Assembly (NCBI RefSeq): GCF_000317635.1
Contig: NC_019779.1
Span: 2,046,001-2,110,000 of the forward strand
Direction of reading: 5' to 3'
DNA: 64,000 nucleotides
Source: Halothece sp. PCC 7418
GTDB lineage: Bacteria; Cyanobacteriota; Cyanobacteriia; Cyanobacteriales; Rubidibacteraceae
In this document: positions 1 through 64,000 of the stretch, piece after piece
Layout of the letters: each line of letters opens with the position of its first letter
Numbering within the stretch: the first letter of the stretch is position 1
Notes under the pieces: generated by a model
Databases searched by the model: none
What the model saw: only the letters and a program-made list of their open reading frames with translations
What the model was told of the DNA's origin: nothing
Translations under genes and position numbers: made by a program

Positions 1-151
1 CCTGACCGAGCACTAAATCCACATCTATCCCTTGTTGAGTAATACCAGAAGCTAAATTAAGCATCACTCTCTCTGCTCCCCCACCACCAAGATTGCTAAG
101 AAAAAGAGTAATACGCGGGGTGTCTTTGCGTTGAATTGGTTTTAATTCCAT
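1..151 (-). CDS. Glycosyltransferase family 4, N-terminal fragment (runs off window)
   Basis: Only the first 50 codons lie in the window; the gene continues past the left edge. The start is the ATG read from 151 to 149 on the minus strand. The translation contains LFLSNLGGGGAERVMLNLA, the glycine-rich N-terminal signature of GT-B fold family 4 glycosyltransferases. It follows the pyruvyltransferase gene after 8 bases, so it belongs to the same exopolysaccharide operon. It would transfer a sugar from an activated donor to the growing repeat unit on the cytoplasmic side of the membrane. The acceptor and donor cannot be inferred from this fragment. Confidence 0.7.
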   Translation of the reverse strand, partial: MELKPIQRKDTPRITLFLSNLGGGGAERVMLNLASGITQQGIDVDLVLGQ

Positions 152-159
152 TCATTTAA

Positions 160-1329
160 TCAAATAAACAATAAATCTGATCTAGATTCAAGGCATTTCC
201 GAACTTCATTTGACATATTGACACTCAATTCTTTTTGCTGAATGCTTGCTGTTTGTAAGCGACTAATAATGCTTGATCGACTTGGTTCTTCTGTAATTAA
301 GCTGAGTTTGTGCTGTATTTCTTCTTCAGAGTCTAGAGAAGAAATGAGACACTCCGAGCAACAATAATCTTCAAAGAGTTGATTATATTTATGACTCCAG
401 CCTAGACCAAGACCAGGAACTCCTTGAGATAAAGCACTGATTAAGCCATGAAATCTCGAAGCAATGACCAGAGAACACTGACTTAATATCCCTTTGATCA
501 ATAAAGGATTCGGTTCGTTGATAATTTTTATTGCTTGTCCAACTTCTGTCTGTAATTGGGATGCTAATTCAAAGTCACTTCCTGTATCGTGTACTAAGAT
601 AAAAGGCTCTTGTTTTTTTCGTATTAATTCTTTGGTGCAGGTTACCAAAAAAAATAAGTAATTCTGCCTGATGTGTGCTGGTGTTTTATCAATCATTCTG
701 GCACTGGGGATGATGCAGGGTTGATTGAACGGATGAGGAAGATAATCAGGAACTTTTCCTTTGACTAAGTTGGTAAAATCGGGAGCGATTTTGATATGTG
801 AAGATTTCCCACCCAAGTTGATGAGGTGCTCATAAGAAATTTTATCTCTCGCAAAAATCAAGTCACTATTGTCTAAGACTTGTAAAAAGCTATTCTTCAG
901 GCTTGGACTTTCAAAAGGGCCAAAGGCTTGAGGGAGTAGGATAATTTTTTTACCGCTTCTTTTTCCTTTTTTTGCTTCGTCTGCCATCATTTTGGTTAAA
1001 CCTAACCCCCATTGTTCAGAGTAAGCAAAACCAGAAGCATCCAGAATTGCGTCAATCTCTGAATATGTAGTTACTCCATATAAATGGCGTATTTTTCTGG
1101 GGATGAGGTTAGCAAGCGTATCGATGAGGGGAGGGGAAAAAGAAATTTTAGAATCTAGCCATGCTAAAGAATAAAGTCCAGCTTGGGATTTTTGCTTAAA
1201 AGTTCCAGTCCGAGGGCGAACTGCTACGATATTCTCTTGATGCCAGTTAGATACCTGTTGTACAACGGTATTCATCATTAACTCAGCACCTTTATTTTTA
1301 AAGTTAATGCCTCTAAGTTCGACGATCAT
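160..1329 (-). CDS. Polysaccharide pyruvyltransferase family protein (WcaK/CsaB-like)
   Basis: The 389-residue protein opens with MIVELRGINFKNKGAELMM, the start typical of the polysaccharide pyruvyltransferase family (GT-B like fold). It later has LVIASRFHGLISALSQGVP, the conserved SRFHG motif near residues 285-305 that lines the phosphoenolpyruvate site. Members add ketal-linked pyruvate to sugars of capsules or S-layer polymers, which gives the polymer negative charge. It lies 28 bases downstream of an FrhB-type gene and just before a family 4 glycosyltransferase, all on one strand. Family assignment is firm; the sugar that is pyruvylated is unknown. Confidence 0.85.
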   Translation of the reverse strand: MIVELRGINFKNKGAELMMNTVVQQVSNWHQENIVAVRPRTGTFKQKSQAGLYSLAWLDSKISFSPPLIDTLANLIPRKIRHLYGVTTYSEIDAILDASGFAYSEQWGLGLTKMMADEAKKGKRSGKKIILLPQAFGPFESPSLKNSFLQVLDNSDLIFARDKISYEHLINLGGKSSHIKIAPDFTNLVKGKVPDYLPHPFNQPCIIPSARMIDKTPAHIRQNYLFFLVTCTKELIRKKQEPFILVHDTGSDFELASQLQTEVGQAIKIINEPNPLLIKGILSQCSLVIASRFHGLISALSQGVPGLGLGWSHKYNQLFEDYCCSECLISSLDSEEEIQHKLSLITEEPSRSSIISRLQTASIQQKELSVNMSNEVRKCLESRSDLLFI

Positions 1330-1357
1330 TGATGTTATAATTCCTCAGATGATTGAG

Positions 1358-2803
1358 TTACTTCCCCTGTGTTGAGTTCCAAGGGAAAGGTAAGATTGAT
1401 AATATTTTTCTAGAAATGCGTTGAAATATTGAAGTCTTATTTTTGTGATATTCTTTCGTTAAAGATTGCATTTCTTTTTTAAAGAGTGAAAACTGATCTG
1501 CCTCGATAGCAGATTTAAAGGCGACGTGGCTTTTTTCAGCAATTAAAACTCTGAGTTTGTGAATTTTTCTTAATTGCTTACTCAGGTGAGAAAACTGAGC
1601 TTTCACTCGTTTCTGGGGTCTCCATTCTCCTGCGAGATCCTTTAAATACAAGCGATAAGCTAAACCTTCCCGTCGATGTCTGAGTCCCGCATCTTGCGAT
1701 CGCGCAATCTCTTCAGCACTCAGACAGTCAAGTTGAAGTTGACCAGAAGTCATTCCTTTCTCAATCAGTTGCTGAATCAATCGGTGGCGTACAACAACAG
1801 CACTAGTCCCGTTACCGTCATTGATATACTGGGGAAGCCAAGCATCTCCAATTGCAACATCAGCCACTTCTGCTGTCACATCATCACAATAATCGCAAGC
1901 CTGGTATTTGAAAAAACCAAGACCATAATTGGTGCCAAAGAATTCTTGTACAATTCCCACTTTCGTGATTGCTTCTCCTGAATGATTAACTCCAATCATT
2001 TCCACTCCCTTTTCATTGGCTTTAGTATGGGGAAGTTTTTGGCGAAAATCAATTGAAGTCAGATTTCCAGGTGGAATTCCTCCTTGCCAAGCTAGCATAT
2101 CGGCATATCTGGTACTTTTTAAATGTCCACAGATTATTCCGATGCAAAACTGGATTCGTTCTTGGAAGATCGGTTCTTGGAGAGAGAGTAGGCGTAAGGC
2201 TTTGATAAAACAAGGAACGCCTGTAATCGCATAGCGACCCGGATGATGTTTGATGTACTCTAAGACTTCAGACATTTCTATGGGATAATAGACCGATTTA
2301 GAGCCTGATCGAATATCACTAACGGAGTGAGCGACGGAGTAGCGGTATAGCATGGGATCAGATGCAGTGGGTCGATTGCGCTTAACCTGAATCACAGCAT
2401 CAATTAACCCCTCATTAAACAGTTGGTAAAGAATCCATTTGGCGATTCCGCCAGAACTCCCACGTTGGCGAAAGTCTTTCTCTTTGACAAAACCAGCATA
2501 CGTTGTGATGTAATATCCAATCTTGTCGTGATAAGTGGCTGAGGTGGCATAGAGTTTTTTACCAATCTGATCTTCATTGATGGCGTGATCAGAAAAAGGA
2601 CAAACAGCAAGCACTTTTGCTTCTGAAGTTTGACGTTGGGAGTCGGGCTGGAAAGTAGCAGTAAAACAGCCCTGATCATTTAGTGTGATCGAGAAGGGGG
2701 AATTTTCTACTGCGCTGCAAGCTCCACAACCAATACAATATCCACCATTAATAACTGTTTTTAAGAGAGTAGTAGTTTCGCTAGTAAATTGATCGGTTGG
2801 CAT
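1358..2803 (-). CDS. FrhB-type (coenzyme F420 hydrogenase/dehydrogenase beta-subunit-like) polysaccharide biosynthesis protein
   Basis: The 481-residue protein has a CIGCGAC ferredoxin-like cluster near residues 23-30 and further cysteines (YQACDYCDDV near residue 300). It ends in the FrhB C-terminal domain with motifs such as GSSGGIAKW (near 117) and ITGVPCFIKALR (near 194). In archaea this fold is the flavin/iron-sulfur beta subunit of F420 enzymes. In bacterial surface-polysaccharide clusters the same family often sits next to pyruvyltransferases, as it does here, and probably carries out a redox step on a sugar precursor. The exact reaction is not known. It is one gene of the long minus-strand operon. 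Confidence 0.8.
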   Translation of the reverse strand: MPTDQFTSETTTLLKTVINGGYCIGCGACSAVENSPFSITLNDQGCFTATFQPDSQRQTSEAKVLAVCPFSDHAINEDQIGKKLYATSATYHDKIGYYITTYAGFVKEKDFRQRGSSGGIAKWILYQLFNEGLIDAVIQVKRNRPTASDPMLYRYSVAHSVSDIRSGSKSVYYPIEMSEVLEYIKHHPGRYAITGVPCFIKALRLLSLQEPIFQERIQFCIGIICGHLKSTRYADMLAWQGGIPPGNLTSIDFRQKLPHTKANEKGVEMIGVNHSGEAITKVGIVQEFFGTNYGLGFFKYQACDYCDDVTAEVADVAIGDAWLPQYINDGNGTSAVVVRHRLIQQLIEKGMTSGQLQLDCLSAEEIARSQDAGLRHRREGLAYRLYLKDLAGEWRPQKRVKAQFSHLSKQLRKIHKLRVLIAEKSHVAFKSAIEADQFSLFKKEMQSLTKEYHKNKTSIFQRISRKILSILPFPWNSTQGK

Positions 2804-2843
2804 AACTTTTGAGAACGACTAGAGTGTTTAGAGGTGAGATTTC

Positions 2844-3821
2844 TTAAATTTTTTTGATAGACAATTTCTGGGAACTGATTAAATATGCTTTCGTGATCAG
2901 TTTTCCTGTTGCCATCATTAATTCCTTGGCTAATTTTTTCCATTTCCAAGAAAACCACTTTCCGACTTGTAGATAGCAAAATACTTTTTCTGAGAAGCTC
3001 ATGGGAACTCGTTGAATTGAGGCAAGTTGTTGGAACAATAATCCCCATTCGGGGAGCACAATTTTTCCTTTGTTTTTCGGATCGAACCAGATCGCAAGTT
3101 CTTCCCAACCTGCACTTTCTCGTGTTGCTCTTGATGTTTTTGGATGCCATCTGAAAAAGAAAAGATGTTCGGGGACTTCGTAGAACTCACCGAGAAGCAT
3201 CAGTTCCATTAACAAAGCCAATTCTGACCAGACATAATTGCCAATTAATGGTGTTTTTTGCAGGGCCCTAACTCGAATCAACCCAAAAATGGGATTGGTG
3301 GACATAAAACTGCGCTGATACCATAAGCGATGATGCTGTTGAAAGCGCTGAGCCGGTGTTGGAGAGCGAAGGTTAAGACGATCAAGGATGCTTTTTCTAA
3401 GGGGTTTTCCTGATGCGTCAATGCGTGTTTCTGCCGTGTAACATAAGACAACGGAGGGAGCGCGATCGAGCACTGCAACACATCGCTCTAAATATTCTGG
3501 GGCAAGCAGATCGTCACCAGCAGCCCACTTAAAGTATTGTCCAGTTGCTAATTCAAATGTCCGATTATAATTGCGGGCAGCCCCTAAATTTTCCGAATTC
3601 CGAAAGTAACGGACGCGCTGGTCTTTAGCAAGATATTCTTGGCAAATTTCAGCCGTTTTATCAGTGGAGGCATTATCGGAAATAATAAGTTCAAATTCCT
3701 CAAAGGTTTGCGCCAAAATTGAGTCTAGGGTTTCTCTGAGAAATCGCTCGCCGTTATAAACGGGTAAACCGATACTGACACGGGGTTGATCAGGACTCAT
3801 TTGTTTTTTCATCTTAATCAA
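2844..3821 (-). CDS. Glycosyltransferase family 2
   Basis: The 325-residue GT-A enzyme starts with the family 2 signature (SIGLPVYNGERFL, then ELIISDNASTDKT, residues about 15-55). A DDLLAPEY segment near residue 100 supplies the metal-binding DxD-like acids. It is clearly paralogous to the gene at 9331-10365: both share NGERFLRETL, FELIISDNASTDKT and a C-terminal FDPxNKxKIV segment. It should transfer a nucleotide-sugar unit in the cytoplasm during repeat-unit assembly. Three start codons in a row are possible; the upstream one is given. Confidence 0.85.
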   Translation of the reverse strand: MIKMKKQMSPDQPRVSIGLPVYNGERFLRETLDSILAQTFEEFELIISDNASTDKTAEICQEYLAKDQRVRYFRNSENLGAARNYNRTFELATGQYFKWAAGDDLLAPEYLERCVAVLDRAPSVVLCYTAETRIDASGKPLRKSILDRLNLRSPTPAQRFQQHHRLWYQRSFMSTNPIFGLIRVRALQKTPLIGNYVWSELALLMELMLLGEFYEVPEHLFFFRWHPKTSRATRESAGWEELAIWFDPKNKGKIVLPEWGLLFQQLASIQRVPMSFSEKVFCYLQVGKWFSWKWKKLAKELMMATGKLITKAYLISSQKLSIKKI

Positions 3822-3831
3822 TGGTTAAGGG

Positions 3832-5079
3832 TTATCTTTCGCACTCTGCCAAAATCTCCTCATAGAGGGAGAGATAGCGCTCGGCTTGCCATTGCTTAGA
3901 AAATGCTTGCTTTGCTTTGTCACGGGCGTTAATACGAAGTTGATGGTGGCGATTGGCATCTTCTAAGATCCACTTGATGCCTTGGGCTAAATCCTCAATG
4001 TCAAACGGATTGGCTAAATAGCCATTATGTTGGTGGTCAACAATGTCTTTGACACCTGTTGCTGCAAAAGCAACCACTGGTGTTCCGCAAGCAAGGGCTT
4101 CGGAGGCGGTTTGTCCAAAGGCTTCCTGTTTTGAGGGCACGACCATGACATCAGCAGCAGAATAGGCTAAGACGAGGGAGAGATCATCGTGGAATTGACC
4201 GAGATAGTGAGTGGGAAATCCCAGATCTACTGGTGTTTTGGGTTGAGAACTTCCAAAAATCGCCAATTCCAGACGATCTGACCCCCCAGACTCGATTAGC
4301 TTTTGCAGTGCGGGTTGAAGTAAATGCAATCCTTTTCTGGGGTCGCTCGTGGTGCCTGGAGAAGCCCCAAAAAGAACAAGTTGCTGATCTGGGGGTAAAT
4401 TTAGCAGTTTTCGCGCAATGGGTTGCTCGATGGGTTGGTAGGTTTCTAAATCGAGACCATGGGGAATGATTTCGATTCGGGAGTTTTGAAAGAGAGAGCT
4501 CGATCGCGCACACTGGGCAAGCCAACGACTGGGACTCACTAGGGTAAGATTGAGATTTTTCCAGACTTGCGCTTTCCGTCGCCAGACCCAACGGGATAAA
4601 TCCCAACTCTTGTTACTGTTAAGTTGAGGACAAGCCCCACAAGCATCTGTATAACGGTTACAGTCTTGCGTATAATGACAGCCACCAGTGAAAGCCCACA
4701 TATCGTGAAGCGTCCAGACCAAGGGGTGTTTCAATTGTGCTAAGGTTTCGATGGGTAAAAATCCGTTGCCAATCCAGTGCAAGTGAACAAGATCGGGATT
4801 GAGGGTTTTCACTTTTGCAGCAATAGCATTAGGAAACCATTGCGAGGAAAACAAAGCGCGATCGCGCTGCGGATAAAATCGTAAGGGTAAACTGCTCGAT
4901 CGCGGTCCTAACTTGGTGAATAGGCTGCGATCAGCAATCACGCTTTGATCCGCACTATCTTTAGCTCGCACCAGCATCTGGGAGATAGCACCCCTCCCCT
5001 GTAAACTTTGATGGAGTCGATAGGCAGCACGGGCTGCACCACCATCAAGATCAGACGTACTTAAATGTAAAACTTTCAT
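3832..5079 (-). CDS. Glycosyltransferase family 4 (GT-B)
   Basis: The chosen start gives MKVLHLSTSDLDGGAARAAY, a typical GT-B N-terminus; the open frame extends 9 codons further upstream without homologous-looking sequence. The C-terminal half has VVPSKQEAFGQTASEALACG, the EX7E donor-binding motif of family 4. A cluster of cysteines around CHYTQDCNRYTDACGACPQL (residues about 130-150) is common in a subgroup of these enzymes. It lies between a small unknown gene and a family 2 glycosyltransferase in the exopolysaccharide operon. Donor and acceptor are not predictable. Confidence 0.85.
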   Translation of the reverse strand: MKVLHLSTSDLDGGAARAAYRLHQSLQGRGAISQMLVRAKDSADQSVIADRSLFTKLGPRSSSLPLRFYPQRDRALFSSQWFPNAIAAKVKTLNPDLVHLHWIGNGFLPIETLAQLKHPLVWTLHDMWAFTGGCHYTQDCNRYTDACGACPQLNSNKSWDLSRWVWRRKAQVWKNLNLTLVSPSRWLAQCARSSSLFQNSRIEIIPHGLDLETYQPIEQPIARKLLNLPPDQQLVLFGASPGTTSDPRKGLHLLQPALQKLIESGGSDRLELAIFGSSQPKTPVDLGFPTHYLGQFHDDLSLVLAYSAADVMVVPSKQEAFGQTASEALACGTPVVAFAATGVKDIVDHQHNGYLANPFDIEDLAQGIKWILEDANRHHQLRINARDKAKQAFSKQWQAERYLSLYEEILAECER

Positions 5080-5102
5080 CGGGTCAAAAAAAGAGGTTCT
5101 GA

Positions 5103-5447
5103 TCACGATTCAATCGTTAACCTCCAATGATGGGGTTGTTGAAGATGACGATTGAACCCTAAACTCATCAGTAACAGAGCAATACGAGTTTTCATATATA
5201 TTTTGACGGGAGAATATCTAGGGGGAATCAATATTCCCTCCAGATCAGTTTGACGAATCACCGCTTGAGGACAGTAGTGACCCACAGTGAGATCCTGCAA
5301 AAAGATCAACTTTTTAGGTTGATAAGATTTAGGAAGTAAAAAAATGCCATAGACATGATGCCGACCGCGCCAGGGCTGAACGATTACCTTAATCGCAGGA
5401 ATCGCTCTAATCTGGCTTTTAAATCGCAACCGAGTTAAACCGCTCAT
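5103..5447 (-). CDS. Small protein of unknown function in the exopolysaccharide operon
   Basis: This 114-residue reading (start MSGLTRLRFKSQIRAIP) overlaps the end of the sulfotransferase-like gene by 29 bases and ends 23 bases before the next glycosyltransferase start. An alternative start 18 codons upstream would overlap more. I recognise no domain. The sequence is basic at the N-terminus and holds hydrophobic stretches (YGIFLLP, IALLLMSLGF) with no clear signal peptide. It fills what would otherwise be a gap in a tightly packed operon, which is the main reason to believe it is real. It might also be the remnant of a larger enzyme. Confidence 0.5.
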   Translation of the reverse strand: MSGLTRLRFKSQIRAIPAIKVIVQPWRGRHHVYGIFLLPKSYQPKKLIFLQDLTVGHYCPQAVIRQTDLEGILIPPRYSPVKIYMKTRIALLLMSLGFNRHLQQPHHWRLTIES

Positions 5448-6237
5448 AAATTTTATAGGCTTGAGAATAAAGTGCTTTATTTTCTGGTCGAGAGAAATCA
5501 CGAAGCAGTTTTTTCTTCAGTTCATTGCGATGTTGCGAAGGGCGACTGACTGACGTTTCAACACTCTGAATCTTTTTTTCTCTCTTAAACTTCATCGCTC
5601 TTTCTTCAATGCGATTAAAACATTGCTCAACATTTTCTTGCGTATGAACAAACTCTTCAAAACCAGTTCCAAACTTATCATTAACGGTCGAGATAATACC
5701 CCTCATATCACTGGTTACCGTTTCAAAATGGGCAACAACTATCCGATCTCTATAGGGAAGCAGTGGCGCGTAATAACGGCAATATCCTCTCAACATTCTC
5801 TTAATAGAAGCATAAGCATAGTCAAAAGAGTAATTATGAAGAATTAAAGATGTCGTCGCATATTTCGGTTCTCGAATTAGAACTAAAGTTGGTATATTTT
5901 TCTTGACAGCAGCAATAATTTGTGCTGGATCATGTCGATGATTTGCTACTTTCACATAATCGTTTTGAGCCAGCTTAAAGGCACTAACCGCAAAGGAATT
6001 AGCAGAGCGAGGGAAGCCATCAATAATAATATCTGTATCTCGCTCCAGCAGGCGACCTCCATAATCACCGCGAGCACTGAAACTATCTCTCCAGTGACTA
6101 TAAGAAATATAGAAATCTGGATATTGTGCGAGAAACATATACAGATGATGACGCAATTCTCTGATGATATTTTTGACGAGTCGTGATTTTTTAAAGATTA
6201 AAGATGGGGAATCGTTGCTCATATCGCTTGTTTCCAA
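5419..6237 (-). CDS. Sulfotransferase-like protein
   Basis: The 272-residue protein has the two PAPS-binding signatures of the sulfotransferase fold: DGFPRSANSF near residue 73 (5'-phosphosulfate loop) and LVLIREPKYATTS near residue 118 (3'-phosphate site). It is only distantly like the sulfotransferases at 10413 and 14157, so it is a separate lineage and not a recent copy. It would move sulfate from PAPS to a sugar hydroxyl. Start could be the ATG at 6237 or the one 5 codons later. Its presence adds to the case for a sulfated polymer. Confidence 0.65.
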   Translation of the reverse strand: METSDMSNDSPSLIFKKSRLVKNIIRELRHHLYMFLAQYPDFYISYSHWRDSFSARGDYGGRLLERDTDIIIDGFPRSANSFAVSAFKLAQNDYVKVANHRHDPAQIIAAVKKNIPTLVLIREPKYATTSLILHNYSFDYAYASIKRMLRGYCRYYAPLLPYRDRIVVAHFETVTSDMRGIISTVNDKFGTGFEEFVHTQENVEQCFNRIEERAMKFKREKKIQSVETSVSRPSQHRNELKKKLLRDFSRPENKALYSQAYKIYERFNSVAI

Positions 6238-6243
6238 ACCATG

Positions 6244-8127
6244 TTAGTTATTGTTATATCCAACAAATAAAGGGATCTGATAACTCGGAAGATCTTCAGT
6301 TAAGAAAACCTTAGTTTCACCATTGCGAATTTCTTTAACCTGAATCTGATAATTACGTTGAGCACTAGCAGCGCTGAGTGAATAAATCAGAGAGTGATTA
6401 GAATTTTCATTAACGAAAGCTGCTTGAGTTTTTTGTTCAGCATCCGTAAATTTTCGCACTGGATAAATAACCGTTCCTAGTAATTCAGTTTGACCGCCAT
6501 TAGTGGTTTCAATAACCGATCCTTTCCCTTCTGTTTTTAGTCCGAGTATCCACAAATTACCGCCATTATTAGAAATTTTAGTGCGAGGATTACTCAGGGT
6601 TTCAATATTTAATTGTCTTGCCCAAACCTGCTGAGGATAATCTAAGTGTAATTCTGTTTGTACATCCTCCAAAAACAATTTTCCAGCTTCTTTTGAGTTC
6701 AGAAGTGAACCTTGTAATTGAGAATATTTGAGGGCTAATGTTCGAGGAGAGGCGTGCTGAATCGTTACTCTCTCATTCAGAATAAAACCCTCAATGATGA
6801 GGGGATCAGTGCTCTTATCTGTAATCTGAAAAACAACCTTCTCATTTTTAGGCGCACCCAAGCGAGACTCAAAACCAATAATTTTTTTGACTGTATCTGG
6901 AATATTAATGAATCCGCTCGTTGGATAGTCCCCTCTCGGAAAGTAAATGGTGGAGTGACCAGAATTCATAGCAGCTTGTACTGATGGATAATCCTTGACA
7001 TTTGCCCAGTGATTCAAATTGTTATCATGGAAAACTGGTGTTTCCTCAATGGGAAGTTGGAGGGAATGTTTCGGCGCATCAAATAGGGAGTCAACCCGAT
7101 CAAAAATATATTCACGATGGTATAAATCAGGAACAATATGATCCCAATTTTGAATTGCAGATTGATAGCCTTGTGCAGTGACATTTCTCGCATAAATATA
7201 GGCTCGATTATTAATGGCACTAACTGATGATGACCCCCCTTGAAACTCTCCATTTAACAAGATCGTCAAACCATTCCCGACATTATGAATCACGGGTACA
7301 GAATTATTACTTTTCAGATTACGAATGGCAATGGTATTACTGGTATTTTGAAGACCCACTTCATTTTGATTGCTCAGATTGATATTTTCAAATACCATCC
7401 CATACACAGAATGAAAAGTACGAATCCCAACATCAAATCCTTCAATTGATACATTTTTAATTAAGCTCGGACCAGGCCACTGTCTTAGCATTGATAGACC
7501 GATTCTTCCTTGCCCATCTTCAGATTTTATGGTGACATCTTTAATCGCTCCTCTATTATTCGAGATGTAATCAATTCCCACCGCACCTGGATTTCCACGT
7601 CCAGTATTGACTGTTAGATCACGGATATAGTTTCGGAAAGCAATATTCCCTGCTCTAGTGCGAATAACGGCTGCAGCAGCATCAGCCCTATAGGCGGGAA
7701 GGTTATCTTTTAATTTGATAATTGTGTTGTCTCTACCCTGTCCTTGAAAGGTGACGCAACATTGCATTCCTTCAGCAGGAAATTGCAGTGTATCGCTGAC
7801 AAGATAAGTCCCTTTCGGAAAATAGATTAATTTCGGTCGATTATAGCTAGAATAAGGGGTAGCAAGTGCCTTTTGAATGGCTTGAGTATCGTCAGTTTTT
7901 CCATCTCCTTTTGCACCATAGTCTTGTTTGATATTAATCCAGCCGATATCATTGGGAAATTGTTTTTCTTGAGGAAGAGTAGGGGAATGATCTAGCAATT
8001 GACTCGTTTCCAGTAACTGATCATCTTCAGAATTGAAAGGAGAGGAGTATAGCGTTTCCGAAGCACAGCCACTGAGTAAAGAGATCAACACGAGCCCTAG
8101 ACTTCGATAAATTAACTTGTTCGTCAT
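6244..8127 (-). CDS. Pectate-lyase-superfamily lipoprotein (right-handed beta-helix)
   Basis: With the start at 8127 the protein begins with MTNKLIYRSLGLVLISLLSGC, a lipoprotein signal peptide with lipobox LLSGC. The open frame upstream overlaps the neighbouring acyltransferase and lacks a signal, so the shorter start is preferred. INIKQDYGAKGDGKTDDTQAI (residues about 65-85) is the hallmark of the pectate lyase 3/GH55-like beta-helix family, and a second helix segment follows at about 380-420 (VKDYPSVQAAMNSG). Such proteins bind, cut or epimerise acidic polysaccharides. A surface-anchored lyase or hydrolase inside an export operon probably trims or releases the polymer. Confidence 0.75.
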   Translation of the reverse strand: MTNKLIYRSLGLVLISLLSGCASETLYSSPFNSEDDQLLETSQLLDHSPTLPQEKQFPNDIGWINIKQDYGAKGDGKTDDTQAIQKALATPYSSYNRPKLIYFPKGTYLVSDTLQFPAEGMQCCVTFQGQGRDNTIIKLKDNLPAYRADAAAAVIRTRAGNIAFRNYIRDLTVNTGRGNPGAVGIDYISNNRGAIKDVTIKSEDGQGRIGLSMLRQWPGPSLIKNVSIEGFDVGIRTFHSVYGMVFENINLSNQNEVGLQNTSNTIAIRNLKSNNSVPVIHNVGNGLTILLNGEFQGGSSSVSAINNRAYIYARNVTAQGYQSAIQNWDHIVPDLYHREYIFDRVDSLFDAPKHSLQLPIEETPVFHDNNLNHWANVKDYPSVQAAMNSGHSTIYFPRGDYPTSGFINIPDTVKKIIGFESRLGAPKNEKVVFQITDKSTDPLIIEGFILNERVTIQHASPRTLALKYSQLQGSLLNSKEAGKLFLEDVQTELHLDYPQQVWARQLNIETLSNPRTKISNNGGNLWILGLKTEGKGSVIETTNGGQTELLGTVIYPVRKFTDAEQKTQAAFVNENSNHSLIYSLSAASAQRNYQIQVKEIRNGETKVFLTEDLPSYQIPLFVGYNNN

Positions 8128-8185
8128 CAGCAAGGGAGTTTTACGTGATATGGAGAGAAATTGTTGTGTGAAATAAGCTGAAAAC

Positions 8186-9292
8186 TTAGATGCCAAACAT
8201 GAGTCGAGCAAGAAATTTCTTCTTCATTAGGAAATCTGTAGCAACCCAACTGATCGCCAAAACCAGAATTGCAAACATTAATAAATTAGGGGTTGACATT
8301 CGGAAGATGGCTTCCGCATCAAGGCGATTTTCAATAATTTGAAAACTGTCCACAAAAAGAAGGTGGATGAGATAAATGCCAAAAGAACAGACACTGAGGT
8401 TTTTAATCATTGGATGTTGCGGTAGATAATGGGAGAGAGCAAGAGCTAACAGCAGAGCCGTATAGCCTCGACTCAGTTCATAAAGGGAGATAGGTAGCAG
8501 TTGTCCACCGAATAGATTAATCATTAGAAATAAGGCGAGAGTCGTCATTAAATAGAGGATTGTTTGATTTTGAAATGAGAGATTAATTTTGGGATGAGTG
8601 ATCAAGGCTGCGATAAAAAGATAAGGTAAGCATCTGATCATAAAGGCAATTTCTACCAAGAGAATTCTTAAAAATTGATGATCTTCTAGTTCCCCCAAAA
8701 AAGGGATATTAAATAAAGACTGGAAAGCCAAACCAGAAGCATTATCAAAATAGTTTCCTGAGGTCAGGATGATCTGATAACCCACTAAACTCAAAAGACA
8801 TAAAGCAATTAAATCGCTGATCCGCGTTTGCTGAGTGGTTAACCCTGAAATGGGTTTAATTAATAGAGTCCCTGAGAGCAAAAGGGGTAAAAAGTAAAGC
8901 TGGAAAGCAGCCCCGCCAAAAAAAATCAGCGCGATCGGATCATGAAATAATTGATTGAGATTATCAGATTCATTTTGTAGTAAATATTTTAAGGCTTTGT
9001 AGCTGACATAAATTCCCGTCCACACTAAATAGGGGAGCAACAGACGAATGAGTCTCGGTTTGATCTGAAATTCTCTCCCTGTTTGATAGATTTTTTGAAA
9101 GGCTAAGTAGAAAGAGGTTGCTAAAAAAAAAGGAACAGCAAAACCAGAAAATTCTAAGATCTTTGCCCAACTTGAGGAATGAGTTGGAATTCCTTCATCT
9201 GCATGAAGAATGATAACGCCAAATATGGCAAAACCTCGAAATAAATCAATCCCCGTCCATCTTGGAGAAGGATGCCTTTTATTAATTTTCAT
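8186..9292 (-). CDS. Acyltransferase family 3, membrane-bound (polysaccharide O-acetylase type)
   Basis: The 368-residue protein has about ten hydrophobic segments and the N-terminal motif TGIDLFRGFAIFGVIILHA, in which RGFAI and the H of ILH match the acyltransferase_3 consensus. These integral membrane proteins transfer acetyl or succinyl groups to sugars of exported polymers. Its stop overlaps the unused upstream part of the lipoprotein frame, and it lies 38 bases after a glycosyltransferase gene, so co-transcription is likely. Confidence 0.85.
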   Translation of the reverse strand: MKINKRHPSPRWTGIDLFRGFAIFGVIILHADEGIPTHSSSWAKILEFSGFAVPFFLATSFYLAFQKIYQTGREFQIKPRLIRLLLPYLVWTGIYVSYKALKYLLQNESDNLNQLFHDPIALIFFGGAAFQLYFLPLLLSGTLLIKPISGLTTQQTRISDLIALCLLSLVGYQIILTSGNYFDNASGLAFQSLFNIPFLGELEDHQFLRILLVEIAFMIRCLPYLFIAALITHPKINLSFQNQTILYLMTTLALFLMINLFGGQLLPISLYELSRGYTALLLALALSHYLPQHPMIKNLSVCSFGIYLIHLLFVDSFQIIENRLDAEAIFRMSTPNLLMFAILVLAISWVATDFLMKKKFLARLMFGI

Positions 9293-9330
9293 AGTCAGAC
9301 AAACTGGTTTCTATAGCAATGTTTTATCGA

Positions 9331-10365
9331 TTACCATTGGGTTGGTAATTGCTTTTTGATTTTTCCGATAGAAATTTGATTAATCTTCAAAGCTCGTAAG
9401 GAGGTGATGAGTAATTCTTTTGCTAATCTTTGCCACATCCAGCGCAACCATTGAGCCATTTGAGCATAACAAAGTGTTGTTTCAGATCGATTTAATGGAC
9501 TACGTTGTATCGCAGCAAGATATTCCCAAAACCATCGCCATAACGGCATGACGATCTTGTTTTTATTAACGGGATCAAACCAGACATTATACTCGTAGTA
9601 ACCGTTATGTTTTCGCCCCGAGGCTTCCCCATAATCTCTGTAGCGGAATAGATACTCTGGAACTTCGTAAAACTGACCCAGTAGGGCGAGTTCTCCTAGT
9701 AAGATCGCATCAGAATTAACATAACTAGCAATGAGGGGCGTTCCCTTGAGTAAATTTGACCGTATTACTCCGAAAATGGGTAACCATCTATCCCCAGCTG
9801 GATGGTGTTGAGTTAGGTCAGAATCCGCTTTAATCGGTTTCTCTTTTAAATTAGATCCTTGCCGATCCAAGCGACCTTTATTAAAAAATAGCTTTTGATA
9901 TTGCTCAAATCGCTGGTGTGGTTTCGGTGAAGTCAATTGAAGGAGATTAGAAGATGCTTTTCGGATTTCATTTCCCTCTTGATCAATAAAAATAGTTCTG
10001 CTGTAACACAAAACCAGTGCCGAATTTTGTTCCAATACTTCAATACATCGCTCTAGATATTCTGGGGCTAGCAAATCGTCATGAGCCACCCATTTAAAGT
10101 AAGTTCCCTTAGATAATTGAAACACACGGTTGTAATTACGAGCTGCACCAAGATTATCATCATTGCAGTAGTAGCAAATCCGTTGATCTTGAGCAGCATA
10201 TTCTTGACAAATCGCTTGAGTCTTATCAGTTGAAGCATTATCTGAAATAATTAACTCGAAGTTTTCAAATGTCTGATTCAAAATTGACTCTAAGGTTTCT
10301 CTGAGGAAACGCTCGCCATTATAAATCGGCATTCCAAGAGTGAGAATAGGATTAGAATATCTCAT
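9331..10365 (-). CDS. Glycosyltransferase family 2
   Basis: Starting at 10365 gives MRYSNPILTLGMPIYNGERF, a normal family 2 N-terminus; ten upstream codons in the open frame look like untranslated sequence. ELIISDNASTDKT and VAHDDLLAPEYL supply nucleotide and metal-binding acids. It is a paralog of the gene at 2844-3821 with an insertion near residues 165-195 (RLDRQGSNLKEKPIKADSDL). Both probably act in repeat-unit assembly. The duplicate pair lies on either side of the acyltransferase/lyase block. Confidence 0.85.
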   Translation of the reverse strand: MRYSNPILTLGMPIYNGERFLRETLESILNQTFENFELIISDNASTDKTQAICQEYAAQDQRICYYCNDDNLGAARNYNRVFQLSKGTYFKWVAHDDLLAPEYLERCIEVLEQNSALVLCYSRTIFIDQEGNEIRKASSNLLQLTSPKPHQRFEQYQKLFFNKGRLDRQGSNLKEKPIKADSDLTQHHPAGDRWLPIFGVIRSNLLKGTPLIASYVNSDAILLGELALLGQFYEVPEYLFRYRDYGEASGRKHNGYYEYNVWFDPVNKNKIVMPLWRWFWEYLAAIQRSPLNRSETTLCYAQMAQWLRWMWQRLAKELLITSLRALKINQISIGKIKKQLPTQW

Positions 10366-10412
10366 AACTAGAGCGGAGACAAAGATGCTAGTCAATCGTT
10401 TCTGGTTGAGTC

Positions 10413-11267
10413 TTATTCGGGATAACCTAATTGTTCTAGGAGGTCTTTGGTAACTGCTTTAAAGTAAGAGGTTGTTGCATAATCAAAGTAGTTTTTCCAA
10501 TCTCCTGCTATCCCTTTTCGATAGTGGCTTTGAACATTTTCCTTACCCTGATTTCGACCTTCAGTTTTACTTTCAAACTGATGTCTTTGGCAAAGATCAG
10601 TAAATTCTTCGGCTGGCATTTGAATCTCTAAGTAATTAAAGAGTTGCTGCAAGAAAGAAGAATTATCCTCCGCTAAGTCTTCATAACGAAAAATCTTGAC
10701 ATTATCTTGCTCTAGAGACCCTTGCACCCAAGATTTTTGTGCTTCAAACGATCCAAATTCTTCTAAGCGATCAATGATATATTTCAGACCTTCTGTGAAA
10801 TCTAGATTTTCTAAATCGTGACGCATTTTCATGACTGGCTTGAATTTGCCATGGGAATACTTGGCAGAAAAATACCAAGACACAATGATATCTCTGGGAT
10901 CTCTCAAAATAAAAAATGTCTTGTAATGGGCGGGTTTAGGAATGGTTAAATAAGTGGGATAGCTAATATACAAATGCGTTCCAATCGTGCGTTTAGGTAA
11001 GGCTTCCTCAAAAGCAGCATAGCGAAGTCCTAGTTCCACATAAGGATGGACGATAAGCCCTGTATATTGGTAAAAAGTAAAGTCATTCAAGACGGATCTA
11101 AACCATTGGCTCGCTGTTTTTTGAGTACAACAATAGTAAATGTTATCGTAGGGAGATTTCTGGATAACTCCTAAACCAAAATTTTGATAGAGATTAACTA
11201 ATTTCTGTTTCGAGGTTATGAACTTATTTTGTAACTTTTGTAAAACGAGAGGACTCATGGCTTTCAT
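10413..11267 (-). CDS. Sulfotransferase domain protein
   Basis: The 284-residue protein shows NIYYCCTQKTASQWFRSVL (residues about 43-62), an altered PSB loop, and TFFILRDPRDIIVSWYFSAK (about 122-142), the classical 3'-phosphate loop of PAPS-dependent sulfotransferases. It is a close paralog of the gene at 14157-15017: both share SPYDNIYYCCTQKTASQ and a C-terminal SHYRKGxxGDWKNYFD. That last motif is the typical RxGxxGDWK signature that closes the PAPS site. It should sulfate a carbohydrate. An ATG 3 codons downstream is an equally good start. Confidence 0.85.
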   Translation of the reverse strand: MKAMSPLVLQKLQNKFITSKQKLVNLYQNFGLGVIQKSPYDNIYYCCTQKTASQWFRSVLNDFTFYQYTGLIVHPYVELGLRYAAFEEALPKRTIGTHLYISYPTYLTIPKPAHYKTFFILRDPRDIIVSWYFSAKYSHGKFKPVMKMRHDLENLDFTEGLKYIIDRLEEFGSFEAQKSWVQGSLEQDNVKIFRYEDLAEDNSSFLQQLFNYLEIQMPAEEFTDLCQRHQFESKTEGRNQGKENVQSHYRKGIAGDWKNYFDYATTSYFKAVTKDLLEQLGYPE

Positions 11268-11287
11268 TGATAATAACTATTGCTGTC

Positions 11288-13120
11288 TTAAGGGCTGGCA
11301 TAAAAGTTAGAGAGCAAGCCTTTTTTGAGCACAACCTCTTGATAACTACCTGACTTGATAATTTGACCTTGATCCATTAAATAAACGCGATCGCAATGTT
11401 CGACAGTGGTAAGACGGTGAGCAATAATAATCATTGTTTTAGTTCCACTCAAAGATTTAATCGCCTCTGTCACATATTTTTCTGTTTCGTTATCTAGCGC
11501 AGAGGTTGCTTCATCGAGAACTAAAATTTCTCTTTCGTGGTACAGCGCCCTAGCAATACCAACTCGCTGACGCTGACCGCCAGATAGCATAATTCCGCGC
11601 TCACCGACTCTGGTGTTGATCCCATCTGGTAAATTTTCAACGACTTCTGATAACTGAGCAGCTTGTATCGCTTGATATAATCTCTGTTGATCAATTTCGT
11701 GATCAGGAATACCAAAGGCAATATTTCGCGCGATCGTATCGTCTATCAGAAAGATCGATTGAGGAATATAACCAATTAAATTCTGCCAAGAACGAAGATT
11801 TTCGTAAATGGATCTTCCATCTACTTTAATATCTCCTTCTTGAGGTATTAAAAGACCTAAAATGACATCAACTAACGTTGTTTTCCCTGTACCCGACTTA
11901 CCAATTAAAGCAATCGATTTACCTTTAGGAATAGCCAGTGAAATTTGATTTAAAGCATTTTCTAAGCTATTAGGATAGCGATAGGTTAGCTGATTGAGAA
12001 CAAGTTCCTTAGTAAACGTTATTGTTTGAGAATCTTGATTAGTATTACTAGACCATGTCTTTAAAGAAGAGTGGTTAACAGTCTTAGAAGTAGCATTCAC
12101 AACCTCTTTTTCTAATTCTTTGAGCTCTAGGTATAATTGATCCAAGCTATAGCTAGAGTTCTTGAGCTTACTTAAGCCTGCAGCAATATTACTAAAGGCT
12201 GGCATTAGACGAATTGAAGCTAAAGCAAAGATACTTAAAGTTGGAGTTAATTGCTGCATATCTCGCTCTAAAAGCAAGGAAATTGAGGTAAATCCAATTA
12301 AGAAAAGAACGAGAACCGTTTCTACAATGTAACGAGGTACTAGTTTAAAGGCAAAGAAGCCAATTGACGCATTGGCATATCTTTGAGCTTGTTGATTACA
12401 TTGTTGTCTAAAGTATGACCCACAACCAATCACTCGACTTTCCTTAAATCCTCCTAAACCATGGTTAACCGTCCGAATCATTTCTTGTTTTGCTTCATAA
12501 AGTTCTTGTCCCCAAAAATGCATTTTGTTTTTGAATAAGCTAAATAATACCAACAAAGGAGAAATAATTAATAGCAAAATCACGACAGCTAAAGGATCAA
12601 TTACACATAAAAATAATGAAATCGTAATAATGTTAATTCCGTGAACCGTAGAAGCTAAAAGTGTTCCCAATATTCCATTAGCGAAAATTGTTGTTTGGTT
12701 GGTCACATTATTGATAATTTGAGCACTATTTTTATTGATATAAGTAGTATAAGAAGCATTTAAGTATGCTCCCATCAATCGGTCAATTAACTTTTCTTTT
12801 TGAGAATAAGTAAACTTAAATATATAACGTTGAACTAACCAACTCAATAAAGATTTAGTACAGAAGATCAAAATAATAAACAAGCCAACAAATGCTATAA
12901 ATTGACCCGATTGACTAAAGCCTAACTGAACATAAACTAAATTAAGCCAGTAATTTTTATGAATTAATTCTGAATGACTTGCTAAATTAATAAAAGGACC
13001 AATTAAACCAATACCAATCACTTCTACTCCAGAAACAAGAAAAACAATCAATACTAATACAAGTAATTTCTGTTTTTCTGCTGGAAGAATATAAAAAAAC
13101 TTTGATAAATATCTTAACAT
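11288..13120 (-). CDS. ABC transporter, fused permease and ATPase (MsbA/exporter type)
   Basis: The 610-residue half-transporter has an N-terminal region with about six membrane spans (residues 15-310) and a C-terminal ATPase: Walker A GKSGTGKTT near 407, signature LSGGQRQRVG near 515, Walker B EILVLDEATSAL near 535, and H-loop IIAHRLTT. It would act as a homodimer in the inner membrane and export a lipid-linked or amphiphilic substrate. It sits between two paralogous sulfotransferases and a capsule-type protein, so its cargo may be a sulfated glycolipid or oligosaccharide. The cargo is an inference from context only. Confidence 0.88.
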   Translation of the reverse strand: MLRYLSKFFYILPAEKQKLLVLVLIVFLVSGVEVIGIGLIGPFINLASHSELIHKNYWLNLVYVQLGFSQSGQFIAFVGLFIILIFCTKSLLSWLVQRYIFKFTYSQKEKLIDRLMGAYLNASYTTYINKNSAQIINNVTNQTTIFANGILGTLLASTVHGINIITISLFLCVIDPLAVVILLLIISPLLVLFSLFKNKMHFWGQELYEAKQEMIRTVNHGLGGFKESRVIGCGSYFRQQCNQQAQRYANASIGFFAFKLVPRYIVETVLVLFLIGFTSISLLLERDMQQLTPTLSIFALASIRLMPAFSNIAAGLSKLKNSSYSLDQLYLELKELEKEVVNATSKTVNHSSLKTWSSNTNQDSQTITFTKELVLNQLTYRYPNSLENALNQISLAIPKGKSIALIGKSGTGKTTLVDVILGLLIPQEGDIKVDGRSIYENLRSWQNLIGYIPQSIFLIDDTIARNIAFGIPDHEIDQQRLYQAIQAAQLSEVVENLPDGINTRVGERGIMLSGGQRQRVGIARALYHEREILVLDEATSALDNETEKYVTEAIKSLSGTKTMIIIAHRLTTVEHCDRVYLMDQGQIIKSGSYQEVVLKKGLLSNFYASP

Positions 13121-13146
13121 GATTTAATTTGAATCCAATGAAACTT

Positions 13147-14109
13147 CTAATGAGCTAATTTCAGCCATTTGTTTTTGAATTTTTCTATTTCTGATTCACT
13201 ATAAAAATGCTGTGTATATTGAGAATCATACATTCTCTTAATATAAGACTTGGGTAAATTGATTGAGGATTCTAAATCTTTATAGATAGTAGAGTAATCT
13301 TTATTCCCCCCCACATTGGCTGGCGTTAATTGAAAGTTCTCTACCTTCAGAAATTCTTGAAATGCTTTTTGAGCACATTGATTAAACTTCTCTAGCTTGA
13401 TCAACAAAAGATCTGCGAATTCTCCTTCGTAAATCTGGTATCCTTTTTCTTGCGGAAATTCACTATAAAAAACATCGATATTGAAGATAGGTTTTAACTC
13501 AGTGCCAAACCATTTTAAGGGAATATCGTGGTAATAATTTTCTAAAAAACAATCTGCAAGCTCTTGGCAAGTAAGCTCCTTCAAGGATTCTAAGCGATTA
13601 AATCTATATATGGTTTGATGATTTTGATGCGGTAGCCAGAGCTCATAATTTTGGAAGAAACTCGATATATTTCTAGCAATTGGCTCTCTCACTAAAGTAA
13701 TTATTTTGAGTTTGTTTTTCCTAAAACTGGTTGTTTGAAACTGTTTTTGTAAAAAACGACAAAGTAAGATTTGATTCCTAATTCCTTTAGGGACTTCCTG
13801 CCATTTATGATAATTTCTGTTGGCTAAGGTTTCCATTAAGGTGATCCCTTCTTGGCTCAAGTAATGAGTCCAATAAATGGTATAAAAACGATTAAGCCCC
13901 GATTGATGTAATGATCGAATCACTGTAGAAGAACCAACCTTTCCCATGGTATGCACAAACAGTTTATTTTTCTTGAGCCAATTGGAAAGAAGTAATCGGC
14001 GATGAGCTTTTACTTGATAATAGGCTTGTTCTAAGAATTGTCCTAAACCTTGGTAGTGATTTTTGGGCTGGGTCTGATGACGAAATGATTGAGAGAAATT
14101 ATTTAACAT
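13147..14109 (-). CDS. Putative capsular polysaccharide synthesis protein (NKWYS/sulfotransferase-like fold)
   Basis: The 320-residue protein carries FVHTMGKVGSSTVIRSLHQS (residues about 52-71), a P-loop-like PAPS motif, and ITLVREPIARNISSFF (about 136-151), a 3'-phosphate loop. Together with the overall length these match the 'putative capsular polysaccharide synthesis' family related to sulfotransferases. It is separated by 26 bases from the ABC exporter and by 47 from the second sulfotransferase. Likely role: sulfation of the capsule or of a surface glycan. The A+T-rich codon use is similar to its neighbours. Confidence 0.65.
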   Translation of the reverse strand: MLNNFSQSFRHQTQPKNHYQGLGQFLEQAYYQVKAHRRLLLSNWLKKNKLFVHTMGKVGSSTVIRSLHQSGLNRFYTIYWTHYLSQEGITLMETLANRNYHKWQEVPKGIRNQILLCRFLQKQFQTTSFRKNKLKIITLVREPIARNISSFFQNYELWLPHQNHQTIYRFNRLESLKELTCQELADCFLENYYHDIPLKWFGTELKPIFNIDVFYSEFPQEKGYQIYEGEFADLLLIKLEKFNQCAQKAFQEFLKVENFQLTPANVGGNKDYSTIYKDLESSINLPKSYIKRMYDSQYTQHFYSESEIEKFKNKWLKLAH

Positions 14110-14156
14110 TATCTATGCTTTAAGGAAGAGTGGAATTTTTTTTGTAAGTTAGAAAA

Positions 14157-15017
14157 TTATTCTACTGAATATCCTAGAACTTCTACTAAATCGGTTGTTA
14201 CTTCTTGGAAATGCTTCATAATTTCCTCATCAAAATAATTTTTCCAATCCCCTGGTAATCCTTTTCGATAATGGCTATTTTTATTTTCCATCCCCTTAAC
14301 CCTACCCATTGATTTCTTTTCAAATTGATATTTATCGCATAAGACATTGAATTCATTCTTCTCCATGACGATTCCTAAATAAGCAAAGAGTTCTTGGAAA
14401 AAAGCAGGTAAGTTGTTCGCTAAATCTTCATAAAGAAAAATTTTGACATTGTTTTGATCGACTGAATGATTGACCCAAGAGCGTTGAGCTTCAAATAACC
14501 CAAACTCATCTCCCCGATTAATCATGTATTTTAAGCCTTCTTTTAAATCTAATTTTTCTAAATCACTTCGTAATTCTTTGATAGTAGGATTCATGCCGTG
14601 GGAATATTTAGCAGAGAAGTAAAAGGAGACGACAAGATCGCGCGGATCTCTCATCACAAAAAAGGTTTTGTAATGATTCGGTTTAGGAATGGCTTGATAA
14701 GTAGAGTAGTTAATATATAAATGAGTACCAATTGTTTTCTTAGGTAAGCCTTCTTGAAATAAAGCATCATGAGAAGCCTCTCGCAGGCCAAGTTTAGAAT
14801 AAGCATAAACGAGAAGACCTGTATTTTTATAAAAAATGAAGTCTTTCAAGACTGCTTTTATAGTTTGGCTAGCGGTTTTTTGAGTACAACAATAGTAAAT
14901 GTTATCGTAGGGAGATTGCTGAACAATTCCTAAACCTAAACTCTGACAAATCCGAAAAGAGCGTCGGTTATAGTTAAACTGCTGATCTCTCATCATGTTG
15001 GAGACTAAGGAATTCAT
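14157..15017 (-). CDS. Sulfotransferase domain protein, paralog of the gene at 10413
   Basis: The 286-residue protein carries YYCCTQKTASQTIKAVLKDF and TFFVMRDPRDLVVSFYFSAK in the same positions as its paralog, and ends with SHYRKGLPGDWKNYFDEEIM. The two are similar along the whole length with many substitutions, so the duplication is not recent. The pair brackets the ABC exporter and the NKWYS-type gene. Reaction: sulfate transfer from PAPS to a sugar. Specificity cannot be read from sequence. Confidence 0.85.
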   Translation of the reverse strand: MNSLVSNMMRDQQFNYNRRSFRICQSLGLGIVQQSPYDNIYYCCTQKTASQTIKAVLKDFIFYKNTGLLVYAYSKLGLREASHDALFQEGLPKKTIGTHLYINYSTYQAIPKPNHYKTFFVMRDPRDLVVSFYFSAKYSHGMNPTIKELRSDLEKLDLKEGLKYMINRGDEFGLFEAQRSWVNHSVDQNNVKIFLYEDLANNLPAFFQELFAYLGIVMEKNEFNVLCDKYQFEKKSMGRVKGMENKNSHYRKGLPGDWKNYFDEEIMKHFQEVTTDLVEVLGYSVE

Positions 15018-15066
15018 TGTTTTTTCTCTCTTTTTGATTTCAAAGACAATAATTTAATTTGAAGCC

Positions 15067-18000
15067 TTAAATTGGTGTAATATTGACATCACCAAAAGTG
15101 GCATCTTGGCGATGAGCAACAAGAAATAGTGAACCGCTGTCAAGATCAGATAATCCTTCGCTAGTTTCTACATCCCAGCCCATGGGCTCGCTTTGACCTA
15201 ACTCCCAAGCCTTGAGGCTATAGAGTGAGCCTGTGTCTGTTGTTTCCACCCGCATCTTGAAATTGTAGGTCAGATCTGGCTGTAAGGTTTTTCCAGGATT
15301 CGTTGCTCCCCCTTCTTTTTTGATGATGAGGTCGCCATCTTGGGCCCATCCTAGAGCGCCAAAAGGTGCAACACCTGCTAGTGGCTGTCTTCCAGATAAG
15401 CTATCATCGTTGTGTCCATGCCATCGCATGAGCACTCCCACTGCACCTTTGGAATTGATCCCGCCATTAATTGTAATGGGAACAGTCACTTCAAAGTCTT
15501 GCCAAGAAATGTCGCCAATGCCAATCAAACGATCATAACCGGGTTCAACCGTGCGAACCGTATCTCCTTCAATCGCCCACAAACCATCAACAACCTGTGC
15601 GACATCTAAAATATTGGATGTTGTACTCCAGTCAATGGAATAGGTTTGGGGCCAGACATTCCCTGCTTCATAATCGATAGTTACAGTCTGTGTCGAGACA
15701 TTCCCCAAGTCATCAGTCGCAGTAAGAACGACAATATCATCGGTTGATGAACCATCGAGGTCAGCATAGGCGATGTCTGCATTAAAGTCACCCGTTTTGT
15801 TAATGCGAAATCCTTGATCAATGGTTAATGCAACTTCAGGTTCGCCATTAAGAGAATAGGTTAAAGAAGAAACACCATCAGGATCATCGACATGACCGAG
15901 AATGTTAACCCAATTTTGAGGTTGACCAATTTGACCAAAGGTTTGATCTAATCCATACCAGACATCGATCGCGGGACCATCTCCTTGATTGGTTGGTGCA
16001 GCTTCTACTGCAAGATCGACATTGGCTAAGTTAGACACTGTATCTTGGTCATCAGCAACGGTATAGCTGAAGTTATCGCTGCCAATAAAGTCAGTATTGG
16101 GAATATAAGTCACTTGCCCAGTGGCTGCATCAACTGTCACGCTGCCATTGCTAGGAGCATCGACAATTGCTACACTGGTCGGGTCAAGGTTGCCATCGCT
16201 GTCAGTGTCATTAGCAAGGACATCTAGGGTGGTGACGGTATTGACTTCAACAACTGCTGTATCATCATTGGCAACGGGGGGTTGATTAGTGGTGTCGGAA
16301 GTCTCCTCAACGCTCAGGCTAACCAAAGCTGACTCCGAAACTGCCCCTTGGTCATCGGCGACGGTATAACTGAAGCTATCACTGCCTAGAAAATCGGTAT
16401 TCGGCGTGTAAGTGACGAATCCCGTGATATTATCCACGGCGACCGTCCCTTGGTTAGGATTGCTGGTAAGGGTGAGGCTAGCGGGGTCAAGACTGCCATC
16501 GCTGTCACTGTCATTATCAAGAAGATTGAGCTCGGTAGCGGTATTAATGGGAACAACGACGGTGTCGTCATTCGCAACGGGGGCTTGATTGGGGGGGTGA
16601 TCATCATTGTGAGTGCTACCTCCATCTTCTGGGCTAATGGGAGATGCGGTGTTGAAGAAATAATCCACTTGCGCGGTGAAAGCGGGAATACTTCCCCCGA
16701 TACCATGATTGGCAGCAAAGGTTCCGATTTCATTCACTGTCAATGCTTGAGTGATGCTCCCAGCATTATTCCAAGTGGCACCATCTGCGGAATATTGGAG
16801 CGTCCATTGCTCCCCTTGGCGAGTGACTCGTAGGTAAGGAGCCGCTCTTGGGGAAACGGGAACTTCGATCAAAGAATTGGTCGAGTTGCCCTCAATGGTA
16901 CTGCCCACAAAAACAGTGAGCACAGAACCATCGTGAAGATGACCAAAGCGCAACCAGTTCGCGTCGTCTTGTTCGATGACAATGCCTTGAAATTGGTATT
17001 TTTCAGAAGGCTCAGACGCAAATTTGACTTCAACTTCAAAATCTTCATCGGTTGCTGCTTGCACAGCGCGAACGGTTTTATTGCCACGCTTGCCAGGACT
17101 GTGGGACGTGCCTTCGGGAACAAACAGTTCTAAGAATGCGTCCGCAGTTCCCGTTAAGGTATAGTTTCCTCCACCTAAGGGGTCAATAAAGGTCCACTGA
17201 CTCCCCAAGGTGTCATTGTTGAAATCATCGGAAGTAAAAGTTGATGTTGAAGTGTTATTGTCTGGATTGGTGAGGGTGACGGTTACGATCGCTGCTGCAG
17301 TTTCCCCCTTACCATCTTCAATGCTATAGTTAAAGCTATCTGTTGTATTCTCTCCAGCATTTAAATCAGCAAACTGACCGTTTGGATCATAATTAAATGT
17401 ACCATCCGCATTTAGGGTCAAAAGTGCGCCAGAAGCAAGAGTAATTTCCTTCCCAATGTCAGCACTGTCACCATTAACTTCCGCGATCAAAATAGGATCA
17501 CCATCAGGATCACTGTCTGCACCATTGCCATTATCGGCAAGTACGTCTCCACTGAGCGCTGTCTCGTAATTGGTTGTTACGAAATCATCATTCGCAACGG
17601 GGGCTTGATTGGGGGGGTGATCATCATTGTGAGTGCTGCTCTCATCTTCTGGGCTAATGGGAGATGCGGTGTTGAAGAAATAATCCACTTGCGCGGTGAA
17701 AGCGGGAATACTTCCCCCGATACCATGATTGGCAGCAAAGGTTCCGATTTCATTCACTGTCAATGCTTGAGTGATGCTCCCAGCATTATTCCAAGTGGCA
17801 CCATCTGCGGAATATTGGAGCGTCCATTGCTCCCCTTGGCGAGTGACTCGTAGGTAAGGAGCCGCTCCTGGGGAAACGGGAACTTCGATCAAAGAATTGG
17901 TCGAGTTGCCCTCAATGGTACTGCCCACAAAAACAGTGAGCACAGAACCATCGTGAAGATGACCAAAGCGCAACCAGTTGGCAGCGTCTTGTTCAATGAC

Positions 18001-18264
18001 AATGCCTTGAAATTGGTATTTTTCAGAAGGCTCAGACGCAAATTTGACTTCAACTTCAAAATCTTCATCGGTTGCTGCTTGCACAGCGCGAACGGTTTTA
18101 TTGCCACGCTTGCCAGGACTGTGGGACGTGCCTTCGGGGACAAACAGTTCTAAGAATGCGTCCGCAGTTCCCGTTAAGGTATAGTTTCCTCCACCTAAGG
18201 GGTCAATAAATGTCCACTGACTCCCCAAGGTGTCATTGTTGAAATCGTCAGAGAGAAACACCAT
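15067..18264 (-). CDS. Large modular adhesin-like surface protein with duplicated ConA-like domains and cadherin-like repeats
   Basis: The 1065-residue acidic protein has, in order: a DUF1349/laminin-G-like beta-sandwich (about 1-200, DDFNNDTLGSQWTFIDPLGG), a cadherin-like tandem repeat opening NQAPVANDD (about 217-335), a second near-identical sandwich (about 341-545), two more NQAPVANDD/NQPPVANDD repeats with TPNTDFxGSDxFSYTVADDQ (about 560-770), and a C-terminal region with a DVWYGLDQ start and another sandwich-like domain (about 880-1065). There is no N-terminal signal peptide and no clear RTX nonapeptide, so its export route is unclear; a type I route is conceivable. It probably binds polysaccharide or calcium at the cell surface and helps build the matrix. 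Confidence 0.7.
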   Translation of the reverse strand: MVFLSDDFNNDTLGSQWTFIDPLGGGNYTLTGTADAFLELFVPEGTSHSPGKRGNKTVRAVQAATDEDFEVEVKFASEPSEKYQFQGIVIEQDAANWLRFGHLHDGSVLTVFVGSTIEGNSTNSLIEVPVSPGAAPYLRVTRQGEQWTLQYSADGATWNNAGSITQALTVNEIGTFAANHGIGGSIPAFTAQVDYFFNTASPISPEDESSTHNDDHPPNQAPVANDDFVTTNYETALSGDVLADNGNGADSDPDGDPILIAEVNGDSADIGKEITLASGALLTLNADGTFNYDPNGQFADLNAGENTTDSFNYSIEDGKGETAAAIVTVTLTNPDNNTSTSTFTSDDFNNDTLGSQWTFIDPLGGGNYTLTGTADAFLELFVPEGTSHSPGKRGNKTVRAVQAATDEDFEVEVKFASEPSEKYQFQGIVIEQDDANWLRFGHLHDGSVLTVFVGSTIEGNSTNSLIEVPVSPRAAPYLRVTRQGEQWTLQYSADGATWNNAGSITQALTVNEIGTFAANHGIGGSIPAFTAQVDYFFNTASPISPEDGGSTHNDDHPPNQAPVANDDTVVVPINTATELNLLDNDSDSDGSLDPASLTLTSNPNQGTVAVDNITGFVTYTPNTDFLGSDSFSYTVADDQGAVSESALVSLSVEETSDTTNQPPVANDDTAVVEVNTVTTLDVLANDTDSDGNLDPTSVAIVDAPSNGSVTVDAATGQVTYIPNTDFIGSDNFSYTVADDQDTVSNLANVDLAVEAAPTNQGDGPAIDVWYGLDQTFGQIGQPQNWVNILGHVDDPDGVSSLTYSLNGEPEVALTIDQGFRINKTGDFNADIAYADLDGSSTDDIVVLTATDDLGNVSTQTVTIDYEAGNVWPQTYSIDWSTTSNILDVAQVVDGLWAIEGDTVRTVEPGYDRLIGIGDISWQDFEVTVPITINGGINSKGAVGVLMRWHGHNDDSLSGRQPLAGVAPFGALGWAQDGDLIIKKEGGATNPGKTLQPDLTYNFKMRVETTDTGSLYSLKAWELGQSEPMGWDVETSEGLSDLDSGSLFLVAHRQDATFGDVNITPI
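16597..18264 (-). repeat. Near-identical internal direct duplication, offset 1020 bp, inside the adhesin gene
   Basis: The stretch from about 16590 to 17240 recurs at about 17610 to 18260, always 1020 bases later. Most of the two copies is identical at the nucleotide level, with few substitutions (for example A/G at 16627-16640 versus 17647-17660, and single changes at 16853/17873, 16960/17980 and 16972/17992). The unit encodes the ConA-like sandwich plus the linker to the next cadherin-like repeat. Near identity at synonymous sites implies a recent duplication or ongoing gene conversion. Confidence 0.9.
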
Positions 18265-18672
18265 GAATTTTAATAATAGTTGGGTTGGTGAGTTAAGTTG
18301 ATTTGATTGCCAATAAAAATTTCTCCAAATTAATCACGTTTGAATCGTCGTTTTAATTCGGAGAACGCTCTTTCATGATTCTAATCACTTAATTTTGATC
18401 GCCTCAAATCGTCGTCGGATCTGTTCTTTTTTTATTAGTCGAATATATTAAGAGATTGGAAATATATTAGAGACAGGCTTTCTCTGTTTCTAAAGCAAAT
18501 CAAGTTCACTCTTGGTGTCTTCTTAATTTGTTTTCAGTGAAAAATCACTGCTAATCATTTCTGGGACTTTTCTAAGACTAGAAGGAATTGTCAACCTTTA
18601 ACCTAGTTGGAATTATTATATCTGATCTTTTGAAAGTTGTCACGATTTTTTTGAAAATTATAATTTCCCTTT
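18265..18672. other. 408-bp intergenic region upstream of the adhesin gene
   Basis: No gene is seen. In the minus-strand direction it carries TTGACA followed by an A+T-rich stretch (about 18591-18596), a hairpin CAGTGA-N5-TCACTG (about 18534-18550), and the 29-base element at 18507-18535 that recurs upstream of the TagA-type gene. This is the probable promoter and 5' leader of the adhesin gene and perhaps of all downstream genes to the left. The exact transcription start cannot be set. Confidence 0.5.
18507..18535 (-). promoter_or_regulatory. 29-base element shared with 30320-30348
   Basis: On the minus strand the core reads GAAGACACC preceded by a GAAAAC segment and followed by AGAGTG. It matches the element at 30320-30348 at 25 of 29 positions, and all four differences are A/G transitions. 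It lies about 240 bases upstream of the adhesin start. It could be a regulator binding site or part of a structured leader RNA; which cannot be decided from two copies. Confidence 0.5.
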
Positions 18673-19192
18673 TTAGCAATTCCCCCATCTCCCTACAAAC
18701 AAGGTTATTTCAGGAGAATGAAACGACCCTAGGGTCAGGGGGGGAAACAAGCTCAAAATCAGCCAAAAAAGTGAATCACCCGCCAAACTTGGAACAGCAA
18801 CCAGACTATTGGCAATAATATCGGCGTAAGTGGACGATCGCGCGGGGGTAAAAAGACTTGCAAAACTTCCACAGTCAGAGAAAAGCTGAAACTCAGCAAA
18901 ATCACGATAATTCCCGTGACAACAGCAGAAATGCGGTGAGATCGTAACCAACCCGTTCCCCCCTGAATGGGATAAATAACCCAATATTCGCGATAAAATC
19001 AATAAGATTGCTCGGGTGGTGGAAGTAACGGAAAATCTTTTCCAAAGAGAATCCCACTTTCCAAGTAAAATTAAACGGAAAGAGCGTAACCCAAGCAATT
19101 AGAATTGCAGTGGTAATGACGATGAGATTCCATCTGGAAATACCGAATGGCTGATGAGAATTCTGTTTTTTCAAGGTTCGTCTCAACTGCAA
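18673..19192 (-). pseudogene. vanZ-like membrane protein gene with two frameshifts
   Basis: Three minus-strand frames have to be joined to recover a VanZ-type protein. Frame one (from a TTG at 19192 overlapping the end of lhgO) gives WVTLFPFNFTWKVGF and NLIDFIANIGLFIPF. Frame two, entered at the G6 run (18958-18963), gives TGWLRSHRISAVVTG then SFSLTVEVLQVFLPPR. Frame three, entered at the HIP1-like CGATCGCGCGGGGG (about 18836-18849), gives SSTYADIIANSLVAVPSLAG. These pieces in this order match the VanZ consensus (N-terminal PF, DFxxNxxxFxPF, then ExxQxFxPxR, DxxxN). The gene is therefore broken, unless both indels are sequence errors. Confidence 0.75.
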
Positions 19193-20397
19193 GTTTGAAC
19201 AGTCATTTCCATTGCCAAAACGCGATCGGCAATTGCTTTACCAATTTCTAGAGAAGCAGTGGCTGCGGGAGAGGGCGCGTTACAAATGTGTAACGCCTTG
19301 CGACCTTCAATCATTAAAAAATCATCCACTAACGCACCGTTTTGCTTTAACGCTTGGGCACGAACCCCCGCCGAAATCGGAATCACATCTTCTGGTTGGA
19401 TTTCTGGAATTAGGCGTTGTAAACTGCGAACAAAGGCAGTTTTACTCCAAGAACGAATCATTTCTGCAACACCAATCGCCCCATATTTTGCTGCTAATTT
19501 CCATAATCCAGGATAAGTCAAACTTTCTATTAAATCCCGTCGATCCCAATCCGTTTTTTGATATCCTTCTCGCTTGAAACTTAGCACGGCATTGGGGCCG
19601 GCGTGAACACTACCATCAATCATTCTCGTGAAATGCACACCCAGAAAAGGAAAGTTAGGATTCGGGACTGGATAAATTAAGTTTTTCACTAAATAACGTT
19701 TTTCTGGTTTCAATTCATAGTATTCACCGCGAAAGGGAATAATTTTCGCTTGGGGATTCACAGCCCCTAATTTTGCCACGCGATCGCTGTGTAAGCCAGC
19801 ACAGTTAATAATAAACTTGGCTTGAAAATCTCCTTGATTGGTTTCAATGACGTAACCATCAGCAGTTTTTTGAAGCTGGGTAACTTGTGTATTAAATTTT
19901 AATTCTCCCGCGCGATCGCGCAAAATTTGAGCATACTTTTGGCAAACTTTTTTATAATCTGTAATGCCCGTTGAATTCACCCGAATTCCAGCAAGACAAC
20001 GCACATGAGGTTCAAGTTCTTGTATCGCTTCCCCCCTGAGTTTTTTTACCGAAATGCCATTTTCCAGTCCTCTTTGATAGAGCCTTTCCAGTCGCGGTAA
20101 TTCTTGTTCCTGAGTGGCAATAATGACCTTTCCACAAACCTCATAATCAAGATTATGTTCCTGACAAAATTCCACCATGGAACGACTGCCATCGCGACAA
20201 AATTTAGCCTTAAAGCTACCTGGCTTATAATAAATTCCAGAATGAATAACCCCACTGTTATGACTGGTTTGATGAGCAGCCAAATCAGTCTCTTTTTCTA
20301 ACAGGAGAATGCGAGCCTTCGGACTTTTTTGAGCTAATTGCATAGCAGTCGCGAGTCCAACAATGCCACCGCCAATAATGACTTGATCGTAAATCAT
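19183..20397 (-). CDS. lhgO: L-2-hydroxyglutarate dehydrogenase/oxidase LhgO
   Basis: The 404-residue FAD enzyme begins with the dinucleotide-binding VIIGGGIVGLATAMQLA and then QTSHNSGVIHSGIYYKPGS, the LhgO-specific segment around residues 44-62. FIINCAGLHSDRVAKL and VHFTRMIDGSVHAGPNAV are further family motifs. It oxidises L-2-hydroxyglutarate to 2-oxoglutarate and feeds electrons to the membrane or oxygen. Full family length (about 400). It lies just upstream of the vanZ remnant, which it overlaps by 10 bases, and just after the HIT-like gene. Confidence 0.9.
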   Translation of the reverse strand: MIYDQVIIGGGIVGLATAMQLAQKSPKARILLLEKETDLAAHQTSHNSGVIHSGIYYKPGSFKAKFCRDGSRSMVEFCQEHNLDYEVCGKVIIATQEQELPRLERLYQRGLENGISVKKLRGEAIQELEPHVRCLAGIRVNSTGITDYKKVCQKYAQILRDRAGELKFNTQVTQLQKTADGYVIETNQGDFQAKFIINCAGLHSDRVAKLGAVNPQAKIIPFRGEYYELKPEKRYLVKNLIYPVPNPNFPFLGVHFTRMIDGSVHAGPNAVLSFKREGYQKTDWDRRDLIESLTYPGLWKLAAKYGAIGVAEMIRSWSKTAFVRSLQRLIPEIQPEDVIPISAGVRAQALKQNGALVDDFLMIEGRKALHICNAPSPAATASLEIGKAIADRVLAMEMTVQTCS

Positions 20398-20408
20398 AAT
20401 GATTTCAA

Positions 20409-21443
20409 TTATAAAGTTTCAATAGGGAGAATCATTTTCGTAAAACCACTCTCAATTTTGTCAGCATTAAGATGAGTATAAGTGGCTCGATCCACTGTTA
20501 CTAGTTTTCCACAAACCCCTAAAGCTGCAATACTATCCCCAGGAAATTCAGAGACAATTTCATGATCGGGATTTCTAGGAACTAAAATGATCCGCTCTCC
20601 TAACAGAGTGAGATTAAACGGAATCTCTTGCTCTTGCAGATAATAAATCCAGTTCCACAGTCGATTAATCTCCACATTTTTACTAAAAACGAGTCCGAAT
20701 AAAGGATAAAAATCTAAGATCTCGCCAGACGGTTTAGAAATCGTCGGTGCAATTTCTAGCGGTAAAGTTTGCTGATGATAAACGGCTTGAAAATGAATAT
20801 GATTAACCGATGCACCAGCATGGAGTGAATTAAAAAATAGAATCGTCTGATCGAGTTTCTGGAATAAATCAACCAGATCTTCCAAAAACTTCAAAGAGAG
20901 CCGTTGTGGAAAATGGGGAATGTGATCAATGGATGGTGTTTTCTGAATTGGAATCCATAAAAAATGCCCTTCTTTTTCTAAAGGGGCGACATTATGATAA
21001 GCATTCCAGACAAAGTGTTTTAGAGAAACTTGGACAAGCGGTCTTCGGTTTAGTAAACTCAGACTTTGACTCAAATTTTGACAAAAAAACCGACACTTTG
21101 AAGCCTCACCTGAGATATCAGGTTGACGACCAATTTTGCGTCGTTTTCCCCCGGGTCTTAAGGCACGATAACCGTTAAATTGACAGATAAAACGAGCTAT
21201 ATTTCCTGTATTAATGAGTTTTTCTTCCACCTCCCCAGGAATCACTCGGGATTGAGTTTCATTAATGGCATAATAACTCAATTCGTTTTTAATCCGTTTA
21301 ATACCATAGCTAATCCGATCTCCCTGCTTCCATTTTTCTCCATCACTTTCATCATCAAAGGTTGCTTCAAATTGACTCATAATTCGATCATTAGCAACGG
21401 CTTGATGCCAGCTTTGATACAAGCGGGTTGTTAAATTATACAT
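20409..21443 (-). CDS. HIT-like nucleotidyl hydrolase/transferase (DUF4922-type)
   Basis: The 344-residue protein has FNSLHAGASVNHIHFQAVYH (residues about 205-224), an HxHxQ motif of the HIT/GalT superfamily like that of Ap4A phosphorylases and GDP-L-galactose phosphorylase-type enzymes. LLNRRPLVQVSLKHFVWNAY (about 130-149) resembles the LxNxxPxxxxHxL strand of the same fold. It probably releases a sugar phosphate or splits a dinucleotide. It lies within the exopolysaccharide region, so a role in nucleotide-sugar turnover is possible but not shown. Confidence 0.6.
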   Translation of the reverse strand: MYNLTTRLYQSWHQAVANDRIMSQFEATFDDESDGEKWKQGDRISYGIKRIKNELSYYAINETQSRVIPGEVEEKLINTGNIARFICQFNGYRALRPGGKRRKIGRQPDISGEASKCRFFCQNLSQSLSLLNRRPLVQVSLKHFVWNAYHNVAPLEKEGHFLWIPIQKTPSIDHIPHFPQRLSLKFLEDLVDLFQKLDQTILFFNSLHAGASVNHIHFQAVYHQQTLPLEIAPTISKPSGEILDFYPLFGLVFSKNVEINRLWNWIYYLQEQEIPFNLTLLGERIILVPRNPDHEIVSEFPGDSIAALGVCGKLVTVDRATYTHLNADKIESGFTKMILPIETL

Positions 21444-21501
21444 CTTTGATCACGATTCATCCAGATTCAATTCATTATAGAATTTTATCGCCTCAACTCA
21501 A

Positions 21502-22674
21502 CTAAACAAACATCAATTCAGAGTTTAACCCTAAGTCATGAACTTGATGTTTAATTTCATCCTGATAAACAGAATTCATAACAATGATTACGTCTGGCTG
21601 ATATTGTGATAAAAATTCAGGTTCAACAATCTGTTGACCTGTTCCCGCAACATACTTACCCTGTTTACGAGGATTAATATCAACAATATACTCCACTGTT
21701 GTTTGTTCCTGAATGAGATTGAGAAACGTGACTCCTTTCGATCCTGCTCCCCAAGTTACCGCTTTTTGACCGTTATCAGCAATGTTTTTTAATGTTTTTT
21801 GCCAAGAGATTAATTTATTATTGAAGGTTTGGGCAAAGACATCAACATCTCGGGAAAGGGTTTTTAAGTCATCAACGTCTGTTTGATTAAACGTTAGTTT
21901 GGGTTTTCCCATTTCCGCTTCCAAGGTTAAAAACTGTCCTTGAAATTCTTCTGACATTGCTTTCACCTCAAACCCACAACTGGCAAAAATGTAACTTAAA
22001 GAAACAGGAGAAAAATAACAACAATGCTCGTATATAATATCCCAAATTGCCATTCGGCGAAAAGTGTCGATCGCGTTGGGAACTTCAAAGAAAATCGGAA
22101 CTTCATCACCCGTTTCCAGATTTTCTCGTAACAGCGTTAATAAATTTCTCGGCTGTTCAATATGTTCTAAGGTGTGGCGACAACAAATAAAGTCTCCTTG
22201 GTAATGACGATATTTTTCCGAATAAACATCTTGTACAAACTCAACGCGATCGCGCACCAGATTTAAAATCTCAGTGTGTTCAATATAACTCGGATCAAAA
22301 CCCACTCCACGATTCTCTCCAAGCTCACACAGTAAAGATAAAAAATCACCTTTTCCACAACCAATCTCAATAATCTTCTTTTGGTAAAGATTATATTTTT
22401 TAATCAAGCGTTCCCCTAAAGATTTAGCATAGGCTTGAAAGCGCGGAGAAAAATCTAGTGAGTTTTCATAATCTGGACAATAATCCAGTAATTTCGAGTC
22501 AAAAGTCGTGTTATAGATAAAACCGCAATCGGAACAAAAAGCAAGTCTGATATCACCTTTTTGACAAGTCTTAGCAGCTTGTTGCTCCGACCATAAAACA
22601 TTACAGAAAACGGGAACATTCAGCATTTCAAAGAAAATGCTCGTTCGAGACGAATGACAAACAGGACAAAACAT
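21502..22674 (-). CDS. Sugar C-methyltransferase-like SAM-dependent methyltransferase (first of three)
   Basis: The 390-residue protein follows the NovU/TylC-III layout: an N-terminal zinc-binding segment (MFCPVCHSS and AFCSDCGFIYN), a Rossmann methyltransferase core with KIIEIGCGKGDFLSLL (about residue 98) as SAM motif I, CRHTLEHIEQPRNLL (about 157), and a C-terminal domain with VTWGAGSKGVTFLNL and VDINPRKQGKY. Related enzymes act on nucleotide-bound deoxysugars. It is a paralog of the next gene, with full collinearity. The 131-bp gap upstream contains half of a MITE. Confidence 0.75.
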   Translation of the reverse strand: MFCPVCHSSRTSIFFEMLNVPVFCNVLWSEQQAAKTCQKGDIRLAFCSDCGFIYNTTFDSKLLDYCPDYENSLDFSPRFQAYAKSLGERLIKKYNLYQKKIIEIGCGKGDFLSLLCELGENRGVGFDPSYIEHTEILNLVRDRVEFVQDVYSEKYRHYQGDFICCRHTLEHIEQPRNLLTLLRENLETGDEVPIFFEVPNAIDTFRRMAIWDIIYEHCCYFSPVSLSYIFASCGFEVKAMSEEFQGQFLTLEAEMGKPKLTFNQTDVDDLKTLSRDVDVFAQTFNNKLISWQKTLKNIADNGQKAVTWGAGSKGVTFLNLIQEQTTVEYIVDINPRKQGKYVAGTGQQIVEPEFLSQYQPDVIIVMNSVYQDEIKHQVHDLGLNSELMFV

Positions 22675-22711
22675 AGTTTTTAAGATAATTTTTAGTGAAT
22701 TACAGTTCTAG

Positions 22712-22775
22712 CAATGCCCACCCTACCGTCAATGAGCGAGTTTATTACTGTAACTTGATTGTTCCAAAATGGTAT
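22712..22775. repeat. Partial copy of the ATACCA-type MITE
   Basis: The reverse complement begins AATACCATTTTGGAAC and continues with CAAGTTACAGTAAT and the GGTAGGGTGGGCATTG segment. This matches the first half of the element at 39534-39638 almost base for base. The second half is missing here. It sits between two methyltransferase genes and may affect read-through in the operon. Confidence 0.7.
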
Positions 22776-22805
22776 TAATTCTGGAAAAATTCGAGTTAAT
22801 TGCAG

Positions 22806-24038
22806 TTAGTCTAACTGAAGTAATTGAGTTGTTACTCCCATCTCATCTAGCATCTGTTGAATTTCTTTACGGTAGATGGAATTCATGATGATAATCTCAT
22901 CTGGTTGATAGGTTTTCAAAAACTCAGGGGACATAATTTCTTTCCCCACTCCTGGAATAAATTTACCCTGACGATAAGGATTAATATCAACAACATACTG
23001 AATGGTGTCAATGGTATCGAGCGTGGTTAAAAAAGCCACACATTTCGACCCAGATCCCCAAACGACAACTTTTTTAGACTTCCGTTTAGACTGCTCCAAA
23101 TGTTCTTTCCAATCATTGAGCTTATCGTGAATTTTATTCGTAAAATCCTCTAACTTTTCTCGTAATTCCGTCAAAGTTTCCTCTTGGAAATGAATATCAT
23201 CAGAGGGTTGAGCTACGGGTTTCGCCTCAATTAATAAATATTGATCGCCGTATGCTCGATAAAGATCAATCACTTCAAAGCCACAAGCGCGAAATAAACG
23301 GGCTAAAGAACCTGGGGTGAAGTAAGAGCAATGTTCGTAATAAATATCTTCAAAAGCTGCATCACAGAGAACACGGGTTGTATCAGGAATTTCAAAAACA
23401 ACTCCCACCTCTAAGCGATCGCCGATGGAACGTCGCACGGTCTGTAAAAATTCCTGAGTCCCATGAATATGTTCTAAAGTATGACGACAACAAATAAAAT
23501 CCCCCACATATTCCGCGTGCTGTTCCGAGTAATAATCCTGAATAAAGGTGACTTGTTCTGTCGCCTGACTTGGGACGCGACCTGGAACAACACTGGGATC
23601 AATGCCAATCCCTCGGTTATTTCCTCGTTCGCATAAAAGGAACAGAAAGTCTCCTTTGCTGCAACCGATTTCAACGATGTCTTTGTCATAGAGATTGTAT
23701 TTTGCGATCAGGTGGTCGGCTAAATCGATCGCGAATTGATTAAATGTGGGAGAAAAACTCTGTTGATCTTCATAGTTAGGCGCGTAGGCTGACCATTTCG
23801 GATCAAATTGAGTATTGGTAATAAAACCGCAGCGATCGCAGAAGCCTAAGACAACATCCCCACAAGGGAAATCAAGGGCTTCTTCTTGGCTTGAGAGCAT
23901 GAGACAACTGTGAACAGGAACATTTCGCACCTCGTAAAACGTTGTCAGTTCCGAATGACCACAATTGGGACAAATATGGTCAATTAATGGCTGTTCATTT
24001 AAGTTAAGACGTTCTTGGACAAAGTTAAACTGAGACAT
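22806..24038 (-). CDS. Sugar C-methyltransferase-like SAM-dependent methyltransferase (second of three)
   Basis: The 410-residue protein has HICPNCGHSELTTFYEVRNVP with a second zinc pair CDRCGFI, SAM motif I DIVEIGCSKGDFLFLLCERG near residue 118, CRHTLEHIHGTQEFL near 185, and a C-terminal VVWGSGSKCVAFLTTL followed by VDINPYRQGKF. It matches its neighbour at 21502-22674 from end to end, so the two arose by tandem duplication and have since diverged. Presumed role: methylation of an activated sugar for the polymer. Substrate unknown. Confidence 0.75.
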   Translation of the reverse strand: MSQFNFVQERLNLNEQPLIDHICPNCGHSELTTFYEVRNVPVHSCLMLSSQEEALDFPCGDVVLGFCDRCGFITNTQFDPKWSAYAPNYEDQQSFSPTFNQFAIDLADHLIAKYNLYDKDIVEIGCSKGDFLFLLCERGNNRGIGIDPSVVPGRVPSQATEQVTFIQDYYSEQHAEYVGDFICCRHTLEHIHGTQEFLQTVRRSIGDRLEVGVVFEIPDTTRVLCDAAFEDIYYEHCSYFTPGSLARLFRACGFEVIDLYRAYGDQYLLIEAKPVAQPSDDIHFQEETLTELREKLEDFTNKIHDKLNDWKEHLEQSKRKSKKVVVWGSGSKCVAFLTTLDTIDTIQYVVDINPYRQGKFIPGVGKEIMSPEFLKTYQPDEIIIMNSIYRKEIQQMLDEMGVTTQLLQLD

Positions 24039-24108
24039 AGCAAATCTTCATGACATGATGTGATAATTCCCCCCTAGGGAAAGGGGGAAAAGAAGTTGGG
24101 GGGATTGA

Positions 24109-25389
24109 TCAGATGATGTGAGGTTGAGGAATGGGGATAATGAACTTTCCACCTTGTTGTTGATAGGCTTTCTGTTGGGAAATAATTTCATCCGCAAAAT
24201 TCCAAGCCAAAATCAGGACATAATCCGGTTGATCCTCTAACAACTTACCGGGTGGAAAAATGGGGAGATGGTTGATTCCCAGATAACGACCGTGCTTGAA
24301 AGCGTTCAAATCAACCACATAGTCCAACAAGGTTTTGTTGATATTAAAATAACTCAAGAGAGTGGTTGCTTTTGCTGCTGCACCGTAGCCCACAATCTGT
24401 TTTCCTTGGCGTTTCAAATCCCAAAGCAAATCCATCAGAGACTGTTTAATCCCTTGCACGCGATCGCTGAACTGGAGATAATAATCAAGATGAGTAATTC
24501 CCCGTTCCGCCTCTTGTGTCAGTAACAACCGCACTGCATCTTGTGTCTTGTCATCGGTTTCCACAAATAAACGCAAAGAACCGCCATGAATGGGAATCCG
24601 CTGCACATCATTCAAAAACAAGCCGTGTCGTCGGAATAATTGATCTAAAGCGGTAACCGAAAAATAGCAAAGATGCTGGTGATAAATCGTGTCAAATTCA
24701 CAATCATCAACCAAATCAGCAACATAAGGCACTTCAATTACGGCTAATCCTGTGTCTTTTAACACCGCTGCTATTCCCGCCACAAACCCATTTAAGTCTG
24801 GAACATGAGCGAGGACATTATTCGCCAGAAAAACATCAGCTTGCATTCCTTCCGCTTGTAATTGCTTTGCAAATTCATAGGTAAAGAAGTTACACAAGGT
24901 GGGAATACCAGCATTTTGAGCCGTAATTACTGGTTCGGAAGCGGGATCGATTCCTAAAACAGGAATCCCTTGCGCCCTAAAGTTTTTCAACATATAGCCA
25001 TCGTTACTCGCAGCTTCAATCACTAAACTGTTTTCATCCAAGTTGCGAGTTTCGATAATGGCTTGAGCGCTGTCTCCAAAGTGTTTCAGCAGAGAGGGGG
25101 AAACCGAAGAAAAGTAAGGATAATCTTGACAGAACAAAACTTCTGGGGGAACAGTTTCCGTAATTTGAGCCAGCCCACAATCGGGACAAAACACAAGATC
25201 AAGGGGAGCGGTATATTCGGGTTGATCCAGTTGCTCGGGTTTGAGCAGACTATCTGCAAGGGGAGTATAACCAAAGTCAATTACTTCCTTGAGATCGGAA
25301 CCGCCACAAGAACGACAAGTCATCCGGGCTCCACCTTGAGAGGAAAGAGTTTCCGGATGACGATGGGTCAATATGGAATCAGTCATCAC
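24109..25389 (-). CDS. NovU-like sugar C-methyltransferase (third of three)
   Basis: The 426-residue protein has [20 protein letters not shown] and CPDCGLAQI (zinc site), [20 protein letters not shown] as SAM motif I near residue 107, [14 protein letters not shown] near 191, [20 protein letters not shown], and a C-terminal [16 protein letters not shown]. The last motif and YHxH are hallmarks of the classical C-3 or C-5 methyltransferases that act on TDP/CDP-4-keto-6-deoxyhexoses. It is more canonical than the other two. It sits 15 bases from an epimerase and near rfbF, which suggests a CDP-sugar substrate. The first two codons are both ATG. Confidence 0.82.
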
Positions 25390-25404
25390 TTGTAATTTCC
25401 TGTT

Positions 25405-26475
25405 TTAATTCACTTTTGTCATGAGCTCATCCCCCGTTTCCACGGAAGACATTTGTTTCCAGCGCAACGTTGCATCAATCCGCTCGTCATCAATTAACTT
25501 TTGTAAGTGAGCGATCCGTTTGTAGCGCGCGCCTTCAAATTCTTCTAAAGTTAATCCAATCTTCTGATAAGCAGCATACAGTTCTTCTGCTCCCTTACGG
25601 GCATCCCACTGCGGTTGAAAACCAGGAAGCGTGTTGGCAATTTTGCTGCAATCGACCCGATAACAGCGTTTATCTGGACCAGCATCTTTGGCATATTCAA
25701 TGGTACACTCAGGAACTGTTTCTTTGACGATCGCTGCAAGTTCTTTGATTTGATAATTGTCCTCATTACGACCGACATTAAACGCCTGATTATGAACTAA
25801 ATCCAAGGGCGCTTCCAAAACTGCTAAAAAAGCCCGCGAAATGTCTTCAATGTGAACAATCGGTCGCCAAGGCGTTCCATCACTCTTAATGTAAACCAGA
25901 CCCGTCGTAAACGCCCAAGCCACTAAGTTATTCAACACTAAGTCAAAACGAATGCGCGGAGAAACCCCAAAAGCCGTTGCATTCCGTAGAAACGTGGGAC
26001 TAAAGTTCTCATCTGCGAGCTTAGCAACATCCTGTTCAGTACGGACTTTCGAGATCCCGTATGGGGTAACAGGGTTAAACGGAGATTCTTCTGTGAGCCA
26101 ATCTTGACCCCCCGCGCCATAATTGCTACAGGAAGAAGAGAAAACATATCGTTGCACACCAGCTTCCTTCGCCAGTTGCGCCACGCCCACTGAAGCAAGA
26201 TGATTAATCTCATAAGTGAGTTTCGGATTCAGGTTACCCAGGGGATCATTGGATAAACCAGCCAAGTGCAACACGGCATCGAATCCCTCTAGATCCGAGA
26301 GCTCTAAATCTCGAATATCTTTTTCAATTTCAGGAATGTCCTGAATTCCCTCGCCAAAGGTACTTCCCCGAAACAAATCGCTATCGAGTCCCACTACCTC
26401 ATACCCTTGTTGAACGAGCATCGGAACCAGAACTGTTCCAATGTAGCCTTTATGACCAGTAACTAATACGCGCAT
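25405..26475 (-). CDS. NAD-dependent sugar epimerase/dehydratase
   Basis: Starting at 26475 gives [20 protein letters not shown] with the SDR GxxGxxG motif; a GGAGG ribosome site 8 bases upstream supports it over the longer frame. [20 protein letters not shown] and [10 protein letters not shown] supply the catalytic Ser and YxxxK. The length (356) fits extended SDR enzymes that epimerise or dehydrate nucleotide sugars. It overlaps the rfbF gene by 13 bases, so the two are translated together. The reaction might be a reduction or epimerisation of a CDP-sugar. Confidence 0.85.
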
Positions 26476-27257
26476 AATACTTCCTCCTCCCAAATTTTCC
26501 AAGGGGCTTGACCCGATTCCCATAAACTTTCCAAACGTTTTTTATCGCGCAGCGTATCCATACATTGCCAGAACGAATCATGCTTATAAGCCATTAACTG
26601 ACCGTCTCTGGCTAATCGTTCTAAAGGTTCTTTTTCCCACTGCGTGTCGTCGCCATCAACATAGTCAAACACTTCGGGCTCAAGGACAAAAAATGCGCCA
26701 TTAATCCATCCTTCGCCAGTTTGCGGTTTCTCGGAAAATTCGACAATCTGATTTCCGTCTAGCTCCAGATGACCAAACCGCGCTGGGGGACGCACTGAGG
26801 TCAGTGTCGCCAGTTTCCCATGAGAGCGATGAAAAGCGAGTAAATCATGGAGATTGATATTGGAAACCCCATCTCCCCAAGTGAGCATAAATGTCCCCTC
26901 TTGTCCTAAGTAAGGGGCTAAACGCTTAATGCGACCGCCTGTTGCCGTATTGGCTCCAGTTTCAATCAGATCCACTGTCCAGTCTGGGTTGTAGCTGCCA
27001 TGGAGTTTCACCGCTTTGTCCCGAAAACTGACAGTAAGATTACTGTTCATGGTGCAGTAATCCGCCATATATTTTTTGATCACTTCTCCTTTGTAGCCTA
27101 AAGCAATCACAAAATCTTTGAAGCCATAGTAGGAATAGTGCATCATAATGTGCCAAAGGATTGGCTTTCCGCCAATTTCCACCATGGGTTTTGGCTTGGT
27201 TTCTGTTTCTTCTGCTAAGCGTGTGCCTAAGCCACCAGCAAGAATTCCAACTTTCAT
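26463..27257 (-). CDS. rfbF: Glucose-1-phosphate cytidylyltransferase
   Basis: The 264-residue enzyme starts [20 protein letters not shown], the nucleotidyltransferase signature, followed by [18 protein letters not shown]. Segments [20 protein letters not shown] and [20 protein letters not shown] are typical of RfbF, which makes CDP-glucose from CTP and glucose 1-phosphate. No CDP-glucose 4,6-dehydratase (rfbG) is seen in the window; the adjacent SDR is not an obvious RfbG. The pathway may be completed elsewhere in the genome. Confidence 0.88.
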
Positions 27258-27338
27258 GGTTTGTTTCTACTTCTCCTTTTTAATGAATTGCAAAACGTCT
27301 GCTTTGTACCGACCTCCCCCCCTCCCCCCAACTGAGTT

Positions 27339-29459
27339 TTAAAGCTCTTCTTGATGACCATTCCCCACAATTCCCAAAATGGGCGTTCGGGAAAGGGTCA
27401 AATTTTCAACGGTTCTTTCCAGCAGCGATCGCTTTAAGCGACCAATACCAGTCACCAGTATCAGTCCATTGGTTCCCGTCGCCAGTAAATGAGCATCGGT
27501 AAAGCCCCTTAAAATCGTCGTATCGTAAATGACTAAATCAAACTCGCTTTGTAGCTGAATCATTAAACGCTGCATTTTTTCCGAGGCAATGAGTTTACTC
27601 GGATCTGGCGGAATCTGACCCGATCCGAGGAAGAATAAGTTCTCCTCTAGGGGACTAGGTTGGATAACTTGAGTCAGGTTCAATTCCTGTCGGTCAATCA
27701 GATCAGTTAAGCCTAAAGCAGTATTATCTTCCGAGGAGTGCTCAAACTGAGGACGACGCAGATCAGCATCAACCAATAAGACGCGCCGTCCCATAGCAGC
27801 AGCAGCTTTCGCCAAGTGGGTGGCAACGGTGGATTTCCCTTCTTGTGGCATTGCTGAGCTAATAACGATCGCGCGAACTGGAACATCTGGATTGAGCAAT
27901 CGGATATTGGTATAAATGGAACGGAAAGACTCAACGGCAACCGAAGTTTTCTGGAGAGTCGATTGACTCCAAAGCCCGCCCTTGTGGTGACCATTGGCTG
28001 CTCTCAGTTGTTTCCAAGTCGAATCCCGCATCTCTAGCATCCGATCAAAGGGAATATTGCCTAACAAGGGGAATTTCACCACTTCCTGAATCTCTCGGGT
28101 GGAGTGAACCAGATCGCGAAGGCGATCCACCATTAAAGCCGTTCCCACTCCTAGTAGTAGTCCTAACGCTGTCCCGAGGACTAAATTGCGTTGCACACTC
28201 GCCGAAACCGCAACAGGATCGCTAGGGGGGGTCAACACTTCCCAAGGAGTTTCACTTTGCGCCACATCAATCCCCAAGGCTTCGCGTTTAGTCAAAAATT
28301 GATTTAAATTATTGCTAGCAATTTCTAATTCCCGCTTGAGATCGGTATATTGACGGGTTGTTGCTGAAAGTTGTTTACTCCGTTCATTCAAACGAGCAAT
28401 GGTTTGAAAGAGAGCGCGATCGCGCGCTTCCAGGGACCGAATTTGACTCTCCACTTCCTTTTGCGCCCGCTTAGCTTCTTGTTGTAGTAAGGGGAGCAGT
28501 TGTTCTCTTTGTTGTTGCAGCGTCTGAATTTGAGGGCTGGTTTCCGTAAAAGTTGCTGATTCTTCAGCAATTTCCGTATCAATCTCTTGTAACTTGTCGA
28601 GAAGGGCTTCGTAGCGGGGCGTATTCAACGCTGAAGCCATCGCTTCCTCAATCGACTGCTCTGAGAGTTGTTGTTCGAGATCTTCAGCTAACAGTTGTGC
28701 TTCATTTAACTGCGCTTGCACTTGCAGCCGTTGCTGAACAAAAGTGCCAATTTGCTCAGACAGTTGTTCCGCTTCCATGGTGGGATCGATAAAGTTATTG
28801 TCTTCTCTTAACCACTGGAGACGAGCTTGAACTTGATCCACGCGCGATCGGAGTCTGGGCAATTGCTTTTCCACAAACACCAACCCCTTATTCAATTCCA
28901 ATTGGCGAACTTCCAAGCTAAAGTCCAAATAAGCATCCTTGACCGCCTCTAAAACATCCTGAACTTGCTGTCGGTTTGGGTTTTTATACTCAACTTGAAT
29001 AATCTGATTTTGCACATCAACACTGAGGTCGAGGTGTCTCGCAAGCCTCTTGTAATTTATATTCGGATATTTTTGCTGTAACCCTGCCACCAGTGGCTCT
29101 AAAACCCGAGGACTTCTCAAAATCTTCAGTTTCGCTGCATTGGGGACAACCGCGACAACATCTTCACGGTTACTTAATGACTCCGGTGTTGTCGATGAAA
29201 TCACTTGTGACTCTAAAGAGACTGGTTCGGCTAATAATTCAAACTGAGCCTTATAAATGGGTGTATCAGTTGCTGCTTTCATCCCGCCCAAAGCAGCACA
29301 AACCAGAGTCATTGTCACAATCACCCAAGACTGACGACGAAGTGCTCCTAAGACCTTAAAAACATTGAGCCCCCCTTCATCATCACCACCAATACCCTGA
29401 GTCTGATCGACGGGATAAGACAATTGATGAAAACGCTCGTTCACTGGATCAAGTGTCAT
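27339..29459 (-). CDS. Wzc-like polysaccharide co-polymerase with tyrosine autokinase domain
   Basis: The 706-residue protein joins a Wzz/GumC chain-length domain to a CpsD/BY-kinase domain. A first membrane span lies at about residues 43-62 (WVIVTMTLVCAALGGMKAA), long coiled coils at about 190-400, and a second span at about 425-445 (LVLGTALGLLLGVGTALMV). The kinase has Walker A SSAMPQEGKSTVATHL (about 540), Walker A' RRVLLVDADLRRPQ and Walker B FDLVIYDTT. The C-terminus ends GNGHQEEL without the usual tyrosine cluster. It controls polymer length and export in Wzy-type pathways. The start overlaps the upstream gene by ATGA. Confidence 0.88.
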   Translation of the reverse strand: MTLDPVNERFHQLSYPVDQTQGIGGDDEGGLNVFKVLGALRRQSWVIVTMTLVCAALGGMKAATDTPIYKAQFELLAEPVSLESQVISSTTPESLSNREDVVAVVPNAAKLKILRSPRVLEPLVAGLQQKYPNINYKRLARHLDLSVDVQNQIIQVEYKNPNRQQVQDVLEAVKDAYLDFSLEVRQLELNKGLVFVEKQLPRLRSRVDQVQARLQWLREDNNFIDPTMEAEQLSEQIGTFVQQRLQVQAQLNEAQLLAEDLEQQLSEQSIEEAMASALNTPRYEALLDKLQEIDTEIAEESATFTETSPQIQTLQQQREQLLPLLQQEAKRAQKEVESQIRSLEARDRALFQTIARLNERSKQLSATTRQYTDLKRELEIASNNLNQFLTKREALGIDVAQSETPWEVLTPPSDPVAVSASVQRNLVLGTALGLLLGVGTALMVDRLRDLVHSTREIQEVVKFPLLGNIPFDRMLEMRDSTWKQLRAANGHHKGGLWSQSTLQKTSVAVESFRSIYTNIRLLNPDVPVRAIVISSAMPQEGKSTVATHLAKAAAAMGRRVLLVDADLRRPQFEHSSEDNTALGLTDLIDRQELNLTQVIQPSPLEENLFFLGSGQIPPDPSKLIASEKMQRLMIQLQSEFDLVIYDTTILRGFTDAHLLATGTNGLILVTGIGRLKRSLLERTVENLTLSRTPILGIVGNGHQEEL

Positions 29460-30250
29460 AATTGTTTCTGTTGTTGCAATACTCGTTGCAAACTAAGGGC
29501 AAGTAACTGTTGTAAAGCCAGATAAATAAAGGGAGGAATCGTTTTACTGTAGCGGGGTGCTAGGCGTTTCGGTTCTTGCGTTAAGCGATAGACCCACTCT
29601 AGCCCCCACTTCCTCATCCAAGGAGGTGCTTGTTGATAACGTCCCGCGTAAATCGGAAAAACCGCGCCCACTCCAATCATCACCGCGTGGATTTTATCCT
29701 TATGTTGAGCGATCCACAGTTCTTGTTTCGGACATCCTAAACACACAAACAATAAACCCGCACCACTCTCGTTAATCTGTTGAATAATCACTTCATTTTC
29801 CAGAGAGGTGAGAGGGCGGAAGGGAAGAGGTTTCATTCCCGCTAAAATCAGTTCTGGAAACTCTCTGTTCAGGCGCGTTTTCATCCCTTCCAGAATGTCA
29901 CTATCAGCACCCAAAAAAAAGACACCAATCTTGTTGAGAGAAGCCAACTGGCAAAGCCGTAAAAAAATATCCATACCCGCCACTCGATCCTGCTCAGTTG
30001 CCCCCATCGCCCTCAACATCCAAACTAATGGCATCCCATCTGGCGTGACTAAATCAGCATTCTGGAGGGCTTGAGCAAATTGAGGGTTCCAGTAGGCTTC
30101 CATTAACGTATGGACATTTGCTACACTGACGAAGCGACTCGCACGACGAGTTGCCCATTCTGTCATTAGTAACAATTGTTCCTCAAAACGTAGGGCGGTG
30201 ACTTCCGTTTGCAGAAGACGATAGGTTTGAATAGGGTTTGGTATTGACAT
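29456..30250 (-). CDS. WecG/TagA/CpsF family glycosyltransferase (GT26)
   Basis: With the start at 30250 the protein (264 residues) begins MSIPNPIQTYRLLQTEVTAL. It has VSVANVHTLMEAYWNPQFAQ, then ADLVTPDGMPLVWMLRAMG, the signature of this family, and FVCLGCPKQELWIAQHKDK near residue 185. Members transfer ManNAc or a similar sugar to a lipid-linked acceptor. It is the first gene of a tight block with the Wzc-like gene (ATGA overlap). The shared 29-base element lies 70-98 bases upstream. Confidence 0.88.
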   Translation of the reverse strand: MSIPNPIQTYRLLQTEVTALRFEEQLLLMTEWATRRASRFVSVANVHTLMEAYWNPQFAQALQNADLVTPDGMPLVWMLRAMGATEQDRVAGMDIFLRLCQLASLNKIGVFFLGADSDILEGMKTRLNREFPELILAGMKPLPFRPLTSLENEVIIQQINESGAGLLFVCLGCPKQELWIAQHKDKIHAVMIGVGAVFPIYAGRYQQAPPWMRKWGLEWVYRLTQEPKRLAPRYSKTIPPFIYLALQQLLALSLQRVLQQQKQL

Positions 30251-30391
30251 TGATCTTGTTCCCGAGCAAAAAACACAAAAAAAAGGCACACTTTTCCTGT
30301 CTGCCTAACAACTTGAGTGCACTCTCGGTGTCTTCTCAACTCGTTTTCGATGGACTGACCACCGCAAAAAGATTATTGATTTTAAGACAGT
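30251..30391. promoter_or_regulatory. Leader region of the tagA-wzc block with the shared 29-base element
   Basis: This 141-bp gap contains the second copy of the GAAGACACC element at 30320-30348 (minus strand), 70 bases before the tagA-type start. The sequence next to it includes a short inverted repeat GGTCAGTCC. No terminator after the upstream zinc-finger-like gene is clear, so it may be a regulatory leader inside a longer transcript. Confidence 0.45.
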
Positions 30392-30781
30392 TTATAATCG
30401 ACCGCGACTCGCCCGATACGTATATTCACTGACAGAAGGATTCGGATGATCTGGATCGATGAGATTAGTTGCTTGTTTCCAATGATTCGGCTGAGCAAGG
30501 GTTGCGGTGTAAGATCCGTTTTCTCCCTTGGAAACTAACATCCAAACTTTACTATCTTGACGACAGAAAAATTCTTCTAGCCAAGAACTACCATCTAAAT
30601 AAGCCCCTTTCATCGCGAGGAACTTTGCTTTCTTACTGGATATGCCCAGATGCTTCTTAATACTCGCAGCATCTTCATAATAAACATGATGCTTCTCGCC
30701 ACCAGAGCGCCATAGTCTTTCCCCACAGTAAGGGCAATAAAATTTCGGTGTTTTTCTGTAACGGCTACGTTTATTCGGCAT
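30392..30781 (-). CDS. Small conserved-looking protein with CPYC zinc-knuckle
   Basis: With the start at 30781 (MPNKRSRYRKTPKFYCPYCG) a GAGGAG ribosome site lies 9 bases upstream, better than the start 3 codons earlier, which abuts the site. The 129-residue protein has CPYCGERLWRSGG at the N-terminus, a half zinc knuckle, and is basic. A central segment (IKKHLGISSKKAKFLAMKGA) looks helical. I do not recognise the family beyond that. It is transcribed in the same direction as the polysaccharide genes. A nucleic-acid-binding role is possible but unproven. Confidence 0.6.
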   Translation of the reverse strand: MPNKRSRYRKTPKFYCPYCGERLWRSGGEKHHVYYEDAASIKKHLGISSKKAKFLAMKGAYLDGSSWLEEFFCRQDSKVWMLVSKGENGSYTATLAQPNHWKQATNLIDPDHPNPSVSEYTYRASRGRL

Positions 30782-31016
30782 CAGCGACATCTCCTCATCC
30801 CAAAATCAAGTTAATTCACATTCTACACTTAAGTGCGTAAAAATGTCTAGTAGTCTTTCAGTAAATTACGTAAAAACAATGATCAAAAAAGCTAGAATCC
30901 AGATGAAATCATGCCTTCACAAGATTTTCATTATTTCGAAATCAGGGGGATTTTACGGATCTTTTTCAGCGAGTCCGAAACACTCCTCCCCCTCTATGCC
31001 GTAAATCAACTATTTT

Positions 31017-31766
31017 CTAGCAAGCCCCTTTTTTAGTGAGCACGACTAAAACCGTTTTGAAAATGAGCTTGAAGTCGTAACCCAAAGACCACTTTTTTTG
31101 ATAAAGGAGATCCATCTTGACAATTTCCTCAAAGTCTTTCACCGTTGAGCGACCATTCACTTGCCACTCCCCTGTTAAGCCTGGCTTAACGTGCAACCGT
31201 TGGAAATGATGAGGAAGATACCGAGACACCTCATCAGGAGTGGGAGGGCGTGTTCCCACTAAGCTCATTTCCCCTTTCAGAACATTGAGAAATTGAGGAA
31301 ATTCATCTAAACTCGTCTGTCGTAAAATTGCTCCTATACGAGTAACCCGAGGATCGTTTTCATTCTTAAAAATATGTCCTTGGGCTTCATTAGGAACAAG
31401 GTGTTGGTATTTTTCAGCATCCTGAACCATCGACCGAAACTTCCAAATCCGAAAACTTTGACCATGGAGTCCAATTCGGGTTTGACGATAAAAAATCGGG
31501 CCTGGATCATCAAAATAAATCACAGGCGCAATCAACATATAGATGATAGCAGTAAGACTGAGTCCGACTAAAGCCCCGAGAATATCAATCGCACGTTTGG
31601 CTTTGCTTTCAACCGACGGTAAGACAGGAAGTAAATTTTTCGACTGTGATTTCGTTTTTGATCGTGGTTTAGCCCAAAAAAGCGTGTAAACACTGAGCTT
31701 GTTCCAGAGTCCTTCTAAACGAGAGCGGTTATCGAGTCTGTTGTAAGACAGTTTATTGTATATCAT
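31017..31766 (-). CDS. Sugar-phosphate transferase (initiating, WcaJ/RfbP-type, short form)
   Basis: The 249-residue protein has one hydrophobic hairpin (ILGALVGLSLTAIIYMLIAP, about 63-82) followed by FYRQTRIGLHGQSFRIWKFR and GAILRQTSLDEFPQFLNVL, then MSLVGTRPPTPDEVSRYLP and VKPGLTGEWQVNGRS. These are the conserved blocks of the bacterial sugar transferase domain. It lacks the N-terminal four-helix bundle of WcaJ, so it is a PglC-like or short RfbP form. It moves a hexose phosphate to undecaprenyl phosphate and starts the repeat unit. It is probably the first gene of the exopolysaccharide transcription unit. Confidence 0.9.
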   Translation of the reverse strand: MIYNKLSYNRLDNRSRLEGLWNKLSVYTLFWAKPRSKTKSQSKNLLPVLPSVESKAKRAIDILGALVGLSLTAIIYMLIAPVIYFDDPGPIFYRQTRIGLHGQSFRIWKFRSMVQDAEKYQHLVPNEAQGHIFKNENDPRVTRIGAILRQTSLDEFPQFLNVLKGEMSLVGTRPPTPDEVSRYLPHHFQRLHVKPGLTGEWQVNGRSTVKDFEEIVKMDLLYQKKWSLGYDFKLIFKTVLVVLTKKGAC

Positions 31767-32336
31767 CTTGAGAGTCAGAAAGTTATATTGTCTAGGCTCG
31801 ACCGAATTTAAGATTTGTTCTCATGACAAGTTCTGTCAAAATGTAGTTGCAATTACTTAAATCGGGTCTGAATTTGAGATTAATGCTCTCTAATTTAGCA
31901 GATCTAGCTTAGTAGATCCACTTATTTTCTGAAATGACTGGCAGTTGCTATTGCCAAGACTCAATATAAATACGCAAAATATTAGGGTCGGTTAGGTTAC
32001 GAGTCATGCTCACCCAAACTCGGATCTGGCTTTTAAAGGTTTTGTCAGTGAACTATAGCAGTCAGGAATCAGTTGTGAGACAGCAATTCTGGTTTAAGGC
32101 AAGAGGCAAGAGTAAGGTATATAGCACTTCCCAATCTCATGAGGTACATTCTAAATTTTGGTTCTTTGTTCTTTGTTCTTCGTTCTTTGTTGGTTTTTAA
32201 TCAATGAACCACGAACCATGAACCATGAACCATGAACCATGAACATCCACCGACTCGCATTACGTACCTCAACCAACTAGGAAACGCTATAGGTGAGTTT
32301 CAACATTTTGGAATGTCCTAACCTGATTTTGTAGCG
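31767..32336. other. 570-bp intergenic region with a MITE
   Basis: No gene is supported. From 32120 to 32291 there is a MITE (separate entry). The part before it (31767-32119) holds the probable promoter of the sugar transferase on the minus strand; no consensus boxes stand out. A TATAGCAGTCAGG motif at about 32054 resembles the end of the TATAGC-type elements near cas4. Confidence 0.5.
32120..32291. mobile_element. MITE-like element with TATAGC ends and internal heptamer repeats
   Basis: The left end TATAGCACTTCCCAATCTCA and the right end, read in reverse complement, TATAGCGTTTCCTAGTTGG, form imperfect terminal inverted repeats, and both are followed by an AGGTAC. The inside holds TTCTTTGTTC repeats and five tandem AACCATG/AACCACG heptamers (about 32204-32238). 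Related pieces occur at 59640-59746 and 52725-52795. No transposase is encoded, so movement would depend on an enzyme in trans. Confidence 0.65.
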
Positions 32337-33647
32337 CTATACATGATTACTAGATTGGTGTTCCATTGGATCATTAGCTGGCAATAAGTTAATTAAGGGC
32401 AACGGTAGTAATGTTGAAAGATTTGTCAAAATGACTAATAACCAGAGTCGGTCAAAGTTATTTTCTGTTATTCCTAATAAGGCGGTTAACAACCCCCCTA
32501 ACTCTTGGGATAACACCCCAGCCAGATTGAAAATTGACATCATCAATGCGAAAAAAGTAGCCTCAATTCCAGAAGGGCACAGACGTGCAGCTAAAACGAG
32601 AATCGGCATTAATGCAATTTCCCCGATCGCGCTTAAAATTAAATTATCCCCAAGACTAAACCAATAATCGTCAATTCCTAAAGTGCGGTTAGCATGAGTC
32701 ACTAATAATAAAACACTCATTCCTAAAACCGAAGAAATCACCGTACTCCAGCCTAAAACCTTGCGAAAGGAAACCGTCTTTAAATAGCGTTGAAAAATCC
32801 AAACCCCTGCTAAGGAAGCAAAGCTACTCACTAACCGCACTCGCCCTAAAAATTCAGGTTCAAACCCTAATTCATTGGTAATAAAAAAGAAAAGCGCGGA
32901 ATCCGAACCAGGAGTCGATTGCCAGATAAAAATAAACAGAGTGGGCAAGAAAATTCGTTTTTGACGCATCACTTGCCAAAGTTGTTGGACTTGCTTTTTA
33001 AGATTGCTCAGGGCTTGCACCCGCTCTTTTTCTGGCACGGGTTTTTCAGCAATCAACCACGCCATCGTGGAAAACACTAAGGGAAACACTGCGGTGATCG
33101 CAAAAATGGTTTTTGGCGGGAATAATTCTAAAAGAAAACCACTAAAATAAGCCGTAATCAAACCCCCGAATGCAGTTGCCCCCCAACTCAGGGATTGTAA
33201 TGATCCCGCATTCGCTAAAGACTCTTCTCGGGCGCGTTCAACCACTTGCGAATCCACAATCACATCACTAATTGCAATCGAAGCCGAACTGATCAATAGC
33301 GCGATCGCTGCTGTCCAAGCCTGATCAACAACGGTTGCTAGCGCCAACCAAGAGGTAGTTCCCAAAAAACCAGACAGCACCAAATAAGGGCGACGGCGAT
33401 ACCCCAAAATCGGGAAGCCATCGGAGAGAAACCCAAATAGCGGTTTAATCACCCAAGGGAGAATCGCTAAACCTGTAAGTGCAGAAACCTCTGCTGGAGA
33501 TAAGCCTAACTCATCCTTGAGGAAAAAACTAATCGCCAACCGCGCCAAGTTTAAAACACCCCGCACCACATAAATGCTGACAATCGCAATTAATTCTGGT
33601 GTGGGGTCATTTCCTAAAAAGAGTTTGTCTTTAATAAATGTGTGCAA
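32337..33647 (-). CDS. Folate/biopterin transporter (BT1/FBT family, MFS)
   Basis: The 436-residue protein has about twelve membrane spans. YVVRGVLNLARLAISFFLKD and ALTGLAILPWVIKPLFGFLS (residues 26-78), then DGFPILGYRRRPYLVLSG, match the folate-biopterin transporter family known from Synechocystis slr0642 and plant chloroplasts. Family members bring folates across the membrane. It is the first gene right of the polysaccharide block and is transcribed leftwards, 30 bases after the alpha/beta hydrolase. Confidence 0.85.
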   Translation of the reverse strand: MHTFIKDKLFLGNDPTPELIAIVSIYVVRGVLNLARLAISFFLKDELGLSPAEVSALTGLAILPWVIKPLFGFLSDGFPILGYRRRPYLVLSGFLGTTSWLALATVVDQAWTAAIALLISSASIAISDVIVDSQVVERAREESLANAGSLQSLSWGATAFGGLITAYFSGFLLELFPPKTIFAITAVFPLVFSTMAWLIAEKPVPEKERVQALSNLKKQVQQLWQVMRQKRIFLPTLFIFIWQSTPGSDSALFFFITNELGFEPEFLGRVRLVSSFASLAGVWIFQRYLKTVSFRKVLGWSTVISSVLGMSVLLLVTHANRTLGIDDYWFSLGDNLILSAIGEIALMPILVLAARLCPSGIEATFFALMMSIFNLAGVLSQELGGLLTALLGITENNFDRLWLLVILTNLSTLLPLPLINLLPANDPMEHQSSNHV

Positions 33648-33677
33648 TAGTTTCGTTATTTGTTCGTTGGTAACTGG

Positions 33678-34586
33678 TCACTGGTTACTGATCACTAAAT
33701 CCACCCAATCCTTGATTTTTGCGTCCACTTGCTGAGGAACTTCATCATGAGGGCAATGTCCAGCATTGAGGAAATGTTCTGTAATCTGGGAATAGTATTG
33801 ATGAAACTTGCGCGATCGCGCTCTCGTATCCATCCACGGATCACCTTCTCCCCACAGTAACAACAACGGGGCTTGTAATCGTTGCAATAACTCATCCACC
33901 TGATCCCCTCTCGGGCTTTTAAACACAGATGCAAATACCTTCGCTGCACCGCGATCGCAAGACGGACGATAAATATCCTCGACCAATTGGTCTGTTACCG
34001 CACTTTGATCCACATACACTTGTTTCAACGTCCGCCGAATCATTGATTTACGGCGTGTATATTGGAACAGCAAGAAACTTGTCCAAGGTTGTAGCAAAAT
34101 AGAACGTATCGCCTTTTGTAAACGTTGTTTCAAAGTGGGTTTGGGAGGCGTTTTTGCTTCCGCATCAGAAAAAGGGCCAGCACTATTGAGCAACACCACC
34201 CCTTGCACTAATTCAGGATGATTTCCCCCCACACAAAGGGCAGCATATCCTCCCAAAGAATTCCCCGCTAAAACCACAGGCTGACCAATAACATCTTGAA
34301 TAAACGCAGAAAGCTGCTCTTCCCATAACGTTCCACTGTAAACCCAATCTGGCTTACTGGATCGTCCAAAACCAAGTAAATCAATGGCATAAACTGGAAA
34401 CATCTCTTGCAGTTCCGCGATATTTTTGCGCCAATGGTCAGTAGAAGCGCCAAATCCATGAATTAATAAGAGAGGAGGATTCGTCGTTTCGTTTGTTCCT
34501 GCTTGCACATAATAAATATTTTGTTCTCGCCATTGCCAATATTTGCCTTTAACCGTGGCTGCAACTGTTTGATTCACATCCATCAC
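33678..34586 (-). CDS. Alpha/beta hydrolase fold protein
   Basis: The 302-residue protein has the oxyanion motif LLLIHGFGASTDHWR near residue 39, the nucleophile elbow VVLAGNSLGGYAALCVGG (Ser near residue 112), the acid in LLWGEGDPWMD near 248 and the catalytic His in NAGHCPHDEVP near 279. This is a complete catalytic triad. Cyanobacterial genomes have several such proteins of unknown substrate. The first two codons are both ATG; either start is possible. Confidence 0.85.
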   Translation of the reverse strand: MMDVNQTVAATVKGKYWQWREQNIYYVQAGTNETTNPPLLLIHGFGASTDHWRKNIAELQEMFPVYAIDLLGFGRSSKPDWVYSGTLWEEQLSAFIQDVIGQPVVLAGNSLGGYAALCVGGNHPELVQGVVLLNSAGPFSDAEAKTPPKPTLKQRLQKAIRSILLQPWTSFLLFQYTRRKSMIRRTLKQVYVDQSAVTDQLVEDIYRPSCDRGAAKVFASVFKSPRGDQVDELLQRLQAPLLLLWGEGDPWMDTRARSRKFHQYYSQITEHFLNAGHCPHDEVPQQVDAKIKDWVDLVISNQ

Positions 34587-34656
34587 CCTTTACAAGACTT
34601 TTCTATCAATTTTAGCTTTCAGGAAAATGTGCAAGTTTGTGGTAGTTGACCAATAC

Positions 34657-35259
34657 TCAAAGCAGTTCTAAATCTTGTGGGGTATTGCAATTAAATAATA
34701 CCGCGCGATCGCGCACCGTTAATTCTGCAACAGAATGCTGATCTAAAAACCGTTGAAAAGATCGTCCCCCTTGGTTGATATACTCGCCCAATAACTTCTG
34801 ACAAGATTGATGATAAAACCCGCAAAGGGGTTCCCAGCCAGCACTCGATCTAGGAATCAGTGCAATCACATCTTCAGAAACATTAGCCAGTTGTTGCACC
34901 CAAAATTCTAATTCAGCAACGGTTAACTTCGGTAAATCACAAGCTAAAGCAAGTACCCAAGGCGTTTTTACCTGTTGCATTCCCTGATAGAGTCCCACTA
35001 AGGGACCATGAGGGGGTGACTCATGGGGTAATGAAAGTTCTGAAATGATTTGACATTCGATAAACTCTTGATATCGATCTCCCCAAGGGGTGACAACATA
35101 GACATCCGAAACAACTGCTTGGGCATAGGAGCAAGTGCGTTGCAGTAACGGAACGCCTTCAATTTCAATGAGGGCTTTATCTTGTCCCATGCGGGTGCTG
35201 TGTCCACCAGCAAGGATGATTGCACTAAGAGATGTTTTCTGGTCAGAAGGAATTGGCAT
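34657..35259 (-). CDS. mobA: Molybdenum cofactor guanylyltransferase
   Basis: The start at 35259 gives MPIPSDQKTSLSAIILAGGHSTRMGQDKA (split: MPIPSDQKTSLSAIILAGG then HSTRMGQDKA), the nucleotidyltransferase signature LAGGxSxRMGxDKA of MobA. The 200-residue length fits the family (about 190-200). WVLALACDLPKLTVAELEFW supplies the Mg-binding CDxP. It attaches GMP to molybdopterin to form the bis-MGD or MGD cofactor used by nitrate reductase and others. The upstream part of the open frame looks like leader sequence. Confidence 0.88.
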   Translation of the reverse strand: MPIPSDQKTSLSAIILAGGHSTRMGQDKALIEIEGVPLLQRTCSYAQAVVSDVYVVTPWGDRYQEFIECQIISELSLPHESPPHGPLVGLYQGMQQVKTPWVLALACDLPKLTVAELEFWVQQLANVSEDVIALIPRSSAGWEPLCGFYHQSCQKLLGEYINQGGRSFQRFLDQHSVAELTVRDRAVLFNCNTPQDLELL

Positions 35260-35351
35260 TGGGACTGAAAACAGGCTTTTATTAATGTTAGCGCGGTGCT
35301 GGGCAATCAACACTCAGCTAAAATGAAGATCGCGCTCTGAAGAGAAATAGC

Positions 35352-35939
35352 ATGATGAAAACCCTTACCTTCGAGCTTCCTCAAGACATCCCCCTTCGCG
35401 TTTCTCGGTCAGACTTTGCAGTCATTGCAGCCGTTAACCGCGACCTCAGACTGGAACGAACCGCAGACGGAACTTTAATTGTGAATCCTCCCACTGGCAG
35501 CGAATCGGGCCGACGTAATCTGAGTATTAGCGCTCAACTCTGGATTTGGGCAGAAGCAAACGACACTTTAGGGGTTGCTTTTGATTCCTCCGCAGGTTTT
35601 GAGTTGCCCAATGGAGCGATTCGTGCCCCTGATACCTCTTGGATTACGCGCGATCGTTGGGATGCTTTATCCCAAGCAGAAAAGGAAGGTTTTGCCCCGT
35701 TATGCCCCGATTTTGTCATTGAATTGCGATCGAATAGTGATAAGCTCGCGACGTTACAGGATAAGATGCGAGAATACTTAGCCAATGGCGCACGTTTAGG
35801 TTGGCTCATTGATCCGCAAAATCAGCGCGTTGAAATTTACCGTAGTGGTCAAGCGGTCGAAGTTTTAGAACAACCCAAGCAGTTATCTGGGGAAGAGATC
35901 CTGCCTCATTTTACCTTGAACTTGCAGCGGATTTGGTAG
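35352..35939 (+). CDS. Uma2 family endonuclease-like protein (DUF820)
   Basis: The 195-residue protein has FDSSAGFELPNGAIRAPDTS followed by CPDFVIELRSNSD, and then MREYLANGARLGWLIDPQNQ. This is the PD-(D/E)xK-like core of the Uma2 family (D...ExR/K), very abundant in cyanobacteria. Function is unclear. It stands alone on the plus strand 106 bases before cas3 and is probably not part of the CRISPR system. Two ATGs in a row give two possible starts. Confidence 0.85.
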   Translation: MMKTLTFELPQDIPLRVSRSDFAVIAAVNRDLRLERTADGTLIVNPPTGSESGRRNLSISAQLWIWAEANDTLGVAFDSSAGFELPNGAIRAPDTSWITRDRWDALSQAEKEGFAPLCPDFVIELRSNSDKLATLQDKMREYLANGARLGWLIDPQNQRVEIYRSGQAVEVLEQPKQLSGEEILPHFTLNLQRIW

Positions 35940-35994
35940 TGGTTGATCACAACAATGCAAGAGCCTGTTAAACTGGTGATACTCACAGAAATTA

Positions 35995-36030
35995 GTGATG
36001 CAAAAAAATTTTAGATTATAATTGCATCAC
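35995..36030. promoter_or_regulatory. 9-bp dyad around a consensus -10 box upstream of cas3
   Basis: GTGATGCAA at 35995-36003 and TTGCATCAC at 36022-36030 form a perfect inverted repeat with 18 bases between. TATAAT at 36017-36022 lies at its inner edge, 24 bases upstream of the TTG start of cas3. It could be the operator of a dimeric repressor covering the -10 box, or a hairpin in the leader. No good -35 hexamer is evident. Confidence 0.45.
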
Positions 36031-36045
36031 ATTTAATTCGAGAAA

Positions 36046-38235
36046 TTGAATTACCAGGACTTCTTTCAAAGGCTAACTCATTATCAACCTTATCCTTGGC
36101 AAACTCAGTTTGCTCAGTGGGATGGTAACAAGATTGCAGTCGTTAACTTACCCACAGGGACAGGGAAAGAGTTTGGGGCAACGATTCCTTGGTTATATGG
36201 TCATTACAAAGGACATAATGTTCCCAACCGATTGATTTATTGTTTGCCCACCCGTTCTTTAGTAGATCAGGTTTATAACAATGTACAAGGCTTAGTGAAA
36301 AAATCCCAATTAGAGATTGATGTTTATTGCTTAAAAGGGGGGAAGATTGAACAAGGATATGAAGACCATCTTACCCAACCTGCGATTTTAATTGGCACGC
36401 AAGATCAGTTACTCTCTCGGGCTTTGAATCGAGGTTATACTGTCTCTTGGACACAGCGACCCAAACACGCAGCAGCAGTTAATAATGATTGTCGCTGGGT
36501 ACTCGATGAAACCCAGTTGATGGGAGTAGGCTATTCAACCGCGGTTAAGTTGCATCAACTGCGTCAAGAGTTGGGGGTATTTGGGAAAGCAGAACTGGTT
36601 TTAATGTCTGCGACCCAGAACTTAGAACCCTTGAAAGCCTCATCTTATCGCCTTTATCAGCTTAATCAGAAAGATTACGATCATCTCTTCCTTGGGGAAA
36701 AACTGAAGAAACCGAAACCTATCTCAAAAGCTGAGGTTTCCTCTCCTGAAGACATTGCAAAGTTAGCTCTTGAAAAACATCACTCAGGACAATTAACTTT
36801 AGTCGTTCTCAATACAGTGAACCGCGCTCGTGAGGTAGGAGAATGCTTGAAACAAGTGACTGACAGCGTTCCCATCCTGACCATTCATTCTCGCTTTTTA
36901 GGCTTTGATCGCGCTCAATTACAAGAGAAACTTTACAGCTTTCAAGGCATTGTCGTTGCCACTCAGGTTGTAGAAGCAGGGGTGGATTTAGATGCCAGTA
37001 CCTTAATCACAGAGTTATGTCCTTGGTCTTCTTTTGTGCAACGAGTGGGGCGCTGTGGACGAACGAATTTAGAACAGGCGAGTCAAGTATTCTGGCTAGA
37101 TTGGCAGGGGGATTGGAAAGCATTGCCGTATGAACAAAAAGACTGTGAGGAGACTAAAGAAAAGCTATTATCTCTTTCCGATGTGGGATTGCTTAGTTTG
37201 CTAGGAGTTGAATTACCCGATCGCAAGTTACCCAAGCGCAAGCTAGGAAAAGAGGAAATGGAGCAGTTTTTTACGACTCATCCTCAACTGCGTTCTACTA
37301 CCTATAGCACGGAAAAGTATGTCAGAGATGTTCACTCCTACACAGCGCGAGTCTTCTGGGCAGATGAACAACCCAAGACAATTCCGCATCAAACCTATTT
37401 ATGTCCCGTTCCTGTCAATGATTTAAACCAATTCTTACAGGAACAGCAAATTGAATTCTACGTTTGGGGGGAAGATAAATGGGAACAGAAAACTAAAGTT
37501 GAGATTGGAGATGTGGTTCATTTACCTTACACCACAGGCGGGTATAGCCACGAATTAGGCTGGACAGGAAACCCAGATGATTCTCCCATACCTTATTCCT
37601 TAACGACTCCTAAACTGTTTGACAATGAGCGTCCTACTCAATACTGGGTTTCTCTTAAAATCCATTCTGGGGATGCTGCTTTTTTTATGGAACAATATGT
37701 TCCGACATTACAGAGACTAGAGTTTAGTGAGGATGAAATTAACTTATTAATCCAATGCGCCCGTTGGCATGATTGGGGAAAAGCCCATGAGATTTGGCAA
37801 GACTTTGCTAATGCTGAAAGAGAATTAGTTGCTAAATCTCCTAAATATAAACACTTTACCACTTTAAACGGGTTTCGCCATGAATTGGCAAGCGCGATCG
37901 CTGCTGCTCAACAAAACGCCCCATTTTTAGCCCAATATTTAATCGCAGCCCATCACGGAAAAGTCAGAGAAACTCTAGTCAATGCTGATGGTTCTTGTGA
38001 TCCTAATGTTTTGAGAGGAGTTGAATTAGGTACGCAACTTCCTGAGGTTGAACTGGGAGAGGAGTATTTAGAAGCAGTCTCCTTAGACTATCCTGATCCG
38101 AGAAAATGGGAAGATCAAGTGTTTGAGGAATTATTAGCAGAATGGGGGGTTTTCAAACTGTTATATCTAGAAACCTTAATTCGTAACGCTGATGTTGCAG
38201 CGTCTAAATATCGGGAGGATCAAGTAAATGTATAG
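36046..38235 (+). CDS. cas3: CRISPR-associated helicase-nuclease Cas3, C-terminal HD (type I-G)
   Basis: The 729-residue protein has the helicase first: Walker A NLPTGTGKEFGATIPW near residue 36, DExH-type WVLDETQLMG near 151, VLMSATQNL near 187, and QRVGRCGR near 335. The HD nuclease domain follows, with CARWHDWGKAHEIW (HD near residue 575) and AAHHGKVRE. This helicase-then-HD order is typical of type I-G (I-U). The enzyme unwinds and shreds DNA chosen by the Csx17/Csb1/Csb2 complex. The only in-frame start downstream of a stop is TTG at 36046. It is separated from cas4 by a 571-bp regulatory region. Confidence 0.93.
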   Translation: MNYQDFFQRLTHYQPYPWQTQFAQWDGNKIAVVNLPTGTGKEFGATIPWLYGHYKGHNVPNRLIYCLPTRSLVDQVYNNVQGLVKKSQLEIDVYCLKGGKIEQGYEDHLTQPAILIGTQDQLLSRALNRGYTVSWTQRPKHAAAVNNDCRWVLDETQLMGVGYSTAVKLHQLRQELGVFGKAELVLMSATQNLEPLKASSYRLYQLNQKDYDHLFLGEKLKKPKPISKAEVSSPEDIAKLALEKHHSGQLTLVVLNTVNRAREVGECLKQVTDSVPILTIHSRFLGFDRAQLQEKLYSFQGIVVATQVVEAGVDLDASTLITELCPWSSFVQRVGRCGRTNLEQASQVFWLDWQGDWKALPYEQKDCEETKEKLLSLSDVGLLSLLGVELPDRKLPKRKLGKEEMEQFFTTHPQLRSTTYSTEKYVRDVHSYTARVFWADEQPKTIPHQTYLCPVPVNDLNQFLQEQQIEFYVWGEDKWEQKTKVEIGDVVHLPYTTGGYSHELGWTGNPDDSPIPYSLTTPKLFDNERPTQYWVSLKIHSGDAAFFMEQYVPTLQRLEFSEDEINLLIQCARWHDWGKAHEIWQDFANAERELVAKSPKYKHFTTLNGFRHELASAIAAAQQNAPFLAQYLIAAHHGKVRETLVNADGSCDPNVLRGVELGTQLPEVELGEEYLEAVSLDYPDPRKWEDQVFEELLAEWGVFKLLYLETLIRNADVAASKYREDQVNV

Positions 38236-38318
38236 CAATCCCAAATGATCCCCCCAACCCCCCAAGTTTTGGGGGCTTCCATGAGTCAACTTTTTACAAA
38301 CGATATAGAACTGCTATA
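38231..38318 (+). mobile_element. TATAGC-type MITE, copy a, overlapping the end of cas3
   Basis: It starts TATAGCAATCCCAAATGA and ends GAACTGCTATA. A strong hairpin CCCCCAA-GTT-TTGGGGG at 38259-38275 inside it probably ends cas3 transcription. The first five bases overlap the cas3 stop region, so the insertion has reached the very end of the gene. Copy b at 38575-38690 is the same element in the opposite direction. Confidence 0.75.
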
Positions 38319-38342
38319 TAAAGACTGTTACAATTTACTACG

Positions 38343-38451
38343 GTTTTAATCCTCATTCTTTTGAGGACTGAGTTGAAAGAAACAATTAGTGGTACATCAT
38401 TGATGAGATAATCATCACAAATCCTCTGAACTCAGAGGACTAAATTTCTAC
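38343..38451 (+). ncRNA. Degenerate two-repeat mini-CRISPR, CreR/CreA-like guide RNA
   Basis: Pseudo-repeat 1 (38343-38379) is exactly 37 bases, as in the main array, and agrees with the consensus at 26 positions. Pseudo-repeat 2 (38415-38451) keeps the stem and a perfect GACTAAATT block. In both, the stem changes from TCCCC/GGGGA to TCCTC/GAGGA, a compensatory pair change that keeps the hairpin. The 35-base pseudo-spacer (38380-38414) starts AAACAATTAGTGGTACATCA. Its first 11 bases match the minus strand at 38534-38524 perfectly, with 13-15 also matching. This fits a guide that tethers the I-G complex to the cas4 operon promoter. Expression is not shown. Confidence 0.75.
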
Positions 38452-38523
38452 TAAGGTAACGAAACCAAACAGCAGTAAGGGTTTTGTTGAGTTACGCTGT
38501 CATAAATTTTAAACTTTTATACT

Positions 38524-38566
38524 ACTAATTGTTTGACGTGCCATTTTGTATAAAGCGTGCTAATAT
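38524..38566 (+). promoter_or_regulatory. Putative promoter of the cas4-csx17-csb1-csb2 operon with pseudo-spacer target
   Basis: The target ACTAATTGTTT (38524-38534) overlaps TTGACG (38533-38538), a near-consensus -35 box. An extended -10 TGCTAATAT ends at 38566, though the spacing of 22 is long; TATAAA at 38549-38554 is an alternative with too short spacing. On the strand bearing the protospacer the three bases 5' of it read GTC. Binding of the interference complex here would cover the -35 region. Confidence 0.5.
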
Positions 38567-38574
38567 TAGATACA

Positions 38575-38690
38575 TATAGCAGTTCTCATTCTTATGTAAA
38601 AAGTCGATTAACCGTTCCCCCCTTACTAACCGGAGCTTTAGTGAGGAGGGCTAGGGGGGATTAACTTACAATTCATTTGGGATTGCTATA
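38575..38690 (-). mobile_element. TATAGC-type MITE, copy b, in the cas4 leader
   Basis: Read on the minus strand it begins TATAGCAATCCCAAATGAAT and ends GAGAACTGCTATA, so it is an inverted relative of copy a. The two share ACTTTTTACA-type sequence near one end and C-rich/G-rich inner arms. It starts about 9 bases after the presumed -10 box, so it probably lies in the 5' untranslated leader of cas4 mRNA. Confidence 0.75.
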
Positions 38691-38695
38691 TACAA

Positions 38696-38737
38696 AAAAG
38701 CCCCTTGATCACAGATGCGACCAGGGCTTCCTTGATG
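38696..38737 (+). terminator. Hairpin AAGCCC/GGGCTT before cas4
   Basis: AAAAAAGCCCC at 38694-38704 and GGGCTT at 38724-38729 can pair around a loop that also holds GCGACC, which in turn can pair with GGTCGC at 38760-38765. There is no clean U-run, so this may be an attenuator-like structure and not a full terminator. Its position, 80 bases before the cas4 start, would let it affect cas4 expression. Confidence 0.3.
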
Positions 38738-38806
38738 TAGCAGTCTTATTGTAGCATCTCGGTCGCGTTTGGCTCAAGGTTCAGATAATTACAAGGAGTC
38801 AAACTA

Positions 38807-39445
38807 ATGAATCAGTTCAATGATATTTTTTCTAATCTTGAAGCTGCTTCCAGAAAAGAGATCATTGTAGCCGCCTCTCGCATTGCTAAACATTTAATCG
38901 GAGAGTCTCAATGCTTACTTCAATATTACTTGCAAGCACATTATCAACTTGCAAATAATAAAAACTATATTTCCTACAAAATGAGGCATCAGTCTTTTTT
39001 AAAGCAGCGCAAGCAATTCTGGATGGCTGAAGGCTATAGTGTATCTTGTGAAAAGCAAAATCTGATGAATTTTTTGACTAAAAAGGGACCTAAATTTATT
39101 GGTACTCCCGATCTTTATGTCAAAGAAATCAACCATTTTGAAGAATTGAAAACGGGAAAACCAAAAGAGTACGACATTGTTCAACTCATGCTGTACATGG
39201 CGGCGGCTCCTTATATCTATGGTCTTTCGGAAATTCCTAGCGGTCAAGTCCGCTACAGTGATGGCTCTTTTAAAGATGTTTTACCAGAAGAGATTACTCA
39301 AGAATTCAAAGATCAAGTAACTCAATTAATTGGGGTATTGGTAGCAGATCAAATTCCAGAACCAGAACCTAGTCAACGTGATTGCCGTTTCTGCACTTTT
39401 AATAATTATTGTCCTGTTGCATATATCGACAATAATGTTGCCTAA
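38807..39445 (+). CDS. cas4: CRISPR-associated exonuclease Cas4
   Basis: The 212-residue protein has the RecB-like core: GTPDLYVKEINHFEELKTGK (residues about 97-117) with catalytic D, E and K, then QLMLYMAAAPYIYG with the motif IV Gln and Tyr. Its iron-sulfur cysteines are one near residue 33 (SQCLLQYYLQAHY) and three at the end (CRFCTFNNYC). Cas4 trims and selects prespacers by PAM with Cas1 and Cas2, but neither is present here. AAGGAG 9 bases before the ATG supports the start. It is the first gene of the effector operon. Confidence 0.92.
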   Translation: MNQFNDIFSNLEAASRKEIIVAASRIAKHLIGESQCLLQYYLQAHYQLANNKNYISYKMRHQSFLKQRKQFWMAEGYSVSCEKQNLMNFLTKKGPKFIGTPDLYVKEINHFEELKTGKPKEYDIVQLMLYMAAAPYIYGLSEIPSGQVRYSDGSFKDVLPEEITQEFKDQVTQLIGVLVADQIPEPEPSQRDCRFCTFNNYCPVAYIDNNVA

Positions 39446-39533
39446 CTTATAATCATTACCTTTGATTAAAGCCTCCCAAACTTGGGGAGGTGGCAGGCAG
39501 AATTTTGTAGCAGACTTTTTGCTATTTCATATA

Positions 39534-39638
39534 ATACCATTTTGGAAAAGTCAAGTTACAGTAATTAACCCGCTCATTGACCGTAGGGTGGGCATTGCCC
39601 ACCCTACAAGATGTAACATCTACTTTTTAAATTGGTAT
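39534..39638. mobile_element. ATACCA-type MITE between cas4 and csx17
   Basis: The left end ATACCATTTTGGAAAAG and the right end, in reverse complement, ATACCAATTTAAAAAG, are terminal inverted repeats of about 16 bases. The middle has the palindrome GTAGGGTGGGCATTGCCCAC. A partial copy lies at 22712-22775, and the palindrome recurs in altered form near 62865. It separates cas4 from csx17 and may contribute to differential expression within the operon. Confidence 0.75.
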
Positions 39639-39660
39639 AAATATCTAAAGGAACAAGCAC

Positions 39661-41748
39661 GTGATTAGTCAAACGACTGTTAACCAATTTATTCCCATTC
39701 CTACAACTTCCCCAACAACCTTATTAGGCTATCTCAAAGCATTGGGCTTAATGGCGATTACCAATGCCAAGGGATATTGGGAACAAGAACAGTTTTATCT
39801 TAATGTCGAATCTCTCAGGGAAGTTGTCGAGACATTTGTTTCCGATTATCAACCGAAACCGATCGCGAATCCTTGGAACAAAAAATCTGGCTTTTTATCG
39901 GGAAATCAATTAAAACCTTTTCTAGAAACGGAAACAGAACGATATCAGCGCATCAGAGAAACTTATCAAGAGATTATTGAAGTTCTCTCAGAAATTGATT
40001 TAAAGGGAAAAGGGAGTAAAGAACTGAAACCACTTCTTTTTCCAAAGTTAGAAGAAAGTATCGAGGATGATTCTTTCATAGACTGGCTGAGTTCGGTGGG
40101 AGTTGTAACGACTGATAAGGGGAAAGAAAGGGTTTACCTCAATGATTTACTGGGAACTGGCGGGAATGTCAGCACCAGCGATTTAGCCTTTAATTATTTG
40201 GAATGCTGTCGCCAACTATGGGATATCAAAACAGGAGAACCAACGGCAGATTGTCAGACTTTTGCTGAAGCTGCGATCGCTGCAACCCCTCATCCCAAAT
40301 CATTAATCAAAAAAGGAATCCTCTGTCACCTCTCGCCTCGCGCCGACTTTTTTGGCGAACTGGACACCAGAACGGGAACCGATGATTATCCAGCTAATGG
40401 CATTAGTACCCAACTAGCTAATCCTGTTGACTATATTTTAGCGATCGAGGGCTTACTGCAATTTTCAGGAACGGTTAAAAACTTAAAAGAAACCGATGGC
40501 GAGTCTCCAGAAACTACTTATGCCCTCTATCCGTTATTGCTAGAAATTAATGCGGGGTCTGCCGAAACCAGCGATCGCACTGAGAACAGTAAACATGAGT
40601 GTTGGCTACCCTTATGGTCAGAACCAATGGAGTTAAGAAAATATCGGCGTTATGTTAGCAATCATTTGAATTATCGCTTAAAAAATCAAATCCGAGACAC
40701 TTTAGACTTACTTGCACAATTATCTCAATCCAGTCAGTATCTAGAGTTCACTCGTTATTCGCGCTTTGGTTTTTGGCCCCGAAAAGGACAAGGCAGTTAC
40801 GCCATTCATATTGGGATTGAAAGCCCTGAAGGGAATGATTTAGGGGCGGAATTACGTCGTTGGCGAAAATCGGTGCGTCCTCGTCCCGACCAGACCAATG
40901 CGACCTATACTCTGCTGATGTCTTTGGAACAGCGATTAACCGCTTTGCAACGAGGTCAGGGGTCTTATCAAGAATTATTGATTTTACTGGGAAGTGTAGA
41001 AAAGCATCTGAGTAAACTTAAGTCTCGATATCTGCTTCCTGTTCCCAATCTCTCAGAAAATTGGGTAAAAAAGGCTTATGAAGAAAACCGTTGTTCTGAG
41101 TTTCGTTTAGCAGCTGCGCTTGCTTCCACTGGGCTGCGATCAAACATTTCTAGTTATGGACATAGCAAAAAAAAGGAAACCTCTTTCTGGAGGGGGAATA
41201 CTGATGTAGTGCCTACTTATTCTTTATCTGCGCTGACTTATGCCCTTTTAAGGAAATGGTCGATCAGGTTATCGCAAGACTCACATAATCATTCTAAGCA
41301 TCCTAGTCAATATTCCGACACTCTAGCTTATGCCAATTTTGAGGATATTGAGAAGTTAATGCTAGGAACTTTAAACGAAGCCCTCATTTTAGACCTTGCT
41401 TGCGGATTATCTTTATGTAGCACCCCAACTAAACTCTGGGAACAAGACAAACCGAAATTTTTACCCTTTAGCTATCGTTATGCTGCTTATGCTCACTGGC
41501 GCAAAGACTATTCCTTGTCCATGAAAGAAATCTATGGACTTTATCAGGGTTCAACTGTTCCTCTGGTTCGTCGATTACGCGCCCAAGGATTGACAAGTAG
41601 ATTAACTAAAGAAAATGACAAAAAACAGAAGAAAAAGGTGAAGATCACATTGCCAGACTTGATCGAAAATGGTGCTGAAATAATTATCGCGCTAGCTTTC
41701 CCCATTAATCCATATCAATTAGGAGTAAAAACAAATGACTTTAATTAA
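39661..41748 (+). CDS. csx17: Csx17, large subunit (Cas8) of the type I-G complex
   Basis: The 695-residue protein starts with GTG, with AAAGGAAC upstream. Its size, its place directly before csb1 and csb2, and features such as TSPTTLLGYLKALGLMAIT at the N-terminus and LAAALASTGLRSNISSYGH (about residues 482-500) fit Csx17, the I-G large subunit. It is expected to contact the PAM and recruit Cas3. It overlaps csb1 by 14 bases. No nuclease motif is seen. Confidence 0.85.
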   Translation: MISQTTVNQFIPIPTTSPTTLLGYLKALGLMAITNAKGYWEQEQFYLNVESLREVVETFVSDYQPKPIANPWNKKSGFLSGNQLKPFLETETERYQRIRETYQEIIEVLSEIDLKGKGSKELKPLLFPKLEESIEDDSFIDWLSSVGVVTTDKGKERVYLNDLLGTGGNVSTSDLAFNYLECCRQLWDIKTGEPTADCQTFAEAAIAATPHPKSLIKKGILCHLSPRADFFGELDTRTGTDDYPANGISTQLANPVDYILAIEGLLQFSGTVKNLKETDGESPETTYALYPLLLEINAGSAETSDRTENSKHECWLPLWSEPMELRKYRRYVSNHLNYRLKNQIRDTLDLLAQLSQSSQYLEFTRYSRFGFWPRKGQGSYAIHIGIESPEGNDLGAELRRWRKSVRPRPDQTNATYTLLMSLEQRLTALQRGQGSYQELLILLGSVEKHLSKLKSRYLLPVPNLSENWVKKAYEENRCSEFRLAAALASTGLRSNISSYGHSKKKETSFWRGNTDVVPTYSLSALTYALLRKWSIRLSQDSHNHSKHPSQYSDTLAYANFEDIEKLMLGTLNEALILDLACGLSLCSTPTKLWEQDKPKFLPFSYRYAAYAHWRKDYSLSMKEIYGLYQGSTVPLVRRLRAQGLTSRLTKENDKKQKKKVKITLPDLIENGAEIIIALAFPINPYQLGVKTNDFN

Positions 41749-42763
41749 TATCACCGCTCACTTAGAGAATTTGCTGGTTACCGCTAAACCTCCCATGTTT
41801 CTCGATGTGGGCGTTTCTCAAGCCTATCTGCCGTGGGAAAAACGCTTAGATGTACTGCTCAATACCCCACAAGCCACTGCCAATCAGTTAGAAGCCCTGA
41901 TTTGGGATGAAGTGAATCAGGATATTATCCCAGAATTACAAGGACTTCCCTATATTGAAATTAGGAATACACGAGCCAACAATCAATTCCTTGCTTCTAC
42001 CCTTACTCTTCCGCACCGCATTGGCACCGCTTATCTGTCTCGTCATAAAGATGCGATGTTAGATGGAGACAGGTTTCGAGACGTTTTGAAACGGCGAGTG
42101 AAAGAACAAGGCATTTACCGTGCTGTCTTTGAATTAGACCCCATTTCCATTGTTTTAGGGTGCTTTCTTTCTCACATCCAAGGCAATATGCGGATTCCTC
42201 GCATGGTAACGGGTCAATTTGTCGCTCAAGGTGCGGTTGCGATGCCTAATGGTGGGGCGAGTCATGATCCCATTTCTGCTGCTGGGGATAGCGTGGTTAC
42301 GAAAGGCTATTTTGTCAAAGAAGCAAAGGAGAAGGGGAAAACTAAATTCAAAGATATTAACAAAGCCTCGGAAGTCGGATTGGGAAATGTTCCTTATGTT
42401 CGAGAATCATATCAAGCAGAGGACTATCTCGGGAAATTTGTCATTGATACTCGCTTAGTAGATGCTGCACCCAATCTTCCTGATACTGCTAAGGAGTTAA
42501 TTAGCCTTCTCTCTCAATATCTCGTTGCTAAATTTCTCTCAGAGCCGATTATGCTGCGATCAGAGTGCTATTTCCAAGTTCAGGAAATTAAGGGAACTGA
42601 TCCAGATTTACCGAGCAAAGTAGAAACCTTACAACAAGAATTGCAGCAGAAAATCCAGCAATGCCAAGAAGAAGGTTTATTTAATGGGGTGACTACGGTT
42701 GACATTCCCATTGAACTGGATGAAGCGGGTGAGGAAGAAGAGGAAACGGAAAGCGCATCTTAG
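41735..42763 (+). CDS. csb1: Csb1, Cas7 backbone subunit of the type I-G complex
   Basis: The 342-residue protein matches the GSU0053/Csb1 family: RNTRANNQFLASTLTLPHRI (about 75-94), FELDPISIVLGCFLSHIQGN (about 132-151) and RIPRMVTGQFVAQGAVAMPN. These are the RAMP-type blocks of this Cas7. Several copies line up along the crRNA spacer. TAGGAG stands 11 bases before the ATG, and the gene starts within the end of csx17. A long acidic tail (EAGEEEEETESA) is variable in the family. Confidence 0.92.
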   Translation: MTLINITAHLENLLVTAKPPMFLDVGVSQAYLPWEKRLDVLLNTPQATANQLEALIWDEVNQDIIPELQGLPYIEIRNTRANNQFLASTLTLPHRIGTAYLSRHKDAMLDGDRFRDVLKRRVKEQGIYRAVFELDPISIVLGCFLSHIQGNMRIPRMVTGQFVAQGAVAMPNGGASHDPISAAGDSVVTKGYFVKEAKEKGKTKFKDINKASEVGLGNVPYVRESYQAEDYLGKFVIDTRLVDAAPNLPDTAKELISLLSQYLVAKFLSEPIMLRSECYFQVQEIKGTDPDLPSKVETLQQELQQKIQQCQEEGLFNGVTTVDIPIELDEAGEEEEETESAS

Positions 42764-42766
42764 ATT

Positions 42767-44203
42767 ATGATCATCGCCATTCACCTATTATTAAATCAAT
42801 ATCAGGCAAATGCTTGGCATCATGCCCATTGTGAAGGCTTAATTGATTGGCCCCCTGCCCCTTGGCGGATTCTCAGGGCGATTGTCGCTGGTTCTTATAA
42901 CGTCCATTTGCCGAAGAAACATCAAGCGACTCTAAAAGGCTTACTGCATAAAATGGCGCAAGTGGAACCAGAATACTATCTCCCCCAAGCCACTTATATC
43001 CAGCATCGATCACCGCGACCACAGATGAAATCGGGGAAACCGCCTGAAATTAAACCAGGGAAAACCCTTTATGCTGCGGGGTTACTCCTCGATGAGGAAG
43101 ACTCAACGCTTTTTATTCGATATCCCTTTGAACTCAGTGAAACGGAAGATTTAGTCTTACGCTTAATTTTCAATGGTCTGACTTATTTAGGGCGCAAAGA
43201 AGCTGCTGCCCAGTGGGAAATTGTGGAAGAAATGCCTGAAAGTAATGCCATTCCCAACCCAGAAGGAACAAAAATTGTGGCGATTCCCGATTCTAATTTA
43301 GATGCAGAACAACTTTGGGAAACGCTTAACTCATCGGCTGCGGATGTCTTTGCTAAAAATAAGCAAGCGGTATTTCCAGGAGTGGGACAAACTGCCTACC
43401 AATTAAAAGATCCTAATTCAGAACAGTTGTCAAGGAACAAGGATGAAGCGTCTAATGCTGCTGTCCAGATTGTGACCTTGAGCGCGATCGCGCCACACCC
43501 GATTCCCCTCAAATACGCCCACGAAATCTGTTACAACTTACACCGTTCTCTCGTTAAACGCTGTCCTAGCCCGATTTTTACAGGCCAGGAAATGGGAGAA
43601 CCTCGCCGAAATCATAGCCATACATTTATTCAACCGATTCCTGACTCTAAACAGCGTTATATCAAAAGACTACAGTTAATTGCTACTGAAGGATATTCCT
43701 CTGATGCCCTCGCCAGCATTTCTGCTATTTTATTTGTCAAAGCAGGAGAACAATGGGTTAACTTACAACTCAGTGATTTCTCTAAAAACCTTGGCGAGTC
43801 TCATCAACAATGGAAAACCATTACGCCGATGTTTCTGACTCGCTTCCCGAAAACCTTGCGGGGAAAACCTCGTTATTTATCGGGAACAGACTATCAAAAA
43901 GACGGGGCTGAACATCAAGCCTTGAAATATTTACTCTTTCTCGATCATTTAGGCTTATCAGTGAAACCCACGTTTCAAGCAACCTCCGAAGGATTGGGGA
44001 TGTATTTAGATGGGGAATTAGTTGTAGAAGCTCAATGTCAGCCTTGGGACAGATTTTGGCAATGGCAGTCTGCTCATTCTCATGGTAAGAAAGTGGGGCG
44101 AGTGGGATACAATGTGAAACTAACTTTTTCTCAAGCGGTTACATCTCCCATTGGTCTGGGTTATGCCTGTCATTATGGGTTAGGAACGTTGCTCCCGATT
44201 TAG
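42767..44203 (+). CDS. csb2: Csb2, Cas5-Cas6 fusion of the type I-G complex
   Basis: The 478-residue protein begins IAIHLLLNQYQANAWHHAHC and WPPAPWRILRAIVAGSYN, the N-terminal Cas5-like part of GSU0054/Csb2. It ends SPIGLGYACHYGLGTLLPI, the glycine-rich loop of Cas6-type RNA endonucleases. It should cut the array RNA at the base of the repeat hairpin and stay on the 5' handle. It starts 3 bases after the csb1 stop with no clear ribosome site, so translation is probably coupled. The leader of the array follows directly. Confidence 0.92.
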   Translation: MIIAIHLLLNQYQANAWHHAHCEGLIDWPPAPWRILRAIVAGSYNVHLPKKHQATLKGLLHKMAQVEPEYYLPQATYIQHRSPRPQMKSGKPPEIKPGKTLYAAGLLLDEEDSTLFIRYPFELSETEDLVLRLIFNGLTYLGRKEAAAQWEIVEEMPESNAIPNPEGTKIVAIPDSNLDAEQLWETLNSSAADVFAKNKQAVFPGVGQTAYQLKDPNSEQLSRNKDEASNAAVQIVTLSAIAPHPIPLKYAHEICYNLHRSLVKRCPSPIFTGQEMGEPRRNHSHTFIQPIPDSKQRYIKRLQLIATEGYSSDALASISAILFVKAGEQWVNLQLSDFSKNLGESHQQWKTITPMFLTRFPKTLRGKPRYLSGTDYQKDGAEHQALKYLLFLDHLGLSVKPTFQATSEGLGMYLDGELVVEAQCQPWDRFWQWQSAHSHGKKVGRVGYNVKLTFSQAVTSPIGLGYACHYGLGTLLPI

Positions 44204-44435
44204 GGAAAATTTGCGCGAAAGGGGTGCTGTGTAATGCGGAGTGAGTACGGATTGGTTAAAACCCTATTTCTGTAAAGGGCTTGAGCTTTTCTGTTTTTCA
44301 ACCCATCGCGCACCAGTCAGGGCAAGGGTTTCAGCTAATTTGGCAAATTTAATTTTGAGAATCGGCTAAAATGATTAAGGATTCGCGCAACTGGACTTTG
44401 AAAACTAAATATGACAAGGGGTTCAGATGCAAGCT
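44204..44435 (+). promoter_or_regulatory. CRISPR leader, 232 bp
   Basis: It lies between csb2 and the first repeat and has no gene. It is A+T-rich near the array, with TTGAGA (about 44355) and TAAAAT (about 44367) as weak promoter-like boxes. This side is the leader because the repeats here are all perfect, whereas the far end has degenerate repeats, and because the repeat 3' end is ATTGAAAC, the usual 5' handle of type I crRNAs. Confidence 0.7.
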
Positions 44436-47400
44436 GTTTAAATCCCCGATTTTCAGGGGACTAAATTGAAACTTTTGATTCAGGCCCCGAGCCAAATCCC
44501 GATCCCGTTTAAATCCCCGATTTTCAGGGGACTAAATTGAAACTCTAACTAAAAATAATCATAACACATTCTTTTAAAAGTTTAAATCCCCGATTTTCAG
44601 GGGACTAAATTGAAACAAGCAATTTTATATTGCTCAGGAGTGCTAGGCAAGTTTAAATCCCCGATTTTCAGGGGACTAAATTGAAACAGGGAAATATACC
44701 AGATGGTAGCAGTAAGGTAGCAGTTTAAATCCCCGATTTTCAGGGGACTAAATTGAAACCTAAGATGACCGCAGTGGCGCAATAACAACTTCTGTTTAAA
44801 TCCCCGATTTTCAGGGGACTAAATTGAAACCTTTTCAGTCTTGCGATCCTCGTAGTCATCAAATGTTTAAATCCCCGATTTTCAGGGGACTAAATTGAAA
44901 CATTAAAAGAGGGGTTAAAAGTTGTTGGATTCAATGTTTAAATCCCCGATTTTCAGGGGACTAAATTGAAACACGGACTGAATATTACAAAACCATCGGG
45001 GCAAAGGTTTAAATCCCCGATTTTCAGGGGACTAAATTGAAACTTTTTCTGTGGTCAGAATAGCCTAAGTATTCTGGTTTAAATCCCCGATTTTCAGGGG
45101 ACTAAATTGAAACGAAAGAAGAGCGCAACGACAACAGCAGTGACACCGCAACGGTTTAAATCCCCGATTTTCAGGGGACTAAATTGAAACTATTTTGTGG
45201 TTTCAGGATGAATCCTACCTAAAATCGTTTAAATCCCCGATTTTCAGGGGACTAAATTGAAACTTGCTCAAGTTTTGGCATCATTGTGTAGTCAAATACT
45301 GTTTAAATCCCCGATTTTCAGGGGACTAAATTGAAACAGGGAATTTTGTAATATCTTCTATGCCAAGATTTTCGTTGATAGTTTAAATCCCCGATTTTCA
45401 GGGGACTAAATTGAAACTAACATCTGCAATGGTTTCTTCTAGGAGTTCCCACTGTTTAAATCCCCGATTTTCAGGGGACTAAATTGAAACCCATCGCTTT
45501 GACTTTCATTCTACTAATGAAAAGGGAGGTTTAAATCCCCGATTTTCAGGGGACTAAATTGAAACCTGGTCGCAGTAATGAATATCCTCATTGGCTCTTA
45601 GAGTTTAAATCCCCGATTTTCAGGGGACTAAATTGAAACTTATTAATAGGTAAATAAGGTGGATCGAGATATAGTTTAAATCCCCGATTTTCAGGGGACT
45701 AAATTGAAACAAAAATAAGCCAGAACAACCGCTCCATGACACAGTTCGTTTAAATCCCCGATTTTCAGGGGACTAAATTGAAACTTTTCATAAACGAAAA
45801 CCAAAGTACAAGAAATGCTGTTTAAATCCCCGATTTTCAGGGGACTAAATTGAAACGAGAAAAGCTGCGGATGGATTTTAGGCGGAGCTTGCCCAAGTTT
45901 AAATCCCCGATTTTCAGGGGACTAAATTGAAACCCGATATAAGATTTACTGGCTTTAGTTGCTCCTGTTCTGTTTAAATCCCCGATTTTCAGGGGACTAA
46001 ATTGAAACATCGACTCTCTGACTAGCGTTAATCTTCGCAGCACCTTCAGTTTAAATCCCCGATTTTCAGGGGACTAAATTGAAACTCCTTCCTAAAATGA
46101 GATATCTGTTAATCCTTTGTGTTTAAATCCCCGATTTTCAGGGGACTAAATTGAAACTGAGTATTCGGGCAACGCTCGAATATCATCCAGTGTTTAAATC
46201 CCCGATTTTCAGGGGACTAAATTGAAACTTTGAATAAAGTGTAAACTCTGTAAACTTAGGCGGTTTAAATCCCCGATTTTCAGGGGACTAAATTGAAACT
46301 TTTTGGTTGTGACAATTCTGAAGGGGGGTCAAGTGTTTAAATCCCCGATTTTCAGGGGACTAAATTGAAACGTTGTTTAGCGATATCTTCGCCTGATTGC
46401 TCCCAAGTTTAAATCCCCGATTTTCAGGGGACTAAATTGAAACGTCAACGCTTTACCAACTCGTTTGGCAGTTGACCAAAGTTTAAATCCCCGATTTTCA
46501 GGGGACTAAATTGAAACCCGCTAGTTGTCCCCTCGGCTATGGTTGCGGTGTTTAAATCCCCGATTTTCAGGGGACTAAATTGAAACGGTAAGTGTAATTG
46601 GGTCTTTATCATCATCTTCGTTTAAATCCCCGATTTTCAGGGGACTAAATTGAAACCTTATCATGAAGAAGAACATCTACACTAATTTAATGTGTTTAAA
46701 TCCCCGATTTTCAGGGGACTAAATTGAAACTGGCATTTTCAATTTTCTGCTCTAGTGAATCCAGATCTGGTTTAAATCCCCGATTTTCAGGGGACTAAAT
46801 TGAAACCATTTCCAGCATTGGCTCTCCCCCGATGGTAATTGCGTTTAAATCCCCGATTTTCAGGGGACTAAATTGAAACGCTGGGCTGACATTCCCCCGG
46901 AAAACAACCCAGAGTTTAAATCCCCGATTTTCAGGGGACTAAATTGAAACTATTAATTGCTTACGGTAGTCCTGATTACGGACTAAGCACAGTTTAAATC
47001 CCCGATTTTCAGGGGACTAAATTGAAACTTCTACAATTAGATAATTAGCAAGTTGCTACCAGTGACTACCGTTTAAATCCCCGATTTTCAGGGGACTAAA
47101 TTGAAACTTACAGCAACTCGTAGAGGCGTACTGTGAAGGAGATAGTTTAAATCCCCGATTTTCAGGGGACTAAATTGAAACTTCCCCACCCTGAATATAA
47201 GCAGAATAAAAATACGGGTTTAAATCCCCGATTTTCAGGGGACTAAATTGAAACATTAATCCCAGATACAGACGGCATTTTAACCTCCCAGTTTAAATCC
47301 CCGATTTTCAGGGGACTAAATTGAAACAAAACTACTCGCTGAGGAGTACCGTCGCTTAACAGTTTAAATCCCCGATTTTCAGGGGACTAAATTGAAACAG

Positions 47401-48051
47401 AGTATGGGGACCAGAAATAGCAAATACTTCAATGGTTTAAATCCCCGATTTTCAGGGGACTAAATTGAAACGTTAGGGTCGAAGGGATGCTCCCTAAACT
47501 CAAAAGCAGTTTAAATCCCCGATTTTCAGGGGACTAAATTGAAATAACGCTACTCAGCAACAAGTCCTTACTCTTATGAGTTTAAATCCCCGATTTTCAG
47601 GGGACTAAATTGAAATTATTACCCCAGTTATTGCGCTCTAAAGGAACAGGTGTTTAAATCCCCGATTTTCAGGGGACTAAATTGAAATCCTTTTTTTTGC
47701 CTCAGCTTCTAGTCGATCTTCCAGTTTAAATCCCCGATTTTCAGGGGACTAAATTGAAATCAAAAGTTAAATTATTGTTGTTGTGCGGGCTTTAAACGTT
47801 TAAATCCCCGATTTTCAGGGGACTAAATTGAAACACAGTGTTTACAGGTGGGCTTGTTGATGCCGATGTTTAAATCCCCGATTTTCAGGGGACTAAATTG
47901 AAACATAATTGTGATTACTATCCTTTTTATATGGCTATTGTTTAAATCCCCGATTTTCAGGGGACTACGTTGAAACTCAATTTAGTCCTACAAATAATGA
48001 GGATTAAAACAAGTGTTTAAATCCCCGATCCTCAGGGGACTAAATTAAAAC
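44436..48051 (+). CRISPR. Type I-G CRISPR array, 50 repeats and 49 spacers
   Basis: The 37-base repeat begins GTTTAAATCCCCGATTTTCA and ends GGGGACTAAATTGAAAC. A stem TCCCC/GGGGA with an 8-base loop is clear. I counted 50 repeat starts, from 44436 to 48015; spacers are mostly 34-40 bases (one of 43 at 45338-45380). Repeats 1-42 appear identical. Repeats 43-46 (47509-47760) end in T in place of C, 47-48 are canonical, 49 (47940-47976) has ACG for AAA-type change, and 50 (48015-48051) has several changes. Transcription is left to right from the leader. Spacer 49 is special (see findings). Confidence 0.97.
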
Positions 48052-48241
48052 AAACTGAGAGCAAATGCAGAAAGTTACAGCAGATCCCCCCTTCGCCCCT
48101 CTTAGTAAGGGGGGATGAGGGGATCGTTGTGTAGCACTAGTTGATCGAGAGGGTATAAATTAGGAGATGATTTTCTCGCAGTTGTTTACGTAAAACGAGG
48201 CAATGTAATTAGGATTATTAGTGCTAGGAGAGCCAAAAAAT
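48052..48241. other. Downstream flank of the array with a C/G-rich hairpin
   Basis: CCCCCCTT at about 48086-48093 and AAGGGGGG at about 48108-48115 form a hairpin with further pairing GATCCCC/GGGGATC on the outside. This probably terminates the array transcript. It resembles the inner arms of the TATAGC-type MITEs. No gene is seen. Confidence 0.5.
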
Positions 48242-48463
48242 ATGAGCGTAGAGCATACCAATCAAAATACTCGGATTTTAGCTAAGGACGTTTGGAAAGT
48301 AGAAGGTGAGACTGATTGGGAAAAAGTTAGAGCAATGACCGATGAAGACATCAACGCTGCTATTGCTGATGACCCTGACACGATTGATACCGATGAGACT
48401 TTCTGGGAAGATGCTGTGGCTAGTCCTCCCTTGACGTTTCTTGATCAGGAGGAGCAGTCTTGA
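48242..48463 (+). CDS. BrnA-like antitoxin-type small acidic protein
   Basis: With the ATG at 48242 the protein has 73 residues, MSVEHTNQNTRILAKDVWKV. The middle part TDWEKVRAMTDEDINAAIAD followed by DPD and TFWEDA resembles the BrnA/CopG-type antitoxins found with small RNase toxins. A BrnT-like toxin gene is not found on either side. The 7-codon upstream extension in the frame is unlikely. It lies 190 bases after the array and may be unrelated to it. Confidence 0.55.
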   Translation: MSVEHTNQNTRILAKDVWKVEGETDWEKVRAMTDEDINAAIADDPDTIDTDETFWEDAVASPPLTFLDQEEQS

Positions 48464-48760
48464 AGAGTCAGTTGCTAATTGGGCAAACAAAGATTCGTTA
48501 GCGGATGCGTATTCTAAGCTACGGGCTTTTATGATTAAGCTGTTAAGCATTTAAATTGGCTTGTGGATATGAGGCAACAGGCAATAGGCAATAGGCAATA
48601 ATGGGAGTGATCAGCTTTTCCAGCTAATTGCAAGAATACCCCATTTAAGTGCGTCTTAGCTTAGCAAAACTTGTGCTGAAAATTAACCTTCAGATTTTGA
48701 GTAATTCTTAGTGAGCTAGGTTGTAAAATTCTTTGTGTCTTTGTGGTTGAATGCGTAATA
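48464..48760. other. 297-bp intergenic stretch with a gene fragment and short tandem repeats
   Basis: In the frame one base away from the antitoxin-like gene, 48462-48554 can encode EESVANWANKDSLADAYSKL and a short tail, which reads like the C-terminus of a larger protein, but it has no start of its own. At about 48570-48600 there are tandem AGGCAATA octamers. No promoter is clear for the next gene. Confidence 0.4.
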
Positions 48761-49060
48761 ATGAAACGACTCCAAATTTGTGCTTATTTATGCAGTCTCA
48801 GTTTCAGTGTTCTGGGAATCGTGACCCCAAGTGTTGCTCTCCCCCCACCCGAGGATACCCCAGAAGAAGTCTTACGAACTAAAATTATACTGGAAGCGCG
48901 ATCGCGCATTGATGGTCAGCCCTTAACCCCTGCTGAGTATGCTCAACTCCAAGCCGACTTAGCCGAATCTCCCTATCCCCCTGAGTTAAGTCCCGAAGTC
49001 CAACAACTTATCTTTCTCTTACAAATTCGTCAAATGCTGCGAATCTTGACCCCACTCTAG
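48761..49060 (+). CDS. Small secreted protein of unknown function
   Basis: The start at 48761 gives MKRLQICAYLCSLSFSVLGI, a signal peptide that is probably cleaved after SVA (about residue 27). The longer frame upstream adds six codons without improving it. The mature part is about 70 residues with a run of prolines and acids (PPPEDTPEEV) and LTPAEYAQLQADLAE, then a helical C-terminus. I recognise no domain. Such short secreted proteins are common next to glgB-type genes in cyanobacteria, but no role is known to me. Confidence 0.65.
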   Translation: MKRLQICAYLCSLSFSVLGIVTPSVALPPPEDTPEEVLRTKIILEARSRIDGQPLTPAEYAQLQADLAESPYPPELSPEVQQLIFLLQIRQMLRILTPL

Positions 49061-49113
49061 GTAAAGTGAAGGGAACTTGCCATCGACCCGCAGTTACGGA
49101 TTACTGAATCAAT

Positions 49114-51414
49114 ATGTCCCAAAATTTGACCCCAGAACAAGTCCAACAAATTGTCTCTCATCAACATCCCAACCCCTTTCAAGTTCTTGGGGCGCATTTG
49201 ATCGAAACCGACGACCAGCAGCAAAAATGGGCAATTCGCGCTTATGTTCCCCATGCAGAAGCCGTGTGGGTGCGTTTACCCGCAGCGAGAGAAGAACACC
49301 CGATGCAAACTCAGCATCACCCTCAATTTTTTGAGTGCATCCTTGATTTAGATGGAAAACCTCTGATTAATTATCAACTCCGCATCCAAGAAAAAGAACG
49401 GGAACGGGTGATTTATGATCCTTATGCGTTTCCGTCCCCTCTTCTGACTGAATATGACCGCTATCTCTTTTCAGAAGGCAATCATCACCGCATTTACGAA
49501 AAACTGGGAGCGCATCCCACAACCGTTAAGGGAGTCACAGGGGTTTATTTTGCTACATGGGCTCCAAACGCGCAAAGCATTGCTATTGTTGGCGATTTTA
49601 ACGACTGGGAAAAAGGACAACATCCCATGCAAAAAGGAGAAAATGGGATTTGGGAACTGTTTATTCCTGGTGTAGAAGTGGGACAATGCTATAAATATAT
49701 TATTACGGGGAAAAACGGAGAAATTGAAGATAAATCCGATCCTTATGGCTTTCAGCAAGAAGTACGCCCCCATACCGCTTCCATTGTCACTGATTTAGAT
49801 ACTTATACATGGGGAGATAGTGCTTGGTTAGAAAAACGCCGTCATCGTGATCCCTTACAGTCTCCCATTTCGGTTTATGAAGTCCATTTAGGATCTTGGT
49901 TACAAGGGTCAGTGCATGATCCACCGCGCAGTTTACAAGGGAACGTTTCTCCCGTAACCATGTCGGCGGAAAATCAAGAAGCAAGGTTTCTGACTTATTA
50001 CGAACTTGCGGAAACGCTCATTCCCTATGTGAAAGAATTAGGTTATACCCATATTGAACTGCTTCCGCTGGCTGAACATCCCTTTGATGGATCTTGGGGT
50101 TATCAAGTCACCGCTTATTATGCTTGCACCTCTCGCTATGGCCCCCCTCAAGACTTAATGTATTTTGTCGATCAATGTCATCAAAACGGCATTGGGGTCA
50201 TTCTCGATTGGGTACCTGGACACTTTTCTAAAGATATCCACGGCTTAGCCCTATTCGATGGCACGCATCTTTATGAACATCCTGATCCGCGACGAGGAGA
50301 ACATAAAGAGTGGGGAACCTATGTTTTCAATTATGCCCGTCCTGAAGTTAAAAATTTTCTAGTCGCCAATGCTCTCTTCTGGCTCGATAAATATCATCTG
50401 GATGGCTTACGGGTGGATGCAGTTGCATCAATGCTCTATCTTGATTATCAACGACAAGAGGGAGAATGGTTACCCAATGAGTTTGGGGGAAGAGAAAACC
50501 TAGATGCGGTCGCATTTCTCCGCCAAACCAATTATTTACTCTTTAGTTACTTCCCTGGGGTTGTCTCCATTGCGGAAGAGTCCACCGCTTGGCCAATGGT
50601 GTCTTGGCCCACTTATACGGGCGGTTTAGGCTTTAACCTGAAATGGAATATGGGCTGGATGCACGATATGCTCGATTATTTCAGTATGGATCCCTGGTTC
50701 CGCCAGTTTCATCAAAATAATTTAACGTTTAGTATGTGGTATCACCACAGCGAGAATTATATGCTGGCGTTATCTCATGATGAGGTGGTACATGGGAAAA
50801 GCCATATTTTAGGGAAAATGCCAGGGGATGAATGGCAAAAGTTTGCGAATGTGCGCTGTTTATTTGCCTTTATGTTTACCCACCCTGGAAAGAAAACTTT
50901 ATTTGCTTCCATGGAGTTTGGACAATGGAATGAGTGGGATGAAACCACCCCGTTAGATTGGTGGCTGTTAGAGTATCCTTTACATTCTCGTCTTAAACAA
51001 TATGTGGGAGACTTAAATAATCTTTATCGCCAACAACCTGCGTTATACGAACAAGATTTTATGGATGAGGGTTTTAGTTGGATTGACTGTAATGATCATC
51101 GCCATAGCGTGATCTCCTTTATTCGTCGCGCCCAAGATCCGTCCGACTTTTTGCTGGTTGTTTGCAATTTTACCCCCCAACCCCACAGTCACTACCGAGT
51201 GGGTGTTCCCACCGCAGGCTTCTATCAAGAAATTTTTAATTCTGATAGTCGCGAGTATGGGGGGAGTAATATGGGAAACTTGGGGGGGAAATGGACAGAA
51301 GAATGGACGTTTCATGAACAGCCCTATTCCCTCGATTTATGCTTACCGCCTTTAGCGGTGACTATATTTAAGTTAGATGCGGAGAAAACGAGGGAAACTG
51401 ACTCGTCTCGTTAG
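49114..51414 (+). CDS. glgB: 1,4-alpha-glucan branching enzyme (GH13)
   Basis: The 766-residue enzyme has an N-terminal carbohydrate-binding domain (HQHPNPFQVLGAHLIETDDQ), a CBM48 (GVYFATWAPNAQSIAIVGDF), then the GH13 barrel: nucleophile Asp in DGLRVDAVASMLYLDY (about residue 434), acid Glu in VSIAEESTAWPMVSWP, and HDEVVHGKSHI for the third carboxylate. It adds alpha-1,6 branches to glycogen. Full family length (about 760 in cyanobacteria). Confidence 0.96.
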   Translation: MSQNLTPEQVQQIVSHQHPNPFQVLGAHLIETDDQQQKWAIRAYVPHAEAVWVRLPAAREEHPMQTQHHPQFFECILDLDGKPLINYQLRIQEKERERVIYDPYAFPSPLLTEYDRYLFSEGNHHRIYEKLGAHPTTVKGVTGVYFATWAPNAQSIAIVGDFNDWEKGQHPMQKGENGIWELFIPGVEVGQCYKYIITGKNGEIEDKSDPYGFQQEVRPHTASIVTDLDTYTWGDSAWLEKRRHRDPLQSPISVYEVHLGSWLQGSVHDPPRSLQGNVSPVTMSAENQEARFLTYYELAETLIPYVKELGYTHIELLPLAEHPFDGSWGYQVTAYYACTSRYGPPQDLMYFVDQCHQNGIGVILDWVPGHFSKDIHGLALFDGTHLYEHPDPRRGEHKEWGTYVFNYARPEVKNFLVANALFWLDKYHLDGLRVDAVASMLYLDYQRQEGEWLPNEFGGRENLDAVAFLRQTNYLLFSYFPGVVSIAEESTAWPMVSWPTYTGGLGFNLKWNMGWMHDMLDYFSMDPWFRQFHQNNLTFSMWYHHSENYMLALSHDEVVHGKSHILGKMPGDEWQKFANVRCLFAFMFTHPGKKTLFASMEFGQWNEWDETTPLDWWLLEYPLHSRLKQYVGDLNNLYRQQPALYEQDFMDEGFSWIDCNDHRHSVISFIRRAQDPSDFLLVVCNFTPQPHSHYRVGVPTAGFYQEIFNSDSREYGGSNMGNLGGKWTEEWTFHEQPYSLDLCLPPLAVTIFKLDAEKTRETDSSR

Positions 51415-51746
51415 GCTTTTGGTTTAATGCCTTTGCGCTGGAGACACTGTTGAAACTGTTGTTCGTCTTCACTGACCTTGTAGTCTTCTGTATTTTCTTT
51501 CAGGCGAAAGACTCGTTCGAGATAATCATTTCCAAACTTCGCGATCGCGCTTTGTAAGTCTGCTTTACCATAGTCTTCAGGCAAGCATTCCACAACGGCG
51601 GTTAAGTCTCTTCCTTCCGAATCTACATATTTCTCTGCATCCGCTTGTGCGGGATGACTGGTCACGGTTTGGACGAGGGCAAAACCAAGGACAACAGCAA
51701 CTAAGAGACCGCGTTTGAGTTGTTTCCAGAGGGGATGAGTGAACAT
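51411..51746 (-). CDS. Secreted small protein, hypothetical
   Basis: The 111-residue protein starts MFTHPLWKQLKRGLLVAVVL with a hydrophobic core up to about residue 30 and AQA-type cleavage near SHPAQA. The mature part (ADAEKYVDSEGRDLTAVVEC) has two cysteines (VECLPEDYG, FQQCLQRKG). I do not recognise the family. It converges with glgB and overlaps its end by 4 bases. Confidence 0.6.
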   Translation of the reverse strand: MFTHPLWKQLKRGLLVAVVLGFALVQTVTSHPAQADAEKYVDSEGRDLTAVVECLPEDYGKADLQSAIAKFGNDYLERVFRLKENTEDYKVSEDEQQFQQCLQRKGIKPKA

Positions 51747-51863
51747 AGTAATTAAGATTTGTAACGCTTCCCTTGCTATTGCAACAAAAATAAACTAATC
51801 CTTCCTCTCTCATGAGGAATGTTTCTGTATATTAGTCATTAGTCATTTGGTAACTGATCACTG

Positions 51864-52673
51864 CTAAAGTGTAGGACGCATCCGCCGACCCGTGACATAT
51901 TCTTGGGTTGCGGACTGACTCGGACGTTGGAAAATAATTTCTGTGCGGTCATATTCCACCAAACGTCCCGATTTTTGTTCTTCCCCATCGAGATCAAAAA
52001 AGGCAACGCGATCGCAGACCAGTGAGGCTTGTTTAAGGTTGTGAGTGACAATAATTAGGGTGTAGTCTTTTTGCAGTTCCCGAATCAACTCTTCCACTCG
52101 TGCTGTGGAAATGGGATCTAAAGCCGAACAGGGTTCATCCATTAAAATCACTTCTGGTTGCAGCGCGATCGCGCGAGCAATGCAAAGTCTTTGTTGTTGT
52201 CCGCCAGAAAGAGTCAGAGCATTTTTTTTCAAGCGATCTTTCACTTCATCCCATAACCCCACCTGACGCAGAGAATACTCCACTAACTCATCCTTATCCC
52301 CCTGATAGCCATTAACCCTTAACCCAACGGCAATATTATTATAAATTGACTTCGGAAAGGGATTTGGACGCTGAAACACCATCCCAACTTGTTGTCGTAA
52401 GGTTACAGGATTCACGTCTTCATCATGAATATTCCTACCATTTAAGGTAATTAAACCCGTCACTTTTGCCCCTTTGACCAAATCATTTAAGCGATTAAAA
52501 CTCCGTAAAAGGGTACTTTTACCGCAGCCAGAGGGGCCAATTAAACCAACAACATTATGTCGAGGAATTTCTAAATTAATATTATGTAAAGTGCATTGCC
52601 CACTGTAATAAACAGAGACATTACTAGCTTGTAAAACAATATCCTGTGGTTTACGTACTGATGAAGATTGCAT
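51864..52673 (-). CDS. pstB: Phosphate ABC transporter ATP-binding protein
   Basis: The 269-residue protein (start MQSSSVRKPQDIVLQASNVS with GGTGAT upstream) has Walker A GPSGCGKSTLLRSFNRLNDL, the signature TLSGGQQQRLCIARAIALQP, Walker B VILMDEPCSALDPISTARVE and the H-loop IIVTHNLKQA. The RSFNRLNDL segment is characteristic of PstB. It powers high-affinity phosphate uptake. An ATG 3 codons upstream is an alternative start. It follows the fused pstC-pstA after 133 bases that contain repeat sequence. Confidence 0.93.
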   Translation of the reverse strand: MQSSSVRKPQDIVLQASNVSVYYSGQCTLHNINLEIPRHNVVGLIGPSGCGKSTLLRSFNRLNDLVKGAKVTGLITLNGRNIHDEDVNPVTLRQQVGMVFQRPNPFPKSIYNNIAVGLRVNGYQGDKDELVEYSLRQVGLWDEVKDRLKKNALTLSGGQQQRLCIARAIALQPEVILMDEPCSALDPISTARVEELIRELQKDYTLIIVTHNLKQASLVCDRVAFFDLDGEEQKSGRLVEYDRTEIIFQRPSQSATQEYVTGRRMRPTL

Positions 52674-52724
52674 GATTATCACCGATTTAATGATTATAGT
52701 GTTTCTTAGTGTGTCGAGAACAGT

Positions 52725-52795
52725 GACCAGTTACCAAAGAACGAAGAACAAAGAACAAAGAACAAAAATTAAGAATGTACCTCATGAGAATGAAA
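52725..52795. repeat. Dispersed AGAACAAAGAAC-type repeat between pstB and pstCA
   Basis: GTGACCAGTTACCAAAGAAC continues with two more AAAGAACAAAGAAC units and ends in GTACCTCATGAG. In reverse complement this matches the left half of the MITE at 32120-32291. It separates pstB from pstCA. Confidence 0.6.
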
Positions 52796-52806
52796 ACTCC
52801 TACAAC

Positions 52807-54723
52807 TTATGTAAATTCTCGACGAGAAAATTCTCTTAAAAAGAAAGCCCCAATATTTAATGATAAAACCAAGATAATTAAAACAATTGTTGCAGCAGCA
52901 GCATTATTCTGGACTTCTGTATCCACTTCTTGTAGCCAATAAAAAATTTGTACGGGCAATGCGGTATATTGACTTTGTAGGTCGGGTAAAAAACGCACAG
53001 AAGCAGCAGCCCCAACAGCAATTAAAGCTGCAGTTTCTCCGACGGCTCGGGAGAGAGCAAGTAAAATTCCTGTTAATAAGCCTGGGAGTGCAGCAGGAAC
53101 CACTAAATGACGGAGCATTTGTCCTTTAGTCATCCCTACGGCTGATCCTCCTTGGCGGATACTTTCTGGAATATCCCGCAGTGCAGAGCGACTAGCAATA
53201 ATGACCGTCGGTAAAACAATCACGGTTAACGTTAGAGCAGCAGCAAGAATTGTTCCTCCGCCAGTAATTGGTTTGAGATAGCGCACAAATAACTCCAAGC
53301 CCAACAAACCATAAATAATGGAAGGAACAGCAGCTAAATTGGCAATATTAATTTCAATGAAACGACTCAGCCAATTATCCGAGTAATATTCCTCCAAATA
53401 AATAGCAGCCCCCACCCCAATGGGAATGACAAAAATAGCAGTGAGAACCAACAACCAAATCGTTCCCATCAAGGGGGCTAAAATTCCCGATTCATCTGCT
53501 TTACGAGAAGCAAAACTAGTGATAAATTGCCAGTCAATTCGGGGTAACCCCCGTTGTGCTAAGTCAAAAAATAGCACCAAGAGAACGACAATGCCAGTAA
53601 AAGCAGCCACAAGAGCTAAGATCCGAAAGGCTTCTTCTCGCCATAACCGATAGGGTTGCGAAGCCATTTGTTCCTGTGGATTTTTGGTTCGTTCCTCTAA
53701 GGTTTTTGTAAAGGCGCTCTCTTCGGCTTCGCTTCGGGTTGAGGTTTCCCCCTCTGAAGACTCAGCTTTAGGAGTTAAAATCCCAGAAATTTCTTTTTGA
53801 CTGCGACGAGTTAACCAATTCCCGAAACTATTGAGAGCAAGGGTAATAATAAATAGAACGGTTCCCACTGTAAAGATAGTTTGGAACGCAGTCGAGCCAA
53901 AGTTCACTGTTCCTAAGCTCATTTGAATAATGAACGCTGTCATGGTTGCGACGGGAACAAAGGGATTCAGCGTTAAGTTTGGATTTTGACCCGCAGCAAT
54001 GGCAACAATCATGGTTTCTCCCAACGCCTGAGAAATCGCAAGGGTGATTGAGGCAATAATGCCTGGAAACGCAGCAGGAATTAAAATTTTGATCACCATC
54101 TCGCTTTTCGTAAAGCCCAAGGCATAAGCCCCATCCCGAATCGTTTTCGGAACATTTCTCAGTGCATCTTCACTCAACGAAGAAATTGTGGGGGTAATCA
54201 AAATCCCAACGATAATACCAGCACTGAGAGAGTTAAATGCTGAGAGTTCGGGAAAAAAGTTTCTGAGGAAGGGAGTGAAAAATAAGAGCGCGAAATAACC
54301 AAAGACAACTGTGGGAATACCACTGAGGGCTTCTAAGGCTGGTTTGAGAAAACGTCTAATACTCGGTGTGGCATATTCCGCTAAATAGACAGCCCCAAGG
54401 ACACCAATGGGAATCGCAGTGAGTGCAGCAATCACACTGACCATAAAGGTGGCACTGGCTAATACCAAAATCCCATATTGAGCATTAGAAGCAAACATGG
54501 GAGTCCATTGGGTATCGGTTAAAAATTGCCAAAGGGGAACATCTTGAAAAAATAAAAAGGTTTCCAACAGGAGAATAATACTGATCGCAAGGGTGATCAC
54601 AACTGGAATTGAACCAAGAACAGCCAGTGCTCTTTGTGACCACTGTTCGATGGTAAAGGTTCTTGCGAGATTGCGTTGCCAAGAAGACCCTTGGGATTGA
54701 ATGTCGGCTTGATTACTACTCAT
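52807..54723 (-). CDS. pstCA: Fused phosphate ABC permease PstC-PstA
   Basis: One 638-residue open frame holds both permeases. Residues about 30-310 are PstC: ALTAIPIGVLGAVYLAEYAT and SQALGETMIVAIAAGQNP. A charged linker (about 315-352) follows. Residues about 355-638 are PstA: FVIPIGVGAAIYLEEYYSDN and LALSRAVGETAALIAVGAAA. Each half has about six spans and its own EAA-type loop. The normal state is two genes. An internal ATG at 53667, at the start of the PstA part, might still allow separate PstA synthesis. No pstS is in the window. Confidence 0.92.
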   Translation of the reverse strand: MSSNQADIQSQGSSWQRNLARTFTIEQWSQRALAVLGSIPVVITLAISIILLLETFLFFQDVPLWQFLTDTQWTPMFASNAQYGILVLASATFMVSVIAALTAIPIGVLGAVYLAEYATPSIRRFLKPALEALSGIPTVVFGYFALLFFTPFLRNFFPELSAFNSLSAGIIVGILITPTISSLSEDALRNVPKTIRDGAYALGFTKSEMVIKILIPAAFPGIIASITLAISQALGETMIVAIAAGQNPNLTLNPFVPVATMTAFIIQMSLGTVNFGSTAFQTIFTVGTVLFIITLALNSFGNWLTRRSQKEISGILTPKAESSEGETSTRSEAEESAFTKTLEERTKNPQEQMASQPYRLWREEAFRILALVAAFTGIVVLLVLFFDLAQRGLPRIDWQFITSFASRKADESGILAPLMGTIWLLVLTAIFVIPIGVGAAIYLEEYYSDNWLSRFIEINIANLAAVPSIIYGLLGLELFVRYLKPITGGGTILAAALTLTVIVLPTVIIASRSALRDIPESIRQGGSAVGMTKGQMLRHLVVPAALPGLLTGILLALSRAVGETAALIAVGAAASVRFLPDLQSQYTALPVQIFYWLQEVDTEVQNNAAAATIVLIILVLSLNIGAFFLREFSRREFT

Positions 54724-55025
54724 CCTAAGTTGGGGGCTGGTTTACAGTTCTTTGAGCCAGAAAGGTTCGCTACGAATCACATTTGCGCTTGAGCATAATT
54801 CCCATGTCACAATACCCTTTCAGTTTAAATATAAGATTACAGATCAGTTAAGTTTTGGTAAATTTTTATTCTTCAACCCTCAAAAGAAATTTGAGACACT
54901 TTTTGTTAGTGATCTCTTGTGCAGAGAAGTAATTTTCTTCATGACTGCTTAATGTTTGACACAATGTCGTATAAAATTAACAATGTTGATTTGAAGCGAC
55001 GTTACTTAAACTTAAGTTAGAAATA
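54724..55025. other. 302-bp divergent intergenic region, pstCA and petE promoters
   Basis: No gene is seen. On the plus strand it holds the petE promoter (separate entry) and a perfect AACTTAAGTT palindrome at 55009-55018. On the minus strand I find no clear Pho box. The stretch 54840-54910 is A+T-rich without recognisable motifs. Confidence 0.5.
54956..54984 (+). promoter_or_regulatory. Putative petE promoter
   Basis: TTGACA at 54956-54961 and AACAAT at 54979-54984 are separated by 17 bases, the optimal sigma-70 spacing. The gene starts 41 bases after the -10 box. The assignment is by pattern only. Confidence 0.45.
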
Positions 55026-55421
55026 ATGAAAAAATTTGGTTTAATCCTTTCGACATTCCTGTTCGCGATCGCAACCTTTGTCTTCAACGTTAACCCAGCC
55101 CAAGCTGAAACCTATCAAGTCAAAATGGGTGCAGACACTGGACAGTTAAAATATGTTCCTGAAAAGCTCAGTGTCAAGCCTGGTGATAGTGTTGAATTTG
55201 TAATGAATAAACTTGCTCCCCATAATGTTGTCTTTGATCCCAGTAATGTTCCCAGTGGTGCAAAGTCTTTAGCAAGTTCTTTAAGTGCGAACAAACTTTT
55301 ATTTTCTCCTGGACAAAGCTACACTGTAACTTTTCCTGCAGACGCGCCTAAAGGGGAATATGGTTACTACTGTCAACCCCACCGTGGTGCGGGGATGAAC
55401 GGAAAAATCATCGTTGAATAA
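55026..55421 (+). CDS. petE: Plastocyanin
   Basis: The 131-residue precursor has a signal peptide, MKKFGLILSTFLFAIATFVF, cut after AQA near residue 27, for the thylakoid lumen. The mature protein of about 104 residues has the first copper His in NKLAPHNVVFDPSN and the Cys-His-Met set in YYCQPHRGAGMNGK. It carries electrons from cytochrome b6f to photosystem I. It is complete and followed by a hairpin and then by a related lipoprotein gene. Confidence 0.95.
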   Translation: MKKFGLILSTFLFAIATFVFNVNPAQAETYQVKMGADTGQLKYVPEKLSVKPGDSVEFVMNKLAPHNVVFDPSNVPSGAKSLASSLSANKLLFSPGQSYTVTFPADAPKGEYGYYCQPHRGAGMNGKIIVE

Positions 55422-55437
55422 AACCTCAAGGCGCAAC

Positions 55438-55474
55438 AGTCCCTAATTTTAGCGAGATCAGTGAATTAGGGACT
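55438..55474 (+). terminator. Hairpin after petE
   Basis: AGTCCCTAATT (55438-55448) and AATTAGGGACT (55464-55474) are a perfect 11-bp inverted repeat with a 15-base loop. There is no U-run, so it may end transcription weakly or protect the mRNA 3' end. Confidence 0.6.
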
Positions 55475-55644
55475 GATGGCGTGAATACACGAGTCAACAC
55501 TGAGCAATCATCTCCAATTAAGGCAGTTATTTAAAAAATTGTTAAGCTAAAATGCAAGGTTGATCGCCTTTGAAGTGAGCCGATCAATTGCAATCATCAC
55601 TGGTTCAAGTTTTAGCGTCCTCAACATATAGGTAATTTCAAACA

Positions 55645-56244
55645 ATGAAACCAATTCAAACTGTACTCACGCTTTTTTTAGCAGTAACCCTCCTTTTAGG
55701 TGGCTGTGCTGGTTCGAGTGAAGCGAAAAGCCCTGACGCTCAAACTGCTCCCACTGAAGAAACCGCACCAAGCGAACAAACGACAGAACCTGTAGAAGAA
55801 GAAACCCCTGCTACAGAGGAAACAGCGCAAATGGAAGAAACCGCCGAGCCTGAAGAAATGGCTGCTGCGGAAACAGAAAGCACGGAAATCGCTGCTGATG
55901 TCGAGGAAGACGCAAGTGCGACAGGTGGCAAAACTTATCAGGTGAAAATGGGATCTGATACGGGACAACTGCAATATGTTCCCTCAAAACTGACCATTCA
56001 TCCTGGTGATACTGTCGAGTTTGTCATGAACAAACTTGCTCCCCATAATGTTGTTTTTGATAGTAATGGTGTTCCTAGTGGCGCGAAAGCACTGGCGAGT
56101 TCTCTCAGCAAAAACAAACTCTTATCGGGTGCTGGGGAATCTCACACGGTTACCTTCCCTGAAGATGCTCCAAAAGGAGAATACAAATATTACTGTCAGC
56201 CTCACCGTGGCGCAGGAATGAACGGAACAATCATTGTTGAATAA
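55645..56244 (+). CDS. Lipoprotein-anchored plastocyanin paralog
   Basis: The 199-residue protein starts MKPIQTVLTLFLAVTLLLGG followed by Cys21, a lipobox (LLGGC). A Glu/Thr/Ala/Pro-rich linker of about 70 residues follows, and then a cupredoxin domain (about 95-199) that is close to PetE next door: TYQVKMGSDTGQLQYVPSKL, NKLAPHNVVFDSNG, YYCQPHRGAGMNGT. All four copper ligands are kept. It is probably tethered to the outer face of a membrane as an electron carrier. A stalked plastocyanin next to petE suggests gene duplication plus a new targeting module. Confidence 0.88.
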   Translation: MKPIQTVLTLFLAVTLLLGGCAGSSEAKSPDAQTAPTEETAPSEQTTEPVEEETPATEETAQMEETAEPEEMAAAETESTEIAADVEEDASATGGKTYQVKMGSDTGQLQYVPSKLTIHPGDTVEFVMNKLAPHNVVFDSNGVPSGAKALASSLSKNKLLSGAGESHTVTFPEDAPKGEYKYYCQPHRGAGMNGTIIVE

Positions 56245-56256
56245 TAGCCATTAAGC

Positions 56257-56283
56257 AGCAGACGTTCCAGTAACGTCTCTGCT
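56257..56283 (+). terminator. Hairpin after the lipoprotein plastocyanin gene
   Basis: AGCAGACGTT (56257-56266) pairs with AACGTCTCTGCT (56272-56283) with a small bulge. A short T-rich stretch follows further down. It probably ends the plastocyanin-paralog transcript. Confidence 0.55.
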
Positions 56284-56383
56284 GGGTCATTTGTTCTTTG
56301 TTCACACTCTCCCCCTGTCTCCCTCTCACCCCAACTCCTCTTCTCCCACACTCTGTTATAACCCCAATGCGGGTAGGTAATGA

Positions 56384-57286
56384 CTAAAAAACTGCGGTTG
56401 CAGCCCGATGTAATAAGCTGTGTCGTTGTGCAAGAACTTCTAAATCCTCACTATACCCCCCGCCAATGACACAAGCAGTGGGATAGTCTTGAGCCAAACA
56501 AGTGCTTAAAACCAGACGATCGCGCCGATAAAGTCCACGATCACTTAAGGCGAGTTTTCCCAACCGATCATCCACATGAGGATCAACTCCCGCATCATAA
56601 AACACTAAGTCGGGTTGGACAGCAGCCAAGACTTCGGGTAAGTGTTTTGCCAAAATCTGCAAATAACCCTCATCATCTAAGCCTTTGGGTAACGGAAGAT
56701 CTAAATCGCTTTGTTGCTTCCGTCCTGGAAAGTTATCGCCACAGTGCATGGAAAAGGTAAACACACGAGGATCATCTTGAAAAACAAACGCTGTCCCATC
56801 CCCTTGATGAACATCGAGATCCACAATTAAAACTTTTTTCACTAACCCCAAAGCCAACATGACGGCTGGCGCAACCGCAAGGTCATTAAAAATGCAAAAG
56901 CCTGCGCCATAATCGGGAAAGGCATGATGAGTTCCCCCTGCGGTATTACAGGCGATTCCCTGTTCGAGGGCGAGTTTTGCCGTTAAAATTGTCCCGCCAA
57001 CCGCTAAACAAGTGCGTCGGACTAATTCTGGACTCCATGGCAGTCCGATCCGTCGTTGCGCTTTGGGATCGAGTGTACCATCGCAATAAGCATCGACATA
57101 ATCTGGGGTATGAATTAATTCTAACCACTCTCGCGGGGGTAATTCTGGCTGATGGACTTGTTGAGGCTGAATCACTCCATCGGCTATTAAAATTTCCTGT
57201 AAGAGGCTAAATTTTGCCATGGGGAAACGATGTCCTTTGGGTAAAGGGGTAACATAATCAGGATGATAAATAATCGGTAAGGGCAT
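56384..57286 (-). CDS. Histone deacetylase family (AcuC/class II-like) metal-dependent deacetylase
   Basis: The start at 57286 gives MPLPIIYHPDYVTPLPKGHR. The 300-residue enzyme has the tandem His of AGGTHHAFPDYGAGFCIFND (about residue 125), the Zn-binding DLDVHQGDGTAFVF (about 161) and the Asp of FYDAGVDPHVDDRLGKL (about 230). These form a complete active site. It probably removes acetyl groups from small molecules or proteins. It is divergent from the ABC-2 permease gene, with about 76 bases between the starts. Confidence 0.88.
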   Translation of the reverse strand: MPLPIIYHPDYVTPLPKGHRFPMAKFSLLQEILIADGVIQPQQVHQPELPPREWLELIHTPDYVDAYCDGTLDPKAQRRIGLPWSPELVRRTCLAVGGTILTAKLALEQGIACNTAGGTHHAFPDYGAGFCIFNDLAVAPAVMLALGLVKKVLIVDLDVHQGDGTAFVFQDDPRVFTFSMHCGDNFPGRKQQSDLDLPLPKGLDDEGYLQILAKHLPEVLAAVQPDLVFYDAGVDPHVDDRLGKLALSDRGLYRRDRLVLSTCLAQDYPTACVIGGGYSEDLEVLAQRHSLLHRAATAVF

Positions 57287-57362
57287 GAATGATTCGTTAT
57301 TGGTGATTTGATCCGAATGCAACGATTCATCGTTCCATCATAATCTTTAAATAAAGGTCAAT

Positions 57363-58463
57363 ATGTTTTCTCGAATGATTGCCCAATGTCGTAAAGAATT
57401 AGCGCAATTTAAGCGCGATCGCGTGACGGTCGCCTTGGCTTTTCTTCTCCCTTTAGGAATGATGCTGATTTATGGCTTTGCGATTCGTTTAGAAGCCCAG
57501 AATCTTCCTCTTAGTATCCATGATTATGATAATAGTCCCTTGTCTCGCAGTTATGTAGAACGCTTGTTTGCAACCAATCAATTTGTTCCGATTCGGCACA
57601 ATGGTGATGCTCCCCATGATAGTCTAGATTCAGACCGCGCGATCGCGTCCGTGGTCATTCCTCCCGATTTTTCTCGCCAAATTAAAGCGAATAAAACTGT
57701 AGATGTGCAAGTTTTAGTGGATGGGAGTGATGTCAACAATGCCCGGATTGCTGAAAATAGTATTCGCGCTACGACTAACTTTTTTATTCAAACCCAACAG
57801 TCCTCTCCACCTGCGATTAATGCGGAAATTCGCCTCTGGTTTAATCCAGGAGGGAAAGAATCGTTATATATTGTTCCAGGATCGTTTGCGGTGGTTTTAT
57901 GGGTGTTTCCTTCTATGTTAAGCGCGATCGCGGTGGTAAGAGAAAAAGAACAAGGGACAATTTTGCAAGTGTATGCGTCTGATTTAAAAGCATGGGAATG
58001 GCTATTCGGAAAAGTATTAGCCTATGTTTTAATCGCAACTGGTGAAGCAATTTTGGTGATGGGAATCGCTGCTTTATTATTTGGAATTCGATTGGCAACT
58101 GAACCGACTCCCTTAATCATCGGGACTCTTTTCTATTTAATCGCAAGTGTTTCTTTTGGGGTTTTTGTCGGAACGCGCTCCAATCATCAAAACTCAGCCG
58201 TACAAGGAACAGCAATTGCAGGTTTTCTTTCCGCTTTTTTATTATCTGGATTTATTTACCGCGTTGAAAACTTTCCCCTTCTTCTTTCTTTAATTTCTCA
58301 TATTATTCCGGCTCGTTATTATCTTTTAATCACACGGGATGCCTTGGTTCGCGGAACTGGCTGGATTGGAGTTTGGTACGCACCCTTAATGATTGGCGCG
58401 ATCGCGCTTTTACTCTTATTGGGTTCAACCAAAATTATGTCAAGAATGCAATTAAAAGATTGA
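57363..58463 (+). CDS. ABC-2 type permease (first of two)
   Basis: The 366-residue protein starts MFSRMIAQCRKELAQFKRDR and has one N-terminal span, a large outer loop (about residues 45-170, YDNSPLSRSYVERLF), and five C-terminal spans, e.g. PGSFAVVLWVFPSMLSAIAV. VVREKEQGTILQVYASDLKA is the typical ABC-2 cytoplasmic segment. It belongs to the YhhJ/YbhR-type drug or solute exporter permeases. No ATPase gene is adjacent; it must be supplied from elsewhere. Confidence 0.85.
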   Translation: MFSRMIAQCRKELAQFKRDRVTVALAFLLPLGMMLIYGFAIRLEAQNLPLSIHDYDNSPLSRSYVERLFATNQFVPIRHNGDAPHDSLDSDRAIASVVIPPDFSRQIKANKTVDVQVLVDGSDVNNARIAENSIRATTNFFIQTQQSSPPAINAEIRLWFNPGGKESLYIVPGSFAVVLWVFPSMLSAIAVVREKEQGTILQVYASDLKAWEWLFGKVLAYVLIATGEAILVMGIAALLFGIRLATEPTPLIIGTLFYLIASVSFGVFVGTRSNHQNSAVQGTAIAGFLSAFLLSGFIYRVENFPLLLSLISHIIPARYYLLITRDALVRGTGWIGVWYAPLMIGAIALLLLLGSTKIMSRMQLKD

Positions 58464-58468
58464 ATCTC

Positions 58469-59593
58469 ATGAACTTAATCCGTCGTTTTTTTGCAACCCG
58501 TTTTTGGTCATTGGTTAAAAAGGAATTTCAACAAATATTGACCAATAAACAAATTATATTTTTACTTCTTTTTCCGCCAACAATCCAACTTTTACTTTTA
58601 GGATTTGCCTTAAATCCCAATGTCACAGAACTGAGTTTAGGGGTTGTCGATTATTCCCAAACGCAAGAAAGTCGAGAGTTAGTCTCTGCTTTAACTGAAA
58701 ATAAGACTTTTAAGGTTAGTTTGAATACTATCCAAGAAAAGAAACTAGTAGAACAAGTCCGCACGGGAAGCCTAACAACAGGCGTAATTATTCCGCCAGA
58801 TTTCCGAGAAAAAATCATTGAAAATAAAACAACCGAGATTCAAATTTTAATTGATGCTGTTGATGCAAACACAGGACAAATCGCTAGAGGATATATCCAA
58901 CAAATTATTAGAAATTATAATCATCAAATTGACGTTTCTTCTCCCTCACCGTTAATTAATACAGAAATTAGATTTTTATATAATCCAGGTTTGATTAGTA
59001 GTTGGTTCTTTGTGCCTGGGGTGATGGGGTTAGTGTTAACCTTGACGGGCTCTTTGGTTTCTTCTGTGACAGTAATTCGAGAGAAAGATGTGGGAACATT
59101 AGAACAATTATTGATGACTCCAGCCTCAGCGTGGGAAATTTTATTTGCCAAGATTACACCTTTGTTTTTTCTGTTAATGGGAGATGTTTTCTTGGCTTCG
59201 ATGATTGGTTGGGTTGTGTTTAGTCTGCCGTTTCGCGGAAACTATTTCTTATTTCTCCTCTTTTCTGCAATGTATATTTTTGTGGTAATTGGGTTAGGAA
59301 TGTTGCTCGCTACCTTATCAAAAACACAACAACAAGTGGTTTTGATTTCCTTCTTTTTCAATGTTCCTTTAATTCAGCTTTCGGGTGCAGTTGCGCCCAT
59401 TGAAAGTATGCCCCCATTTTTTCAATTTCTTTCTTTTGCTGACCCGATGCGTCATTATATCGCGATCGCGCGTCATTTAATCCTCAAAGAAGCAAGCATC
59501 ACGCCTCTGCTTCCGAATGTGATTGCATTAGTTTTCTTTGCCACTCTCTTACTGGGAATTAGTATTAACCGCTTTCGTCGTCAGTTAACTTGA
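58469..59593 (+). CDS. ABC-2 type permease (second of two)
   Basis: The chosen start (MNLIRRFFATRFWSLVKKEF), 5 bases after the stop of the first permease, leaves a 374-residue protein; the longer open frame runs inside the first gene. It shares VTVIREKDVGTLEQLLMTPA and the same membrane layout, so the two form a heterodimer of the YbhS/YbhR kind. ADPMRHYIAIARHLILKEAS near the C-terminus is conserved in the family. Substrate unknown. Confidence 0.87.
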   Translation: MNLIRRFFATRFWSLVKKEFQQILTNKQIIFLLLFPPTIQLLLLGFALNPNVTELSLGVVDYSQTQESRELVSALTENKTFKVSLNTIQEKKLVEQVRTGSLTTGVIIPPDFREKIIENKTTEIQILIDAVDANTGQIARGYIQQIIRNYNHQIDVSSPSPLINTEIRFLYNPGLISSWFFVPGVMGLVLTLTGSLVSSVTVIREKDVGTLEQLLMTPASAWEILFAKITPLFFLLMGDVFLASMIGWVVFSLPFRGNYFLFLLFSAMYIFVVIGLGMLLATLSKTQQQVVLISFFFNVPLIQLSGAVAPIESMPPFFQFLSFADPMRHYIAIARHLILKEASITPLLPNVIALVFFATLLLGISINRFRRQLT

Positions 59594-59639
59594 TATTCTA
59601 TTATCATAAAAAACAAGCCAGTTTTTGTGATTCGTTATT

Positions 59640-59746
59640 TGTTATTTGTTCTTTGTTGGTTGTTAATCAATAACCACGAACTATGAACCATGAACCATGA
59701 ACGTCCACCGGCTTGCTTTGTACCCCAACAGACTAAGAAACGCGAT
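59640..59746. repeat. Dispersed repeat related to the MITE at 32120
   Basis: TTCTTTGTTGGTTGTTAATC, a CCACGAACTATGAACCATG run and GTCCACCGGCTTGC follow each other as in the right half of the MITE at 32120-32291, and the end AGAAACGCGATAT matches its AGGAAACGCTATA end. The VOC gene starts directly after it, so the start region of that gene derives from or abuts the repeat. Confidence 0.65.
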
Positions 59747-60109
59747 ATGACAGTCACTCGCTATCTCCACACTGCAATCCTTGTTTCTGATTTAGAAAAA
59801 GCAGAATTGTTCTATTCAGATCTCTTAAAATTACCAAAAGCGGAACGGTCTTTGAAGTTTCCAGGCGTTTGGTATCAAATCGGAGATTATCAAATTCATC
59901 TCATTGAAGATAAAAACTGGAAACCCTTAGAACCGAACCCTGAAAAGTGGGGAAGATGTCCTCATTTAGCTTTAGCAGTGGATGATTTAGATTCGATTAA
60001 AACCGATCTCACCGCAAAAGGATATCCCTTTCAAGAAAGTTCTTCTGGTCGCGCTGCATTGTTTACAAAAGATCCAGACGGAAATATTATTGAACTGAGT
60101 CAAGCATGA
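59747..60109 (+). CDS. VOC superfamily (glyoxalase/dioxygenase fold) protein
   Basis: The start at 59747 (MTVTRYLHTAILVSDLEKAE) gives 120 residues; the 19 extra upstream codons in the frame lie in a repeat. LHTAILVSDLEKAELFYSDL, then PHLALAVDDLDSIKTDLTAK and KDPDGNIIELSQA supply the two beta-alpha-beta-beta-beta units and likely metal ligands (H, E). It is probably a lyase, isomerase or resistance-type enzyme. It overlaps the next gene by ATGA, so the two are co-translated. Confidence 0.82.
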   Translation: MTVTRYLHTAILVSDLEKAELFYSDLLKLPKAERSLKFPGVWYQIGDYQIHLIEDKNWKPLEPNPEKWGRCPHLALAVDDLDSIKTDLTAKGYPFQESSSGRAALFTKDPDGNIIELSQA

Positions 60110-61386
60110 AAGTTGTTGCTTATTGCTATCGTGATCCGCTTTTGGATACCCCAGAGGAAAGCGATGATTGGGGAAGACCTGTGGATCGGGTGTATCATGA
60201 CCTCGGGGGAAGACAGGAATGGGAACAACTGTTGGAAGAGTGTCAGGAGAATCCTCCAGAAACAATTTTAATTAAACGTTGGGGCGATTTAGGGGAAAGT
60301 TTAGAAGAAGTCAGAAGCGCGATCGCGCAATTAGAAACCCTTGGGGCTGATATCATTACCTTAGAAGAGGAAGATTCTCATCATCAGCAGTTATTCCACT
60401 TTGTTGAAGCGTTACATCAGGAACAACGCAGTCGCAAACTCCGCCAAGGACACGCCAAAAGCCGTCTCAACGCCCATCCGCCACCAGGGAAAGCCCCCTA
60501 TGGGTATCGTCGCGGGAAAGAACGTTATATCATCGACCGCAGCACTTCACCCGTGGTTAAAGACTTTTTTGAACACTTTTTATTATATGGTTCTCTGCGC
60601 GGTGCGGTTCGTTATTTAGAACGTCGGTATGGAAAAAAAATTTCTGTCGCCACAGGTCGTCGTTGGTTAACCAATCCTGTGTATCGTGGGGATTTAGGCT
60701 ATAAAAATGGTGAAGTCATCCCCAATACTCATGTTCCCATTCTGACACGAGATGAAGCAGCGCAAATTGATCGCCTGTTACGTCGCAATCGTAAACTTCC
60801 CCCTCGTACCGCCAGTACACCACGTTCCCTCGCTGGGTTAGTGGTTTGTCAAACTTGTCAATGTCCCTTACGAATCACTCAAGTGACCACACACCGCAAA
60901 AAACGCGAGTATCTCTATCTACGACCGCAAAAGTGTCCCCATTCCCCCCAGTGTAAAGCCATTCCTTACGAACAAGTATTAGACCGTACCATTGAACGGG
61001 TGTGTGCGGATTTACCGCAAGCGGTTTCCCAAATGGAGTCTCAGGGGTTAACCCAAGAGAAACCCGCCTTAGAGGAGAAAATTCAGGAGTTACAAGACAT
61101 TCTCACGCAGATTTCCCAACTCGAAACCCACGGCGTATTGGATGCAGAAACGGCGAAACTGCGTCGCTATAAACTGCGGGTGGAAATTGGACAGTATCAG
61201 GAAAAAATAGCGCAATGTCCCCCAGAAAATCTCAGCGCGATCGCGCAAGCGGTTTCTCTTCCTCAATTCTGGCGTGATTTATCCGAATCAGAACGACGAT
61301 TTTATTTCCGAGAGTTTATTCAACAAATTGAAATTCATTACGAAGCGCGATCGCAATGGGATCTCAATCTTGTATTCTTCATTTAG
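60106..61386 (+). CDS. Serine-recombinase-like protein (XisF-type) without catalytic serine
   Basis: The 426-residue protein has the resolvase-like N-terminal domain (VVAYCYRDPLLDTP; residues 3-16, then ILIKRWGDLGESLEEVRSAI), the recombinase domain (GKAPYGYRRGKERYIIDRST and YLERRYGKKISVATGRRWLT), a zinc ribbon (VCQTCQCPLRITQV, CPHSPQCKA) and a coiled coil (about 315-370). At the place where active large serine recombinases have YxRVS, it has YCYRDP with no serine, so catalysis is probably lost. It may be a domesticated DNA-binding protein. No attachment sites are seen. Confidence 0.8.
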   Translation: MKVVAYCYRDPLLDTPEESDDWGRPVDRVYHDLGGRQEWEQLLEECQENPPETILIKRWGDLGESLEEVRSAIAQLETLGADIITLEEEDSHHQQLFHFVEALHQEQRSRKLRQGHAKSRLNAHPPPGKAPYGYRRGKERYIIDRSTSPVVKDFFEHFLLYGSLRGAVRYLERRYGKKISVATGRRWLTNPVYRGDLGYKNGEVIPNTHVPILTRDEAAQIDRLLRRNRKLPPRTASTPRSLAGLVVCQTCQCPLRITQVTTHRKKREYLYLRPQKCPHSPQCKAIPYEQVLDRTIERVCADLPQAVSQMESQGLTQEKPALEEKIQELQDILTQISQLETHGVLDAETAKLRRYKLRVEIGQYQEKIAQCPPENLSAIAQAVSLPQFWRDLSESERRFYFREFIQQIEIHYEARSQWDLNLVFFI

Positions 61387-61552
61387 TTAGTCATCAGTCA
61401 TTTGTCATTCGTCATTGGAAATCGGAAAATTCTAACTCTCTACTCCCAACTTCCCTTATTTGGTCACTGGTCACTGGTAACTGCTCACTGATCATTCCTT
61501 GATATCATAGAAAGCAAATTAGAAACGCTTGTTTTAAGCTAGAGATTAAACT
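61387..61552. repeat. Low-complexity short repeats upstream of ispH
   Basis: GTCATCAGTCATTTGTCATT and GGTCACTGGTCACTGGTAAC are tandem variants of short units also seen near 33665, 51835 and 52720. They are typical dispersed cyanobacterial repeats. The ispH promoter is not obvious within them. Confidence 0.5.
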
Positions 61553-62767
61553 ATGGGAATGGATACAAAAGCCTTTAAACGCTCCCTTCACCAATCGGAT
61601 AAATATCACCGTCGGGGATTTGGTCATGAGGAAGAAGTTACAGAATTACTCAACTCTGAATATCAAAGCCCTTTAATTCAAGAAATAAGAGAGAATAACT
61701 ATCGCTTACAGAAAGGAAATGTTACGATTCGTTTAGCGGAAGCCTTTGGCTTTTGTTGGGGGGTAGAACGGGCGGTCGCGATCGCGTATGAAACCCGTCA
61801 ACACTTCCCCAATGAACGAATTTGGATTACGAACGAAATTATCCACAATCCTTCTGTTAATCAACATTTACGAGATATGAATGTTGGCTTTATTCCCGTG
61901 AACGAAGGAGAAAAAGATTTCTCTGTTGTGGATAAAGGAGACGTTGTTATTCTACCTGCATTTGGTGCAAGTGTGAATGAAATGCAGTTACTGAATGATT
62001 TAGGCTGCACCATTGTTGATACCACTTGTCCTTGGGTTTCTAAAGTTTGGAACTCGGTAGAAAAGCATAAAAAACGCAGTTATACGTCTATCATTCACGG
62101 GAAATATCACCACGAAGAAACCGTTGCAACCAGTTCTTTTGCTGAGAAATATTTAGTGGTTCTCAACTTAGAAGAAGCGCAATATGTTGCGGACTATATT
62201 CTACGGGGTGGCGACAAAGAAGAATTTATGAAAAAGTTTGATCAAGCCTCTTCTCCTGGTTTTGATCCTGATGTGGATTTAGAAAAAGTGGGAATTGCCA
62301 ATCAAACCACCATGCTGAAAAGCGAAACCGAACAAATTGGCAAATTATTCGAGCGTACCATGTTAGAAAAATATGGTCCCACCGAATTTAACAACCATTT
62401 TATGAGTTTTAATACCATTTGCGATGCCACGCAAGAACGACAAGACGCAATGTTTGATTTAGTCAAAGAAGACTTGTCAGTATTAGTGGTTATTGGTGGA
62501 TTTAATTCGTCTAATACCACGCATTTACAAGAAATCGGAATTGAACATGGGATTCCCTCTTATCATATTGATGCTGGAAACCGCATTTTAGAGGGCAATA
62601 AAATTGAACATAAACCCCTCGGTAAAGATTTAGAAATTGCTGAAAATTGGCTTCCTGAAGGAGAAATCACAGTTGGCATCACTTCGGGTGCATCCACCCC
62701 TGACCAAGCAGTTGAGGAAGTGATTCAGAAAATTTTAGAAGCAAAAAGTGCAGCATTAGTGAGTTAA
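61553..62767 (+). CDS. ispH: 4-hydroxy-3-methylbut-2-enyl diphosphate reductase
   Basis: The 404-residue enzyme is the long cyanobacterial/plant form. The conserved iron-sulfur cysteines are in [20 protein letters not shown] (about residue 69), [15 protein letters not shown] (about 160) and [20 protein letters not shown] (about 289). HNPSVNQHL and [14 protein letters not shown] are further active-site blocks. It makes IPP and DMAPP in the last step of the MEP pathway, using electrons from ferredoxin. Confidence 0.96.
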
Positions 62768-63247
62768 CTTAGCCTCAGGATTCAGCAACATTTCACCCTT
62801 ACCTGAAAGTTCTTGAATACAGCTTCAAGTCTTTTGGGTAACGATTTTTAATTTTCAATTTGACAGTAGGGTGGGTATTGCCCACCTACCATCATTTTGG
62901 TAATGCGCCGTTATGAGGAACTTACTCAAACTTGACCATAGCTTTTAAAAGCCTGATAGAGTCTGATGTCCACTTCCTGCTTCCTTTCCATTGGATCTTT
63001 CCTAGCAACGTCGGCGTTATCTAGTCCACAGGCTAACACGATGTAACTCACCGCTAAAAATGACTTATTCTTTAACTGTCTTGGTTATCGATCAGTTAAA
63101 CTTAGCCACCCCACGATTATAGTATTTAATTTGACCAACTAAGTTAAGAAATGGTTAACTTTTAACTTTCTGTTAAAAGCCCTCTGGAATCGAATCAATG
63201 ATAAAGTGCTAAAGATGAAACGATAAAAATCTGATGTGGAGATAGTT
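62768..63247. other. 480-bp intergenic region between ispH and rpiA
   Basis: It has a palindromic GGGTGGGTATTGCCCACC at about 62869-62886, a relative of the palindrome inside the ATACCA-type MITE. A 41-codon minus-strand reading (63051-62926, GTG start) exists but has no ribosome site. The rpiA promoter is likely in the A+T-rich last 120 bases; nothing else is recognised. Confidence 0.5.
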
Positions 63248-63955
63248 ATGGCAGATCAAGACCTATCTAAAATTATGAAACAGGAAGTTGGAAAAGCAGC
63301 AGCCGATCGCGTTCAATCCAATTCCATTGTAGGGTTAGGCACCGGTTCCACGACCGCTTATGCCATTCAGTATATCGGAGAACGGTTACAAAAAGGAGAA
63401 CTCACCAATATTCAAGGGATTCCTACCTCGTTTCAGGCGGAAGTATTATCCAAACAATATGGGATTCCTTTAACCACCTTAGATGCAGTGGATCATATTG
63501 ATATTGCGATTGATGGGGCGGATGAAGTTGATCCCAATAAGAATTTGATTAAAGGCGGTGGCGCAGCCCATACCCGAGAGAAAGTCGTGGATTCCCTAGC
63601 GGATCAGTTTATTGTGGTGGTGGATAGTGGGAAGTTAGTGGAGAAACTGGGTTCTACCTTCCTCTTACCAGTAGAAGTGATTCCCATGGCGATTACGCCC
63701 GTGATGAGAAAATTAGCCCAGTTGGGAGGCAAGCCCGAGTTACGGATGGGCGTGAAAAAAGCAGGTCCCGTTGTTACGGATCAAGGAAATTTAGTTATTG
63801 ATATCAAATTTGATGACATTCCGAATCCGAGGGAGTTAGAAAGAGAAATTAATAATATCCCTGGCGTCTTAGAAAATGGGCTATTTGTCGGTGTTGCGGA
63901 TGTGGTTTTAGTGGGTGAAGTCAAAGGCGATCAAGCCAGTGTTCGCGAATTTTAA
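63248..63955 (+). CDS. rpiA: Ribose-5-phosphate isomerase A
   Basis: The ATG at 63248 ([20 protein letters not shown]) is preferred over an upstream GTG because GGAG lies 6 bases before it. The 235-residue protein has [20 protein letters not shown], then [20 protein letters not shown] and [20 protein letters not shown], the complete active-site set of RpiA. It interconverts ribose 5-phosphate and ribulose 5-phosphate in the Calvin and pentose phosphate cycles. Confidence 0.96.
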
Positions 63956-64000
63956 CCTATTTTTCTAGATCGGGAACAGAGAAGGAAAAAGGGAGGTTCT

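Follow-up and report, generated by a model that had tools for sequence, protein, structure and literature searches.

Two guides of type II systems, tracr-L (used with Cas9) and scaRNA, are known to redirect the effector to repress a chromosomal promoter, which in the case of tracr-L is its own, and stand-alone two-repeat mini-arrays whose spacers partly match cas promoters are reportedly described by Shmakov et al. 2023. The CreR cases named in the accessible text of one review belong to types I-B, I-E and V-A (PMC13131331), and repression by CreR is relieved when crRNAs or anti-CRISPRs draw the effector away, as reviewed in PMC12737573. Examples of CreTA modules and their CreA guides come from type I-B (PMC9458426, PMC8501985) and, judging from the part of the source that was available, from type I-F in Acinetobacter (PMC10097628). 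For haloarchaeal CreA, guide nucleotides 1-5 and 7-11 are critical, and nucleotides 6 and 12 are dispensable (PMC8501985). Type I-G was called the least well understood type I subtype in 2022; structural data show that its effector flips out every sixth base, its Csb2 cuts 4 nt 3' of the repeat hairpin and leaves an 8-nt handle, and the characterised systems use a TTN PAM (PMC9638904).

The window analysed here is a 64-kb stretch of the 4.18-Mb single-contig genome of the salt-loving cyanobacterium Halothece sp. PCC 7418. Profile searches identified all of cas3g, csx17, csb1 and csb2, establishing a type I-G CRISPR-Cas system (Table 1), and the closest relative of its csx17 belongs to a MAG of the same genus, Halothece. 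The space between cas3g and the cas4-csx17-csb1-csb2 operon holds a mini-CRISPR that consists of two degenerate copies (psiR1 and psiR2) of the array repeat (GTTTAAATCCCCGATTTTCAGGGGACTAAATTGAAAC), 72 nt apart, which is the array's own period, and a pseudo-spacer between them. We interpret this element as a crRNA-like regulatory gene of the CreR kind that serves the adjacent I-G system by repressing cas4-csx17-csb1-csb2, a reading to which we assign a probability of about 85% in the absence of data on RNA, promoter or repression.

Table 1. Positions, strands and supporting evidence for the features of the type I-G locus in the window.
Feature	Position	Strand	Basis
cas3g (type I-G helicase/nuclease)	36046..38235	+	TIGR02621, 539.5 bits vs. 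cut-off 400
MITE-like element, opposite in orientation to that at 38574	38248..38321		genome-wide copies
psiR1, degenerate first repeat	38343..38379	+	26/37 to array repeat, no gaps; top non-array match in window
Predicted mature CreR RNA, 72 nt	38372..38443	+	Csb2 processing rule (PMC9638904) applied to sequence; fold
Pseudo-spacer (guide), 35 nt, AAACAATTAGTGGTACATCATTGATGAGATAATCA	38380..38414	+	sequence
psiR2, degenerate second repeat	38415..38451	+	23/37, gapless; joint second match outside array; fold z -4.0
Partial protospacer	38500..38534	-	guide positions 1-11, 13-15 and 17 match
-10-like TATACT, candidate start signal of cas4-csx17-csb1-csb2, inside protospacer	38518..38523	+	inferred from sequence only
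PAM, 5'-GTC on minus strand	38535..38537	-	sequence; GTC in 10/11 I-G pairs, GTT in one
MITE, ~118 bp, between target and cas4	38574..38691		many genome copies
cas4-like PD-(D/E)XK nuclease	38807..39445	+	PF12705 at its cut-off; TIGR00372 30.7 bits, below cut-off 65
csx17 / cas8g large subunit	39661..41748	+	TIGR04113, 187 bits vs. cut-off 150
csb1 / cas7g	41735..42763	+	PF09617, TIGR02570
csb2 (fused Cas5-Cas6)	42767..44203	+	TIGR02165, 102.8 bits vs. cut-off 45
CRISPR array	44436..48051	+	50 repeats of 37 nt, mean spacer 36 nt

The preliminary description of this DNA had placed both pseudo-repeats and reported the ungapped match of psiR1 at 26 of 37 positions; these values, and all its other coordinates, were reproduced. 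As a control for the repeat matches, twenty Markov-shuffled 64-kb sequences yielded best matches of 21-24 positions. The hairpin (TCCTCA..TGAGGA) and the 8-nt handle GTTGAAAG are both kept in psiR1, and psiR2 retains a 7-bp hairpin with the handle gone (ATTTCTAC in place of ATTGAAAC). Given the cutting rule of Csb2, a psiR1 handle and a psiR2 hairpin are what crRNA maturation needs; the predicted 72-nt RNA would be composed of the 8-nt handle, the 35-nt guide and 29 nt of psiR2, and its computed fold has a stable hairpin at the 3' end. The window has the 5' handle upstream of the guide and the processing hairpin downstream of it that are features of CreR. A search of Rfam returned nothing relevant to this element. 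Elsewhere in the window, a repeat-like string at 28167 was dismissed as a chance occurrence (only its 3' end is common with the repeat, and there is no second unit).

The most serious competing explanation is that the element is left over from an old, decaying CRISPR array, matches nearby DNA by chance and has no present function, which we consider very unlikely. In favour of a remnant are the low identity of the pseudo-repeats to the array repeat (only 62-70%), the invasion of the region by mobile elements and a sister locus without a mini-CRISPR. Nor does the state of the hairpins alone exclude it. The paired TCCTC/GAGGA change does occur in both units, as first described; the claim that it reveals a selected RNA structure is weak when taken alone, because neutral decay keeps 5/5 pairs with P ~0.06 and 0.03 for the two units, and because a change common to both may be one event, and we do not accept it as proof of selection. 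Against a remnant, the decay follows function, with the handle of psiR1 and the hairpin of psiR2 preserved.

The match between guide and target weighs further against a remnant. The guide starts with AAACAATTAGTGGTACA, and its first 15 nt match 38534-38520 on the minus strand with a single exception, position 12; position 6 agrees. Within the 64 kb, the 11-mer AAACAATTAGT occurs only in the pseudo-spacer and at 38534-38524 on the minus strand. This perfect 11-base seed had been noted before, and the match proved to be better than claimed, continuing through positions 13-15 and 17 beside a GTC flank. Among 5000 shuffled versions of the intergenic region, 11 contained the 11-mer (11/5000), 3 contained a match with no more than one mismatch apart from positions 6 and 12 (3/5000), and none contained such a match together with GTC (0/5000).

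We further compared the window to other cyanobacterial type I-G loci, of which 28 were inspected upstream of cas3 and one more (L107) was added later, for a total of 29. An equivalent mini-CRISPR with a guide and target upstream of a cas operon was observed in 10 of the 29, and about two thirds of the I-G loci scanned contain no such element. Obvious counterparts are present in five relatives, G105 (L025), G072 (L027), G246 (L051), G252 (L052) and G222 (L053), where the guide follows a degenerate repeat whose end is TTGAAA(G/A/C) and precedes a second repeat with a perfect or near-perfect hairpin. Their guide targets are within ~50 nt of the cas3 start, and the PAM and target follow a -10-like box of the cas3 leader (TATACT, TATATT or TAGACT) by 16-18 nt, which would place a bound complex at the transcription start or just beyond it. 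In one such pair, the guide ATGATCAAAAGCCTTAA differs from its target GTC-ATGATAAAAAGACTTAA only at positions 6 and 12. Where the target has changed, the guide is altered to match (GTAAT for ATGAT in L053, GAAAG for AAAAG in L051). Co-variation of the seed with the cas promoter region in related I-G loci had been put forward as a test in the preliminary description, and this test is met in ten other loci.

For a scan that made no use of the PAM or the second repeat, we searched 29 loci including the window (345.6 kb, arrays masked) for a TTGAA handle, two bases, and 17 nt that match a site no more than 700 nt away, allowing a single mismatch at most besides those at positions 6 and 12. The scan returned 10 matches, of which 8 are flanked by 5'-GTC. 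The 29 other orderings of the letters of TTGAA, used as decoys, gave an average of 1.3 matches and 2 GTC flanks in total (0.07 per scan), and when the tolerated positions were moved to 5/11, 4/10, 7/13, 8/14 and other registers, only L035 remained with GTC. The eight GTC matches are those of the window, L025, L051, L052, L053, L031, L035 and L057; the last three form a second I-G group with a different repeat family and the handle CCATTGAAGC. Further pairs were found in L027 and L029 (GTC, two mismatches each) and in L028 (GTT, one mismatch). L107 was negative, as were the remaining loci when rescanned with looser handles, where GTC was not above decoy PAMs. Neither the mini-CRISPR nor the target is present in L024 and L026, which are closely related to L025. 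The exact guide/target pair of the window was not present in any other locus examined and is unlike the pairs of the relatives; it was therefore re-targeted or arose separately.

Three other stretches have features of their own. In the sister Halothece MAG (L023, 9300-14108), csx17-csb1-csb2 is intact, only a remnant of cas3 remains, and neither cas4 nor a mini-CRISPR is found upstream; most of cas3, cas4 and the mini-CRISPR have been lost there. At 8318-9569 in L057, two genes lie between the guide's target and cas3; one encodes a 280-aa protein with a BRO-N domain, the other a 103-aa protein whose family is unknown. From ~6017 in L067, one spacer of the G072 array recurs in that array region with 3 mismatches in 42.

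Across the 11 pairs, including that of the window, position 6 is mismatched in 10 and position 12 likewise in 10, and positions 1, 2, 4, 5, 7, 11 and 13-15 are mismatched in none (0/11), with agreement declining beyond position 17. The flanking trinucleotide is GTC in 10/11 and GTT in 1/11. The handle of psiR1 is retained in 11/11, as is a psiR2 hairpin of at least 6 bp, built from base pairs that differ among loci; only L029 still has the handle of psiR2. No relationship is seen among the guides when those of the window, the five relatives and the individual second-group loci are compared (cross-matches at most 8/15), which corresponds to at least 7 independent guide/target pairs with each guide fitting its own target. 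Since every sixth base is flipped out by the effector, we attribute the 6/12 mismatch pattern to the footprint of a type I effector. Pairing extends over ~15-17 nt, in line with CreA guides. The recurrence of the architecture, the PAM and the 6/12 mismatch pattern in 10 other loci weighs against a remnant with a chance match.

The mini-CRISPR and its target are bracketed by two related MITE copies in opposite orientation, members of a family with dozens of copies in the genome, and a third repeated stretch lies near the mini-CRISPR at 38454-38498. At the inner end of the left MITE, TTTACA-16-TATATA (38293-38320), read by eye, could drive the guide RNA. In the target region of the window, upstream of cas4, we recognised no standard promoter. 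The TTGACG motif, proposed earlier as a promoter element, did not hold up: it is not a convincing -35 box, there being no -10 box at 16-18 nt, and its GAC is more plausibly the PAM than part of a -35 element. That the target is the operon promoter is accordingly an inference, the operon start not being mapped, and as far as sequence can tell this is the one CreR feature for which proof is missing, with every other testable feature met. On the minus strand at 38697-38777, a promoter-like TTGAGC-18-TACAAT is followed by a G+C stem and a T run, signals that suggest a possible short antisense RNA just upstream of cas4.

The spacing between target and cas4 bears on a second explanation, namely that the guide is an antitoxin of the CreTA/CrePA kind: its target would drive a small toxin RNA or protein encoded between 38538 and cas4, and the cell would come to depend on the effector. 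The cas4 start is ~270 nt from the target, CreTA modules share the guide design (PMC9458426), and L057 has its two accessory genes, one of them BRO-N, between target and cas3. However, the distance in the window arises from the MITE, which makes up 118 nt of the gap, the open reading frames between target and cas4 are all at most 35 aa (which does not strictly rule out a toxin RNA in the window), and the targets of the five relatives abut cas3 with no room for a toxin. The preliminary description had left CreR-like and CreA-like roles of a I-G guide side by side; the CreR half is supported by the seed, the 6/12 pattern, the GTC/GTT flank and the handle in ten loci, whereas a toxin-guarding role of the CreA type is not supported, because the five relatives' targets are so close to the cas3 start, and we leave it only a slim chance. 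A third explanation, that the pseudo-spacer and target pair as RNA (antisense or a long-range leader hairpin) without the CRISPR effector, is given almost no chance: the two sites in the window form inverted repeats at a distance of 133 nt, so that a single transcript could pair with itself, but guide and target have the same orientation in nine relatives, which makes RNA pairing impossible there, and neither the 6/12 mismatch period nor a PAM has meaning for RNA-RNA pairing.

The PAM is inferred from the guide/target pairs alone as GTC/GTT, without confirmation from array spacers. Searches of phages and plasmids and spacer scans of viral contigs revealed no protospacers of array spacers, and the PAM is thus without an independent check. 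This gap and the TTN PAM of published I-G systems count against the CreR reading, as do the ~270 nt with a MITE between target and cas4, the lack of a recognised standard promoter at the target, the absence of the window's exact pair from close relatives and the many I-G loci without such an element. In viral contigs we found no psiR1-like repeat, and two pattern matches to the relatives' guide, considered as phage-borne mimics, have no repeat-like flanks and were judged to be chance. The leader-distal (oldest) spacer of the window's array (47977-48014) is the reverse complement of the repeat-like sequence GTTTTAATCCTCATTATTTGTAGGACTAAATTGA, which has its first 15 nt in common with psiR1 and of which no other copy was found in the genome; for an intact repeat with TTGAAAC at its end, the flank would read GTT, consistent with the inferred PAM.

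Under the CreR reading, we infer that transcription would begin just upstream of psiR1 and that Csb2 would cut both pseudo-repeats, releasing a 72-nt RNA (handle GUUGAAAG, 35-nt guide, hairpin) that would be loaded into the Csx17-Csb1-Csb2 complex. The first 15 nt of the guide would then pair with 38534-38520 beside the 5'-GTC PAM, with position 12 flipped out. Such pairing would be too short to license cutting by Cas3, and the bound complex would instead block transcription of cas4-csx17-csb1-csb2. The inferred logic is negative feedback, in which free effector would repress its own operon, and crRNAs or anti-CRISPRs that occupy the effector would lift the repression. Very probably, then, this type I-G system uses a guide RNA of its own to throttle its own expression.

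A broader picture can be drawn, which we regard as improbable in its entirety: that cyanobacterial I-G systems are commonly self-regulated by CreR, with guides re-targeted many times and a GTC/GTT PAM that departs from the TTN of known I-G systems, that in Halothece the regulation covers only the effector operon and not cas3, and that the oldest spacer is a memory acquired from a guide gene resembling a CRISPR, either its own CreR or a mobile element that carries repeats. Should the CreR reading itself hold, type I-G would join the systems with RNA-guided self-repression. From the guide/target pairs a PAM (GTC/GTT) is also predicted for a cyanobacterial I-G group, for which, to our knowledge, none is known. 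The pairs supply ready-made natural repression guides, and eleven pairs with different sequences and one geometry form a clean set for experiments.

Among known systems, tracr-L and scaRNA differ in belonging to type II, with a single-protein effector and a tracrRNA-based guide. A CreR-type guide in type I-G seems to be undescribed: we found none in the literature, in a search that did not cover the broad survey of Shmakov et al. 2023, and priority is not certain. The mini-CRISPR shares with CreTA/CreA the psiR1-psiS-psiR2 layout, a seed of positions 1-5 and 7-11, an inferred PAM dependence and repeat degeneration, and differs from it in that the window has no evident toxin gene or toxin RNA and that the target adjoins cas genes (PMC9458426, PMC8501985). 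CreR (Liu et al. 2023, Cell Host Microbe; via PMC13131331, PMC12737573) is, like the element of the window, a degenerate mini-CRISPR beside cas genes that has no toxin; its guide is in part complementary to the promoter region of cas genes, which is an inference in our case, and the effector represses its own expression, which is a prediction in our case. The Halothece locus differs from the CreR cases named in the review (PMC13131331) in its subtype (I-G), its fused Csb2, its GTC/GTT flank, and a target that lies upstream of cas4-csx17 rather than cas3.

Follow-up and report, generated by a model that had tools for sequence, protein, structure and literature searches.

A predicted lipid-tethered plastocyanin beside petE in Halothece, and recurrent leashed plastocyanins and cytochromes c6 in cyanobacteria

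Results

A predicted lipoprotein plastocyanin adjoins petE

The window, a 64,000-nucleotide stretch of the Halothece sp. PCC 7418 genome (G000; a single contig of 4,179,170 bases), encodes beside petE a second plastocyanin that we explain as a lipid-anchored electron shuttle from cytochrome f, tied to the periplasmic or lumenal side of a membrane and derived from petE by duplication. We put the probability of this explanation at roughly 0.7. Proteins of this architecture are called leashed here.

An earlier sequence-only reading of the window had placed petE next to a lipoprotein plastocyanin, and both open reading frames are indeed present (Table 1), arranged head to tail with 223 bases between them. 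The pair is flanked by a pst phosphate-transport gene and by a gene that we take to be a putative hdac. PF00127 matches only the pair in this genome, with no further member. The petE product has a Sec-type signal peptide without a lipobox; the leashed protein consists of the leader MKPIQTVLTLFLAVTLLLGGC, which ends at Cys21, a 76-residue stalk and a 102-residue domain. With 23 acidic and 2 basic residues the stalk has a net charge of -21 (E 26%, A 20%, T 17%, P 8%), so that the earlier description of a linker rich in Glu, Thr, Ala and Pro stands, although its length of about 70 residues must be raised to 76. No tandem DNA repeat was found in the window stalk. Mean AlphaFold pLDDT values (15-sequence alignment) were 41-57 in stalk blocks (residues 21-90) and above 88 in the domain, and the predicted fold resembles Phormidium plastocyanin (target TM 0.92). 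Full-length relatives occur in G004 (81% identity) and G002 (79-82%). Consensus scans for copper-control sites near the pair did no better than chance.

Table 1. Features of the petE region (positions in the window)
Feature	Position	Strand	Evidence
petE, soluble plastocyanin precursor, 131 aa	55026..55421	+	ORF; TIGR02656 141.2 bits; PF00127
Lipoprotein-tethered (leashed) plastocyanin gene, 199 aa	55645..56244	+	ORF; TIGR02656 135.7 bits, cut-off 87.85
Lipoprotein signal peptide, lipobox LLGGC, expected lipidation at Cys21 (codon 55705-55707)	55645..55707	+	sequence; lipobox rule
Acidic stalk, 76 residues (E/A/T/S/P), predicted disordered	55708..55935	+	composition; AlphaFold pLDDT
Plastocyanin domain, copper ligands His134, Cys184, His187, Met192	55936..56241	+	TIGR02656, PF00127, alignment, fold match
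Sigma-70-like site upstream of petE, weak	54956..54984	+	region holds 5 such sites vs 3.0 expected
Stretch CCTCA..ATATAGG...TTC.AAAC just 5' of leashed gene	55619..55644	+	well conserved with G004 and G002 (three-sequence alignment)

Family membership and the lipobox

Leashed plastocyanins scored above the TIGR02656 plastocyanin cut-off of 87.85 (P0001, 135.7; P0004, 119.8; six proteins from deep families, 112-130). Cys21 and the ligands His134, Cys184, His187 and Met192 are invariant in all 15 aligned leashed plastocyanins, which come from three groups, and this bears out the claim of a lipobox LLGGC joined to a complete copper site. By sequence prediction the protein would depart from the definition of plastocyanin as a soluble lumenal or periplasmic carrier, in that its lipobox Cys is kept. 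Neither of two other assignments held: under the halocyanin model TIGR03102 the leashed plastocyanin scored 41.3, below the cut-off of 93.8, and it is no cytochrome cy-type protein, having a lipobox in place of a retained helix and a copper domain in place of heme c.

A basic n-region, a hydrophobic h-region and a lipobox Cys were found in 15/15 leashed plastocyanins and in 11/11 complete leashed c6 proteins, counts that are partly circular because the lipobox itself was used for labelling the cyanobacterial rows as leashed. The rule applied is one that we take to be PS51257-like. As a control, the 45 residues preceding the domain were searched for the lipobox pattern, which turned up in 1 of 73 soluble-plastocyanin rows and 1 of 87 soluble-c6 rows. 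Judged by this comparison of sequences, the lipobox of the leashed carriers is not a chance match.

All 12 leashed c6 domains keep the CXXCH motif, the Met ligand and, in QVxNGK..MP, the Gln (not Val, Ile or Leu). Gln at c6 position 52 has been taken as the mark of high-potential c6, and we assume that the Gln of QVxNGK is this position. Five leashed c6 proteins were scanned with the PetJ model NF045930 (cut-off 135), whose first ~23 positions describe a signal peptide that the scanned proteins lack; they scored 138.6 (P0006), 131.7 (L213), 128.8 (P0003), 126.0 (L057) and 125.6 (P0005).

Some candidates were set aside. In G007 and some Nostocaceae-like rows the extra length proved to be open frame upstream of the start, and lipobox-like matches 5' of L100, L128, L148, L151 and L152 were taken to be extragenic, so that these rows were relabelled soluble by hand. 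The G048 c6 row, which has a masked stretch, was labelled leashed by hand. All counts of leashed forms are lower bounds, drawn from the matches listed and from those loci whose DNA was read for lipoboxes.

The window genus: a retained leash and a decayed petE

The sequence-only reading had proposed looking for the same pair in related genomes. Among six genomes of the genus, the pair is present in G000 and its sister G004, and G002 has the leashed gene beside a broken petE. In G002 (one contig, 3,781,008 bases) the leashed gene is intact (187 aa), and of petE only the C-terminal 65 residues remain, which include neither the signal peptide nor the first His ligand; PF00127 matches only these two. 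By these gene models, G002 has no intact plastocyanin apart from the leashed one. In the remnant (L012 1498-1695, minus strand) the 5' part has been swapped for unrelated sequence, and the 3' part is 81% identical over 59 residues.

No leashed plastocyanin was found in G001, G003 or G005 (85% complete), which have soluble petE only; because half of the genus is without it, the leashed form is dispensable. The hdac gene flanks petE in G000, G002, G003, G004 and G005, as does pst except in G005 (a short contig piece); in G001 neither neighbour was seen in 14 kb. Given these shared flanks, the leashed gene sits at the position of a tandem copy of petE. A careful tree unites the plastocyanins of the genus, leashed and soluble alike, in a single starred clade (98/90), with the three leashed proteins as a group inside it (100/98). 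Between G000 and G004, dN is 0.074 and dS 0.88 for the leashed domain (dN/dS ~0.08), and 0.077 and 1.47 for petE; the leashed domain is under purifying selection between these genomes. A related-locus search across genome contigs, from which near genomes may be left out, returned only distant cupredoxins of other phyla.

Leashed cytochrome c6

A PF13442 scan of nine family genomes, followed by frame reading, revealed in each of G000, G002 and G004 a further lipoprotein, in which a 36-45-residue acidic stalk is joined to a cytochrome c6 domain. Among the matches listed, G001 and G003 have ordinary c6 but no leashed c6, and G005 has no c6; full-length matches to the leashed c6 of the genus, among those listed from 388 genomes of the order, came from G000, G002 and G004 only. 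The three genomes with leashed plastocyanin therefore also carry leashed c6, the three sisters show neither, and the soluble copper/iron pair is thus mirrored by a leashed pair. In a quick tree the leashed c6 of the genus stands on a long branch apart from its soluble c6, so that, in contrast to the plastocyanin, it is no fresh copy. The G000 gene (L058 1315-1770, plus strand; G000:C1:3465100-3465552) carries two extra residues ahead of the heme motif CTQCH relative to ordinary c6 and sits directly 3' of an ORF that we presume to be DoxX-like.

In the Nostocaceae-like family f33, at least five of 89 genomes (G305, G604, G582, G607, which is listed as 38% contaminated, and G585) have a leashed c6 that matched from the leader on and has a lipobox, with stalks of 52-90 residues. 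The plastocyanin of these five genomes is exclusively soluble. In four f33 genomes (L211-L214) the leashed c6 is followed, in the same orientation, by a TPR-repeat gene of ~305 codons, and Pfam confirmed the TPR in L213 and L214. A class-wide search with a leashed c6 (E 1e-24) missed the known G000 protein and therefore supports no claim of absence.

Both carriers leashed side by side in genus g41

Leashed plastocyanin, with stalks of 73-99 residues, occurs in all four genomes found of genus g41 (family f14; G048, G088, G159 and G184), which is unrelated to the window genus. The G159 stalk is built of a 13-residue (39-base) tandem repeat. About 300 bases downstream of the leashed plastocyanin these genomes have a leashed c6 (partly masked in G048) whose leader and stalk start are nearly identical to those of its neighbour, as if one anchor-and-stalk unit had been joined to two different carriers. 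PF00127 finds no plastocyanin besides the leashed one in G088, G159 and G184; G048 additionally has a soluble petE adjoining petJ. Soluble c6 is retained in at least G002, G088 and G159.

All four g41 genomes encode a further c6-like protein (L141, L143, L144, L146) with a C-terminal extension that ends in a basic aromatic KPKKRSFWRSFF-like tail, possibly another mode of membrane binding. Transposon-like ORFs, which we take to be of TnpB type, lie just 3' of the G088 leashed pair (L077, flank 8692-12151).

Deep families and Gloeobacter

We sampled 194 genomes of the class and followed up 15. Leashed plastocyanin was present in f46 (G400, G419, G432, G466, G494), f60 (G445) and f61 (G476, G485), that is, in at least eight of the nine deep-family genomes sampled; none was seen in G455 (f46, 94% complete). 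A soluble plastocyanin accompanies it in seven of the eight, the second match in G445 being a contig-edge fragment. G400 and G432 very probably represent Gloeobacter violaceus PCC 7421 and G. kilaueensis JS1. Gloeobacter has no thylakoids and conducts both photosynthesis and respiration in the cytoplasmic membrane, and G. kilaueensis comes from a lava cave. Stalks in the deep families are shorter (33-60 residues) and less acidic, and the Gloeobacter stalk is nearly uncharged (net -1). Over all lineages, stalks of leashed plastocyanin span 33-99 residues, with net charges of -1 to -29, and those of leashed c6 span 36-116 residues.

Origins

Forcing the 15 cyanobacterial leashed plastocyanins into one clade cost 102 log-likelihood units (AU p 7.9e-6), which rejects a single origin; a joint origin of the window genus and the deep families was also rejected (AU p 4.7e-5). 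Joint origins of the window genus with g41 (AU p 0.31) and of g41 with the deep families (AU p 0.109) were not rejected. These values come from a quick tree of 83 rows, with many forks open, and a short alignment of 102 columns; two rows from outside the cyanobacteria, four divergent f52 rows and the G002 petE remnant were excluded. The rejections therefore support at least two origins of leashed plastocyanin, and three or more are likely.

Discussion

Proposed mechanism

A lipid on Cys21 and the disordered acidic stalk would fix a presumably copper-loaded plastocyanin to an energy-converting membrane, on its periplasmic or lumenal side. There it would take electrons from cytochrome f of the cytochrome b6f complex, swing within reach of the stalk, slide in the plane of the membrane and pass electrons to an acceptor close by, which is most likely photosystem I and, as the second possibility, cytochrome oxidase. 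Tethering would keep the carrier inside a shell about the anchor point; the benefit would be a higher local concentration where cytochrome f and the acceptor stand, and no loss of the carrier from the periplasm. In the window genus, a tandem duplication of petE would have been followed by gain of the lipoprotein leader and stalk.

A membrane-tethered carrier of restricted range, as the sequence-only reading had suggested, is the best-supported explanation, and the leashed c6 paralogues, the independent recurrence and the genomes whose only intact plastocyanin is leashed strengthen it. Counting against it, soluble petE is still present in G000 and G004. Its closest working models would be Rhodobacter cytochrome cy and heliobacterial cytochrome c553, by analogy the best reading of how it functions. 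For cytochrome cy, fast electron delivery to the reaction centre is reported to require a 69-residue linker, ~45 residues being enough for the oxidase. By this yardstick, a guide only since the geometry differs from that of leashed carriers, the stalks of the window protein (76 residues) and of g41 (73-99) would allow photosynthetic donation, Gloeobacter (33-60) would be borderline, and the leashed c6 stalks of the window genus (36-45) would suit an oxidase better. CyanoQ offers a precedent for a lumenal-side lipoprotein at cyanobacterial photosystem II. A scan of 18 neighbour genes of leashed carriers found no redox-complex gene adjoining them and named no partner; the acceptor could be the oxidase or an outer-membrane target. 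The window protein resembles the petE product beside it more closely than it does the other leashed plastocyanins, so that a common architecture need not mean a common function across lineages.

Alternative explanations

The leashed proteins might instead serve cytochrome oxidase in the plasma membrane, leaving soluble petE and petJ for the thylakoid. Halophiles need respiration for salt export, which favours such a role, and the soluble c6 of at least G002, G088 and G159 could do the photosynthetic work; however, a purely respiratory copy does not by itself explain why no intact plastocyanin other than the leashed one was found in G002, G088, G159 and G184, and we consider this explanation rather unlikely. 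For Gloeobacter the argument cannot tell the two roles apart, since both chains run in a single membrane. An improbable alternative is an outer-membrane or surface lipoprotein that stores or senses copper or transfers electrons outside the cell, rather than a photosynthetic carrier. The long acidic, Thr/Pro-rich stalk would suit it, as would the Ala after Cys21: by the E. coli rule, Asp after the lipid Cys is the inner-membrane signal and Ala would not retain the protein there. Yet the domain passes the plastocyanin equivalog model, Asp follows the Cys in two leashed c6 proteins (G585, G607), and copper storage does not explain high-potential-type leashed c6 of the same architecture in the same genomes.

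That the protein is soluble after ordinary Sec cleavage, its acidic extension a halophilic adaptation of the kind common in halophile exoproteins, we regard as very improbable, given the contrast in lipobox occurrence between the 15 leashed and the 73 soluble plastocyanins and the same layout in Gloeobacter, with its nearly uncharged stalk and, for G. kilaueensis, a lava-cave source. A redundant or decaying duplicate with no function is hardly credible: half of the genus does without the gene, but the low dN/dS between G000 and G004 and the retention of the leashed copy in G002 while petE decays both speak against it. A lipid-anchored shuttle from cytochrome f remains our preferred explanation.

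Significance and relation to known systems

Open-licence literature yielded no recognised description of a tethered plastocyanin in cyanobacteria, including Halothece and Gloeobacter; lipoprotein, anchor and linker are absent from the text of a c6-family paper, as are plastocyanin and lipoprotein from that of the G. kilaueensis genome paper. Individual members may already carry the label plastocyanin in sequence databases. Leashed plastocyanin and leashed c6 are real, recurrent variants, undescribed by these searches. The remark in the sequence-only reading that it knew of no described example holds, within these searches, for cyanobacterial plastocyanin, but cytochrome cy and heliobacterial c553 share the working principle.

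Textbooks treat plastocyanin and c6 as free carriers. So does a review, which suggests the closed thylakoid as the reason why photosystem I donors need no tether. Leashed forms in thylakoid-less Gloeobacter fit this idea and make it testable; those in thylakoid-bearing cyanobacteria challenge it. We tentatively suggest, at somewhat less than even odds, that oxygenic photosynthesis has a second, recurrent way of donating electrons, through lipid-tethered plastocyanin and c6 that need no closed lumen. The Gloeobacter lineage, which lacks thylakoids, would have retained a soluble-plus-leashed pair; lineages with thylakoids would have evolved leashed donors anew, and in some of them the leashed form would have taken the place of soluble plastocyanin. 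Nature provides in G002 a strain with no intact plastocyanin other than the leashed one. The variation in stalk length and charge provides a natural series for the reach of a tethered donor and for asking whether a tether replaces electrostatic steering at high salt, and for the engineering of photosynthesis leashed carriers are ready components with which to wire electron transfer.

Among known systems, Rhodobacter capsulatus cytochrome cy is likewise a p-side carrier on a long flexible linker (69 residues) with a soluble counterpart, c2, alongside, but it has a transmembrane-helix anchor and a heme domain in an anoxygenic phototroph, in contrast to the lipid anchor and copper domain here. 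Heliobacterial cytochrome c553 donates to a type I reaction centre while tethered by a lipid, in a host that lacks thylakoids, yet it is a heme protein of a firmicute. Cyanobacterial PetE shares the domain family and ligands, the nearest solved structures being Phormidium and Anabaena plastocyanins, whereas it is soluble, with a cleaved signal peptide and no stalk. The Chloroflexus auracyanins are type-1 copper carriers of photosynthetic electron transport with paired isoforms, but their partner is alternative complex III. Halocyanins and the lipoprotein cupredoxins of archaea and Gemmatimonadota share a lipobox, a low-complexity linker and a cupredoxin domain, but they differ from the leashed plastocyanin in the TIGR03102 result above and lie far off in the tree. 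Two such lipoprotein cupredoxins with low-complexity linkers occur in metagenome genomes, at L014 2948-3493 (plus strand; Gemmatimonadales) and L015 2852-3364 (plus strand; Halobacteriales).
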